A stretch of DNA of 42,090 nt, taken from the NCBI GenBank assembly GCA_021787565.1, contig JAJYLT010000032.1, positions 1 to 42,090 of the forward strand, given 5' to 3'. A program made the translations under genes and the position numbers. Shown one piece after another: positions 1 to 42,090 of the stretch; within the stretch, counting starts at the first letter, position 1; each line of letters begins with the position of its first letter. The notes beneath the pieces are model-generated. The model searched no databases. It was not told where the DNA came from and worked only from the letters and a program-made list of their open reading frames with translations. This DNA is from Acidobacteriota bacterium (lineage in GTDB: Bacteria > Acidobacteriota > UBA4820 > DSQY01).

Positions 1-778
1 AGATGGTCATGTGCCAGCCCGGCACCAGGGAGACGGCGAAGTCGAAGGAGACCACGCTGTGCACGCTCAGCACGAGGCCGGTGGCGAGGCCCGCCAGCAG
101 GAGGTAGGCCTTCTCGTAGTGGAGCCAGTTCCTCGCGGAGCCCACCCACCCGAGGCTGAGGATCCGATAGATGCCCTTCCGCAGCCTGCTCGTGGTGCGC
201 TCGCGCATGGAGGCCAGATCGGGCATGAGCCCCAGGTACCAGAAGAGCAACGACACGCTGAAATAGGTGCTCACGGCGAAGACGTCCCAGACCAGCGGGG
301 AGCGAAAGTTGATCCAGAGGTCCCGCACGTTGGGATAGGGAAAGAGCCAGTAGCCGAACCAGGGGCGACCCACGTGGATCAGGGGGAAGATGCCCGCGCA
401 GCAGAGGGCGAAGATGGTCATGGCTTCGGCCGCCCTGGAGATCGCGTTGCGCCAGCGCTTTCTGAACATGAAGAGGATGGCCGAGATGAGTGTCCCGGCG
501 TGGCCGATCCCCACCCAGAAGACGAAGTTGATGATGGGAAAGCCCCATGCCACGGGGACGTTGTTGCCCAGCGTCCCGATGCCCTCGTAGACGAGATAGC
601 CGATGCACCCGAATCCCATGAGCATGATGAGGCTCGTGATGGTGATGGCGATAAACCATCCCCGGCCCGGCTTGGTGTCTGGCCACGCCAGGACCTGGTC
701 ATCGAGGCCGCCGATGGTGACGGGCCCCTCCATCAGCGGCTGGTGGCGGATCGCTTCGGGAAGCAGCGCCTCAGGCAT
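1..778 (-). CDS. actC: Alternative complex III membrane subunit ActC (NrfD/PsrC family), 3' end cut by window edge
   Basis: About 259 N-terminal residues are visible; the reading frame runs off the left edge. ActC is one of two NrfD-like integral membrane subunits of alternative complex III, which oxidises menaquinol and passes electrons to cytochrome c or an oxidase. The translation starts [20 protein letters not shown] and holds several hydrophobic helices, including segments around [21 protein letters not shown], the [20 protein letters not shown] helix with its conserved GIGHAG(T) element, and a following helix with IHVGRPW. These match the NrfD/PsrC pattern. The ATG at 778 overlaps the actB stop by 8 bases, so translation is probably coupled. 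The identification rests on sequence pattern plus position directly after actB. Confidence 0.9.
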
Positions 779-3700
779 CCTCGTCCTCCCCTGGTACGGC
801 GGGGTTCTTGAGCTCGGCCATGTAGGTGATGGCCGGCCGCGTGCCCAGCTCCTCCAAAACCTTGAAGCGGCGGTCGCTGCGGGAGAGGTGGGCCACCCTG
901 CTGCTCTTGTCGTTGAGGTCGCCGAACACGATGGCGCTGGCGGGGCAGGCCGCCTGGCAGGCCGGCACGATCTCCCCGTCGCGGAGCGGGCGGTGCTCGT
1001 CCTGGGCCACTCGCCTGCCGTTGACGATGCGCTGCACGCAGAAGGTGCACTTCTCCATGACGCCCCGCGGCCTTACCGTGACCTCGGGATTGAAGGCCAG
1101 GTCCAGCGGGTCCTTGATGAAGCTCGTGTAGTCCAGGAAATTGAAGCGGCGCACCTTGTAGGGGCAGTTGTTGGAGCAGTAGCGCGTGCCGACGCAGCGG
1201 TTGTAGGCCATCTGGTTCAGGCCGTCGGGGCTGTGGGTCGTGGCCGCCACGGGACAGACGTTCTCGCAGGGGGCGTCGTCGCACTGCTGGCAGAGCATGG
1301 GCTGGTGGGCCACCCTGGGGTTGCCAGCACCCCCTTCGTAGTAATTGTCGATCCGGATCCACTGCATCTCGCGGCCCCGGGAGACCTGCTCGGGGCCCAC
1401 CACGGGGATGTTGTTCTCGGACTGGCACGCGATCACGCAGCCGCTGCACCCCACGCAGGCCGACATGTCGATGGCCATGCCCCACTTTGCTCCGGGATAG
1501 GCATAACCCTCGTAGAGGGTCGTCTCCTGCTCGCTCTGCGGGTGGGCCGCCTGCTTCTTGTACTCGTCGAGGTCCCACAGCCTGACGATGTCGCGCCCCT
1601 CTAATGAGAAGTGATGCTGGGTCCTGTGGAGGTCCGAATGGCCTCTGGTCGGGATCACGGCCGCATCCGCGCGAAGGAACGGGGAGCCTCCGGAGGCCAT
1701 GAGGGGGAAGGCGTTGACGCCCACGCCCGAGGCGACTCTCCCCGCGGAGCGCCCGTAGCCCAGCGGAAGCGTGATAACTCCCCGGGCCTGGCCCGGCTGG
1801 ACCAGCACGGGTACCTCCAGGCTCTTGCCGCCCACCTCGATGTGCAGCCGATCTCCGTCCTGCACGGTCAGCCGGTGGGCATCGGCCGCCGAGACCAGCG
1901 CGGCGCAGCCCCAGGTGAGCTTGGTCACGGGCTCGGGCATCTCCTGGAGCCAGCCGATGTTGGCGTAGCGCCCATCCCACAGCTTCAGGTCGCGCACGAG
2001 CAGGAGATCCATGCCCTGGCCCGCCGGAACCTTCGCCCTATCCGCCGCCTCCGCCAGCGCGGAGGCCTTGGGCTGGCGCGGCGCCCTTGGCTGGACGTTC
2101 AGCCTGAGCACGCCGTCGTGCAGTGCCGCGTTCCAGTAGGCCTCGAAGGGCACCAGGGAGGTGGCGGGGTAGACCTCTTTCCGCCAGCGGCCCATCACAT
2201 AGAGCCGGTAGTCCGTCTCAACCGGTGCGCCCATGGCCTTGGCCCACCGCAGCAGAAGCTCTTCCGCCTGCCGGGTCTGGTAGAGCGGCCGGATGAGGGG
2301 CTGCTGGAGGCTCAGCAGGTCGGTGCCCGCCTCGAAGTCCCCCCACGACTCCATCCAGTGGCTGACCGGAAGGACCACCTGGCACGCCTTGGCGGTTTCG
2401 TCCTCCCGCAGGCCCAGGCGCACCCTCAGGGCCACCCGGGAGAGGGCCTGGACGAAAGAGGCGGCGTCGGGATGGTCGTAGGCCGGGTTCGCGCCCCATA
2501 CGATCGCCGCGGCGTACACACCGGAGGCGAGGTCCTTGGCGAGAGTGGCCATGTCCTCCGGAGCGGCGAGCTGCACGGGCGCGGGCGCGAAAGCGGCATC
2601 CACGGTGCTGCCCTCGGCGCCCAACATGGCGTTGAGCAGCAAGACGGCGGCGTGGGCCTCGTAGGGAAGGCTCGGGCCGGCTACCACGAGGGCCGTCGGA
2701 CCGGCCTTGGCGAGGTCGTCCACCATGACCCCGAGGAGGTGGAGATCGAGCCCCTGCGCCCTGGCCACGTTCTTGAGCGCGAAGGGCGCCAGGGTGCTCG
2801 CCGCCAGTCCGTCCGGAAGGGCCAGGTGGTGGCGCTCGTGGAGGTCCAGCGCCAGGGCGAAAGCCACTGCGGCCGCCGCGGAGGGACGCATGGGAAGGCG
2901 GTTGTCCGCCTTCGTGCCCGTGAGCGTCAGCGTGCCCTCCAAGGCGTAGAGCCGGTTCATCGGCTCCGCTGGCGAGGAGAGACGCCGGTTCGCGGCGAAG
3001 CCACCGATGGCGGGGACGGCCTGCTCCATCGTTCCCAGCAGGTCCGCCTCCAGCGCCACGATCACCTTGGCCTTCTCCAGGTGGAAACGCGGGCAGAGGG
3101 CCTCTCCGAACACGGCCTGGGCCGCCGCACGCCCCGCGTGGTCCGCCGCGGGCTCCCACGCAACGTGCCGTAGCGTGGGCAGCACCGCTTTCAGGTCGTT
3201 CAGGACCGCCCGCTGGCTCGGGGAGATCACGGCGGGCGTCATGAGGAGAACGGCCTTGCCGCCCGAGGCGGCCGCCTTCAGGGCGACAACCACTCGGCCG
3301 TCCACCGCGGCCCAGTCGGCGGGGTGTCCGTCCATCACGGGCTGCGTGAGCCGGTCCGGATCGTAGAGGCCGATCACCTCCGCCATGATCCGCGGCGAGG
3401 TCTTGCCCTCGAAGAGGGGGTGCTCGTCGTTCCCGTCGATGTGGATAGGCCTGCCCTCGCGGGTCTTGACCAGCACGCCGTAAGGCACGAGCCCTTCCTG
3501 GACGGTGCTGGCATAGTAGTTGGCCACGCCGGGGATCACCTCGGGAGGCTTCTTGGTGTAGGGAACGATGGTGTCGCCTTCGGGCGCATGGCAGGCGGCC
3601 GTGGCGGCGAGGGCCGCCGAGGCCCCCATGAGGCCCAGGAAGCGCCGCCGGGCCATGGGCTCCCTGGGTGGCTCCATGGGAGTGAGACCGTTCGGGCCTT

Positions 3701-3797
3701 CTCTGCCGTCCCATCCGCCCGGGGCCACCGCCGTGGCCTTTGCCGGAAGGACCTTCCAGAAGGTCCGCCGCTTTTCGTCCCTCTCCTCGTTAGCCAC
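771..3797 (-). CDS. actB: Alternative complex III iron-sulfur subunit ActB (fused molybdopterin-like and ferredoxin-like)
   Basis: This 1008-residue protein is the large extracytoplasmic subunit of alternative complex III. The N-terminus has the extended 'TAT-variant' leader of this family: about 50 residues before the twin-arginine motif [10 protein letters not shown] (residues 49-58), then a hydrophobic stretch ending AATAAC. A molybdopterin-oxidoreductase-like domain follows; in this family it carries no Mo cofactor. The C-terminal third is ferredoxin-like, with cysteine groups beginning [11 protein letters not shown] near residue 778, then [28 protein letters not shown] and CQAAC, enough for the usual four Fe-S clusters. 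The start is GTG at 3797, overlapping the stop of the small upstream ORF by 8 bases; actC overlaps the 3' end. Length and architecture are normal for ActB. Confidence 0.94.
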
Positions 3798-3999
3798 GGC
3801 GCTTCACCGAGTGGAGCGGGCCGGCCACCCTCCTCGAAGGCAGCGGGCCCCTCTGAGCGGCTTCCTCGCGGGGACCGGCCGGTGCGGCCGGGCGAAGGGG
3901 CACCCCAACCCGCCCCCAGAACCCGCGCCCGAGGGCGAGGTTCCCCAGGAAGGCCGCGAGCAGCCCCGCCAGGACCTTTCGACGACTCGTACCGGTCAT
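3790..3999 (-). CDS. Small Tat-signal-like protein between actA and actB (69 aa)
   Basis: A 69-residue ORF fills the space between actA (32-bp gap) and actB (8-bp overlap, TAA of this ORF within the GTG start region of actB). It begins MTGTSRRKVLAGLLAAFLGN: a short polar stretch, an SRRKVL twin-arginine-like motif and a hydrophobic core of about 15 residues. This looks like a Tat signal or signal anchor. The rest is Pro/Arg/Ala-rich with no recognised domain. ATG 3999 is chosen because AGAGGAGAG precedes it by about 5 bases; an in-frame ATG 18 bases upstream lacks such a site. I do not recognise a named family. It may be an accessory or anchoring subunit, or a leader that couples actB translation. 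Coupling and the ribosome site support expression; function is inference. Confidence 0.6.
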   Translation of the reverse strand: MTGTSRRKVLAGLLAAFLGNLALGRGFWGRVGVPLRPAAPAGPREEAAQRGPLPSRRVAGPLHSVKRRG

Positions 4000-4031
4000 G
4001 GAAACTCTCCTCTTCATCCTTGCCTCGCGTC

Positions 4032-4595
4032 TCATCGGTGACAGGCGTTGCAGTTGGTGGGTCCGGCCTGGATCGGCGAGCCCGGCGGGAGATAGCGCCT
4101 CGGGTCCCGGTGGCAGGCCAGGCAGTGTCCCATCCGCATGTTCATGACGCGCCTCACCCGGTCCATGTCCTGCACGTCGCCGTGGCAGCTCTGGCAGGCG
4201 ATACCGGAGTTCACGTGCGGCCGGTGGTCGAAATAGACGTGGTCGGGGAGCTCGTAGATCCGTTTCCAGAGAAGCGGCTTGTTCGATTCGTAGATGGCTG
4301 CCAGCTCTTTGATGTAGACGTTGTCGGTCTTGGCATAGCGATGGCAGTTCATGCAGGTCTGGACCGCCGGAACGGTGGCGTACCGGGAGCGCGTCGCGTT
4401 CGTATGGCAGTAGAGACAGGGGATCCTCATCTGTCCGGCGTGAAGGCGGTGAGAGAAGGGGATGGGCTGCTTCGGGGCATAGCCGAGGACGAATCGGTCC
4501 GGCTCCGCGACCCATCCGACCGTGATCATGGTGACGAGGACGGCCACCGCGCCGATGGGAATCGCGAACCTGAACAGGCGGTCTAGCGGATGCAT
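4032..4595 (-). CDS. actA: Alternative complex III pentaheme cytochrome c subunit ActA
   Basis: This 187-residue protein has an N-terminal membrane anchor (about residues 8-26, LFRFAIPIGAVAVLVTMITV) followed by five CXXCH heme-binding motifs: CLYCH, CMNCH, CQSCH, CLACH and CNACH, the last three residues from the C-terminus. Five hemes plus one anchor is the ActA pattern; the protein faces the periplasm and carries electrons from the quinol-oxidising core. ATG 4595 is preferred over an upstream in-frame GTG (4622) because GGGAGGAGG precedes it at good spacing. It is the first gene of the leftward act operon. No convincing promoter was found in the 270 bases upstream. Confidence 0.93.
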   Translation of the reverse strand: MHPLDRLFRFAIPIGAVAVLVTMITVGWVAEPDRFVLGYAPKQPIPFSHRLHAGQMRIPCLYCHTNATRSRYATVPAVQTCMNCHRYAKTDNVYIKELAAIYESNKPLLWKRIYELPDHVYFDHRPHVNSGIACQSCHGDVQDMDRVRRVMNMRMGHCLACHRDPRRYLPPGSPIQAGPTNCNACHR

Positions 4596-4865
4596 GAACC
4601 TCCTCCCAATGGGGCCGCACAATTCTCTATGCCTGGTTCAATCACGGCCTACTATCCCACAAGACTATCGTGAAATGGAATGGGGACGTGCTTCATCCAT
4701 CCAAATCCTCTCGTGTAACCGGGCCCCGTTTTGGATTATTCCCGCCGTCGCGGCCGTCCGTGAGGGACCGATGCAGCCACGCGGCCCGCCGGCCAGAGCA
4801 AGAAGGGAGCGCGCGACGCACGAGGGCTGGCGGGGCGTGCGGCCTGAGCCCGCGGGGGCCCGTCG
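4596..4865. other. Intergenic region between asnS 3' end and actA 5' end
   Basis: About 270 bases hold the actA ribosome binding site and leader. The remainder is GC-rich and shows no credible gene on either strand. I saw no clear factor-independent terminator for asnS and no good -35/-10 pair for actA, although both should lie here or just outside. Confidence 0.5.
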
Positions 4866-6161
4866 TTACGGATAGAGCCGGTAGAGCATGCGCGGATAGG
4901 GAATGGTCTCCCGGACGTGGTTCAGACCGCAGAGCCAGGCCACCGTCCGCTCGAGGCCTATCCCGAAACCGCCGTGTTTCACGGTTCCGTACCTGCGGAT
5001 GTCCAGGTACCACTGGAAGGCCTCTACCGGGAGGCCGTGCTCCCGGATGCGCGAGAGGAGCAGGTCGTGGTCGTGGATGCGCTCCGAGCCCCCGACGATC
5101 TCGCCGTAGCCCTCCGGGGCGAGCACGTCCACGCAGAGGGCCAGGCTCGGGTCCTCGGGATCGGGCTCCATGTAGAAGGCCTTCACCGCCGCCGGGTAGC
5201 GGTGGACCATGATGGGCCGGTCGTACTGCTGGGTGAGGATGGTCTCATCGTCGCCGCCGAAGTCGTCGCCGTACTTCAGGTCGCTGCCCAGCTCGTGGAG
5301 CTGCCGCACGGCGTCCTTATACTGCACGCGAGGGAAGGGCTTCTGGACCTTCTCCAGCTTGCTCGTGTCCCGCTCCAGGATCTTCATCTCCTCGGGGCAG
5401 CGATCCAGGATCCGCGAGACGACGCTGACCAGGAAGTCCTCCGACAGGGCCATCACGTCATCGAGGCCCGCGAAGGCCACCTCCGGCTCGAGCATCCAGA
5501 ATTCCATGAGGTGCCGGCGCGTCTTGCTCTTCTCGGCCCGGAAGGTGGGGCCGAAGCAGTAGACCTTTCCCAGCGCCATGCAGGCGGGCTCGAGGTAGAG
5601 CTGGCCGGACTGGCTGAGGTAGGCCTTCTCGCCGAAGTAGTCGGTCTGGAAGAGCGTGGTCGTCCCCTCGCAGGCCGCCGGCGTCAGGATGGGGCTGTCG
5701 ATGAGGGTGAAGCCGCTCTGGTAGAAGTAGTCCCGGAAGGCCTGTTCGATCTCGGAGCGGACCCTGAGGATGGCTACCTGCCGGGAGGAGCGCAGCCACA
5801 GGTGGCGGTTCTCCATGAGGAAGCCCGTGCCGTGCTCCTTCTTGCCGATGGGGTACTCCTCGGCCATGTGGTGCAGAACCAGCCCGGAGAGGGAGAGCTC
5901 CACCCCGCCCGGTGCTCGCTGGTCGATCCGCACCGTTCCCTCCACCGTGACGGAGGACTCCAGGGTCACGCGGTCCATGAGGTCGAAGACCTCGGGCGGG
6001 ACGTCGCGGACGAAGGCCACGCACTGGAGGTAGCCCGAGCCGTCCCGCAGAATCAGGAACCGGACCTTGCCGGAGGAGCGCTTGTTGTAGACCCAGCCGT
6101 CGAGGCTCACCTTCTCCCCGTCGTGGGCCGCCAGTTCCTTCACGGTGAGCTTGTGCAGCAT
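4866..6161 (-). CDS. asnS: Asparaginyl-tRNA synthetase
   Basis: A 431-residue class II aminoacyl-tRNA synthetase that charges tRNA(Asn) with asparagine in the cytoplasm. The N-terminal OB-fold anticodon-binding domain (about residues 1-110) includes the [20 protein letters not shown] strand set. The catalytic domain shows motif 2 in [21 protein letters not shown] and motif 3 in [13 protein letters not shown] near the C-terminus. The '[16 protein letters not shown]' form separates AsnRS from AspRS, and no GatCAB-dependent feature is apparent. Length is normal. The start ATG 6161 has a CAGGAG site about 7 bases upstream, and a strong sigma-70-type promoter lies just beyond. A 151-bp repeat ends 14 bp upstream of its -35 box. 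Confidence 0.95.
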
Positions 6162-6188
6162 GGACGCATCTCCTGACCGAGGGCTGGA

Positions 6189-6217
6189 ATTATAGACAAT
6201 TCAGGGCTTGCGGGCAA
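6189..6217 (-). promoter_or_regulatory. asnS promoter (sigma-70 type)
   Basis: On the minus strand, -35 TTGCCC (6212-6217) and -10 TATAAT (6189-6194) are separated by 17 bases. The -10 is a perfect consensus and lies about 28 bases upstream of the asnS ATG, leaving room for a short leader with the CAGGAG site. Boxes were read by eye. Confidence 0.7.
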
Positions 6218-6231
6218 TAGGGGGCGGCCGG

Positions 6232-6382
6232 CCCAAATTCCGCGATGGAATCGCACTCGTAGGAGCGCCGCCCCCGGCGCGACGGACCGTACGCGGGCAC
6301 CGCATCCTGGTCGCAGGGTCACCCGGTTCGCGGCGAGGCGCCGCTCCTACGCAGGCGTTGAGCCGCTATCGCGGAATCGGGG
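6232..6382 (+). repeat. 151-bp REP-pair (BIME-like) element, copy 1
   Basis: First of four near-identical 151-bp elements in the window. Left end CCCAAATTCCGCGAT and right end ATCGCGGAATCGGGG are inverted repeats. Inside are two opposed REP-like units: GTAGGAGCGCCGCCCCCGGC (a GCGCCG-CCC-CGGCGC hairpin) on the plus strand, and the mirror unit with a GCGGCG-CCT-CGCCGC hairpin on the minus strand. Each is preceded by GTAG, the typical 5' foot of REPs recognised by RAYT (TnpA-REP) enzymes. The left end is 14 bp from the asnS -35 box. Together with copy 3 it forms one sequence subtype (T in GGCGTTGAG, C in GGAATCGG). Confidence 0.9.
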
Positions 6383-6479
6383 GGCCGGACTCGCGAAGGG
6401 CGAATGGCGAATTGGATAGAGCACCCCGGGGACGGCGGTGTTGAGTCACCCCCGCGCTTATTCCCTTTTCACTCTTTGC

Positions 6480-6514
6480 TTCTCACTTCTTACTTCTCAC
6501 TTCTCACTTCTCAC
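6480..6514. repeat. Heptanucleotide tandem repeat, 5 x TTCTCAC
   Basis: Five head-to-tail copies of TTCTCAC (the second is TTCTTAC) lie 5 bp beyond the stop codon of the vWA/FHA gene. The surrounding 6460-6520 stretch is unusually pyrimidine-rich on the plus strand. On the transcribed strand of the minus gene this reads as purine-rich GTGAGAA repeats in the 3' untranslated region. No stem-loop terminator is evident there. Confidence 0.85.
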
Positions 6515-6519
6515 TATTT

Positions 6520-7800
6520 TCAGTTCAGCCGCTTCTGCTCCCTGCGGAACTGGAACTCGCACTGGCCGGCCCGGATGGTCGACCCGGCCTTGAGCTCCTT
6601 GAGGGTGACGCGCTCGCCGTCCAGGAAGGTTCCGTTGGTGGACTGGAGGTCGGCGAGGTAGTAGGTGCCCTCCTTGGGGACGATCCGGAAGTGCTGTCCC
6701 GAGAGGGTCTGGTCGGCGATGCAGAGCGTGTTCACCTTGTCGCGCCCCACGGAGACCACCTGGTCCGGCGGGAGCTGGAAGACGCGCGGGGGATTTTTGC
6801 CACGATGCAGAACCAGCACCGGGACCTCGTCCAGGACGAGGGTGTGCTCCAGGGCGTCCGAGCTGGGCCCCTTCTGGAGCAGGGCCGGATCGAGTTCGGG
6901 CACGGACTCGGCGGCCACGGACTGCGTCGCCGCGCCCGGGTTGGTGATGGAGAGCCTCTTGGCCAGGCACACGGGACATTCGGCCTCCCAGAGATTGAGC
7001 GGACGTCCGCACTGCTCGCACGCCCTCGCCTCCTGGAGCTTCGTCCGCTTCAACAGGACCACCACCCCGTAGGCCACGACGGCCAGTCCCGCGGCCAGCG
7101 CCAGGAGAAGGACCCACACCCACGCCCTGGAGGCGGGCGGTGGCGGAGGTGGAGGCTGGGGCTTCGCTTGTGGCGGCGCCGCCGGATGGGGTTGCGGCGG
7201 GGCGGGCGGATGCACGGGCGCCAGGGCGAGGCTGACCTTGGACCAAGCGCTGGCCACATCCCCCGACGTCATGCCCGAGAAGGGGCCGGCGTACTCACCC
7301 CCCGTGAGCGCGGCGATGCGCCTGAGCACCTTCAGGTCCTGGGCACCCATCCCCACGGCCACCACGGCCACGTGCGCCTGAGCGGCGCGGGAGGCCGCGT
7401 CCTCCAGAGTCACCGCCGAGTTCTCGTCCTTCCCGTCCGTGAAGAGCAGGACGACGCCCTCGCTGTTCTGCCCTTCCACGGCCTTGACCGCGGAAAAGAG
7501 GCAATCGTAGAGCAGGGTGTAGTGTCCTCCCTGTTTCAGCTTTCCGATGGCCGATTTCAGGGCCTCGGGGTCGCGGGTGAAGGACTGAACCTCCACGGGC
7601 GCGTCGTTGAACGCGTAGATGGCCACGGGCCCCTTCTCGGCCAGCGTGGGGGCGAGCCCCTCCAGCATGGACTTGGCCGCCTCGAACTGCGAGGGCGGTA
7701 TGGACCGGCTGGTGTCCACCAGCACGGCCGTGGGCGAAGCCAAGAGGACGATCGGCGCAAGGAGCACCGTCAGGACGATGGCAACGGCGAATCGGCGCAT
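6520..7800 (-). CDS. Membrane protein with exported vWA domain and cytoplasmic zinc ribbon + FHA domain
   Basis: This 426-residue protein has a signal peptide (residues 1-22), then a von Willebrand factor A domain (about 24-190) with an intact MIDAS start D29-T-S-R-S33 and the later FTDGKDEN strand (120-127). A proline-rich linker follows (198-223), then a transmembrane helix (226-251), a four-cysteine zinc ribbon (C261, C264, C275, C278) and a C-terminal FHA domain (about 345-422) with VGR (351-353), S367..H370 and TNG (388-390). The layout puts a metal-dependent ligand-binding domain outside the cytoplasmic membrane and a phosphothreonine reader inside, suggesting signal transfer across the membrane; that role is inference. 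The start has a strong GGGGGAGGAGG site and a good promoter. No neighbouring kinase is visible. Confidence 0.88.
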   Translation of the reverse strand: MRRFAVAIVLTVLLAPIVLLASPTAVLVDTSRSIPPSQFEAAKSMLEGLAPTLAEKGPVAIYAFNDAPVEVQSFTRDPEALKSAIGKLKQGGHYTLLYDCLFSAVKAVEGQNSEGVVLLFTDGKDENSAVTLEDAASRAAQAHVAVVAVGMGAQDLKVLRRIAALTGGEYAGPFSGMTSGDVASAWSKVSLALAPVHPPAPPQPHPAAPPQAKPQPPPPPPPASRAWVWVLLLALAAGLAVVAYGVVVLLKRTKLQEARACEQCGRPLNLWEAECPVCLAKRLSITNPGAATQSVAAESVPELDPALLQKGPSSDALEHTLVLDEVPVLVLHRGKNPPRVFQLPPDQVVSVGRDKVNTLCIADQTLSGQHFRIVPKEGTYYLADLQSTNGTFLDGERVTLKELKAGSTIRAGQCEFQFRREQKRLN

Positions 7801-7829
7801 GGCAGCCTCCTCCCCCAGAATACCCAGCT

Positions 7830-7859
7830 ATTATAAGGACTGATGCGCTCGGGCCGCAA
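7830..7859 (-). promoter_or_regulatory. Promoter of the vWA/FHA gene
   Basis: Minus-strand -35 TTGCGG (7854-7859) and perfect -10 TATAAT (7830-7835) with an 18-base spacer, about 30 bases upstream of the ATG. Repeat copy 2 begins 13 bp beyond the -35 box. Confidence 0.68.
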
Positions 7860-7872
7860 TAGACGGGGCCAC

Positions 7873-8023
7873 CCCAAATTCCGCGATGGAATCGCACTCG
7901 TAGGAGCGCCGCCCCCGGCGCGACGGACCGTACGCGGGCACCGCATCCTGGTCGCAGGGTCACCCGGTTCGCGGCGAGGCGCCGCTCCTACGCAGGCGTC
8001 GAGCCGCTATCGCGGAATTGGGG
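7873..8023 (+). repeat. 151-bp REP-pair (BIME-like) element, copy 2
   Basis: Same 151-bp element and orientation as copy 1, differing only at two sites (C in GGCGTCGAG and T in GGAATTGG), which it shares with copy 4. It fills the divergent intergenic region between the vWA/FHA gene and pepD, 13 bp from one -35 box and 9 bp from the other. Confidence 0.9.
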
Positions 8024-8032
8024 GCCACGACG

Positions 8033-8061
8033 TTGCCCGGCCCCTCTCGCTGTGGGAGAAT
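8033..8061 (+). promoter_or_regulatory. Putative pepD promoter
   Basis: TTGCCC (8033-8038), 17-base spacer, GAGAAT (8056-8061), about 50 bases upstream of the pepD ATG. The -35 box is the same as that of asnS and of the lipoprotein gene at 9664-10467. The -10 box is weaker than theirs. Confidence 0.45.
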
Positions 8062-8114
8062 CTCCCGAGGCGGCAGCCACGAAGCCGCGGTGCATCCTGG
8101 AAAGGAGTCCATGC

Positions 8115-9560
8115 ATGCTGAATCTGGAACCCAAGAAGGTGTGGGAACACTTCGAGAAGCTCAGCGCCATTCCTCGTCCTTCCAAGCACGAGAAGGCCGC
8201 CGGGGATTACGTGGTTTCGGTGGCGAAGGCCCGCCGAATGGAGTGGGAGCGGGACGAGGTCGGCAACGTGGTGATCCGGGTCCCCGCCACGAAGGGCCAC
8301 GAGAAGGCCGCCATCACGGTCCTTCAGGGCCACCTCGACATGGTGTGCGAGAAAAACTCGGGCACCGTGCACGATTTCTTGAAGGATCCCATCCGTCTGC
8401 GGGTCGAGGGAAAGGTCGTCAAGGCTGAAGGCACGACCCTAGGGGCCGATAACGGAATCGGAGTGGCCATGAGCCTGGCCCTCCTGGATGAGCCCCAAGC
8501 GGTTCACGGTCCCCTGGAGCTTCTTTTCACGATCGACGAGGAGACGGGCCTGAACGGCGCCAATAACCTGAAGCCCGGCTTCGTGAAGGGGCTGCGGATG
8601 CTGAACCTCGACACGGAGGAGGACGCCCAGCTCTACGTCGGCTGCGCCGGCGGCATCGACACCGTCATGAACCTGCGGGTGGGGCGCCGCCGCCAGAAGA
8701 GCCGCCAGCCGGCCTTCCGGCTCTCGGTCTCCGGCCTGCGCGGAGGCCATTCGGGCAGCGACATCAACGAGGGCCGCGGCAATGCCAACAGGATCCTCGT
8801 CCGGTTCCTCCAGGAGCTGGACCGCCTGTCCCTCGGCTACGAGCTGGCGGCCATTCAGGGCGGCTCCAAGCGCAACGCCATCCCCCGGGAGGCCTTCGCG
8901 CTCCTGCACGTGAAAAAGACGGCCATGGAGGAGGCGCACGGCGCGCTAAAGGCCTTTCAGGAGGTGGTTCGAGAGGAGCTCAGGGGGCTGGATGACGGCG
9001 TGACGCTCACCCTGGAGGAGGCCCGAAGCGACATGGCTCCCCTCTCCCCCGGCAGTCAGAAGAAGACCGTGCGGCTCCTGGGAGCCGTGCCCCACGGCCT
9101 CATCGCCTACAGCCTCGAAATCCACGGTCTCGTGGAGACCTCCACCAACTTCGCCATCGTGACCACGACCCAGGGCAAGGTCCAGGTGGCGACCTCCCAG
9201 CGCTCCAGCGTGGCCTCGCAGCTCGCCTGGGCGGCCCAGTGGGTGGCCAACGTGGGACTCCTGGCGGGTGCGCAGATCGTCCAGTCCGACGGGTATCCTG
9301 GCTGGAAACCCAATCTGGATTCCCCCATCCTGAAGGCCGCGCAGAAGACCTTCCTGCGGGTCATCGGCGAGGAGCCTCTGCCCAAGGCGATCCACGCGGG
9401 CCTCGAATGCGGCATCATCGGCGCGAAGTACCCCGGCATGGATATGGTCTCCCTCGGACCGGAAATCCGCAACGCGCACTCGCCCGACGAGGAGGTCCAC
9501 ATCGACTCGGTCAAGAGGACCTATGCCGTCCTCCTGGAGCTGCTGAAGGACCTGGCGTAG
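8115..9560 (+). CDS. pepD: Aminoacyl-histidine dipeptidase / cytosolic beta-alanyl-His type peptidase, M20 family
   Basis: A 481-residue M20 metallopeptidase of the PepD (Xaa-His dipeptidase) branch, which cleaves unblocked dipeptides in the cytoplasm with two metal ions. Metal and catalytic residues are present: H73 and D75 in QGHLDMVCEKN, D112 in TLGADNGIGVAM, the E142/E143 pair in TIDEETGLNG, D166 in LNLDTEE, and the C-terminal His in RNAHSPDEEVH. The lid domain has the family's SGLRGGHSGSDI element. Length matches PepD (about 485). ATG 8115 is chosen because AGGAG lies 8 bases upstream and the protein then begins MLNLEPKKVWEHFEKLSAIP, as homologues do; the in-frame upstream extension reaches back toward the repeat and is not credible. 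Confidence 0.93.
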   Translation: MLNLEPKKVWEHFEKLSAIPRPSKHEKAAGDYVVSVAKARRMEWERDEVGNVVIRVPATKGHEKAAITVLQGHLDMVCEKNSGTVHDFLKDPIRLRVEGKVVKAEGTTLGADNGIGVAMSLALLDEPQAVHGPLELLFTIDEETGLNGANNLKPGFVKGLRMLNLDTEEDAQLYVGCAGGIDTVMNLRVGRRRQKSRQPAFRLSVSGLRGGHSGSDINEGRGNANRILVRFLQELDRLSLGYELAAIQGGSKRNAIPREAFALLHVKKTAMEEAHGALKAFQEVVREELRGLDDGVTLTLEEARSDMAPLSPGSQKKTVRLLGAVPHGLIAYSLEIHGLVETSTNFAIVTTTQGKVQVATSQRSSVASQLAWAAQWVANVGLLAGAQIVQSDGYPGWKPNLDSPILKAAQKTFLRVIGEEPLPKAIHAGLECGIIGAKYPGMDMVSLGPEIRNAHSPDEEVHIDSVKRTYAVLLELLKDLA

Positions 9561-9606
9561 GGACGACTTGGATGGGGGATTTGGCAAGGGTGGATCGCAA
9601 CAAGAC

Positions 9607-9640
9607 ACGGGCGGGGAACTCTCTTCGGCTCCCCGCCCGT
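9607..9640. terminator. Shared stem-loop terminator between convergent pepD and lipoprotein genes
   Basis: An 11-bp perfect inverted repeat (ACGGGCGGGGA at 9607-9617, TCCCCGCCCGT at 9630-9640) with a 12-base loop lies between two convergent stop codons. On the plus strand it is followed by TGCTTTCGTT. There is no long U-run, so it may act as a bidirectional but imperfect terminator. Confidence 0.65.
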
Positions 9641-9663
9641 TGCTTTCGTTCCCCGCTGGCTCC

Positions 9664-10467
9664 CTACTGCCGGATGTTGACCCAGTCCTTCTCGATCTTG
9701 TCGAAGAGCGCCCCCTCGTCCTTGCCCAGCCGCGGCAGCCAGTAGGCGTAGAAGAGCTGGAAGTCGGGGTTGCTCATCTTCTTCAGGAAGGTGACGAACT
9801 CCTCGTGGCCCCCCATCGGGTCCCCCTGCTTCCGTTTGATCTGGGCCATGTAGAACCAGGCGTCCCTCATGGTGTAGGGAGTGTCCCCCAGGAAGTCGCT
9901 CCCCTTCTCGCACCTCGCGATGGCCGATTCGAAGGACTTCGCCGCCTCCGCGTAATTTCCCTGGTCGTAGAGGATCCGGCCCGTCAGGTAGTCGGCGATC
10001 TTGTCCCCGTCGATCCCCTTCTGGGTGCGGATCCAGCGGATCCAGGCCATGGCCGGCGGATAGTCGCGCATCAGGCGGTACATGGTCACCTCGCCGATCA
10101 CGTCCGCCAGCGGTCGAGCGGTTCGCGAGCGGGCGGCGTCGAAGTAGCGCAAGGCCTCCTTGTAGTTTCCCTCGTCCCAGTAGGTCTGGGCGATGGCCGC
10201 CGGCGGTTCGTCGGATTCCGGGCGCAGGGCCCACGCCCGCAGCAGGTAGAAACGGCGGGCCGCGGGAAGGGTGGTCAGCTTGCTCGGGAGCGGCTCACAG
10301 CAGAACATCCCGCGCTGCAGGATCTGGATGGACTTCTCGTCGGTCAGCCTCGTGGCGCAGTCCATCTCCTTCTTGTAGTGCTCGGCCTTCGATTGGAAGG
10401 CGCCGCAGCACCCCCCGAGAGCGAGGAGCATGAACGGCACGAGGATCCGAAAGGGTCTAGGGCTCAC
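9664..10467 (-). CDS. Tetratricopeptide-like lipoprotein
   Basis: This 267-residue exported protein starts MSPRPFRILVPFMLLALGGC, a lipoprotein signal with lipobox LGGC; the cysteine at residue 20 would be lipidated. The remainder is helical with TPR-like repeats, for example IAQTYWDEGNYKEALRYFDA and GRILYDQGNYAEAAKSFESA. Such proteins usually scaffold envelope complexes, but no partner is indicated here. The start is GTG 10467 because GGAGG lies 5 bases upstream. The in-frame ATG at 10479 itself contains that site, and a longer frame reaches into repeat copy 3 and is an artefact. A good promoter (TTGCCC-17-TACAAT) precedes it. It is convergent with pepD. No specific function recognised. Confidence 0.8.
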   Translation of the reverse strand: MSPRPFRILVPFMLLALGGCCGAFQSKAEHYKKEMDCATRLTDEKSIQILQRGMFCCEPLPSKLTTLPAARRFYLLRAWALRPESDEPPAAIAQTYWDEGNYKEALRYFDAARSRTARPLADVIGEVTMYRLMRDYPPAMAWIRWIRTQKGIDGDKIADYLTGRILYDQGNYAEAAKSFESAIARCEKGSDFLGDTPYTMRDAWFYMAQIKRKQGDPMGGHEEFVTFLKKMSNPDFQLFYAYWLPRLGKDEGALFDKIEKDWVNIRQ

Positions 10468-10485
10468 CTGAACCTCCATGCAGCC

Positions 10486-10514
10486 ATTGTAGGGACCGGA
10501 TCCGTCCGGGGCAA
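10486..10514 (-). promoter_or_regulatory. Promoter of the TPR-like lipoprotein gene
   Basis: Minus-strand TTGCCC (10509-10514), 17-base spacer, TACAAT (10486-10491). Transcription would begin around 10478, just before the GGAGG site, which supports the GTG start. Repeat copy 3 lies 55 bp upstream of the -35 box. Confidence 0.68.
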
Positions 10515-10569
10515 GCATCCTCACGTCGGCCGGCCTCCGGCGCGGCGAGGGCGCCTCGCCCCGAAAGCC

Positions 10570-10720
10570 CCCAAATTCCGCGATGGAATCGCACTCGTAG
10601 GAGCGCCGCCCCCGGCGCGACGGACCGTACGCGGGCACCGCATCCTGGTCGCAGGGTTACCCGGTTCGCGGCGAGGCGCCGCTCCTACGCAGGCGTTGAG
10701 CCGCTATCGCGGAATCGGGG
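10570..10720 (+). repeat. 151-bp REP-pair (BIME-like) element, copy 3
   Basis: Same 151-bp element and orientation; subtype as copy 1, with one private change (CAGGGTTAC instead of CAGGGTCAC). It lies in the divergent region between the lipoprotein gene and the FAD oxidoreductase gene. Confidence 0.9.
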
Positions 10721-10733
10721 AAGCCGACCGCCA

Positions 10734-10762
10734 TCGCCTGGCGCTGGACGTTGTGCTAGGAT
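10734..10762 (+). promoter_or_regulatory. Putative promoter of the FAD oxidoreductase gene (extended -10)
   Basis: TAGGAT (10757-10762) preceded by TGC gives an extended -10. TCGCCT (10734-10739) at 17-base spacing is a weak -35 resembling the TTGCCC used by neighbours. Repeat copy 3 ends 13 bp upstream. Confidence 0.4.
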
Positions 10763-10772
10763 GACGGGCCGA

Positions 10773-10796
10773 GCCCGAAAGCCGCACGGCTTGGGC
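10773..10796 (+). promoter_or_regulatory. Leader hairpin upstream of the FAD oxidoreductase gene
   Basis: GCCC-GA-AAGCCG-CA-CGGCTT-GGGC folds into a ten-pair stem with one small bulge and a two-base turn. It lies in the predicted 5' untranslated region, about 16 bases before the GGGAGG ribosome site. It could be a translational or termination control element, or simply an mRNA-stabilising structure. Confidence 0.4.
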
Positions 10797-10824
10797 CGGA
10801 CCGTGCCCCAGGGAGGTCGTTTCA

Positions 10825-11922
10825 ATGGAACGCTATGACGTGGTCATAATTGGGGCAGGATTCGCCGGAGCAGCCACGGCATGGTGGCTCCGCCGGTTCG
10901 GCGTGGACAGCGTCCTCCTCCTCGAACAGGAGCAGGTCCCGGGCGCGCACGCCTCCGGAAAGAACGCGGGCATGGCCCGCCAAGCCGTCCCCGAACCCAT
11001 CCAGTGCCTCCTGGCGGCCCGGAGCGTCTCCTTCTTCAAGGCACCTCCGGACGGCTTTACAGAGACCCCTCTGTTCGCCGAGAACGGCGGGGTCTTCCTG
11101 GGCCCGGAACCGGAGGATCCCAGACTGGAGCAGCTCCGGCACAACGCCATGGCCGCCGGGGTCTTCACCTATTTCGGCGAGCGCCTGGAGGCCATCGAGA
11201 GGGCTCCCATTCTCCAGGATGCGCCCTTTCACTCGGCGCTCATCTGCCCGACCGACGGCCTCGTGGACATCCACTCCCTGCTCTCGGCCTTTCTGCGGGG
11301 GAGCGCGCTGAGGACGGGCGTCCGGGTGCAAGGATTCGAGTCCTCGGAGGGAAGGCTGACGGCCGTGAAGACGCGCGATGGCTCCATCCGGTGCGAGCGC
11401 GTCGTCCTCGCGGCGGGCGCATGGTCGCGCCAGCTCGGCACCCTCGCGGGGGGGCTCCCCGTTCCCGTCACCCCCAGGCGCCGCCATCTCATCCACTCGG
11501 GCCCCATCCCATGGGCCGACCCGCTATGGCCCTACGTCTGGTGCCTGAATCCCGAAGTCTACTTCCGGCCGGAGAGCGGCGGCTTCCTCCTCTCCCCCTG
11601 CGACGAGGCTGTCTTCGAGCCGGGATCGCCACCGACCGATCCCGAGGCGCCCCTCTGGCTCGCCTCCCGCCTCTCGGAGGCCGTCCCCCGCATGAGCTCC
11701 ATCCCCGTGGCCCGGAGCTGGAGCGAGCTCCGCTGTTTCACGCCCGACGGCGAGTTCTGCATCGGTCCCGATCCGATGCGCCCCAACCTGTTCTGGGTCT
11801 GCGGCCTGGGCGGCCACGGCATGACCACCTCGGCCGCCGTGGGCGAGCTGGCCGCCCAGCTCATCACGGGTGCCGATCCCTTCATGGATCCAGCCCCCAT
11901 GGCGCCGGGACGGTTCGCCTGA
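10825..11922 (+). CDS. FAD-dependent oxidoreductase, DAO family (D-amino-acid/glycine oxidase-dehydrogenase like)
   Basis: A 365-residue flavoprotein of the DAO superfamily, which oxidises amines or amino acids, often delivering electrons to the respiratory chain. The N-terminus MERYDVVIIGAGFAGAATAW holds the Rossmann GxGxxG motif. It is followed by the substrate/FAD region HASGKNAGMARQ, reminiscent of DauA/DadA dehydrogenases, and the C-terminal FAD segment VCGLGGHGMTTSAAVGELAA is present. Length is normal for single-domain members. GGGAGG lies about 8 bases before the ATG. Substrate cannot be read from sequence; D-amino acid dehydrogenase is the best guess. The gene is convergent with the next one (23-bp gap) and stands alone. 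Confidence 0.85.
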   Translation: MERYDVVIIGAGFAGAATAWWLRRFGVDSVLLLEQEQVPGAHASGKNAGMARQAVPEPIQCLLAARSVSFFKAPPDGFTETPLFAENGGVFLGPEPEDPRLEQLRHNAMAAGVFTYFGERLEAIERAPILQDAPFHSALICPTDGLVDIHSLLSAFLRGSALRTGVRVQGFESSEGRLTAVKTRDGSIRCERVVLAAGAWSRQLGTLAGGLPVPVTPRRRHLIHSGPIPWADPLWPYVWCLNPEVYFRPESGGFLLSPCDEAVFEPGSPPTDPEAPLWLASRLSEAVPRMSSIPVARSWSELRCFTPDGEFCIGPDPMRPNLFWVCGLGGHGMTTSAAVGELAAQLITGADPFMDPAPMAPGRFA

Positions 11923-11945
11923 TCGGTGGGAGGTAGCCGTCGGGG

Positions 11946-12488
11946 CTAGGGCTCTGCCCGAACGGGCGCTTCGTTCTGCGTCTGGCGGAGAAGGATGAGG
12001 CAGGATCGGGCTCCGCGTCCCATGGCCTCGCGGACTTCGGTGCTCCAGATGGTGCCCGGCAGGGCGATCTCCAGCCACGAGGCCCAGACCCGCTGGCAGG
12101 CGATGCACGGCGTGTCGGGACGCAGACCCGCCTTTCCCGCTCCCTCCTGGGGGAAACATCGGGTGACGCGGACCTCCAGACCCGTCTCTCCAACCACCCA
12201 CCGCGCCGCCATTCCCTCGCCGAGGAATATGCGGTTGTAGCCGTCGAGGAGCCGCACCGCCTCCTCCACCGACGACGCAGGAGGCCGGTCGAGGGCCTTC
12301 AGGTACTCCCGTATCTCGATCCTCCCGAAGCTCGCCCTGACCCTCGCGTTGAGCTCCACGGCCTTGGGCAGCCCGCACGCCTCCGCGACCTTCAGGAACC
12401 ACTGGCCGTCCCAGGCCAGCATGAGCCGCCCCAGGAGGCGTCGCGCCTCTTCCTCGGAGAGCTGGTTTTCAGGCCCGCGTTCTTTCAT
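11946..12488 (-). CDS. DUF6125-like cytosolic protein
   Basis: A 180-residue soluble protein without signal or membrane segments. The N-terminal part reads LSEEEARRLLGRLMLAWDGQ, then WFLKVAEACGLPKAVELNAR, resembling the family now labelled DUF6125. A C-terminal cysteine pair occurs in DTPCIACQRVW. Function of the family is unknown to me. ATG 12488 is chosen because GGGAG lies 6 bases upstream; a longer open frame begins inside repeat copy 4 and shares a spurious N-terminus with the lipoprotein gene's longer frame. A promoter with -10 TACAAT precedes it. Confidence 0.72.
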   Translation of the reverse strand: MKERGPENQLSEEEARRLLGRLMLAWDGQWFLKVAEACGLPKAVELNARVRASFGRIEIREYLKALDRPPASSVEEAVRLLDGYNRIFLGEGMAARWVVGETGLEVRVTRCFPQEGAGKAGLRPDTPCIACQRVWASWLEIALPGTIWSTEVREAMGRGARSCLILLRQTQNEAPVRAEP

Positions 12489-12506
12489 GATCTTCTCCCG
12501 CCGGGC

Positions 12507-12535
12507 ATTGTACAGCGCGCAGGTTCGCGCGTGAA
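12507..12535 (-). promoter_or_regulatory. Promoter of the DUF6125-like gene
   Basis: Minus-strand TTCACG (12530-12535), 17-base spacer, TACAAT (12507-12512), about 18 bases upstream of the ATG. Repeat copy 4 begins 13 bp beyond the -35 box. Confidence 0.55.
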
Positions 12536-12548
12536 GCGCGGAAGGGAG

Positions 12549-12699
12549 CCCAAATTCCGCGATGGAATTGCACTCGTAGGAGCGCCGCCCCCGGCGCGAC
12601 GGACCGTACGCGGGCACCGCATCCTGGTCGCAGGGTCACCCGGTTCGCGGCGAGGCGCCGCTCCTACGCAGGCGTCGAGCCGCTGTCGCGGAATTGGGG
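12549..12699 (+). repeat. 151-bp REP-pair (BIME-like) element, copy 4
   Basis: Same 151-bp element and orientation; subtype as copy 2, with two private changes (GGAATTGCAC near the left end and CCGCTGTCG near the right end). It lies in the divergent region between the DUF6125-like gene and the GYF membrane-protein gene. Confidence 0.9.
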
Positions 12700-12936
12700 G
12701 GGAGGGCGGGGCGGCCCCGGCAGCGGGCCCACTCCGGCGCGTTCCGCATGGCCACACGCCTCGGGGGAGGGACGAGCAGGCTAGAGGCCGTGCCCTTTAG
12801 GTTTCCGTGCGGCCCTGCTTCCGATCCCGCGTTGACAGGGAATCGCCGCTGTGGCAAGGTCGAAGCAGAATGCCTCGCCGGCACCGCCTCTCAGCTTAAC
12901 GCGGCCCGCGAGGAAGGCCGTGGGAGGGGGACGGGG
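12700..12936 (+). other. Upstream region of the zinc-ribbon/GYF membrane protein
   Basis: The 237 bases between repeat copy 4 and the next start codon hold no credible gene. A consensus -35 TTGACA occurs at 12832-12837, but the hexamer 17 bases downstream (CAAGGT) is a poor -10, so the promoter call is weak. The rest is GC-rich with no clear structure. Confidence 0.35.
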
Positions 12937-14310
12937 ATGGACGATTCGGGGGTTCTGCTGTTCCGCTGTGACTCGTGTGGAAGGGAATACCGGCTGGCCC
13001 TGGCCAAGGTGCCACCCGGCGGAGCCACCGGGCCATGCAAGGCGTGCGGACGGATCATCGGGGTCCATCCTGACGGGTCCCTCGCGGGAGCAGTGTGGAT
13101 CTCTACGCCGGCCGCGCCTGAACCGCGCACCGGCGCAGGCCCACCGGCCGCCCGGCCGGCGGCCGATTCCGGGGCGGCCTCCTGCGCCCCGGCCTGGGAG
13201 ATCCAGACCGAAGGTCAGAGCATGGGGCCCTTCGGGCCCGACGAGATGCGCGAGCTGATCGCCTCCGGACGGCTCTCCAAGGAGCGCATGGTCCGTCCGC
13301 CGGGGGGCGAGTGGGCCCCCGCCGGCTCCCTGCCCGCCCTGGCGGGGTTCCTTCCCGCCGAGGAACCGGTCCAGCCCGAGGCGGACGAGGGACCCATCGG
13401 GAGCGAAGAGGGCTGTTACGCCCATCCCTCGGCCCCACCCGGCTTTCAATGCTCGCGGTGCATGCGCTACCTGTGTGAATCCTGCGTGGTGGAGAAGGCC
13501 CTGACCAACTTGAACCATCCGGTCAAGGTCTGCGGCGCCTGCGGTGGGACGGTCACGGCCATTCGGCGGAAGCCCCGATGGCCCCCTTTCTACAGGGACA
13601 TGCCCAAGGTCCTCACGGCCCCGTTGCGCGGCACCGACGGGCTGCTGGCCCTCGGCGTGATGGCCCTGCTCCAGGTGCTCAAGATCCCCTGCCGCCTCGC
13701 GGGCCTGGGCGGCCTGGCTGGGGTCCTCATCCTCACGGTCTTTCAAACGGCCTTTTACCTCCATCTCATCCGGGAGGTGGCGAGCGGCTCCTACGACTTC
13801 CCGGAGTGGCCGGACATGAGCCAGTTCGTGGACATGCTCGTCTCGTTCCTCAAGGTCCTCTTCGTGACCCTCTACTCCCTCGTGCCGGCCTTTTGCCTCG
13901 TCCTGGTGCCTGGCGCCAGCGCCATGCATCTCCTTCTTGGCCCGCGGGCAATGGGACACGGGGCCGTGGCGGCACCCGCCCTCGTCCTCACCGGCGTCGT
14001 GATGCTCTGCTACGCCTTCTACCTGCCTATTTGCATCGCCATCGTGGCCGTCTTCGAGACGGTCCTTCCGGCCCTCAATCCCGTGCTGATTGTCAGAATT
14101 ATCGGCAGGATTGGGATGCCCTACGTGGCCGCCGTGGCCCTTTTCATCTCCCTCATGGTGATCGCCCGGGGCATCATGGCTGCGCTGGGGCACCTCCCGA
14201 TGGCCGGAGCGGTGAGCGAGGCCGTCCTCACGGTCTACGGAGAGCTCGTGAGCGCCTACATCCTGGGCAGGGTGATCTACGAAAACGAGGAGCGCATCGC
14301 CTGGCGTTGA
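12937..14310 (+). CDS. Multi-zinc-finger, GYF_2-domain polytopic membrane protein
   Basis: A 457-residue protein built from a cytoplasmic N-terminal half and a membrane C-terminal half. Residues 9-40 are a zinc ribbon (C11, C14, C34, C37). Residues 87-139 are a GYF_2-type domain (WEIQTEGQSMGPFGPDEM, GRLSKERMVRPPGGEW). Residues 160-202 are a B-box-like zinc-binding segment (C160, H163, C172, C175, C180, C183, C199, C202). About six hydrophobic helices follow (roughly 233-253, 258-278, 305-325, 347-372, 392-412, 428-446), resembling DUF4013-type domains. Zinc-ribbon/GYF domains fused to membrane domains are common in Acidobacteriota and Myxococcota; their role is unknown. ATG 12937 follows a GGGAGGGGG stretch; upstream in-frame codons are not protein-like. 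Confidence 0.82.
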   Translation: MDDSGVLLFRCDSCGREYRLALAKVPPGGATGPCKACGRIIGVHPDGSLAGAVWISTPAAPEPRTGAGPPAARPAADSGAASCAPAWEIQTEGQSMGPFGPDEMRELIASGRLSKERMVRPPGGEWAPAGSLPALAGFLPAEEPVQPEADEGPIGSEEGCYAHPSAPPGFQCSRCMRYLCESCVVEKALTNLNHPVKVCGACGGTVTAIRRKPRWPPFYRDMPKVLTAPLRGTDGLLALGVMALLQVLKIPCRLAGLGGLAGVLILTVFQTAFYLHLIREVASGSYDFPEWPDMSQFVDMLVSFLKVLFVTLYSLVPAFCLVLVPGASAMHLLLGPRAMGHGAVAAPALVLTGVVMLCYAFYLPICIAIVAVFETVLPALNPVLIVRIIGRIGMPYVAAVALFISLMVIARGIMAALGHLPMAGAVSEAVLTVYGELVSAYILGRVIYENEERIAWR

Positions 14311-14327
14311 GACTGGCACACATTTTA

Positions 14328-14343
14328 GCAGGGCGCCCCCTGC
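14328..14343. terminator. Possible weak stem-loop between convergent genes
   Basis: GCAGGG-CGCC-CCCTGC gives a 6-bp stem with a 4-base loop in the 106-bp gap between two convergent stop codons. Neither strand has a proper U-tract after it, so the terminator call is weak. Confidence 0.3.
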
Positions 14344-14416
14344 CGCGCTTCTTGTGGCTGGGCTGAAGGGTGCACCCCCTGCGCTGGATGGCTCCCTGGG
14401 TGGGTCGATCCGCTCC

Positions 14417-17400
14417 CTACATTCCGCACCCCGGTGGGTCATCGAGCGTATTGGCATCGGAAAGGGCCGAAGAAACGGCGGCGGACGAGTCGGTGAAGGT
14501 CGCTGTGGCCCTGTGGGCGGTAGTGTAGTACAGGAGGTTCATGGACAGACCCTGGCCTGGCGAGGCGGTGATGCGCAGGTAGCCACTGCCCTGTGTGACC
14601 GTGCCCGCCCCGGTGAAGGTCTGCCCTGCCCCATTGCCTTTCAGTACGGCCCAAGACCAGTTCCCGTTTTGGCTGTTGGCACACATGGAGGACCTACCGT
14701 AGTCGTCAGTGAAGTGCAGGTCGTAGGGGGGGACCGAGACCGTGATCGCGACTTGGGACGTTGCGGTTCTGGCTTCGGCGTCCGTTGCGGTCACGGTGGC
14801 TGTAAAGGTCCCCGCCGAGGTATACGTGTGGGACGTGCTGGCTCCCGTGCCGGTTCCCCCGTCTCCGAAAGCCCAGGAGAACGAATAGGGAGCCGTTCCT
14901 CCGGAAGCCGTGGCCGTTAAGCTTACGGCTAGGGGCGCCTGTCCTGCGGTGGGGGTGGCCGAAGCCGCCACCGCCAAGGAAGGGGTCACCGTGATCGTCA
15001 CCTGGGCCGTCGCGCTGTGCGAGGCCGAGTCCGTGGCCGTGACGACAGCATCAAAGAGGCCCGCTGCGGAATAGGTGTGCGAGGGGGTGGAGCCCGTGCC
15101 TGTACCACCATCTCCGAAGACCCAGGAATAGGTGTACGGAGAAGTGCCACCGGAAGCCGTGGCCGTGAAGGCGACCGCCAGGGGCACCACACCCGAGGTC
15201 GGGGTGGCGGAGGCCAATACGGACAGCGGCGCGCCCACGCTGATTGTGGCCTGGGCCGTGGCCGTGTGCGAGGCCGAGTCCGTTGCTGTCACGGTGGCCG
15301 TGAAGCTCCCGCCCGACGTGTAGGTGTGGCTGAGGCTGGCCCCCGTGCCGGCGCCTCCATCCCCAAAGGCCCATGCAAAGGTATACGGACCGGTTCCTCC
15401 GCTTGTTGACGCGGAGAAAGATACGGGCAGAGGGGCAATTCCCGACGTTGGGTTAGCGGTGGCCGTCACCGAGAGACCGGCCGTCACCGTGATCGTGACC
15501 TGGGCCGTCGTGCTGTGCGAGGCCGAGTCCGTGGCTGTGACCATGGCCGTGTACGTGCCCGCTGAAGCGTAGGTATGCGAGGGGGATGTCCCGGATCCCG
15601 TTGTGCCGTCGCCGAAAACCCAGGCGTAAGTATAGGGCGGGACACCGCCCGAAGCGCTCGCCGCAAGGGTCACGGACAGCGGGGCACTGCCGGAAGCCGG
15701 CACGGCGGAGGCGCTTACGGCCAAGGCCGGTGTAGCCGTGACGGTCACCGTCGCCGATGCGGTGTTTGAAGCGCTGTCCGTGACCGTCACCCGGGCCGTG
15801 TAGCTCCCAGCCGTTGTGTAGGTGTGCGTGGGCGTCGCTCCGGCCCCCGTGTTGCCGTCGCCGAAGTCCCACACATAGGTGTAGGGGGTGGCCCCCCCAG
15901 AAGCGGAGGCCGTGAAGGTGACGGCAAACGGGACCATGCCGAGCGAAGGCGTGGCGGATGCAGAAACCACCATGCTGACGTTGATCGCAGCCTGGGCAGA
16001 GGCCGTGTGAGAGGCGCTATCCGTGACGGTCAGCGTAGCGGTGTACGCCCCCGCCAATGAGTACGTGTGTGAGACCGTGGCTCCGCTGCCCGAATTCCCA
16101 TCTCCAAACGCCCAGGCATAGGTGTACGGGGAAACGCCCCCCGTGGCTGACCCCGTGAAAGTGACGGCCAGAGGCGCTGGGCCCGAGGTCACACTCGCTA
16201 CAACGCTCGCCGCCAAAGGCGGAGTGGCCGTAACCGTCACCGTAGCTGCACCCGTATGCGACGCACCGTCCGTTGCCGTTACGACCGCAGTGTACGTGCC
16301 CGCTGTTGAATAAGTATGCGAAGGCGTGGCGCCTGATCCCACAGTGCCATCGCCGAAAGTCCAGCTGTAGGTGTACGGAGGGGTACCGGCCGAGGCGGAG
16401 GCGCTGAAGGCGACGGTGAGCGGAACCATGCCGAGCGGGGGAGTGGCCGATGCGGAAAGCGTCAGGTTGACGGTGACCACGGCCTGCCCCGTGGCCGTGT
16501 GCGATGCGGCGTCGGTCGCTGTCACGGTGGCCGTGAATGTCCCTGCCGAGCTGTACGTATGGGATGCTGTGGCCCCCGTGCCGGTTCCTCCATCGCCGAA
16601 GGCCCAGGCATAGGTGTACGGCGCGGTCCCGCCCGAAGCCACAGCCGTGAAGGTCACCGCGAGCGGTGCAGGCCCAGAAATGGGCGAAGCCGATGCGGTC
16701 ACCGACAAGGGAGAGGTCACCGTGATGGCCACTTGGGCCGTCGCAGTGCGGGATCCCGAGTCGGTTGCCGTCACGGTAGCCGTGAAGCTTCCTGCCGAGT
16801 TGTAGGTATGGGATGTGGTGGCCCCCGTGCCGGTTCCCCCGTCGCCGAAGGCCCAGGCATAGGTGTACGGCGCCGTCCCGCCCGAAGCGGCAGCCGTGAA
16901 AGCGACCGGCAAGGGCATGACACCCGAAGCCGGATTGGCGGAAGCGGTGACCGACAGGGGCGGAACGACCGTGACCGTCACTTGGGCCGTTGCCGTAGCC
17001 TGCATGGCGTCTGTGGTGGTCACCACGGCTGTAAAGGCGCCTGCCGAGCTGTAGATGTGCGAAGGGGCGGCACCCGTACCCGAGCCGCCATCTCCGAAAA
17101 CCCAGGAATAGGTGTACGGGGAGAACCCGCCCGAAGCCGTAGCCGCGAAGCGCACCGTCAGGGGAGCCGCACCGCTCGTAGGATTCGCCGTGCAAGTCAC
17201 GGAAAGCGGCGCGGAAGAGCCTACAGTAGCGGTGATGATGTAATTCACGCGGCCAGGGTCTACGTTGGCGACTCCGAAGTACCAATTCGCAGCCGCCGGA
17301 TTCTGTATGCTCACACTCTCGGAGGTGGTTCCGTCGTTGACGGAGCGGGCCGTGTAGGTGACGAGGGTAGGCTCAGACCCCTGGCGCACGTAGAGGTCAG

Positions 17401-17632
17401 CGTCGGCGCAGAGCCCCGTGAGCGTCACCGTGAGATTCGCCGCGCCACTCGGGATCTGAATGGCGTAGTAGTCCCAGGGCCCGTACTGGGAGAGATTGTT
17501 GAGGGAGCCCGCCTGCGGAACTCCACTGGTCAGGCCCGTCTGCGCTCGCACACCCAGTCCCGCCAGCGCGCCCAGGAGCACTACCGCCAGGCCCAGGACC
17601 GTACCCCACCGACTTCGCCTCTGTGCGTTCAT
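14417..17632 (-). CDS. Secreted PPC-domain protein with ten PKD repeats
   Basis: A 1071-residue exported protein. Residues 1-30 form a signal peptide ending GVRAQ. A bacterial pre-peptidase C-terminal (PPC) domain follows (about 35-135: YYAIQIPSGAANLTVTLTGL, ADADLYVRQG). Then come ten PKD domains of about 83 residues, each with the W-x-FGDG core and an SHTY strand (for example APYTYAWAFGDGGTGTGA). The C-terminal about 100 residues (LHFTDDYGRSSMC onward) are not PKD and resemble nothing I can name. PKD arrays act as rigid extracellular spacers or adhesive stalks; no catalytic domain is present. GAGGGAG precedes the ATG. The repeats are unusually alike at DNA level. It is convergent with the GYF gene and downstream of the RHS locus. 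Confidence 0.88.
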   Translation of the reverse strand: MNAQRRSRWGTVLGLAVVLLGALAGLGVRAQTGLTSGVPQAGSLNNLSQYGPWDYYAIQIPSGAANLTVTLTGLCADADLYVRQGSEPTLVTYTARSVNDGTTSESVSIQNPAAANWYFGVANVDPGRVNYIITATVGSSAPLSVTCTANPTSGAAPLTVRFAATASGGFSPYTYSWVFGDGGSGTGAAPSHIYSSAGAFTAVVTTTDAMQATATAQVTVTVVPPLSVTASANPASGVMPLPVAFTAAASGGTAPYTYAWAFGDGGTGTGATTSHTYNSAGSFTATVTATDSGSRTATAQVAITVTSPLSVTASASPISGPAPLAVTFTAVASGGTAPYTYAWAFGDGGTGTGATASHTYSSAGTFTATVTATDAASHTATGQAVVTVNLTLSASATPPLGMVPLTVAFSASASAGTPPYTYSWTFGDGTVGSGATPSHTYSTAGTYTAVVTATDGASHTGAATVTVTATPPLAASVVASVTSGPAPLAVTFTGSATGGVSPYTYAWAFGDGNSGSGATVSHTYSLAGAYTATLTVTDSASHTASAQAAINVSMVVSASATPSLGMVPFAVTFTASASGGATPYTYVWDFGDGNTGAGATPTHTYTTAGSYTARVTVTDSASNTASATVTVTATPALAVSASAVPASGSAPLSVTLAASASGGVPPYTYAWVFGDGTTGSGTSPSHTYASAGTYTAMVTATDSASHSTTAQVTITVTAGLSVTATANPTSGIAPLPVSFSASTSGGTGPYTFAWAFGDGGAGTGASLSHTYTSGGSFTATVTATDSASHTATAQATISVGAPLSVLASATPTSGVVPLAVAFTATASGGTSPYTYSWVFGDGGTGTGSTPSHTYSAAGLFDAVVTATDSASHSATAQVTITVTPSLAVAASATPTAGQAPLAVSLTATASGGTAPYSFSWAFGDGGTGTGASTSHTYTSAGTFTATVTATDAEARTATSQVAITVSVPPYDLHFTDDYGRSSMCANSQNGNWSWAVLKGNGAGQTFTGAGTVTQGSGYLRITASPGQGLSMNLLYYTTAHRATATFTDSSAAVSSALSDANTLDDPPGCGM
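14820..17120 (-). repeat. Tandem DNA array of about 249 bp units encoding PKD domains
   Basis: The codons for the PKD core recur near 14885, 15130, 15379, 15628, 15877, 16120, 16369, 16612, 16861 and 17110: spacing is mostly 249 bp, with steps of 243 at two places. Adjacent units share long identical runs (for example CCGAAGGCCCAGGCATAGGT in two successive units), so unequal crossing-over could change copy number. Confidence 0.8.
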
Positions 17633-17925
17633 CCCCCACTCCCTCTTCGCCCGACGGCAACCCGATGGCCCGCCTGCCTCAGTCGTAACGCCTCATTCGT
17701 AGACCACGTACTGGACTAAACGCTGCAACCCATCTCTGCCGCGTGTCTTCTGGCCGGCCGATCAGGGCTCCGTTCTTGTCTCGACGGTCGCTAGCGAAGT
17801 GGGACCGCCCTGCAAGCGTTGAGTGCTCAAATCTGGCCCCCTTATTCATTCGTCGCAGCATCGAGCTGACTCATGGCAGGCACCGATTGCCGCTGAACTG
17901 AACGGCCCCCTTTGCCTGTTTGGAA
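17633..17925. other. Intergenic region upstream of the PKD gene
   Basis: About 290 bases between the PKD gene start and the stop of the candidate immunity gene. GC content falls toward the immunity gene. It must hold the PKD gene's promoter, but no convincing -35/-10 pair, terminator or small gene was found on either strand. Confidence 0.4.
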
Positions 17926-18255
17926 TCACGGTTCCTTTAAGAACCGTCCCTTCTTGATCTTTTCAAAGACGAATATTCTCAAATCGGGATCGTCACACCT
18001 ATCATACTCTCGGACCAAGAGTCGCAATCGTGGGGCCAACTGAATTCCGCACTTGAATAGAGCCTTTGCCAGTAATTCCTGGAGTTCACCGAGCGTATCT
18101 AAGCAAGGACCTGCTTCATGGACAGTACTGCACTTTCCAATGTCACGAATAAGGGCGTCCACATGGAGATCGACAACTCGCCACTCCTCCGCCGTTACCG
18201 CGACTCGACCCGAGAGGGTCGAAGTGAGCCTTTGAAGCAGGTCGATAGAGTTCAT
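17926..18255 (-). CDS. Candidate immunity protein for the upstream RHS toxin (109 aa)
   Basis: A 109-residue, probably helical cytosolic protein without signal or membrane segment, beginning MNSIDLLQRLTSTLSGRVAV and ending KKGRFLKEP. It starts 7 bases after the RHS stop codon on the same strand, the standard place for the immunity gene of a polymorphic toxin. Hand counting over 17941-18180 gives about 48% GC, far below the roughly 67% of nearby housekeeping genes; this is typical of toxin/immunity tips exchanged between strains. I recognise no family. The position argument is strong, the functional claim is inference. An alternative is an unrelated acquired hypothetical gene. Confidence 0.62.
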   Translation of the reverse strand: MNSIDLLQRLTSTLSGRVAVTAEEWRVVDLHVDALIRDIGKCSTVHEAGPCLDTLGELQELLAKALFKCGIQLAPRLRLLVREYDRCDDPDLRIFVFEKIKKGRFLKEP

Positions 18256-18262
18256 TGAGCAC

Positions 18263-21200
18263 CTACTGAATGGGCTGAAGATGCCACACTTCCTTCGTGG
18301 CGGGATTGTGAATCATCTCCCAGCCACCGTATTCATACCGGAAAAAGCCCTGTTTGACGATGTCGGGAGTGGCTTCTGTAGCGCTTTGCAAAACCTCTCT
18401 GGCCACAAGGGAAGGGGCCCCGCGGCCCGTGTCCCATAGCTTGTTATAGTAGTACTCGCTGAATTTGAAGCCATTAACCTCGTAGTAACCATCCTTCAGA
18501 ACGGCAGTGGATCCCTGCTCGACGAGTGACGATGCTCCTCTTGTGGCACCAATGGAACGCTCTGCTTCGCCCCCCTTGGCCAATTGAGAAAGCGGGGCAT
18601 TGAGCATATCTCCCAGCTTGGTCCCTTCGGATAACGCTTGAAGAGTCTTTCCCGCGAGACCTACCCCCAACATGATGTTGCTGGCCCTGCCAACATCTTG
18701 AAGCGCTCCTTCGGCCGCCCCTACATAATCCCCTCTCGAAGCCGCGTCATAGCTGGCGTAGGCCCCGTCCCCCAGCCTGAAAGTGTCCGCCGCCATCTTG
18801 ACTGCGTCTCCCAGCATCCCTGCCGCTGCATAATCCATGGCGCTGGCGTTCGTATTGGAGACTGCGCCAACGGCTTGATCCACCCTTGCATCGACCCAGT
18901 CGGCGAAGTCCTCACCCCACCCAAGCCCAGCGGGGTCCATGAACAAGAGCGGGCACTCGCTCGTGTACGCATACTGGTTCAGCGTCCTCGGGTCATGGAC
19001 ATTGAAGCTGCCGCTGGGGTCGGCGCTGATGAAGCGTGCGGCCGTGCCGAGGTACCGGTTCGGCGTGTAGAACACCCCCGCGTCCTGGTGCTCGTCCTGC
19101 AGGCTGGCGAACCCCAGCTTCGTGAAGGGCTGGTCATGGTAGAACCCCAGGTCCTCGCCGTACGGGCCCGCGAAGCTCCTCGACAGCACGTTGCCCTGGT
19201 TGTCCACCCACATCCGTGGGCTACCCGTCACGTCCAGAACCGGGTACTCGTACGTGAGGCTCGCTTCGGCCACAGCCTCCGGCGTACGATAGTCCGCCGG
19301 ATCCACATTCGGGACGTACTGGTCCCACGCCATAGCCCAGAAGGTCTCGACGCCGGCCGCCTGCGTCCCCCCGGAAGTCATTCCCCACCTGCGAGAACGC
19401 CCGGCGGCCACGGGCGACGCCGTGCAGGGAGAGCTGTAGGGGGCAAAGTTCAGTATCGCCACCAGGCGTCCCGACGCGTACACGTAGTCCCGCTTCGGCG
19501 TGATGGCCCCTCCGTTCAGGCTCTCCATCTCCGACAATAGCTCCCCGGCCCCGTCGTAGAAAGCATAGCCCACGTGGTTCCCCTGCGCGTCCGTCCACGA
19601 GGTCCGCACCCGCCGCCCGGCCGGGTCATAGGCATAGGTGAAGCTGCCACCCCCCGTCTTGGAGGCCGTCGCCGCCAGGTTGAGCGCGTTCATCGTGTAG
19701 GTGTACGGCCCGTCCTGCATCACGTTCCCGCGCCCGTCGTACCCCACCGACGCGTCCTGGTTCGTTGAGGGGTGGTAAGACCGGCTCAGCGCGAGCGCCG
19801 AGGCGTTCGGGATGCCGCCCGCCGCCGTACGGGACTGGAGGTTGCCGTACACGTCATAGCCGTACCCGAGGCTTCCGGTGACCGCCCCCGTGAGGGTCTC
19901 GCCCGTCAATCGGTGCAGGTCGTCATACTGGTACGCTACGTTGAGCGTCCCCAGGCCCTGGGGATCGCCGTGGCTCTGGCTCGATAGGTTGCCCGATGGG
20001 AAGTAGCTGAGGGCCGACTGGTAGAGCGTGGTGGCCGACTTCTTGAAGGTGAGCGTGGCGGGACGGTTGAAAGTGTCGTCGGTCGCGGTCCACGCGGAGG
20101 CGCCCGCGTCGTAGCCAAGCAGGTTCTTGTCGGGGCCATACTGCAGGGACGACACAAACGGGGTGCTGCCGTTGCCCAGTTGCGCCGGGAGACCCGCATA
20201 GTTGAAGCCGGACGCCTGTACGGCCTGGCCCGAAGGATACGTGATCTGGCCCAGCTCGCCCCGGTCGTTGTAGTCGTAGCCCACGGTGAAGGCGGTGTTG
20301 TCCACCGTGGTGATCTGCCTAAAGAGGCGGCCATGGCTGTCATAGGAGTTGCATAAGGACCGGATCACGTTTCCCGTGGGGTCCAGGTTGGCTTGGTACA
20401 GGAGGTGGTTCGCGGGATTCGCCGAGGGTCCCGAGCACCCACCCGGATACGCGTCGTATACGTTTCGGACCTTCGAGTTGTCGTCGAAGAGGATCTGCGT
20501 AACCCGTCCCGCGAAGTCGGGGGTGTACTGGATCCGGCTGTTGTCAGCGAAGGTACGCTTGATGAGGTTGCCGGCATGATCGTACACGAGGTGCGTCGTA
20601 CCCGACTCGGGCAGCATGCTGGTCAGGAGCTGTCCTGTGCTCGCGTAGGTAAAGGTGCGAGTTTGGGAACCGTCCTGAATCTCGGTCAGGTGATCGAGCG
20701 GGTCGTAGGTGTAGTACACGGTGTTGTTGGCATCGTCAAGGAGCTTCGTCAGGTTCCCATCCGAGTCGTACCACTCTTCGGTTTGGACCGTGCCGCTCGC
20801 CGCCGAGGCGGGCCGCGTGATGGTCACATGTACGCAGTCCACGGAGGTGTCCGCGGTATAGGCGTAGCTGGTCTGCGACTCCTGCGTGCCGTTGGCTCTG
20901 TAGGCCGTCACCGTGAGGGGGCGGCCGAGGGCGTCGTAAGTGGTCGTCACCTTGCCCTTGTCGCCCACATTGAAGTACGGAACGTACCGGTCCGTGGCGC
21001 GGCTCAGCGCGTCCACGCCCGTATCTTCGTGAGCGGTTTGAGCGGTGGCGAAGACCATGCGTTTGGAGGCGAGGTTGCCAAATCCATCGAAATCGTAGTC
21101 TGTGCGCTCAAGGCTTGCCCCCACCAGCAATTCCACCTGCGGAGGTTTGGCCGTGTAGGTGATGGCGGTCGCCTGAGCGGTCACCGTGCCGCTGTAATCC

Positions 21201-23416
21201 GCGAAGGCCGGCGGTGTGACCGAGGAAAGGCGGCCGGCCGAGTCGTAGTTGAACCGCGTGGTGCCATCCACGGTCTCGGTGGCCGGTGCCAGGTAGTTGC
21301 TATCGAGGGTTCGGGTGTAGACCTGAATGGAGGGCGAGCCCGAAGGCCCCTGGACTTTACGCGAAAGAGGCGTTCCGTGGTCCTTCGTTTCGATGATCTT
21401 GCGGTCCGCCGTCAGAGAGCCCGTGGGAGACGTGGCGTGCCCCACCGTCGTGGTCACCGTGTCCTGGTTCCCGCTGCTGCTATAGGCGTAGTCCTCGCCG
21501 GACCAGTACTGAGTGCCCGTCCCGTCGTCACTCACCCAGTGGCGCAGCATGGACGGAAAGCCTGGGTGATTCGCATCGTTGTAGTAATCCCGGTAGGTGT
21601 CCGCGAGGGTAACTCCGGAGCCGTTTTCGAGGGTCTCCTCTTGCGGCGCCCGGATCACCCATTCGTTCTTGAGCGTGGAATCGCCGGCCCAGGCGTAGGT
21701 GACCGAGGTGCTTCGAAGGGTGGAGCCGGAATAGCCCGTCTCCACCTTCTGCTGGGGATTGCCGTACTGGTCGAAGCTGCTGAACGTCGTCGTCTTCTGG
21801 AGCTGGCCGCCGGACAAGTACAGGGTCTCGGTTTGCGCCGCGAGGACGGGCGTGAATCCGTGCTCGACAAACGCCGCCGAGATGACGTAGGGGAAACGTT
21901 GAGAATCATAAACGGCGTGAGCATAGGTATAGGTCCGGTCCTCGAGCTTAACGGGGGACCCAGACGTGTCCCACGTTTCCTCCTTGAGGAGCAAGCCCAC
22001 GCGCCACCGTTGCCAGTTATTGTTACTTGGGCAATTTCCGGTGCTGCACGAGACGCCCGAAAGCGGAAGGAACGGGTTGAAATAGTAGATCTGCCGGACA
22101 GGCTCAGGGGTGTCCACTTGAGCCTTGAATTGGCTGGTGTTGCCCGAGCCGGCCACCGAATAGCCGTAGGTCCACCGGCGCACTTCCGGAGCGGGGGAGG
22201 TACGTCCCGCCACGAGGCTGCCTTTCTTCCCTCGAGCCGAGATGGCGAGATAACAGCTCTGGCCGGGAAAATCCCCGCGGCTGATGAAGGCGTAGGCGTA
22301 GGCTGAGACGGTCCCGTTGGGGTACTGGATGCAGGCCATCTGGTTGCCGGCCAGGGCCCCACCCCCACCCGCATCCAGGAAGTAGTTGTACGACGTGGCG
22401 AAGGCGGTGCCCGCGGGCGGAACTACCTGCCCGAGAATGAAATAGGGAGGCCCGTAGGTCTTGGAGCGCGGCGCTGGACTCGTGAGGGCGCTGAGCGTGG
22501 GCATTGTGAAGACGGGGTTGCTCGTCGAGTCCTGCGTGACGGGTGAGCTCGAAGGATTGATGTAGTAGTACTTCACGGAGCCCGTGGTCCCGGCCACGGG
22601 GAAGTCGATCTCGTAGAGGGGGTTCACGAGCTGGGAGGGGTCATTCGCGTTATAATAATGAAAGGTGACTTGGCGGCCGTAGGTATCGGTGATCGAGGTG
22701 ATGTAGGCATATTGGGGGGTTACGTCGTATTGGATAGAGATGCTTGCATCCCCGCGTTGTATCGTGGTTACGTTCCATATGACCGTGTTCGCGCCTGCGC
22801 TGTATTGCGCAGAGGGGTTGAATTCATAGATGGTGCCGTCCGGGGCGTGGACCACCAGCGGATCGCTCGTGGTAACGGGGTAGGTCGCCCACCAGAACTC
22901 CACCCCCGTGCGCTGGCCGGCTGGGTTGGAGTTGGGGAAAAGTGCACTGTCGGCGCTGGTGTAGAAGGCGATGCGGTGTCCACCTGGCAACTCAAGATAG
23001 TCGGCGGGATTGGGGGCAGCCACGCCCGGCGATGGGATGACGGGGTTCAGTTGCTGGATGAAGCGCCCCATGTGCAGCCTCCAGCCATACCCCAGGACCT
23101 CTCCGGTCTCCTGGCCATAGTCGAAGACTTGGCAGGTTCCGCCGGTAGACGTTGCCGTGTCGCTGATCTTGGAGTCATACCAACGAACAACGTTCACGTC
23201 CAGGCCATACTTGCCGGGCAGGTGAACATCCGTGTGCTGCAGATGAAGGCTGCATCGGAAGAGGTCCACACGCTCCGCGTCCGTATCGGTATCGTAGAGC
23301 TTCTGTGGATCCAGCGACTGCGTCGCGTAGTTGAGAGGATCGTCGGCCCGCGCACATACCCCAAAGAAGACGAAACCCACGAACAAGAGCAGCCAGCGAT
23401 ATCGCCCCTTCAGCAT
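18263..23416 (-). CDS. Secreted RHS/YD-repeat protein with C-terminal toxin-like tip
   Basis: A 1717-residue protein with a signal peptide (MLKGRYRWLLLFVGFVFFGV, cleavage near ARA). An N-terminal region is followed by many YD repeats (YDxxGRL/xT: for example RFNYDSAGRLSSVTPPAFAD, VYYTYDPLDHLTEIQDGSQT, YDHAGNLIKRTFADNS). The RHS core ends with the family hallmark ADPSGSFNVHDPRTLNQYAY, then CPLLFMDPAGLG. Such cores form a hollow shell around a toxic C-terminus. Beyond DPAGLG about 250 residues differ: a small-residue-rich, partly hydrophobic linker, then a compact tip from about GYYEVNGFKFSEYYYNKLWD to WEMIHNPATKEVWHLQP. The tip's conserved-looking Arg, Trp and two His hint at a nuclease, but I cannot assign a fold. 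The start is ATG 23416 with GAGGGGG upstream. No PAAR or VgrG is nearby, so export is more likely Sec-dependent (WapA-like) than type VI. Confidence 0.88.
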   Translation of the reverse strand: MLKGRYRWLLLFVGFVFFGVCARADDPLNYATQSLDPQKLYDTDTDAERVDLFRCSLHLQHTDVHLPGKYGLDVNVVRWYDSKISDTATSTGGTCQVFDYGQETGEVLGYGWRLHMGRFIQQLNPVIPSPGVAAPNPADYLELPGGHRIAFYTSADSALFPNSNPAGQRTGVEFWWATYPVTTSDPLVVHAPDGTIYEFNPSAQYSAGANTVIWNVTTIQRGDASISIQYDVTPQYAYITSITDTYGRQVTFHYYNANDPSQLVNPLYEIDFPVAGTTGSVKYYYINPSSSPVTQDSTSNPVFTMPTLSALTSPAPRSKTYGPPYFILGQVVPPAGTAFATSYNYFLDAGGGGALAGNQMACIQYPNGTVSAYAYAFISRGDFPGQSCYLAISARGKKGSLVAGRTSPAPEVRRWTYGYSVAGSGNTSQFKAQVDTPEPVRQIYYFNPFLPLSGVSCSTGNCPSNNNWQRWRVGLLLKEETWDTSGSPVKLEDRTYTYAHAVYDSQRFPYVISAAFVEHGFTPVLAAQTETLYLSGGQLQKTTTFSSFDQYGNPQQKVETGYSGSTLRSTSVTYAWAGDSTLKNEWVIRAPQEETLENGSGVTLADTYRDYYNDANHPGFPSMLRHWVSDDGTGTQYWSGEDYAYSSSGNQDTVTTTVGHATSPTGSLTADRKIIETKDHGTPLSRKVQGPSGSPSIQVYTRTLDSNYLAPATETVDGTTRFNYDSAGRLSSVTPPAFADYSGTVTAQATAITYTAKPPQVELLVGASLERTDYDFDGFGNLASKRMVFATAQTAHEDTGVDALSRATDRYVPYFNVGDKGKVTTTYDALGRPLTVTAYRANGTQESQTSYAYTADTSVDCVHVTITRPASAASGTVQTEEWYDSDGNLTKLLDDANNTVYYTYDPLDHLTEIQDGSQTRTFTYASTGQLLTSMLPESGTTHLVYDHAGNLIKRTFADNSRIQYTPDFAGRVTQILFDDNSKVRNVYDAYPGGCSGPSANPANHLLYQANLDPTGNVIRSLCNSYDSHGRLFRQITTVDNTAFTVGYDYNDRGELGQITYPSGQAVQASGFNYAGLPAQLGNGSTPFVSSLQYGPDKNLLGYDAGASAWTATDDTFNRPATLTFKKSATTLYQSALSYFPSGNLSSQSHGDPQGLGTLNVAYQYDDLHRLTGETLTGAVTGSLGYGYDVYGNLQSRTAAGGIPNASALALSRSYHPSTNQDASVGYDGRGNVMQDGPYTYTMNALNLAATASKTGGGSFTYAYDPAGRRVRTSWTDAQGNHVGYAFYDGAGELLSEMESLNGGAITPKRDYVYASGRLVAILNFAPYSSPCTASPVAAGRSRRWGMTSGGTQAAGVETFWAMAWDQYVPNVDPADYRTPEAVAEASLTYEYPVLDVTGSPRMWVDNQGNVLSRSFAGPYGEDLGFYHDQPFTKLGFASLQDEHQDAGVFYTPNRYLGTAARFISADPSGSFNVHDPRTLNQYAYTSECPLLFMDPAGLGWGEDFADWVDARVDQAVGAVSNTNASAMDYAAAGMLGDAVKMAADTFRLGDGAYASYDAASRGDYVGAAEGALQDVGRASNIMLGVGLAGKTLQALSEGTKLGDMLNAPLSQLAKGGEAERSIGATRGASSLVEQGSTAVLKDGYYEVNGFKFSEYYYNKLWDTGRGAPSLVAREVLQSATEATPDIVKQGFFRYEYGGWEMIHNPATKEVWHLQPIQ

Positions 23417-23554
23417 GAGAACCCCCTCTTCGTCACTCTTCCCTGGTTCCTGCCCTCTAAGATTCCTTTCCGCCCCCCAGGTGCTACCGTCCGGCCTAGT
23501 TCGTGATCCGTTGGGATGACTCCCCGTAGAAAGGGGCCCACCCGCGTATAAAAG
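23417..23554 (-). other. Leader region of the RHS gene
   Basis: The 138 bases upstream of the RHS start contain a TATACG hexamer (minus strand, near 23546) that could be a -10, giving a leader of roughly 120 bases. No riboswitch signature or confident -35 was found. Confidence 0.3.
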
Positions 23555-24022
23555 GTGATGATCCGTGTAGGTGATGCGGTGGGCATCCAAGATGTGCGGT
23601 GCACACCCTGCGCGGCTGCGCGTTCCCCTGTGTCCGGTTTCCTGCGTACGGTGCGTCGCGCACGTGCATTTGACCTTCCGGAACGTGCAACGGAGTCTCC
23701 TGAACGTGCATCGGACCTTCCGGAACGTGAAACAGAGTCTCCCACATGTGCACCGGAGCTTCCTGAGCGTGCATCAGACCTTCCTGGACGTGCAACGGAG
23801 TCCCCGGAGTCTGCATACGCCCTTCCGGAACGTGCATGGAAGGCTCCTCAACGTGCGCGGGTCCCTCCTGAGCGTGCATCGAGTGCTCCCGAACGCGCTT
23901 TCGGCCTTCTTGAAGGTGCAGTGGAGCCCCCCACACCCGCGTCGGACTGTTCGCAGCGCGCGCGGCGTTCGCGAGCAGGAAACAGGCCCCGCAGGAATAG
24001 GCGCGGGACCACGGGCCACTGA
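23555..24022 (+). CDS. Putative heptad-repeat protein (Pro-Glu-Arg-Ala repeats)
   Basis: A 155-codon open frame whose centre (about residues 36-126) is thirteen 7-residue units of pattern [ST]-[DE]-[LS]-P-E-R-A, for example SDLPERA, TESPERA, SSAPERA. All six frames are partly open across the 21-bp DNA repeat, so openness proves little. Substitution pattern favours this frame: the Pro codon varies CCG/CCT/CCC with Pro kept in 12 of 13 units, Glu varies GAA/GAG, and Ala varies GCA/GCG/GCT. The N-terminus (MMIRVGDAVGIQDVRC) has no signal peptide; the C-terminus is Arg-rich. The start is uncertain (GTG 23555 or ATG 23558) and has only a close AAAGG, not a good ribosome site. Function unknown; a non-coding repeat remains possible. 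Confidence 0.42.
   Translation: MMIRVGDAVGIQDVRCTPCAAARSPVSGFLRTVRRARAFDLPERATESPERASDLPERETESPTCAPELPERASDLPGRATESPESAYALPERAWKAPQRARVPPERASSAPERAFGLLEGAVEPPTPASDCSQRARRSRAGNRPRRNRRGTTGH
23661..23933. repeat. Degenerate 21-bp tandem repeat, 13 units
   Basis: Thirteen consecutive 21-base units of consensus AACGTGCATCGGACCTTCCG(G). Positions 6 (G) and 18 (C) are invariant in all units; positions 9, 10, 14-16 and 20 vary most. The unit is exactly seven codons, so each frame reads a heptad. Flanks show no terminal duplication. Confidence 0.9.
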
Positions 24023-24091
24023 GAAGTCAGGAGGGAAGAGAACACCGCGCCCTCCGCGCCCCTCTCCCCTTGCACCTGATGCAGCCAGTGC

Positions 24092-27000
24092 TCAAGGCCA
24101 CTGCCAGATGACGGTGAGCGCGCTGCCATCGGGGTTCACGAAGCGGAACTGCGTGGGCACGTTCATCGGAACCACCGTCTGCAGGGAATCACCGCCTTTG
24201 AGGATCAGCTTGTAGGTGTTCTTCCAGACCAGGTTCCCCCACTGGGCACCGTTGATGTACACCTGCACCCCGTACTGCAGGTTGGTGCCGTGCACCACGA
24301 TTCGGAAGGGGCTGTCCATCTTCTTGATCCAGGCGAGGGTGATGGGCTTGACGCCGATGGCGACGCTGCCGCTGCGCGTGCAGGTCAGGCCGGCCGCCGT
24401 GACCGTCATGGTCCAGGTGTAGGTGCCCGCCGTCGCGTAGACGTGGGTCGGGTACTGGCTGGAGGAGGTGGCTCCGTCTCCGAAGGCCCAGGCGTAGAGA
24501 ATGGAGCCGGGGCAGTTGCTCAGCGTGGCCGACGCGGCAAAGGCCACGGGCGTACCCGCGGTGCCGGCGGTCTGGGCGGCGGCCGAGCAGGTGAGGATGC
24601 ACTGCGGCGCCACGGTGATCACCAAGTGGCTGTCCGAGCAGACCTGCTGTTGGCTGTCGGTTACCGTGAAGATGGCTCTGTAGGTGCCGCCGGTCAGTTG
24701 AGAATAGGTGTGTGAAGGGTTCTGCGCGGTGGAGGTGGAGCCGTCGCCGAAGTCCCACGCGTAGGCGTAGGGCGGATAGCCGCCGGCCACGGTTGCGGTG
24801 AAATTCACGCTCAGGGGAGCCGTTCCGGCGGTGGGAGAGGCGGAGGTCGAGCAGGTGAGGGGGCCCACCACCGTGACGGTGCCGGTCTGCGTGCAGCTTT
24901 GGGAGCCAGCCGTTACCTTCAGGGTCCAGGTGTAGCTGCCGGGATTCACATAGAGGTGCGTGGCCGTGGCCGTCGTGCCGTGAGTGCTGCCGTCTCCGAA
25001 GTTCCAGTCGTAGGTCAGCGTGCCCCCGCAGCCGCTGGTTCCCGATGCGGTGGCCGTGAAGGTCACCTGCAGGGGGGCCGTTCCGGTGGCCGGATTCACA
25101 TCGGCCGAGCAGGTGATGGCGCAGACCGTGCCGGAGATCGTGATGCCGCCGCTCTGGGTGCAGTGGATCCCGTCCGAAGCCGTGGTGAGCGTCCAGGTGA
25201 AGGTCCCCGGCGCGGTGTAGATGTGGGTGGGACTCTGAACCGTGCCGTGGGGAGAGCCGTCACCGAAGTCCCAATCGTACGTCACCGGGTTGGTGCACCC
25301 GGCGCTCGGTGTCGCCGTCCCCGTGAAGGCCACCGCCGTTCCCGTCGTTCCCGTGGCGGGCACCGTGGCGCTGCACGTGAGGGAGCAGGTGCCGATGGTG
25401 ATCACACCGGATTGCGTGCAGCTTGTAGAACCACTCGTTGCGGTGAAGGTCCAGGTGTAAGGCGAGCCTGCTGCAGAGGTGTAGATGTGCGTGGCGCTCG
25501 CCGTCGTTGCGGCGGGGCTGCCATCCCCGAAGTCCCAGTTGTAGGTCACAGTCGTGCAACCGGTGGGCGACACGGTCCCCGTGAAGGCTATGGGGAAGCC
25601 TGCCACGCCGACGGCGGGTGCCGAGGCCGCGCAGGCCAGCTGGCAGGTGGCGGGAGGCACGCTTAGCCGGCTCACAAAGGCGTCACCGGTTCCTCCATAT
25701 GTTCCCTGGTACGCGCTAGCCGTCGTCGGGAAGGGGCTAGATGCCGTCTGTCCTGCAACGTAGGCCACACCGGCGGAGTCCACAGCGATGGCGTTGGCGG
25801 AGTCGTTCGCGGCTCCGGAGAGCAGGGTGGAGTAAGCCATCAGAGCCCCCGCGGCATTCAGCTTGGTCACGAAGACCTCCGTGCCTCCTGTGGGGTTGCC
25901 GGTGATCGGGTTGGCCAGCGGGAAATCGGCCGAAGAGGTCGTAACCCCAGCCACATAGGCATTTCCTCCGGTGTCCACGGCGATGCCATACCCGACATCA
26001 AGGCCACTCCCGCCCAGGTAGGTGGAGTAGGTCAGGCTCGAACCGGCCGGCGAGAGCTTGGTGACGAAGGCATCCTGCGCTCCGAATCGGGCGGCCTGGA
26101 AGGGAACCTTGGTGGGGAAGTTGAGAGAGGTCGTTAACCCGGCCACATATGCACTCCCCGAGCTGTCCACCGCCACCGCGTAGCAGACGTCGGAGGCGCT
26201 GCCCCCCAGATAGGTGGAATAGGCGAGGCTTAGGACACTTCCGCTGAATGTGAGTTTGCTCAGGAAGCAGTTTTGCACCCCCAGCAGGGTGCCCTGGAAG
26301 GCATTCTGGGTGGGAAAGGCGATGCCCGGGCTCCCCGCCGGCGAGGAGGTGACCCCGACAACGTAAGCGGACCCCGCCGAGTCGACCGCGATGGCCGAAG
26401 CCTGATCCAAACCGTCACCGCCCAGGTAGGTCGAGTAGACCAGACTCAGCGTGCTGCCTACCGAATCGAAGTGGAATTTCGTAACGAACGCATCATAAAG
26501 GCCGCCCTGGAAGGCTCCCTGAATGGGGTAGACAACGGGAAAGTCGCTGGATGCCGTGTAACCATCCACGTAGGCGTCTCCGGAAGCGTCCACCGCTACG
26601 CCGCGCGCCACATCGTCCCCGGTACCGCCCAGGTAAGTGAAATAGACGAGGGCGTCGCCCGCCGGGGTCAGCTTCGCCAGAAAGGCGTCGGTCGCACCCG
26701 CGTAGGCTTGAGTGGGATGCACCGTGGCCAAGCTGCCGTTTGACATGGATCCGACCACGTAAGCATCTCCCGACGCATCCACCGCCACACCCCACGCGAT
26801 GTCGTCTCCAGTGCCTCCAAAGTAGGTGGAGTAAATCAGGGAAGCGGCCCCGCTGGCAGTGGTGTCGAACTTGCTCACGAAAGCATCGGTGGCGCCCGTT
26901 CCAAAGGTCGTCTGGTAGGCACCAGCAGTCGTGGGGAACGGATTGGAAGCCGTTTCGCCCACAACATAGGCATGGCCCGAATTATCCACGGCGATTCCAT

Positions 27001-27793
27001 GGGCGATATCCGACGCGGTGCCCCCCAGGTAGCTCGAATAGTCCAACACCGGGTCGATGACGAGTGGCATCGACGGGTCGTAGCTCTTCACGATGAAGCC
27101 CAGGGTGTCCTTGCCGATCAGGCGAAACGAGCCACTCACGGCGCAGCGCCGGCCGCCCCTCTCCTGATAGAGCAACGGGCGGTGCTGAATGAGTTGCCCT
27201 TCCGCCGTATGGATCACCAGGTCACCATCAGGCGAGATCTCGATGGAACGGGCGCCGGCGATTTTCATGGCGAGGGCCGAGGGATCGGCCCCCGGCTTCA
27301 CCACAAAGTCGAACTCGAGCTGGCGCTGATTCCCGTAAAAGACCAGGTCCACCCCGGGGTAGAGTTCGGGGTAGCAAACCCGACCAAAGGTCGAGATGTC
27401 CGTTCTCCATCGCGCCGAATCGCCGCCGACAAAATAATTCACGCGGCCGGGCAGGAGATCACGCCCTTCCGGAGTCACGGTCCGGGCTCCCTCGAAGCTC
27501 ACTTGGAGGAGGGCTCCCCTCTTGCCCTTCGGGCCGGCCAGGGCGAAGGAGGCCCCGCCACCGGTGAGAAAGAGCCCGTACCCGCTGCCGCGGGCGAGGA
27601 AGCGGACGCTCGGATCGGCCTGGCCGCGGTTCGCCTCGAAGCTCATGGGAAGCTTTCCGTAGGCGTCCACCACACGCAGCTGCTGGTTCTGGTCCGGCCG
27701 GGCCGTCGGGCCCTCTCCGGCCATGGCCGGAAGTGCGGCCAGAACCATGACCGCCGCCAGCCCAACAATGCCCCACTTCGTGAAAGGTTTCAT
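24092..27793 (-). CDS. Exported SBBP beta-propeller protein with five PKD domains
   Basis: A 1233-residue surface protein. A signal peptide (residues 1-26, ending PAMAG) is followed by a DUF7948-like N-terminal domain (about 35-245: MSFEANRGQADPSVRFLARG, VDLVFYGNQRQLEFDFVV). Seven SBBP repeats come next, each with YSTYLGG..D and a IAVD..G.AYV.G strand, consistent with a seven-bladed propeller. Five PKD domains follow (FGDGSPAA, FGDGSPHG, FGDGSTHG, FGDGSTST, FGDGATSS); the first three and the fifth carry an extra cysteine pair. The last about 85 residues resemble an IPT/TIG-like strand domain (FRIVVHGTNLQYGVQVYING). A role in surface attachment or glycan/protein binding is inferred. ATG 27793 is chosen for its GGAGGGAG site; eight in-frame upstream codons are excluded. 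Confidence 0.88.
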   Translation of the reverse strand: MKPFTKWGIVGLAAVMVLAALPAMAGEGPTARPDQNQQLRVVDAYGKLPMSFEANRGQADPSVRFLARGSGYGLFLTGGGASFALAGPKGKRGALLQVSFEGARTVTPEGRDLLPGRVNYFVGGDSARWRTDISTFGRVCYPELYPGVDLVFYGNQRQLEFDFVVKPGADPSALAMKIAGARSIEISPDGDLVIHTAEGQLIQHRPLLYQERGGRRCAVSGSFRLIGKDTLGFIVKSYDPSMPLVIDPVLDYSSYLGGTASDIAHGIAVDNSGHAYVVGETASNPFPTTAGAYQTTFGTGATDAFVSKFDTTASGAASLIYSTYFGGTGDDIAWGVAVDASGDAYVVGSMSNGSLATVHPTQAYAGATDAFLAKLTPAGDALVYFTYLGGTGDDVARGVAVDASGDAYVDGYTASSDFPVVYPIQGAFQGGLYDAFVTKFHFDSVGSTLSLVYSTYLGGDGLDQASAIAVDSAGSAYVVGVTSSPAGSPGIAFPTQNAFQGTLLGVQNCFLSKLTFSGSVLSLAYSTYLGGSASDVCYAVAVDSSGSAYVAGLTTSLNFPTKVPFQAARFGAQDAFVTKLSPAGSSLTYSTYLGGSGLDVGYGIAVDTGGNAYVAGVTTSSADFPLANPITGNPTGGTEVFVTKLNAAGALMAYSTLLSGAANDSANAIAVDSAGVAYVAGQTASSPFPTTASAYQGTYGGTGDAFVSRLSVPPATCQLACAASAPAVGVAGFPIAFTGTVSPTGCTTVTYNWDFGDGSPAATTASATHIYTSAAGSPYTWTFTATSGSTSCTQSGVITIGTCSLTCSATVPATGTTGTAVAFTGTATPSAGCTNPVTYDWDFGDGSPHGTVQSPTHIYTAPGTFTWTLTTASDGIHCTQSGGITISGTVCAITCSADVNPATGTAPLQVTFTATASGTSGCGGTLTYDWNFGDGSTHGTTATATHLYVNPGSYTWTLKVTAGSQSCTQTGTVTVVGPLTCSTSASPTAGTAPLSVNFTATVAGGYPPYAYAWDFGDGSTSTAQNPSHTYSQLTGGTYRAIFTVTDSQQQVCSDSHLVITVAPQCILTCSAAAQTAGTAGTPVAFAASATLSNCPGSILYAWAFGDGATSSSQYPTHVYATAGTYTWTMTVTAAGLTCTRSGSVAIGVKPITLAWIKKMDSPFRIVVHGTNLQYGVQVYINGAQWGNLVWKNTYKLILKGGDSLQTVVPMNVPTQFRFVNPDGSALTVIWQWP

Positions 27794-28021
27794 GGACTCC
27801 CTCCACCTATGCCGCACACGGAAGTGCCGCGATCACCCGCTTCTCGTTGGTGTACACCCGGTTTTCCCTTCACGCCCAAGTCTGGAAGTCCGGTTGCACA
27901 CTGACCATTATAGAGCATTCCAGAAAAAAATTCATCCGTCAAGGAAGTAGGCCGATGCAACCTCCCTCGGAACACTGGATTTTTCACCGAGAGATTCCAT
28001 CGCCCGCCCCGGCGCAACGGC
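27794..28021 (-). promoter_or_regulatory. Leader and -10 element of the SBBP gene
   Basis: A perfect -10 TATAAT lies on the minus strand at 27907-27912, implying a leader of about 107 bases. The only TTGACG upstream is 24 bases away, too far for a normal -35, so an activator may be needed. The interval 27913-27960 is AT-rich, including AAAAAAA, in contrast to its surroundings. No gene was found here. Confidence 0.4.
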
Positions 28022-28198
28022 TCAAACTCCTTGTCGGACGGCCTTCCTGCGGTCCGCCTCGGCCCGGAAGGGGATCACGACGAAGGCGGTGCCGGGCGCG
28101 CCGACGGTCCAGCGCCATCCCTTCACGCAGTCGAAGGCCGCGAGACTCAGCCCCACCAAGGTGGTCAACCATGGCTGCCTCCGCTTTTCAACCGGCAC
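28022..28198 (-). CDS. Small hypothetical protein (58 aa)
   Basis: A GTG-initiated frame with AAGGG about 5 bases upstream encodes MPVEKRRQPWLTTLVGLSLA followed by a soluble-looking tail ending RRKAVRQGV. Third codon positions from the 11th codon onward are almost all G or C (ACC, GTG, CTC, GCC, TTC, GAC), the codon signature of genuine genes in this genome, which the overlapping frames lack. It has one hydrophobic stretch (LTTLVGLSLAAF) that may be a weak anchor. No family recognised. It could also be the remnant of a longer gene. It stands alone upstream of the SBBP gene on the same strand. Confidence 0.42.
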   Translation of the reverse strand: MPVEKRRQPWLTTLVGLSLAAFDCVKGWRWTVGAPGTAFVVIPFRAEADRRKAVRQGV

Positions 28199-28339
28199 CC
28201 ATTCCCTTGCTAGCGCTCAATATGGCACCGGCGCACCTGAGGGGCAAGGCGACGGGCAACCCTGCCCCGGAGCGGCGCCCGTGGGAAGCGGCGGACGGGG
28301 CGGGCACGGGGGACACCGCGGCATCCTCCGAGCCGATGA
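28199..28339. other. Intergenic region downstream of the methyltransferase gene
   Basis: About 140 GC-rich bases between the small ORF and the methyltransferase stop codon. No terminator, promoter or gene is evident. Confidence 0.3.
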
Positions 28340-29209
28340 CTAGTGAAGAGCGACGGGGCCCTTCCGGACCACCAGCAGGTCCTGCCCGCTCAAGCCGCCA
28401 GGACGTCTGCACCACTTCCCGTAATGAATCGGACCGACGAGTTCCAACCCCGCCGCGGCCAGATACCCCAGGACGCTGTCCTCCGTGTAGGCCACCGCCG
28501 CCTCGGGGAGGCGCGGGTCCTGGATCCGGCACCCATCCAGGGTGTGGGCGAAGAGCATGGTGGCCCTGCCTTCGGCGATAAGGGCCTCGGACTCCGAGTT
28601 GAGCAGGAAGAAGGTCATGAGACAGCGCCCCTCCGGACTGAGCGTCCGCGCTATCTCGCCCATGTAGTGCTCCGTCTCCCGGGGAAGCAGGTGGGTGAAG
28701 ACGGAGGTGAGGAAGCAGAAGTCGAAGGAGGAGTCGCCGTAAGGGAATCGGTAGGTGACGCCGCTCTGCGTGCCGGCCGGATTGTACTCCTTGTTGTAGA
28801 TGTCGGCGTGCAGGAACCGGAAGTGAGGAAATCTGGGGGTGAGGTGGCTGGCGCACCACCGGACGCTGACGGCGTCCACGTCGAAGCCGTCGTAGCGGCC
28901 GTCTCCGCGAAGATAGCCCGTCAGCGGCAGGGCCATGCGCCCCAATCCGCATCCCACCTCGAGAACCCGCTCGTCGGGTCTCAAGGAGCACAGCTCGACG
29001 AAGTGCGCCAGGAACTCCCTGCCGATCCGTTCAAAATCGCCGATCCCGATGCTTCGCTCGATCACGAGGCTGGTGGGAGGAAGGAGCGGGTTCCGGCGCC
29101 CCGTCAGCCGTTCCAGCCCGTCCTGCAAGCCGTAGAAGCCCCGCCGGAGTACCGGGCGCAACCTCTTCGGCAGACAGCGTCTGAGGCCTCTCTTGATGGG
29201 CTCTCTCAT
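28340..29209 (-). CDS. Class I SAM-dependent methyltransferase
   Basis: A 289-residue protein with a Rossmann-type methyltransferase core. Motif I is VLEVGCGLG (residues 82-90), the acidic residue ending strand 2 is D110 in YDGFDVD, and the motif IV region is SFDFCFLTSVFTHLLP, typical of Methyltransf_11/25 enzymes. The first 45 residues are basic and lie outside the core. The substrate is not indicated; small molecules, lipids or surface glycans are common for this group. ATG 29209 has GGAGG nine bases upstream; the longer open frame has no ribosome site and an Arg-rich unlikely N-terminus. It lies downstream of the GYD gene on the same strand with a 156-bp gap. Confidence 0.82.
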   Translation of the reverse strand: MREPIKRGLRRCLPKRLRPVLRRGFYGLQDGLERLTGRRNPLLPPTSLVIERSIGIGDFERIGREFLAHFVELCSLRPDERVLEVGCGLGRMALPLTGYLRGDGRYDGFDVDAVSVRWCASHLTPRFPHFRFLHADIYNKEYNPAGTQSGVTYRFPYGDSSFDFCFLTSVFTHLLPRETEHYMGEIARTLSPEGRCLMTFFLLNSESEALIAEGRATMLFAHTLDGCRIQDPRLPEAAVAYTEDSVLGYLAAAGLELVGPIHYGKWCRRPGGLSGQDLLVVRKGPVALH

Positions 29210-29365
29210 GAAGTCACGCCTCCGGACGCTCTCCCGCTGTCGATGCCGGCTCCACCGCGGGCTCGGGTCCCTCCTGGTCAGGGTAGCACGCCGCGCCTCC
29301 CCGGAGAGGAAGGGGTCTCCCTGGCGCGGCACCCCGACCTTCCGGGATGGCCGGCGCGCGGACGA

Positions 29366-29668
29366 TTACCCCTGGACCTCCTCCAGCACGCGGAGGAAGT
29401 TCTCGTAGGGCAGCGCCTGCCAGGATTCGGCGCACAGGGCGCCCTCCGCCCTTGAAATCAGGGAGACCCGGTGCGCCGTCTCCACGTCCGGGGCCTCGTA
29501 AATGTCCATGAAATCGTAGGGGCCCAGAATGGCGTAATGGGCGTGCCACTTGACCTCCGGGCAGGTGGCCTTGACCTTCTTGAGCCACTCTTTTCCCATG
29601 GCTCGTCGCCCCTTCGGGTCGTTCAGGTTCTCTGATGCAATCCGCGTCATCAAGACAAAGATCGGCAT
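29366..29668 (-). CDS. GYD-domain protein
   Basis: A 100-residue soluble protein matching the GYD family (small alpha/beta proteins of about 95 residues) with the signature G-P-Y-D in HAHYAILGPYDFMDIYEAPD. The start MPIFVLMTRI has GGGGAGG about 6 bases upstream. Function is not established; family members are often beside metabolic or stress genes. It is divergent from mutL, with 140 bp between start codons. Confidence 0.85.
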   Translation of the reverse strand: MPIFVLMTRIASENLNDPKGRRAMGKEWLKKVKATCPEVKWHAHYAILGPYDFMDIYEAPDVETAHRVSLISRAEGALCAESWQALPYENFLRVLEEVQG

Positions 29669-29808
29669 GGATCACCTCCCCACTTGGTTACGTTTCTAAT
29701 TTCGGTCGTCTCGGCGGACGGCGCAAGGTTTTGCGGCTCTCCTTCCTCCCATCGAGGCTTCTCCCCCCAAGTCATCCCCTGTTATCTTGTGGACCTGGAG
29801 GAAACTCG

Positions 29809-31524
29809 ATGAGCGCCATTCGCGTACTGCCCGACGACCTGGTGAACAAGATCGCCGCCGGCGAGGTGGTCGAGCGGCCCTCGTCGGTGGTGAAGGAGCT
29901 GGTGGAGAACGCTCTCGACGCAGGCGCCGGAAGAATCACCGTGGCGGTGCGTGAAGGCGGCCGCTCGGGTATCGTCGTGGAGGACGACGGGGCAGGGATT
30001 TCGGCCGCGGATCTGCCCCTGGCCATCCAGCGGCACGCCACGAGCAAGCTCTCCACCGTCGGAGACCTGGCCGCCATCGCCACCCTGGGATTTCGCGGCG
30101 AGGCCCTCCCCTCCATCGCCTCCGTGAGCCGGTTCAGCCTGACGAGCCGCCCGAGAGGGGCGGCGGAGGGGCAGCGCGTGCGCGTGGAGGGAGGCCGCAT
30201 CCGACCGGCCGAGCCCGCCGGGCTGTTTGAAGGCACTCGCGTGGAGGTGGAGGACCTCTTCTTCAACGTTCCCGCCCGGCGCAAGTTCCTGCGCACGCCC
30301 GGCACCGAGCTGACCCACGTGATCGCCCTGCTGGAGCACTACGCCCTGGCCCGTCCCGATTGCGCCTTCGTGCTGGAGAGCGACGGACGGGCACTGCTCA
30401 ACCTCGCCCCCTCGCCCAACCGGACCGAGCGGTTCTTCGAACTCTTTCCCGAGCTGCCCAGGGAGGACTTCATGGAGCTCGAGGGGGAGGGCCCCGTCGT
30501 CGGGGTGTCCGGCCTTGCGGGCAAGCCGGCCCGCAACCTGGGCACCGCCCGGTATCAGTTCACCCTCGTGAACGGCCGGTTCATCCGCGACCGGCTGCTC
30601 CAGCACGCCATCACGCAGGCCTACGAGAACACCCACCCGAAGGGGCGCTACCCCGTGGTGCTTCTCTGCCTCGCCGTCCCCTTCTCCAGGGTCGACGTGA
30701 ACGTGCACCCCGCCAAGCGGGAGGTGCGCTTCGTGGAGGGGCAGGCGGTGCACAACATCGTCGCCGCGGCGATCCGCCGGGCCATTGCCCCCGGGGCTCC
30801 GTCCGCCCCCCACGCCGACCTCGTCTCCGAGCCGTCCAGCCACTACGGGGACCTGGCCCTTTCCGGCCCCTCCGCCTTCGGCACCCCTCTCACCGACGGG
30901 CTCTTCGCTCCGCGATTGGAAATGCCGGCTGCCGCTCCCTCCGGGGCCACGGCGCCGTCCCCCCTGCGCGCTCTCTGCCAGTGGCGCCACTCCTTCATCG
31001 TGTGTGATTCGCCCGAGGGGCTGGCCATCGTGGACCAGCACGTCGCCCACGAGCGGGTCCGCTTCGAACAGTTCAGGAGGTTCCTGGACTCGCCCGGTCC
31101 CCGTCAGCCCTTCCTCAGCCCCCACCGCTTCACCCTGCCCCGGCAGGTGGCCCACCGCGCGGAGGAGATGGCCGCCCTCCTGTGTGCCCAGGGCTTCGAG
31201 GCCGAGTCGGGAGGCGAGGAGTCGGTTCTCGTGCGCTCGGCGCCCGCCTTTCTCACCCAGTCGGAAACAGATCGCCTCCTTTCGGGGTTCTTCGAATCGG
31301 CGGCGGAGGTTCTGAGAACCCCCCGCGACCGGTGGAGAGAGGTCCTGATCATGCGCTCGTGCAGGGGCTCGGTCATGCTGAACGATCCGCTGACTCCGGA
31401 GAAGGCGCAGTACCTGCTCGACACGCTCTACGCGCTCGGCGCCCCCTTGACCTGCCCCCACGGTCGGCCTATCGTCTTTACGCTCAAGGAGGCCGAACTC
31501 CTGGCCAAGTTCGACAGGAAATAG
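29809..31524 (+). CDS. mutL: DNA mismatch repair protein MutL (with endonuclease motif)
   Basis: A 571-residue mismatch-repair ATPase. The GHKL N-terminal domain has E30 and N34 in VVKELVENALDAGA, VEDDGAGIS and TLGFRGEALPSI. The central transducer holds RFIRDRLLQHAI and the NVHPAKREVRF element. The C-terminal dimerisation domain (from about residue 385) carries DQHVAHERVRFE, matching the DQHA(x)2E(x)4E endonuclease motif except Val for Ala, plus SCRGSVML and CPHGRP. The protein therefore probably nicks DNA itself, as in bacteria lacking MutH. GGAGG precedes ATG 29809. It starts a plus-strand cluster; the next gene follows after 18 bases. mutS is not in the window. Confidence 0.95.
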   Translation: MSAIRVLPDDLVNKIAAGEVVERPSSVVKELVENALDAGAGRITVAVREGGRSGIVVEDDGAGISAADLPLAIQRHATSKLSTVGDLAAIATLGFRGEALPSIASVSRFSLTSRPRGAAEGQRVRVEGGRIRPAEPAGLFEGTRVEVEDLFFNVPARRKFLRTPGTELTHVIALLEHYALARPDCAFVLESDGRALLNLAPSPNRTERFFELFPELPREDFMELEGEGPVVGVSGLAGKPARNLGTARYQFTLVNGRFIRDRLLQHAITQAYENTHPKGRYPVVLLCLAVPFSRVDVNVHPAKREVRFVEGQAVHNIVAAAIRRAIAPGAPSAPHADLVSEPSSHYGDLALSGPSAFGTPLTDGLFAPRLEMPAAAPSGATAPSPLRALCQWRHSFIVCDSPEGLAIVDQHVAHERVRFEQFRRFLDSPGPRQPFLSPHRFTLPRQVAHRAEEMAALLCAQGFEAESGGEESVLVRSAPAFLTQSETDRLLSGFFESAAEVLRTPRDRWREVLIMRSCRGSVMLNDPLTPEKAQYLLDTLYALGAPLTCPHGRPIVFTLKEAELLAKFDRK

Positions 31525-31542
31525 AAACGGAGATCCCACCCG

Positions 31543-32145
31543 ATGAGACAATCCATTGCCCTGGCGGCGGCGGTGTTCCTAGTGGCGGCGCTGGCCGCCT
31601 GCTCGCAGCACGAATATTCGATGAAGGGCCCCGCGCCCAAGGCGCCGGAGCACTTCCGGGATGCCCACATCGTGATCAAGGGCAAAGGAGCCGGCATGAA
31701 CGCCATGCCCGTGCCCGAGGACCAGACCGATGAAGGCTCCGGCCAAACCGCCGGGCAGGCGCAGGCCGCCGAGAGCGGTGCGGGGGCCTCGGCCGGCCAG
31801 GCGACGCAGGGGCAGGCCCTCTACACCGGTACCATCGAATTGCCTGCCGCGCTCGAGGCGGACTTCACTCCCGGCGAGACGCTTTTCATCATCGGCCGGG
31901 CCACCGACCAGCCCGTCCCGGTCGCCGCCAAGAAACTGACGGTCGCATCCTTCCCCGTGGAGTTCACCCTCGGCGCGGGGGATTCCATGACGGGTCAGCC
32001 CCTGCCCTCCTCCATGGAGATCCTGGTGCGCCTCGACAAGGACGGCGATCTCAACACTCAGGATCCCAAGGACATGACCGCCGGCCCCGAGATGGCATCC
32101 TCGGACAGCAAGATCACCCTCACCCTCCACGAGGCGGGCAAGTGA
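31543..32145 (+). CDS. Lipoprotein with CcmI/CycH-like C-terminal domain
   Basis: A 200-residue lipoprotein: signal MRQSIALAAAVFLVAALAAC with the lipidated Cys at residue 20. A low-complexity Gly/Ala/Gln linker (about 60-92) is followed by a domain resembling the C-terminal periplasmic domain of cytochrome c maturation protein CcmI/CycH (GTIELPAALEADFTPGETLF, IIGRATDQPVPVAAKKLTVA, then SFPVEFTLGAGDSMTG). The TPR part of CcmI is absent. It may act on c-type cytochrome or heme handling, fitting the multiheme ActA of this genome, but no ccm gene is adjacent. It lies 18 bases after mutL and overlaps mazG by 4 bases. Confidence 0.75.
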   Translation: MRQSIALAAAVFLVAALAACSQHEYSMKGPAPKAPEHFRDAHIVIKGKGAGMNAMPVPEDQTDEGSGQTAGQAQAAESGAGASAGQATQGQALYTGTIELPAALEADFTPGETLFIIGRATDQPVPVAAKKLTVASFPVEFTLGAGDSMTGQPLPSSMEILVRLDKDGDLNTQDPKDMTAGPEMASSDSKITLTLHEAGK

Positions 32146-32975
32146 GCGGGTCGGGCGAGTTCGAGCGCCTCGTGGAGATCATGGCCAGGCTGAGGGCCCC
32201 GGGCGGCTGCCCCTGGGACCGGGCCCAGAGCCGTGAAGACCTGAAACCTTACCTCGTGGAGGAAACCTACGAGGTCCTGGACGCCATCGACCAGGGCGAT
32301 GCGGCCATGCTCCGCGAGGAGCTGGGCGACGTGCTCCTGCAGGTGGTCTTCCACGCCCAGATCGCCAGCGAGGAGGGGGCCTTCACCATCGAAGAGGTCT
32401 GCCGGGGCATCAACGAGAAGCTGGTCAGGCGCCATCCGCACGTGTTCGGCGAGATGAAGGCCGACACGCCCGAGCAGGTGCTCCAGAACTGGGAGGCCAT
32501 CAAGAAGGAGGAGAAGGCGGAGAAGAACGGCGAAGCGGCGCCCGTCAGCGTGCTCTCCGGCGTTCCCAAGGTCCTTCCCGCCCTCTTGAAGGCCTACCGG
32601 CTTCAGCAGAAGGCCTCCCGCGTGGGATTCGACTGGGAGGAGCGCCGACAGGTGGAGGAGAAGGTGCGGGAGGAGTGGGCCGAGCTGAACGAGGCCGTCG
32701 CCGAGGGCGACAAGGCCCACGTGCGAGAGGAGCTGGGCGATTTCCTCTTCGCCCTGGTGAATCTCGCCCGCTTCCTGGAGGTGGACCCGGAGGACGGCCT
32801 CCAGCAGGCCAACGCCAAGTTTGCCCGTCGGTTTCAGGCCATCGAGCGGGAGGCCGAGGTGCGCGGCAGGGACATCCACGGCATGACCCTCGACGAGATG
32901 GACGAGCTGTGGGAACTGGTCAAACAGCGGGAGCGGGCGGATTCTCCGAAGCTGCCCTTCGGTGGATCGAGATGA
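32142..32975 (+). CDS. mazG: Nucleoside triphosphate pyrophosphohydrolase MazG
   Basis: A 277-residue all-helical NTP pyrophosphatase that removes aberrant or excess NTPs. Two MazG domains are visible. The first has CPWDRAQSREDLKPYLVEET (EE followed by EELGDVLLQVVFHAQ), the second VREEWAELNEAVAEGD and EELGDFLFALVNLARF. These EExxE/ExxD metal-binding patterns are intact. Length is close to E. coli MazG (263). The start is GTG 32142, sharing GTGA with the stop of the lipoprotein gene, so translation is coupled. miaB follows after 109 bases. Confidence 0.95.
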   Translation: MSGSGEFERLVEIMARLRAPGGCPWDRAQSREDLKPYLVEETYEVLDAIDQGDAAMLREELGDVLLQVVFHAQIASEEGAFTIEEVCRGINEKLVRRHPHVFGEMKADTPEQVLQNWEAIKKEEKAEKNGEAAPVSVLSGVPKVLPALLKAYRLQQKASRVGFDWEERRQVEEKVREEWAELNEAVAEGDKAHVREELGDFLFALVNLARFLEVDPEDGLQQANAKFARRFQAIEREAEVRGRDIHGMTLDEMDELWELVKQRERADSPKLPFGGSR

Positions 32976-33084
32976 GGAGATTACGAGATGCCATGATGAG
33001 GAGGTCCAGACCGGACCGGCATCGGTCTTCCCTCATCTCCTCTTCCCCGCCTCCCCTCATCTCGTCGCCCGGAGGCCTCCCTAC

Positions 33085-34374
33085 GTGAAGTACCTCATCA
33101 AGACCTGGGGCTGCCAGATGAACGCCCTGGACAGCGACAAGATGGCGGGGCTGCTCCAGGGGATGGGCTACCAGCCCACGGAGGAGGAGCGGGAGGCGGA
33201 CGTGATTCTCCTCAACACCTGCTCCGTCCGCGAGGGCCCCGAGAACAAGGTCTTCACCGAGCTGGGGCGGCTCCACCCCCTCAAGCGGCACAAGCCCCTC
33301 ATCCTGGGCCTGGTGGGCTGCGTCGCCCAGCAGGAGAAGGAGCAGGTCTTCAAGCGCGCACCTTACGTCGATCTCGTGATGGGCCCGCGCGGCGTGCGGC
33401 ACCTGCCCGAGCTCCTCGCCCAGGCCCGGAACCAGCGGGCCATCGACACGCAGTTTCACGACGATTCGATCCTCTTCCCCGACCAAGCCATCGCGCGCAC
33501 CAATCCGACCAAGGCCTACATCACGGTCATGGAGGGCTGCAACAAGCGCTGCACCTTCTGCATCGTGCCCACCACCCGCGGGCGGGAGGTCTGCCGGCCG
33601 CTGGAGGACATCGTGAAGGAGGCCCACAGGGCCGTGAACGCGGGCTACGCCGAGGTGGAGCTGCTGGGCCAGAACGTGAACTGCTGGAGGGAGGGCGACC
33701 GGGGCTTCGCTGACCTTCTGGCCGCCGTGAGCGACGTCGCGGGCGTCAAGCGCCTGCGCTTCACCACCAGCCACCCGCGCCACTTCCCGCTCGCCGCTGC
33801 GGACCTCATGGCCGAGCGCGAGAATATCTGCCCCTACCTCCACCTGCCCGTCCAGGCCGGCTCGGACCGGGTCCTGAAGCTGATGCGCCGCCAGTACGAT
33901 AAAGCTTGGTACCTGGAACTGGTCCGGCGGATCCGGGAGAGAATCCCCCACATCGCCCTCTCCACCGACGTCATCGTGGGGTTTCCTACGGAGACCGAGG
34001 AGGATTTCCAGCACACCCTCGATGTGGTCCGCCGGGTCGAGTACGACACGCTCTTTTCCTTCCGGTACTCGCCAAGGCCCGATACCCCGGCCGCCGCGAT
34101 GGAGCCCGTCGGCGACGCCGTGGCCCGAGAGCGCCACCAGCGCCTGCTGGACCTTCAGATGGAGATCCAGACCCGGCGGTTCGCGGCCGTCGAGGGCCGG
34201 GTGGTCGAGGTGCTGGTGGAGGGTGAGAGCAAGAAGGGCGGCCAGGCCATGGGCCGCACGCGGGACAACAAGGTCGTCAATTTCGCCGCCGAACGGCCCG
34301 TTGCCGTGAACACTTTCGTCGACGTCAGGATCACCCGTTCCGCCGTCAACAGCCTGGTGGGTGAACTCGCCTGA
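33085..34374 (+). CDS. miaB: tRNA-2-methylthio-N6-dimethylallyladenosine synthase MiaB
   Basis: A 429-residue radical-SAM methylthiotransferase modifying A37 of tRNAs that read UNN codons. The N-terminal UPF0004 domain has three cluster-binding cysteines (C10, C46 in LNTCSVRE, C79). The radical-SAM motif CNKRCTFC gives C152, C156 and C159. The C-terminal TRAM domain (about 365-425) includes GRTRDNKVVNF. The QMN at residues 11-13 and NTCSVRE favour MiaB over MtaB/RimO. GTG 33085 is chosen because GGAGG lies 9 bases upstream and homologues begin at this KYLIKTWGCQMN; upstream in-frame codons are an unlikely extension. A stem-loop terminator lies just after the stop. Confidence 0.94.
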   Translation: MKYLIKTWGCQMNALDSDKMAGLLQGMGYQPTEEEREADVILLNTCSVREGPENKVFTELGRLHPLKRHKPLILGLVGCVAQQEKEQVFKRAPYVDLVMGPRGVRHLPELLAQARNQRAIDTQFHDDSILFPDQAIARTNPTKAYITVMEGCNKRCTFCIVPTTRGREVCRPLEDIVKEAHRAVNAGYAEVELLGQNVNCWREGDRGFADLLAAVSDVAGVKRLRFTTSHPRHFPLAAADLMAERENICPYLHLPVQAGSDRVLKLMRRQYDKAWYLELVRRIRERIPHIALSTDVIVGFPTETEEDFQHTLDVVRRVEYDTLFSFRYSPRPDTPAAAMEPVGDAVARERHQRLLDLQMEIQTRRFAAVEGRVVEVLVEGESKKGGQAMGRTRDNKVVNFAAERPVAVNTFVDVRITRSAVNSLVGELA

Positions 34375-34397
34375 AGCTCCCCAGCCGCAACCGAACG

Positions 34398-34415
34398 CCG
34401 CCCGGCGGGCGGTTT
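34398..34415 (+). terminator. Terminator after miaB
   Basis: CCGCCC-GGC-GGGCGG (34398-34412) followed by TTT, 24 bases after the miaB stop. The stem overlaps the last codon region of the convergent Trm112-like gene. The U-tract is short. Confidence 0.6.
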
Positions 34416-34599
34416 ACCCCTCCGTCTCTTCCAGGCTCCCCGCGCTGGGTAGAAGGATGGGAATGCCGTCCTCGACGGGGTAGACCCGGCCGCAGCCGGT
34501 GCAGTGAAGCTCCTCCTTGCCCTCCCGCTCGCGGGAGGTCAGGGGCTCCCGGCAGACGGGGCAGGCCAGGATTTCGAGGAACTCGGGATCGATGGGCAT
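34414..34599 (-). CDS. Trm112/UPF0434-family small zinc protein
   Basis: A 61-residue protein beginning MPIDPEFLEILACPVCREPL, with CPVC and a second pair CTGC, followed by YPVEDGIPILLP, the Trm112/YcaR (UPF0434) signature. Eukaryotic Trm112 activates tRNA and protein methyltransferases; bacterial members' role is less clear. Zinc binding by the two pairs is likely. GGGAGGGAGG precedes the ATG. It is convergent with miaB and divergent from the DUF4388 gene. Confidence 0.9.
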   Translation of the reverse strand: MPIDPEFLEILACPVCREPLTSREREGKEELHCTGCGRVYPVEDGIPILLPSAGSLEETEG

Positions 34600-34668
34600 G
34601 ATCGCGCCTCCCTCCCCATGGTACCGGAACGGCCCGGGGCGCGGAAGGCCCCGACGGGCCGCGTCTTC

Positions 34669-34698
34669 TTGGCCGGCCTGGAGATTCTGGACTATAAT
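34669..34698 (+). promoter_or_regulatory. Promoter of the DUF4388-rnj run
   Basis: TTGGCC (34669-34674), 18-base spacer, perfect -10 TATAAT (34693-34698), 26 bases before the DUF4388 start codon. Confidence 0.62.
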
Positions 34699-34724
34699 GC
34701 GGGCTTATCCCGGAAGGGAGGAGG

Positions 34725-35489
34725 ATGCCCGAGTACATCTTCAGGGGAGCTCTCGCGGAGAACCCACTGCCTGAAATCCTACAGAAAATCTATTACTACA
34801 AGGTTCCAGGTGTCCTCACCGCGTCGAGGCAGAGCGGGCAGAAGCAGATCTTCATCACCGGCGGGGAGGTGATCTTTGCCGCCTCCACCTTTCCCATGGA
34901 CCGCCTGGGCGAGTTCCTCCTTGCAAGGCGAGAGATCACGCGCGAGCAATACGAGCGCTCCGTGCTCCTGATGAGGGAGAGCGGCAAGCGGCAGGGCGCG
35001 GCCCTGGTCGCGATCGGCGCCCTCTCCCCCCAGCAACTCCTGAGTGCCGTCAAGGACCAGGTGATGGCCATCCTCTGGTCCCTCTTCAATTGGGACGACG
35101 GCGAGGTCACCTTCAAGGTGGGCAAGTTCAAGGATGACGAGATCATCCAATTGAAGGTGGACACGCGCTACGCCATCCTGCACGGCATCAAGGGCATCGA
35201 GGACCCGAAGCGGGTGGTCCGGTGGCTGGGCCGCAAGGAGGACGTCTTCGAGCCCGCCGAGAACTCCCTCGCCCTTCTCCCCTCGCTCCCCCTGGCGCTG
35301 GAGGACAAGCAGGTCTTTCGGCTGGTGGACGGCATCCGGACCTTTCTGGATGTGCTGAAGGCCTCCAGCCTCGATTCCACAGCCACCGCCAAAATCCTCT
35401 ACGCGCTGTACATCCTGGGCCTCATCAAGCGGAAGAACACGGCCATCCGAATCGTCGCGGTTCCGGAGGGGGGTGGCGGAAAATGCTGA
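34725..35489 (+). CDS. DUF4388 (PATAN-like) domain protein
   Basis: A 254-residue soluble protein. The N-terminal about 140 residues form a DUF4388/PATAN-type domain (MPEYIFRGALAENPLPEILQ, IYYYKVPGVLTASRQSGQKQ, ITGGEVIFAAS), common in Acidobacteriota and Myxococcota and linked to gliding and signalling proteins. The C-terminal part is helical and may be winged-helix-like (TATAKILYALYILGLIKRKN). GGGAGGAGG directly precedes the ATG. Its stop overlaps the rnj start region by 7 bases, so the two are probably translated together; a functional link to RNase J is not established. Confidence 0.85.
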   Translation: MPEYIFRGALAENPLPEILQKIYYYKVPGVLTASRQSGQKQIFITGGEVIFAASTFPMDRLGEFLLARREITREQYERSVLLMRESGKRQGAALVAIGALSPQQLLSAVKDQVMAILWSLFNWDDGEVTFKVGKFKDDEIIQLKVDTRYAILHGIKGIEDPKRVVRWLGRKEDVFEPAENSLALLPSLPLALEDKQVFRLVDGIRTFLDVLKASSLDSTATAKILYALYILGLIKRKNTAIRIVAVPEGGGGKC

Positions 35490-37129
35490 AGATCGCCTTC
35501 CTGGGAGGCCTCGGGGATTTTGGCAAGAACATGACCGTCTTCGATCAGGACGGCCGGCTGCTGGTGGTGGACTGCGGCAGCATGTTCCCGGAGGCGGATT
35601 TCCCGGGCATCGACCTGGTCTTTCCCGACTTCACCTACCTCCAGGATAAGGCCGACCGCTTCGAGGGGCTGGTCCTGACCCACGGCCACGAGGACCACCT
35701 GGGAGCCGCCCCCTTCCTCCTGCGCCAGTTTCCCATGCCCGTTTACGGGGGACCGGTGACCCTGGGCATCCTCGCGCGCAAGCTGGAGGAGCTGGAGGTC
35801 ACGGCGCCCGTGCAGGTGGCCCTCCAGGCCGGGGTGCGCCACGACCTCGGCCCCTTCGCCCTCGAAGCCATCCCGGTGACCCACTCCATCCCGGACGCGT
35901 TCTCCCTGTTGATCCGGACGGCCGACGCCACGGTTCTGCACACGGGTGATTTCAAGCTCGACCAGACCCCTTTGGATGGCCGGCTCACCCACTACCACCG
36001 GTTCCAGGAGGCGGGCGCGCGGGGCGTCACCGCCCTCCTGATCGACAGCACCAACGTGGAGGTGGAGGGCATGACCGGCTCGGAGGTGCGGGTCCGCGGC
36101 ACCCTGGAGCGCTACATCGCCTCCCAGACGGGCAAGCTCTTCATCACGCTCTTCTCCTCCAACCTCATGCGGGTGCAGGCCATCTTCGAACTCGCCGCGG
36201 CCCATGGCAAGAGGGTGGCCCTCTTCGGCCGCTCCCTCGTGCAGAACGTGAAGGTCGGCCAGGAGACGGGATACCTCCGGATTCCCCCCGGCGTCGAGGT
36301 GGCCGTGGAGGAGGTGCCGGACCTTCCCAGGAGCGAGGTGATCGTCATCGCCTCGGGGAGCCAGGCCGAGCCCTTCGCGGCGCTCAACCGGCTCGTCTTC
36401 GACGAGTCCCGGCACCTCTACGTGGAGGAGGGCGATCTGCTCATCTTCTCGGCGCGCATCATCCCGGGCAACGAGAAGCGGGTGGCCCGGGTCATCAACC
36501 AGGTCTATCGAAACGGCGGCCAGGCCGTGACGCCGCGTGAGGACCGCGTGCACGTGTCGGGCCACGCGGCCCAGGAGGAGATCAAGCTGCTCGCCTCGTG
36601 GGTGCGGCCGCGCTACTACGTCCCCATCCACGGAGAGTACCGCCAGTTGAAGGGAAACGCCGCCCTGGCCAAGGAGATGGGCTATCCCGACGAAAACACC
36701 CTGGTCTGCGACACGGGCCACTGCCTGCTGTTCGAAGCGGGCGAGCTGGTGGGCCGGGAGGAGGTGCCCACCGGAAGCCAGCTCATCGACGGGGACACCT
36801 CGGACGCCGTGGACCGGGTCGTCGTGAGGGACCGCCGCCACCTCTCCCAGGACGGCGTCGTGGTTCCCATCGTGGTCATCAACCGCCAGACGGGCCGGAT
36901 GGAATCGGCCCCCGAGATCATCGGCCGCGGCTACCCTTACCTCGAGGGGGCCAACGGGACCGTCGAGGAGGTCCGGGCGGACCTGGTGGCCATGGTGCGG
37001 AGCCTGCCCCAGGAGGAGATCCGCGACGAATCCATCCTGAAGGCCAAGGTGAAAAGCACCGTCAAGAAAACGCTGAAACGCAATGACGCCAAGATCCCCC
37101 TCATCATCCCGGTGGTGATGGAAATATAA
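35483..37129 (+). CDS. rnj: Ribonuclease J
   Basis: A 548-residue beta-CASP metallo-beta-lactamase nuclease acting in mRNA decay and rRNA maturation by 5'-to-3' and endonucleolytic cleavage. The zinc motif HGHEDH (H67, H69, D71, H72 in LTHGHEDHLGA) is intact, with later ligands in PVTHSIPDA and LHTGDFKLD. The beta-CASP core has LFSSNLMRVQ and SGSQAEPFAAL. VHVSGHAAQEEIKLL and PIHGEYRQL complete the active-site set. The C-terminal domain ends at a normal place. ATG 35483 overlaps the DUF4388 stop; AGGGGGGTGGCGG before it is a fair ribosome site. MFS follows after 36 bases. Confidence 0.94.
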   Translation: MLKIAFLGGLGDFGKNMTVFDQDGRLLVVDCGSMFPEADFPGIDLVFPDFTYLQDKADRFEGLVLTHGHEDHLGAAPFLLRQFPMPVYGGPVTLGILARKLEELEVTAPVQVALQAGVRHDLGPFALEAIPVTHSIPDAFSLLIRTADATVLHTGDFKLDQTPLDGRLTHYHRFQEAGARGVTALLIDSTNVEVEGMTGSEVRVRGTLERYIASQTGKLFITLFSSNLMRVQAIFELAAAHGKRVALFGRSLVQNVKVGQETGYLRIPPGVEVAVEEVPDLPRSEVIVIASGSQAEPFAALNRLVFDESRHLYVEEGDLLIFSARIIPGNEKRVARVINQVYRNGGQAVTPREDRVHVSGHAAQEEIKLLASWVRPRYYVPIHGEYRQLKGNAALAKEMGYPDENTLVCDTGHCLLFEAGELVGREEVPTGSQLIDGDTSDAVDRVVVRDRRHLSQDGVVVPIVVINRQTGRMESAPEIIGRGYPYLEGANGTVEEVRADLVAMVRSLPQEEIRDESILKAKVKSTVKKTLKRNDAKIPLIIPVVMEI

Positions 37130-37165
37130 GGGCAGGAGACTCGGCCCGCCCCGGAAAGAGGCCGG

Positions 37166-38452
37166 ATGAACCTGGATCAATTTCTCAAGGGGGCCGCCCC
37201 CGGCAGCGCGGCCCACACGCTCAGGGCACTGCGCCACCGCAATTTCCGCCTCTTCTTCTTCGGCCAGCTCGTCTCCCTCATCGGAACCTGGATGCAGAGC
37301 CTCGCCCAGGGGTGGCTCGTCTGGCGGCTCAGCCACTCGGCCTGGCTGCTGGGCCTCGTGGGATTCTGCCAGATGGCGCCGGTGCTTTTCCTCGGGCTCC
37401 TGGGCGGCGTCGTGGCGGACCGTTTCGACCGGCACAGGATGGTCATCGCCACGCAGAGCGCCGCCCTCGTACAGTCCGTCCTCCTGGCGGCGCTCACCCT
37501 GGCCGGCACGATCACCGTCTGGCAGATCATGCCCCTGGCCCTCCTGCTGGGCGTCGTCAACGCCTTCGACATGCCGATCCGGCAGGCTTTCATCGTCCAG
37601 ATGGTGGGACGGGAGGACCTGGGCAACGCCATCGCGCTCAACTCCTCCATCTTCAACGGGGCGAGGATCATCGGCCCGGCCGTGGCTGGATTGGTGGTGG
37701 CCCGGTGGGGCGAAGGCATGTGCTTCAGCCTCAACGCCGTCTCCTTCCTCGCAGTCCTCGCCAGCCTGATCGCCATGCGTCTCGACAAGCACCCCATCCC
37801 ACGGCCCGAGGGCAACACCGGCCAGAGGCTCGCGGAGGGCTTCTCCTACGCCTGGCGCACGCCCCACGTCCGGGTCCTCCTCGCCCTCATGATGGTGACG
37901 AGCCTCTTCGCCTTCCCCTTCACCTCGTTCCTGCCGGCCCTGGTTGGCGGCGTGCTCCACCAGGGCGCCGGGGGGCTCGGCACCCTGATGACCTGCTCGG
38001 GCATCGGCGCGCTCCTGGGCGCCCTCGCCGTGGCCCGCCGGGAGGGCATCCGGGGTATGGGCCGGTTGGTCGGCACCACGGGCGTCGGGTTCGGCCTGTT
38101 CCTGATGGCCTTCGGACTCTCCAGAAGCTTCTGGCTCTCCTGCGCGCTGATCCTGGCGGTCGGCTTCTGCATGATGATCCAGATGGCCGCGACCAACACG
38201 CTCCTCCAGAGCCTGGTCCCGGAGGAGCTCCGGGGCCGGCTCATGAGCCTCTACACGGTGACCTTCGTCGGAGTGGCCCCCATCGGCAGCCTGCTGCTGG
38301 GCTGGCTGGCCCACACCCTGAAGATCCAGTGGGTGCTGGTGGGAGGAGGCGCCATCACGGCGGCGGCGGGAGCGGTCTTTCTCTTCTTCGTCCCGAGGAT
38401 CCGCCCCTCCGTGCTGCCCCTGCTGACCGAGGGTACCGGGGAATTCACCTAG
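37166..38452 (+). CDS. MFS transporter (MFS_3/EntS-like)
   Basis: A 428-residue polytopic membrane protein with about 11-12 hydrophobic helices. It begins ALRHRNFRLFFFGQLVSLIG, TWMQSLAQGWLVW, typical of the MFS_3 group that includes the enterobactin exporter EntS. The loop 2-3 motif appears as GGVVADRFDRHRMV. Substrate is unknown; drug or siderophore efflux is usual for this group. GGAAAGAGG precedes the ATG. It lies 36 bases after rnj and 7 bases before the transglutaminase-like gene, so probably in one transcript. Confidence 0.88.
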   Translation: MNLDQFLKGAAPGSAAHTLRALRHRNFRLFFFGQLVSLIGTWMQSLAQGWLVWRLSHSAWLLGLVGFCQMAPVLFLGLLGGVVADRFDRHRMVIATQSAALVQSVLLAALTLAGTITVWQIMPLALLLGVVNAFDMPIRQAFIVQMVGREDLGNAIALNSSIFNGARIIGPAVAGLVVARWGEGMCFSLNAVSFLAVLASLIAMRLDKHPIPRPEGNTGQRLAEGFSYAWRTPHVRVLLALMMVTSLFAFPFTSFLPALVGGVLHQGAGGLGTLMTCSGIGALLGALAVARREGIRGMGRLVGTTGVGFGLFLMAFGLSRSFWLSCALILAVGFCMMIQMAATNTLLQSLVPEELRGRLMSLYTVTFVGVAPIGSLLLGWLAHTLKIQWVLVGGGAITAAAGAVFLFFVPRIRPSVLPLLTEGTGEFT

Positions 38453-38459
38453 AAGGGAG

Positions 38460-39170
38460 ATGGATGAGATCATGCCGGACGCCACCCTACCATCGAATTC
38501 GGATCTCGCCGCCTACCTCCTGCCCTCGTCCGGAGTGGACTCGGACTCGGAGGGCGTGCTCGAACTCGCCGAAAGGCTGACCAGGGGGGCGCAAGGCCCG
38601 GCCGAGACGGCCGCGCGGCTCTTTGCCTTCGTCCGGGACACGATCCGCTACGTGCCCTACGCGCCGTTCGATTCGCTTCCGGCCTACACCGGCCAGGCCA
38701 CGCTCGAACGTGGCTACGGCTTCTGCACCCAAAAGTCCGCCCTGCTCATCGCACTGTCCCGTGCCGCGGGCGTTCCCGCACGCTTCCACTACGCGGACCT
38801 CGTGAACCACAGCCTTCCCGAACGGCTCGAGTGGGTCCTGGGATGCAACCGCATGGTCTACCACACCTACGTCGAGTTTCTTCTGGAGGGGCGCTGGATC
38901 AAGGCCACACCCTCCTTTGAGAAGCCCCTGTGCGAGAAGATGGGGTGGCGCCTGGTGGAGTTCGACGGCACCTCGGATGCCATCCTCCACCGGACCGACC
39001 TCTCCGGGCGCCTGCACGTGGAGTACGCCGCCGACAGGGGCACCGACGCGGGAGTTCCCCTGTCCCTCATGCTCGATGCCTGGATGCGGGAGTACGGCCC
39101 GGAGACCCTCGGCCGCTGGCAGGAGGCCGTGGCGGGGAAGGGGCTGGGAGGCAACGGGGGACGGGCATGA
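38460..39170 (+). CDS. Transglutaminase-like cysteine protein
   Basis: A 236-residue cytosolic protein with a transglutaminase-like core. The nucleophile is C89 in GYGFCTQKSALLIALSRAAG, followed by VPARFHYADL, and the His is H135 in YHTYVEFLLEGRWIKATPSF. The usual third-position Asp of the triad (in DPT) is Thr150 here (KATPSF), a variant I associate with a subfamily having 'GRWxKxTPxFxxxLC'. Protease, amidase or non-catalytic roles are possible. The start is ambiguous: ATG 38460 lies directly against AGAAGGGAG, ATG 38472 is 12 bases from it. It is the last gene of the rnj run. Confidence 0.8.
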   Translation: MDEIMPDATLPSNSDLAAYLLPSSGVDSDSEGVLELAERLTRGAQGPAETAARLFAFVRDTIRYVPYAPFDSLPAYTGQATLERGYGFCTQKSALLIALSRAAGVPARFHYADLVNHSLPERLEWVLGCNRMVYHTYVEFLLEGRWIKATPSFEKPLCEKMGWRLVEFDGTSDAILHRTDLSGRLHVEYAADRGTDAGVPLSLMLDAWMREYGPETLGRWQEAVAGKGLGGNGGRA

Positions 39171-39300
39171 GGCTGAGGAGCAGACGCGGGGGCGGTGCAT
39201 GGGAGAAGGCACTGGCGACAAGCGCGAACTCCCGAACCCTTGCTCTCTTTGTGCCTTGGTGTCGTGGTGGTGAATCCCTTTTCCGAATTTCGAATTTTCT
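39171..39300. other. Gap between convergent transglutaminase-like and mutase genes
   Basis: 130 bases with an AT-rich end (GAATTTCGAATTTTCT) but no clear stem-loop terminator on either strand. Confidence 0.4.
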
Positions 39301-40962
<1,662 letters not shown>

Positions 40963-41051
40963 GGTTCGCTCTCCTTGCGGATCCGGTTTTCCACCGGCCC
41001 ATCGCGATTACCGTCCCGCCAGCGTTCTCCCGGGCCACGGTCTTGAGCACC

Positions 41052-41080
41052 AGCATAGCCTCTCGCTCGGATGGGAACAA
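41052..41080 (-). promoter_or_regulatory. Putative promoter of the methylmalonyl-CoA mutase gene
   Basis: Minus-strand TTGTTC (41075-41080), 17-base spacer, TATGCT (41052-41057), about 90 bases upstream of the ATG. Both boxes are imperfect. Confidence 0.4.
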
Positions 41081-41135
41081 TTGGCTGGGCCTCCGTCTTC
41101 CAGGGACGGGCTCCCGCCCCGCGGAGGATCCTGGA

Positions 41136-42026
41136 TCACCCCATTTCCGTGAGGCTTTGGAGGGGAGCGGCCAGCTCTTCCAGTGGAGCGGGCGCGAGGG
41201 CCAGGAAGTGGAGGGCGTGGCGGGCCTCGGAGGCCATGAATTTGAGGTAGCGGGCCTTTTTTCGGCGCGTTACCTGGTAGCCGAAGGTGCCCAGCGCCTT
41301 GAGCGCCCGCTGAAGGGCCGTGCGTCCGAATTCTTCAGCCGCAACTCCCGCCTCGCTCGACCACCCCTCGGCGAAGAGGTCCCGGATGGCCGGACGCTGG
41401 TCGCGGTAAGCATCCACCGCCAGGGAGGCGGCGTCGTAGCACCGAGGCGCCAGCAGGGCGTCCTGGAAATCCAGCAGCACGAGCCGGCCCTCCGCGGTGG
41501 CGAGCACGTTCTCGGAGTGGAGGTCCCGATGGGCCAGCCGGCGAGGGTAGCCGCCCACCTCCTCCGCCAGCGCGGAGAGGCCCAGGGACACCGAGGGCGA
41601 CGCAGAGATGTTGAGAAATCCCTCCAGAAGGTGGACCGAGAAAAAGGAGAGCTCGAACTGGAGGCGGGCGCGGTCCAGCTCCAGCAGATCCGGGCCCTCG
41701 CCCCAATCCTGGAGGGAGGAGATGACCCGCGCCGAGGACAGAAGGCGATCCCCCCATTCGGGCCGCCACCGGCCGCGAGAGAGGGCCCAGCCCTCTATCC
41801 AGCTCTCGATCAGCCAGTCCGGGTCTTCCGGCGGCACATGCAGGATCTCCGGGACGTCCAGGCCGCCCCTCGCGAACAGGTCGCGGACGTGGACGAAACG
41901 ATCGAGGCCGTCCCTATCGCCCCCGAACTGTGCCAGGAGCGCCGGAGCCCCCCGCCATTCCCCCTTGAAATAGCGCCGGGTGGAGGCATCCGCGGCCAGC
42001 GGGAGCCAGCGCCCTGGCGGAAGCAT
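41136..42026 (-). CDS. AmgK-like sugar kinase (APH family phosphotransferase)
   Basis: A 296-residue aminoglycoside-phosphotransferase-fold kinase. The start region [13 protein letters not shown] and the Brenner motif [10 protein letters not shown], followed by [20 protein letters not shown], match the AmgK branch (N-acetylmuramate/N-acetylglucosamine 1-kinase) of peptidoglycan recycling. The usual partner murU (nucleotidyltransferase) is not visible here; the 3' neighbour is the mutase gene. ATG 42026 has GGAGG 6 bases upstream, but the frame remains open to the window edge, so a start further upstream cannot be excluded. Substrate is inferred from motif similarity only. Confidence 0.78.
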
Positions 42027-42039
42027 CTGGGCCTCCGCC

Positions 42040-42090
42040 TCAGGGAGCCGGGTGGAGGCTCTTGGCCTTGGCGGCCGCCTCCGAGTCCGG
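42040..42090 (-). CDS. 3' end of an upstream gene (16 codons visible)
   Basis: The last 16 codons (PDSEAAAKAKSLHPAP, then TGA) of a frame entering from the right edge. Almost every third position is G or C, which is typical of real genes here and not of the overlapping frames. The stop is 13 bases before the AmgK-like start, suggesting an operon. Too little is visible to name a product. Confidence 0.45.
   Translation of the reverse strand, partial: PDSEAAAKAKSLHPAP

Follow-up and report, generated by a model that had tools for sequence, protein, structure and literature searches.

A 151-bp MITE with a REP-pair interior usually inserts in a fixed register upstream of promoters in an acidobacterial genome

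Some transposons are known to insert at a constant, short spacing from promoters. TnGBS, ISLre2 and some ISKra4 elements (p-MULT 3 and 4, prokaryotic Mutator-like) have their insertion sites 13-17 bp upstream of the -35 boxes of sigmaA promoters; those with near-perfect inverted repeats have promoters on both sides (PMC3942029). The p-MULT elements generate 8-9-bp target duplications and carry inverted repeats of 18-39 bp (PMC3942029). The described members of TnGBS, ISLre2 and ISKra4 are autonomous ISs, transposons or ICEs. In the literature that we found, promoter-targeted bacterial transposition was previously limited to this one transposase superfamily, with its 8-9-bp duplications. The element described here resembles these elements in its fixed short insertion distance upstream of the -35 box but is non-autonomous, has inverted repeats of only 15 bp and duplicates 5 bp of target instead of 8-9 bp.

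Other types of system are also close. The bacterial MITEs RUP, NEMIS/Correia, Nezha and ERIC are, like the present element, short, noncoding and intergenic, with terminal inverted repeats (TIRs), a target duplication and a recent multi-copy burst; unlike them, it has a 1-bp register upstream of the -35 box and a REP-pair interior. The passages located in a 2024 review of prokaryotic MITEs contain no promoter-register targeting (PMC10969869). A second type comprises REP, BIME and REPIN sequences, with which the element shares GTRG-footed hairpins, a head-to-head pair and GA after the stem; here, however, the pair is a cargo enclosed by TIRs, and its movement duplicates the target. Acidobacteria are known to have GTAG REPs, RAYTs and tyrosine transposases flanked by TIRs, including genes of the TIRYT type (PMC3733652). 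In TIR-GTAG hybrids of Pseudomonas and in TIRtrons, inverted repeats are likewise associated with GTAG repeats or with genes of the RAYT type (PMC3733652), but their TIRs flank tyrosine-transposase genes, whereas those of the 151-bp element are linked to no such gene. The literature searched, which included few subscription journals, yielded neither a MITE with promoter-register targeting nor a DDE-type MITE with a REP pair inside.

The window analysed is a stretch of 42,090 nucleotides and corresponds to contig C19, one of the 77 contigs that make up a metagenome-assembled genome of 3.47 Mb. Alignment of the copies together with a genome search places four 151-bp copies on its plus strand: copy 1 at 6232-6382 (TIRs at 6232-6246 and 6368-6382), copy 2 at 7873-8023, copy 3 at 10570-10720 and copy 4 at 12549-12699. 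They share one orientation and differ at a handful of positions, as the original prediction for this DNA had stated, and the 15-bp inverted ends that it described are present (CCC[A/C]AATTCCGCGAT in the main copies). The conserved block extends from CCCAAATTCCGCGAT to ATCGCGGAAT[C/T]GGGG, with an abrupt loss of identity at either end. The element contains no genes, and the window copies are intergenic.

A genome-wide search, proposed at the time as a check, revealed further copies: the left 31-bp signature has 108 matches in the genome at up to three mismatches, compared with 0 for a reversed-pattern control. The total in this metagenome assembly is at least 108, of which 104 were analysed. 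Nearly all of these (94/104) are complete, with 151 bp and no indels, and they differ from the consensus at a median of two positions (10 copies show no difference). The exact signature was absent from all genomes of other species among the approximately 85,000 searched, the 151-bp element as a unit is missing in 59 relatives, and it was looked for in plasmids, phages and other species and not found. This is a recent burst, confined to the species level. Linked changes among the four window copies had been taken to imply either two active source subtypes or gene conversion; the first is a weak proposal to which the haplotypes of 88 copies lend no support. In these, 147C (window copies 1 and 3) occurs 16 times and 128C (window copies 2 and 4) five times, both surrounding a single dominant haplotype of 29 copies, and the idea of two sources was dropped.

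The original prediction also saw no obvious target duplication. This was wrong: flank comparison identifies one at all four window copies, namely GGCCGG at copy 1 (left 6226-6231, right 6383-6388), GCCAC at copy 2 (7868-7872 and 8024-8028), AAGCC at copy 3 (10565-10569 and 10721-10725) and GGGAG at copy 4 (12544-12548 and 12700-12704). Genome-wide, an exact 5-bp flank duplication accompanies 56 of the 104 copies, compared with 0.7 expected when flanks are re-paired at random, and the signal is limited to a single junction register. Comparison of occupied and empty sites, also suggested earlier, could be made with the nearest named relative, the MAG Acidobacteria bacterium BP9.bin43 (the M20 peptidase of the window is 92% identical, the flanking DNA approximately 93%). 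This genome lacks the element at each of the four window sites. The flanks of copies 2 and 3, minus one duplication, give a gapless junction when aligned to it, and those of copy 4 match the junction within 1 bp; the site of copy 1 is more diverged on its right side.

With its TIRs and a target duplication of fixed length, the 151-bp element is a MITE. From the duplications we infer the chemistry of its mover, a DDE-type transposase. Given the duplications and the empty sites, the unit is to be seen as moved by such an enzyme and not by a RAYT, against which they argue strongly.

Other elements share the same ends. In this genome and in sister genomes there are elements of approximately 140 bp and of 260-330 bp with identical ends and other interiors, and some of these relatives carry no REP at all. 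The mobile identity of the element lies in its ends, and its interior is exchangeable. Among the sister-genome elements (approximately 260-330 bp), 25 of 47 show a 5-bp duplication in the same register, so one transposase type acting on these ends has been active across the whole lineage.

The flanks show where the element inserts. When those of the 104 copies are read outward, 15 copies have a TTGAC beginning at precisely 13 bp from the left end, with no more than two at any other offset, and TATAAT-like hexamers peak at offsets 36-38. These exact TTGAC counts use no matrix and give the same peak as a promoter score calculated from a -35/-10 matrix (approximate Escherichia coli frequencies; threshold 7 bits). 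With this score, offset 13 by itself is above the threshold in the left flanks of 44/104 copies, and at offsets of 12-15 bp a sigma70-like promoter scoring more than 7 bits is present on one side or the other of 70/104 copies; the background for such a promoter is approximately 3% per copy in shuffled flanks and 1.05% at 20,000 random genome positions. Promoters are found on the left in 48 cases and on the right in 29. Of the left promoters, as used for a sequence logo, 40/48 lie at exactly 13 bp, with other offsets at background. No promoter is seen on either side, even at 5 bits, in 23/104 copies. The sister genomes have the same register in weaker form (10/47 elements, about a fifth, compared with 1.3 expected). 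Insertion is promoter-directed. The distance to the -35 box is sharper than that to the -10 box, so the enzyme is probably positioned on the -35 side. The earlier description had overlooked this targeting.

In the window, copies 1, 2 and 4 each lie upstream of a strong promoter. The promoter beside copy 1 (6189-6217, minus strand) consists of TTGCCC (6217-6212), a 17-bp spacer and TATAAT (6194-6189), scores 16 bits at offset 14 and reads away from the element into a class II aminoacyl-tRNA synthetase gene (4866-6161); it is also present in the empty site of BP9.bin43. At copy 2 the promoter (7830-7859, minus strand; TTGCGG, 18 bp, TATAAT; 12.4 bits, offset 13) reads into a VWA/FHA gene (6520-7800). 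That of copy 4 (12507-12535, minus strand; TTCACG, 17 bp, TACAAT; 12.6 bits, offset 13) faces a minus-strand ORF starting near 12488. To the right of copy 3 there is a weak promoter-like site (10734-10762, plus strand; TCGCCT, 17 bp, TAGGAT preceded by TG) directed toward a FAD-dependent oxidoreductase gene (10825-11922); it also lies at offset 13 and, at 6.6 bits, is under the 7-bit threshold.

Very probably, this is a MITE moved in trans by a DDE-type transposase, with insertion docked on promoters and a captured REP pair as cargo. The transposase would recognise the 15-bp inverted ends and cut the target with a 5-bp stagger. Its integration complex would usually dock on sigma70-type promoter DNA, most simply through bound RNA polymerase or sigma, and insertion would take place on the upstream side of the -35 box, approximately 10 bp away from it. 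Since this would spare the core promoter, the element could spread at little expense to the host. The head-to-head REP pair would have been captured from a RAYT system and then kept nearly unchanged. In this scheme we infer docking on the polymerase, REP capture from the RAYT system and a function behind the constancy of the REPs.

Several consequences follow if this is correct. The combination of 5-bp duplications with a one-base register suggests either that a second type of enzyme uses the same dock or that the known one is more flexible than it seemed. With more than 100 near-identical insertions, mostly at one site upstream of the -35 box and empty in a relative, the genome would offer a natural experiment on promoter upstream regions. 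Two mobility systems that are usually separate would also be joined, RAYT-dependent REP pairs riding in a DDE-type MITE, and REPs could be dispersed in this way.

Which transposase is involved can be stated only tentatively. It may be of the p-MULT kind found in TnGBS, ISLre2 and ISKra4, acting with an atypically short stagger, an attribution that is possible and that we would put somewhat below even. The target zones are alike: elements of that kind enter 13-17 bp upstream of the -35 box, and where their ends are near-perfect, promoters are found to the left and to the right of them (PMC3942029), which also holds for the 151-bp MITE. The ends start with C in both, and in either case the stagger is centred 10-12 bp away from the -35 box: at approximately 11.5 bp for a 9-bp stagger 16 bp away and at approximately 10.5 bp for the 5-bp stagger 13 bp away, two positions that all but coincide on the promoter. 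Against this stand the duplications of 8-9 bp and repeats of 18-39 bp, compared with 5 bp and 15 bp here. By analogy, the MITE works like TnGBS, ISLre2 and ISKra4, but the length of its duplication speaks against membership. A comparably tentative alternative is that an undescribed transposase lineage docks on the polymerase-promoter complex, makes a cut of 5-bp stagger approximately 10 bp upstream of the -35 box, and has carried a captured, functionally constrained REP pair to the upstream border of scores of promoters. The MITE would then be a non-autonomous vehicle that rewires or insulates promoters genome-wide.

The IS1380 family is an unlikely source of the enzyme. Its members have CC-ended repeats and 4-5-bp duplications, and the end of ISEcp1 (CCTAGATTCTACGT) agrees with the MITE end at approximately 10 of 14 positions. 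One relative (G006) carries an intact IS1380 transposase. However, no gene in the MITE-bearing genome scores above the IS1380 cut-off, the G006 copy lacks these ends and, of three plasmid copies checked, ends were found in two, neither resembling those of the MITE.

An autonomous element with these ends was not found in the genome or its relatives by the following searches. A TIR pattern search that excluded the main MITE gave six exact matches, none of them an IS. Searches with PF13701 and PF01609 retrieved a single IS1380 transposase besides those of the IS4, IS1634 and IS5 types, and these ends accompany none of them. When approximately 0.8 Mb of the genome, together with the window, was scanned for TIRs paired at a spacing of 0.6-4 kb, nothing convincing emerged. 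One transposase (L099, C3) was considered as a partner and rejected: the sister genomes have no relatives of it and its ends do not match.

The register itself could in principle arise from random insertion, with selection retaining copies upstream of core promoters as a harmless spot in a gene-dense genome. The window copies are indeed intergenic, and counterselection of insertions into genes is expected in any case. Such tolerance predicts a broad range of distances, however, and the observed peak is one base wide (40/48 at 13 bp), which makes this most improbable.

The interior had led the original prediction to propose mobilisation by a RAYT. Its REP-like units in head-to-head arrangement are borne out by the hairpin structure. 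In copy 1, position and fold define a left unit at 6259-6282 (plus strand; GTAGGA-GCGCCG-CCCC-CGGCGC-GA) and a right unit at 6328-6350 (minus strand; GTAGGA-GCGGCG-CCT-CGCCGC-GA). Both of the opposed GTAGGAGCG hairpins that it had listed as triloops are therefore present, but only one has a three-nucleotide loop (CCT), the other having four (CCCC). A search for RAYT genes, also recommended then, shows that the genome encodes them, one amid tandem REP pairs. This gene (C48:20308) specifies a protein above the NCBIfam cut-off for REP-associated tyrosine transposases, with TnpA-REP 4er8 as its best solved relative, and it sits between tandem inverted REP pairs of types GTGGGAGCGATCGCC and GTGGGAGCCGTCGCC (GTGGGA-GCGATC-GCCT-GATCGC-GA and GTGGGA-GCCGTC-GCC[T/C]-GACGGC-GA). 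The four REP stems of the genome (GCGCCG, GCGGCG, GCGATC and GCCGTC) differ, with the GTRGGA foot and the GA end in common. We assign the 151-bp interior to the REP class because the stems change while foot and tail stay constant.

A REPIN or BIME moved by a RAYT would make the REP pair the mobile unit and leave TIRs and duplications as incidental. The REP-class hairpins in a head-to-head pair, the RAYT genes (one of them within a REP array) and the fact that the REP arms are the most conserved part are what such a unit would show. The conserved borders, however, lie at the TIRs, outside the REPs; 56/104 copies have 5-bp duplications; and REP-free elements share both TIRs and duplications. The A-type REPs (the hairpins of the 151-bp MITE) inspected outside the main copies all lie between such TIRs or TIR remnants. 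This type is absent at the C48 RAYT, whose array has other stems, and beside the other six Y1 genes, and none of the seven Y1 transposase genes in the genome has this TIR within approximately 1.5 kb. The proposal is thus contradicted on several sides and retains almost no probability. Equally hard to credit is a TIRtron, in which a TIRYT-type tyrosine transposase would move these TIRs: Acidobacteria are reported to have genes of that type with TIRs on their flanks (PMC3733652), and seven Y1 genes are present in the genome, but HUH enzymes of the IS200/IS605 group are not expected to duplicate their target, and this reading was rejected with all seven loci lacking the TIR.

In the elements of approximately 140 bp the same TIRs enclose both REP types of the C48 locus, the first differing by one loop base; considering this together with the pair in the 151-bp MITE, it seems that these MITEs acquired REPs on two or more occasions. 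The signature used to find copies includes part of the left REP, and variation was therefore compared solely at sites outside it. Across the 88 main copies, variation amounts to 0.3% in the REP arms (11/3432) and to 1.3% in the non-REP interior (68/5368; p = 1e-6). This constancy could reflect selection on what the REPs do, a requirement for the hairpins when the element transposes, or gene conversion. The REP arms vary four-fold less although they are richer in CpG.

Locus L067 of the source genome G000 (contig C48:18808-21975) is a REPtron, in which a RAYT gene is enclosed by REPs of two types, each arranged as inverted pairs in tandem. The first of these types is also found elsewhere in the genome, with 26 exact matches in all, and many such copies do not lie within elements bounded by TIRs. 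The REP types of the RAYT are also the cargo of another kind of MITE, about 140 bp long, which has the same TIRs as the 151-bp type (loci L100, L101, L103, L110 and L382:173). Two copies of this second type bracket a pilT-like gene region (contig C27:20492-22986).

A minisatellite (CTTCTCACT / AGAAGTGAG) adjoins MITE insertions, both in the window (6465-6515) and in the flanks of L101 and L103; it is apparently scattered through intergenic regions. At L118 (G000 C6:168818-169121), a young and an old element of the 151-bp type, 80% identical, lie one directly after the other, and the only spacer between them is their common target sequence. In the sister species G001, a separate burst has generated elements of approximately 270-326 bp with the same TIRs and without REPs (loci L189, L191 and L330-L369), some of which are nested within one another.

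Other transposase genes in G000 include a Y1 transposase whose C-terminal portion matches a DnaA domain model (L061, C43:6906-7229), an IS4-type transposase interrupted by an internal stop and followed by a stretch matching a group II intron maturase domain (L098, C37:109452), and an intact IS1634-family transposase (L214, C62:32999). The putative ends of this last element are 12 bp long (TGGATCTTC...), and the 5 bp duplicated there are CCTGG. Also encoded in the window (14417-17632) is a protein of 1071 aa that combines about ten PKD domains with a pre-peptidase C-terminal domain.
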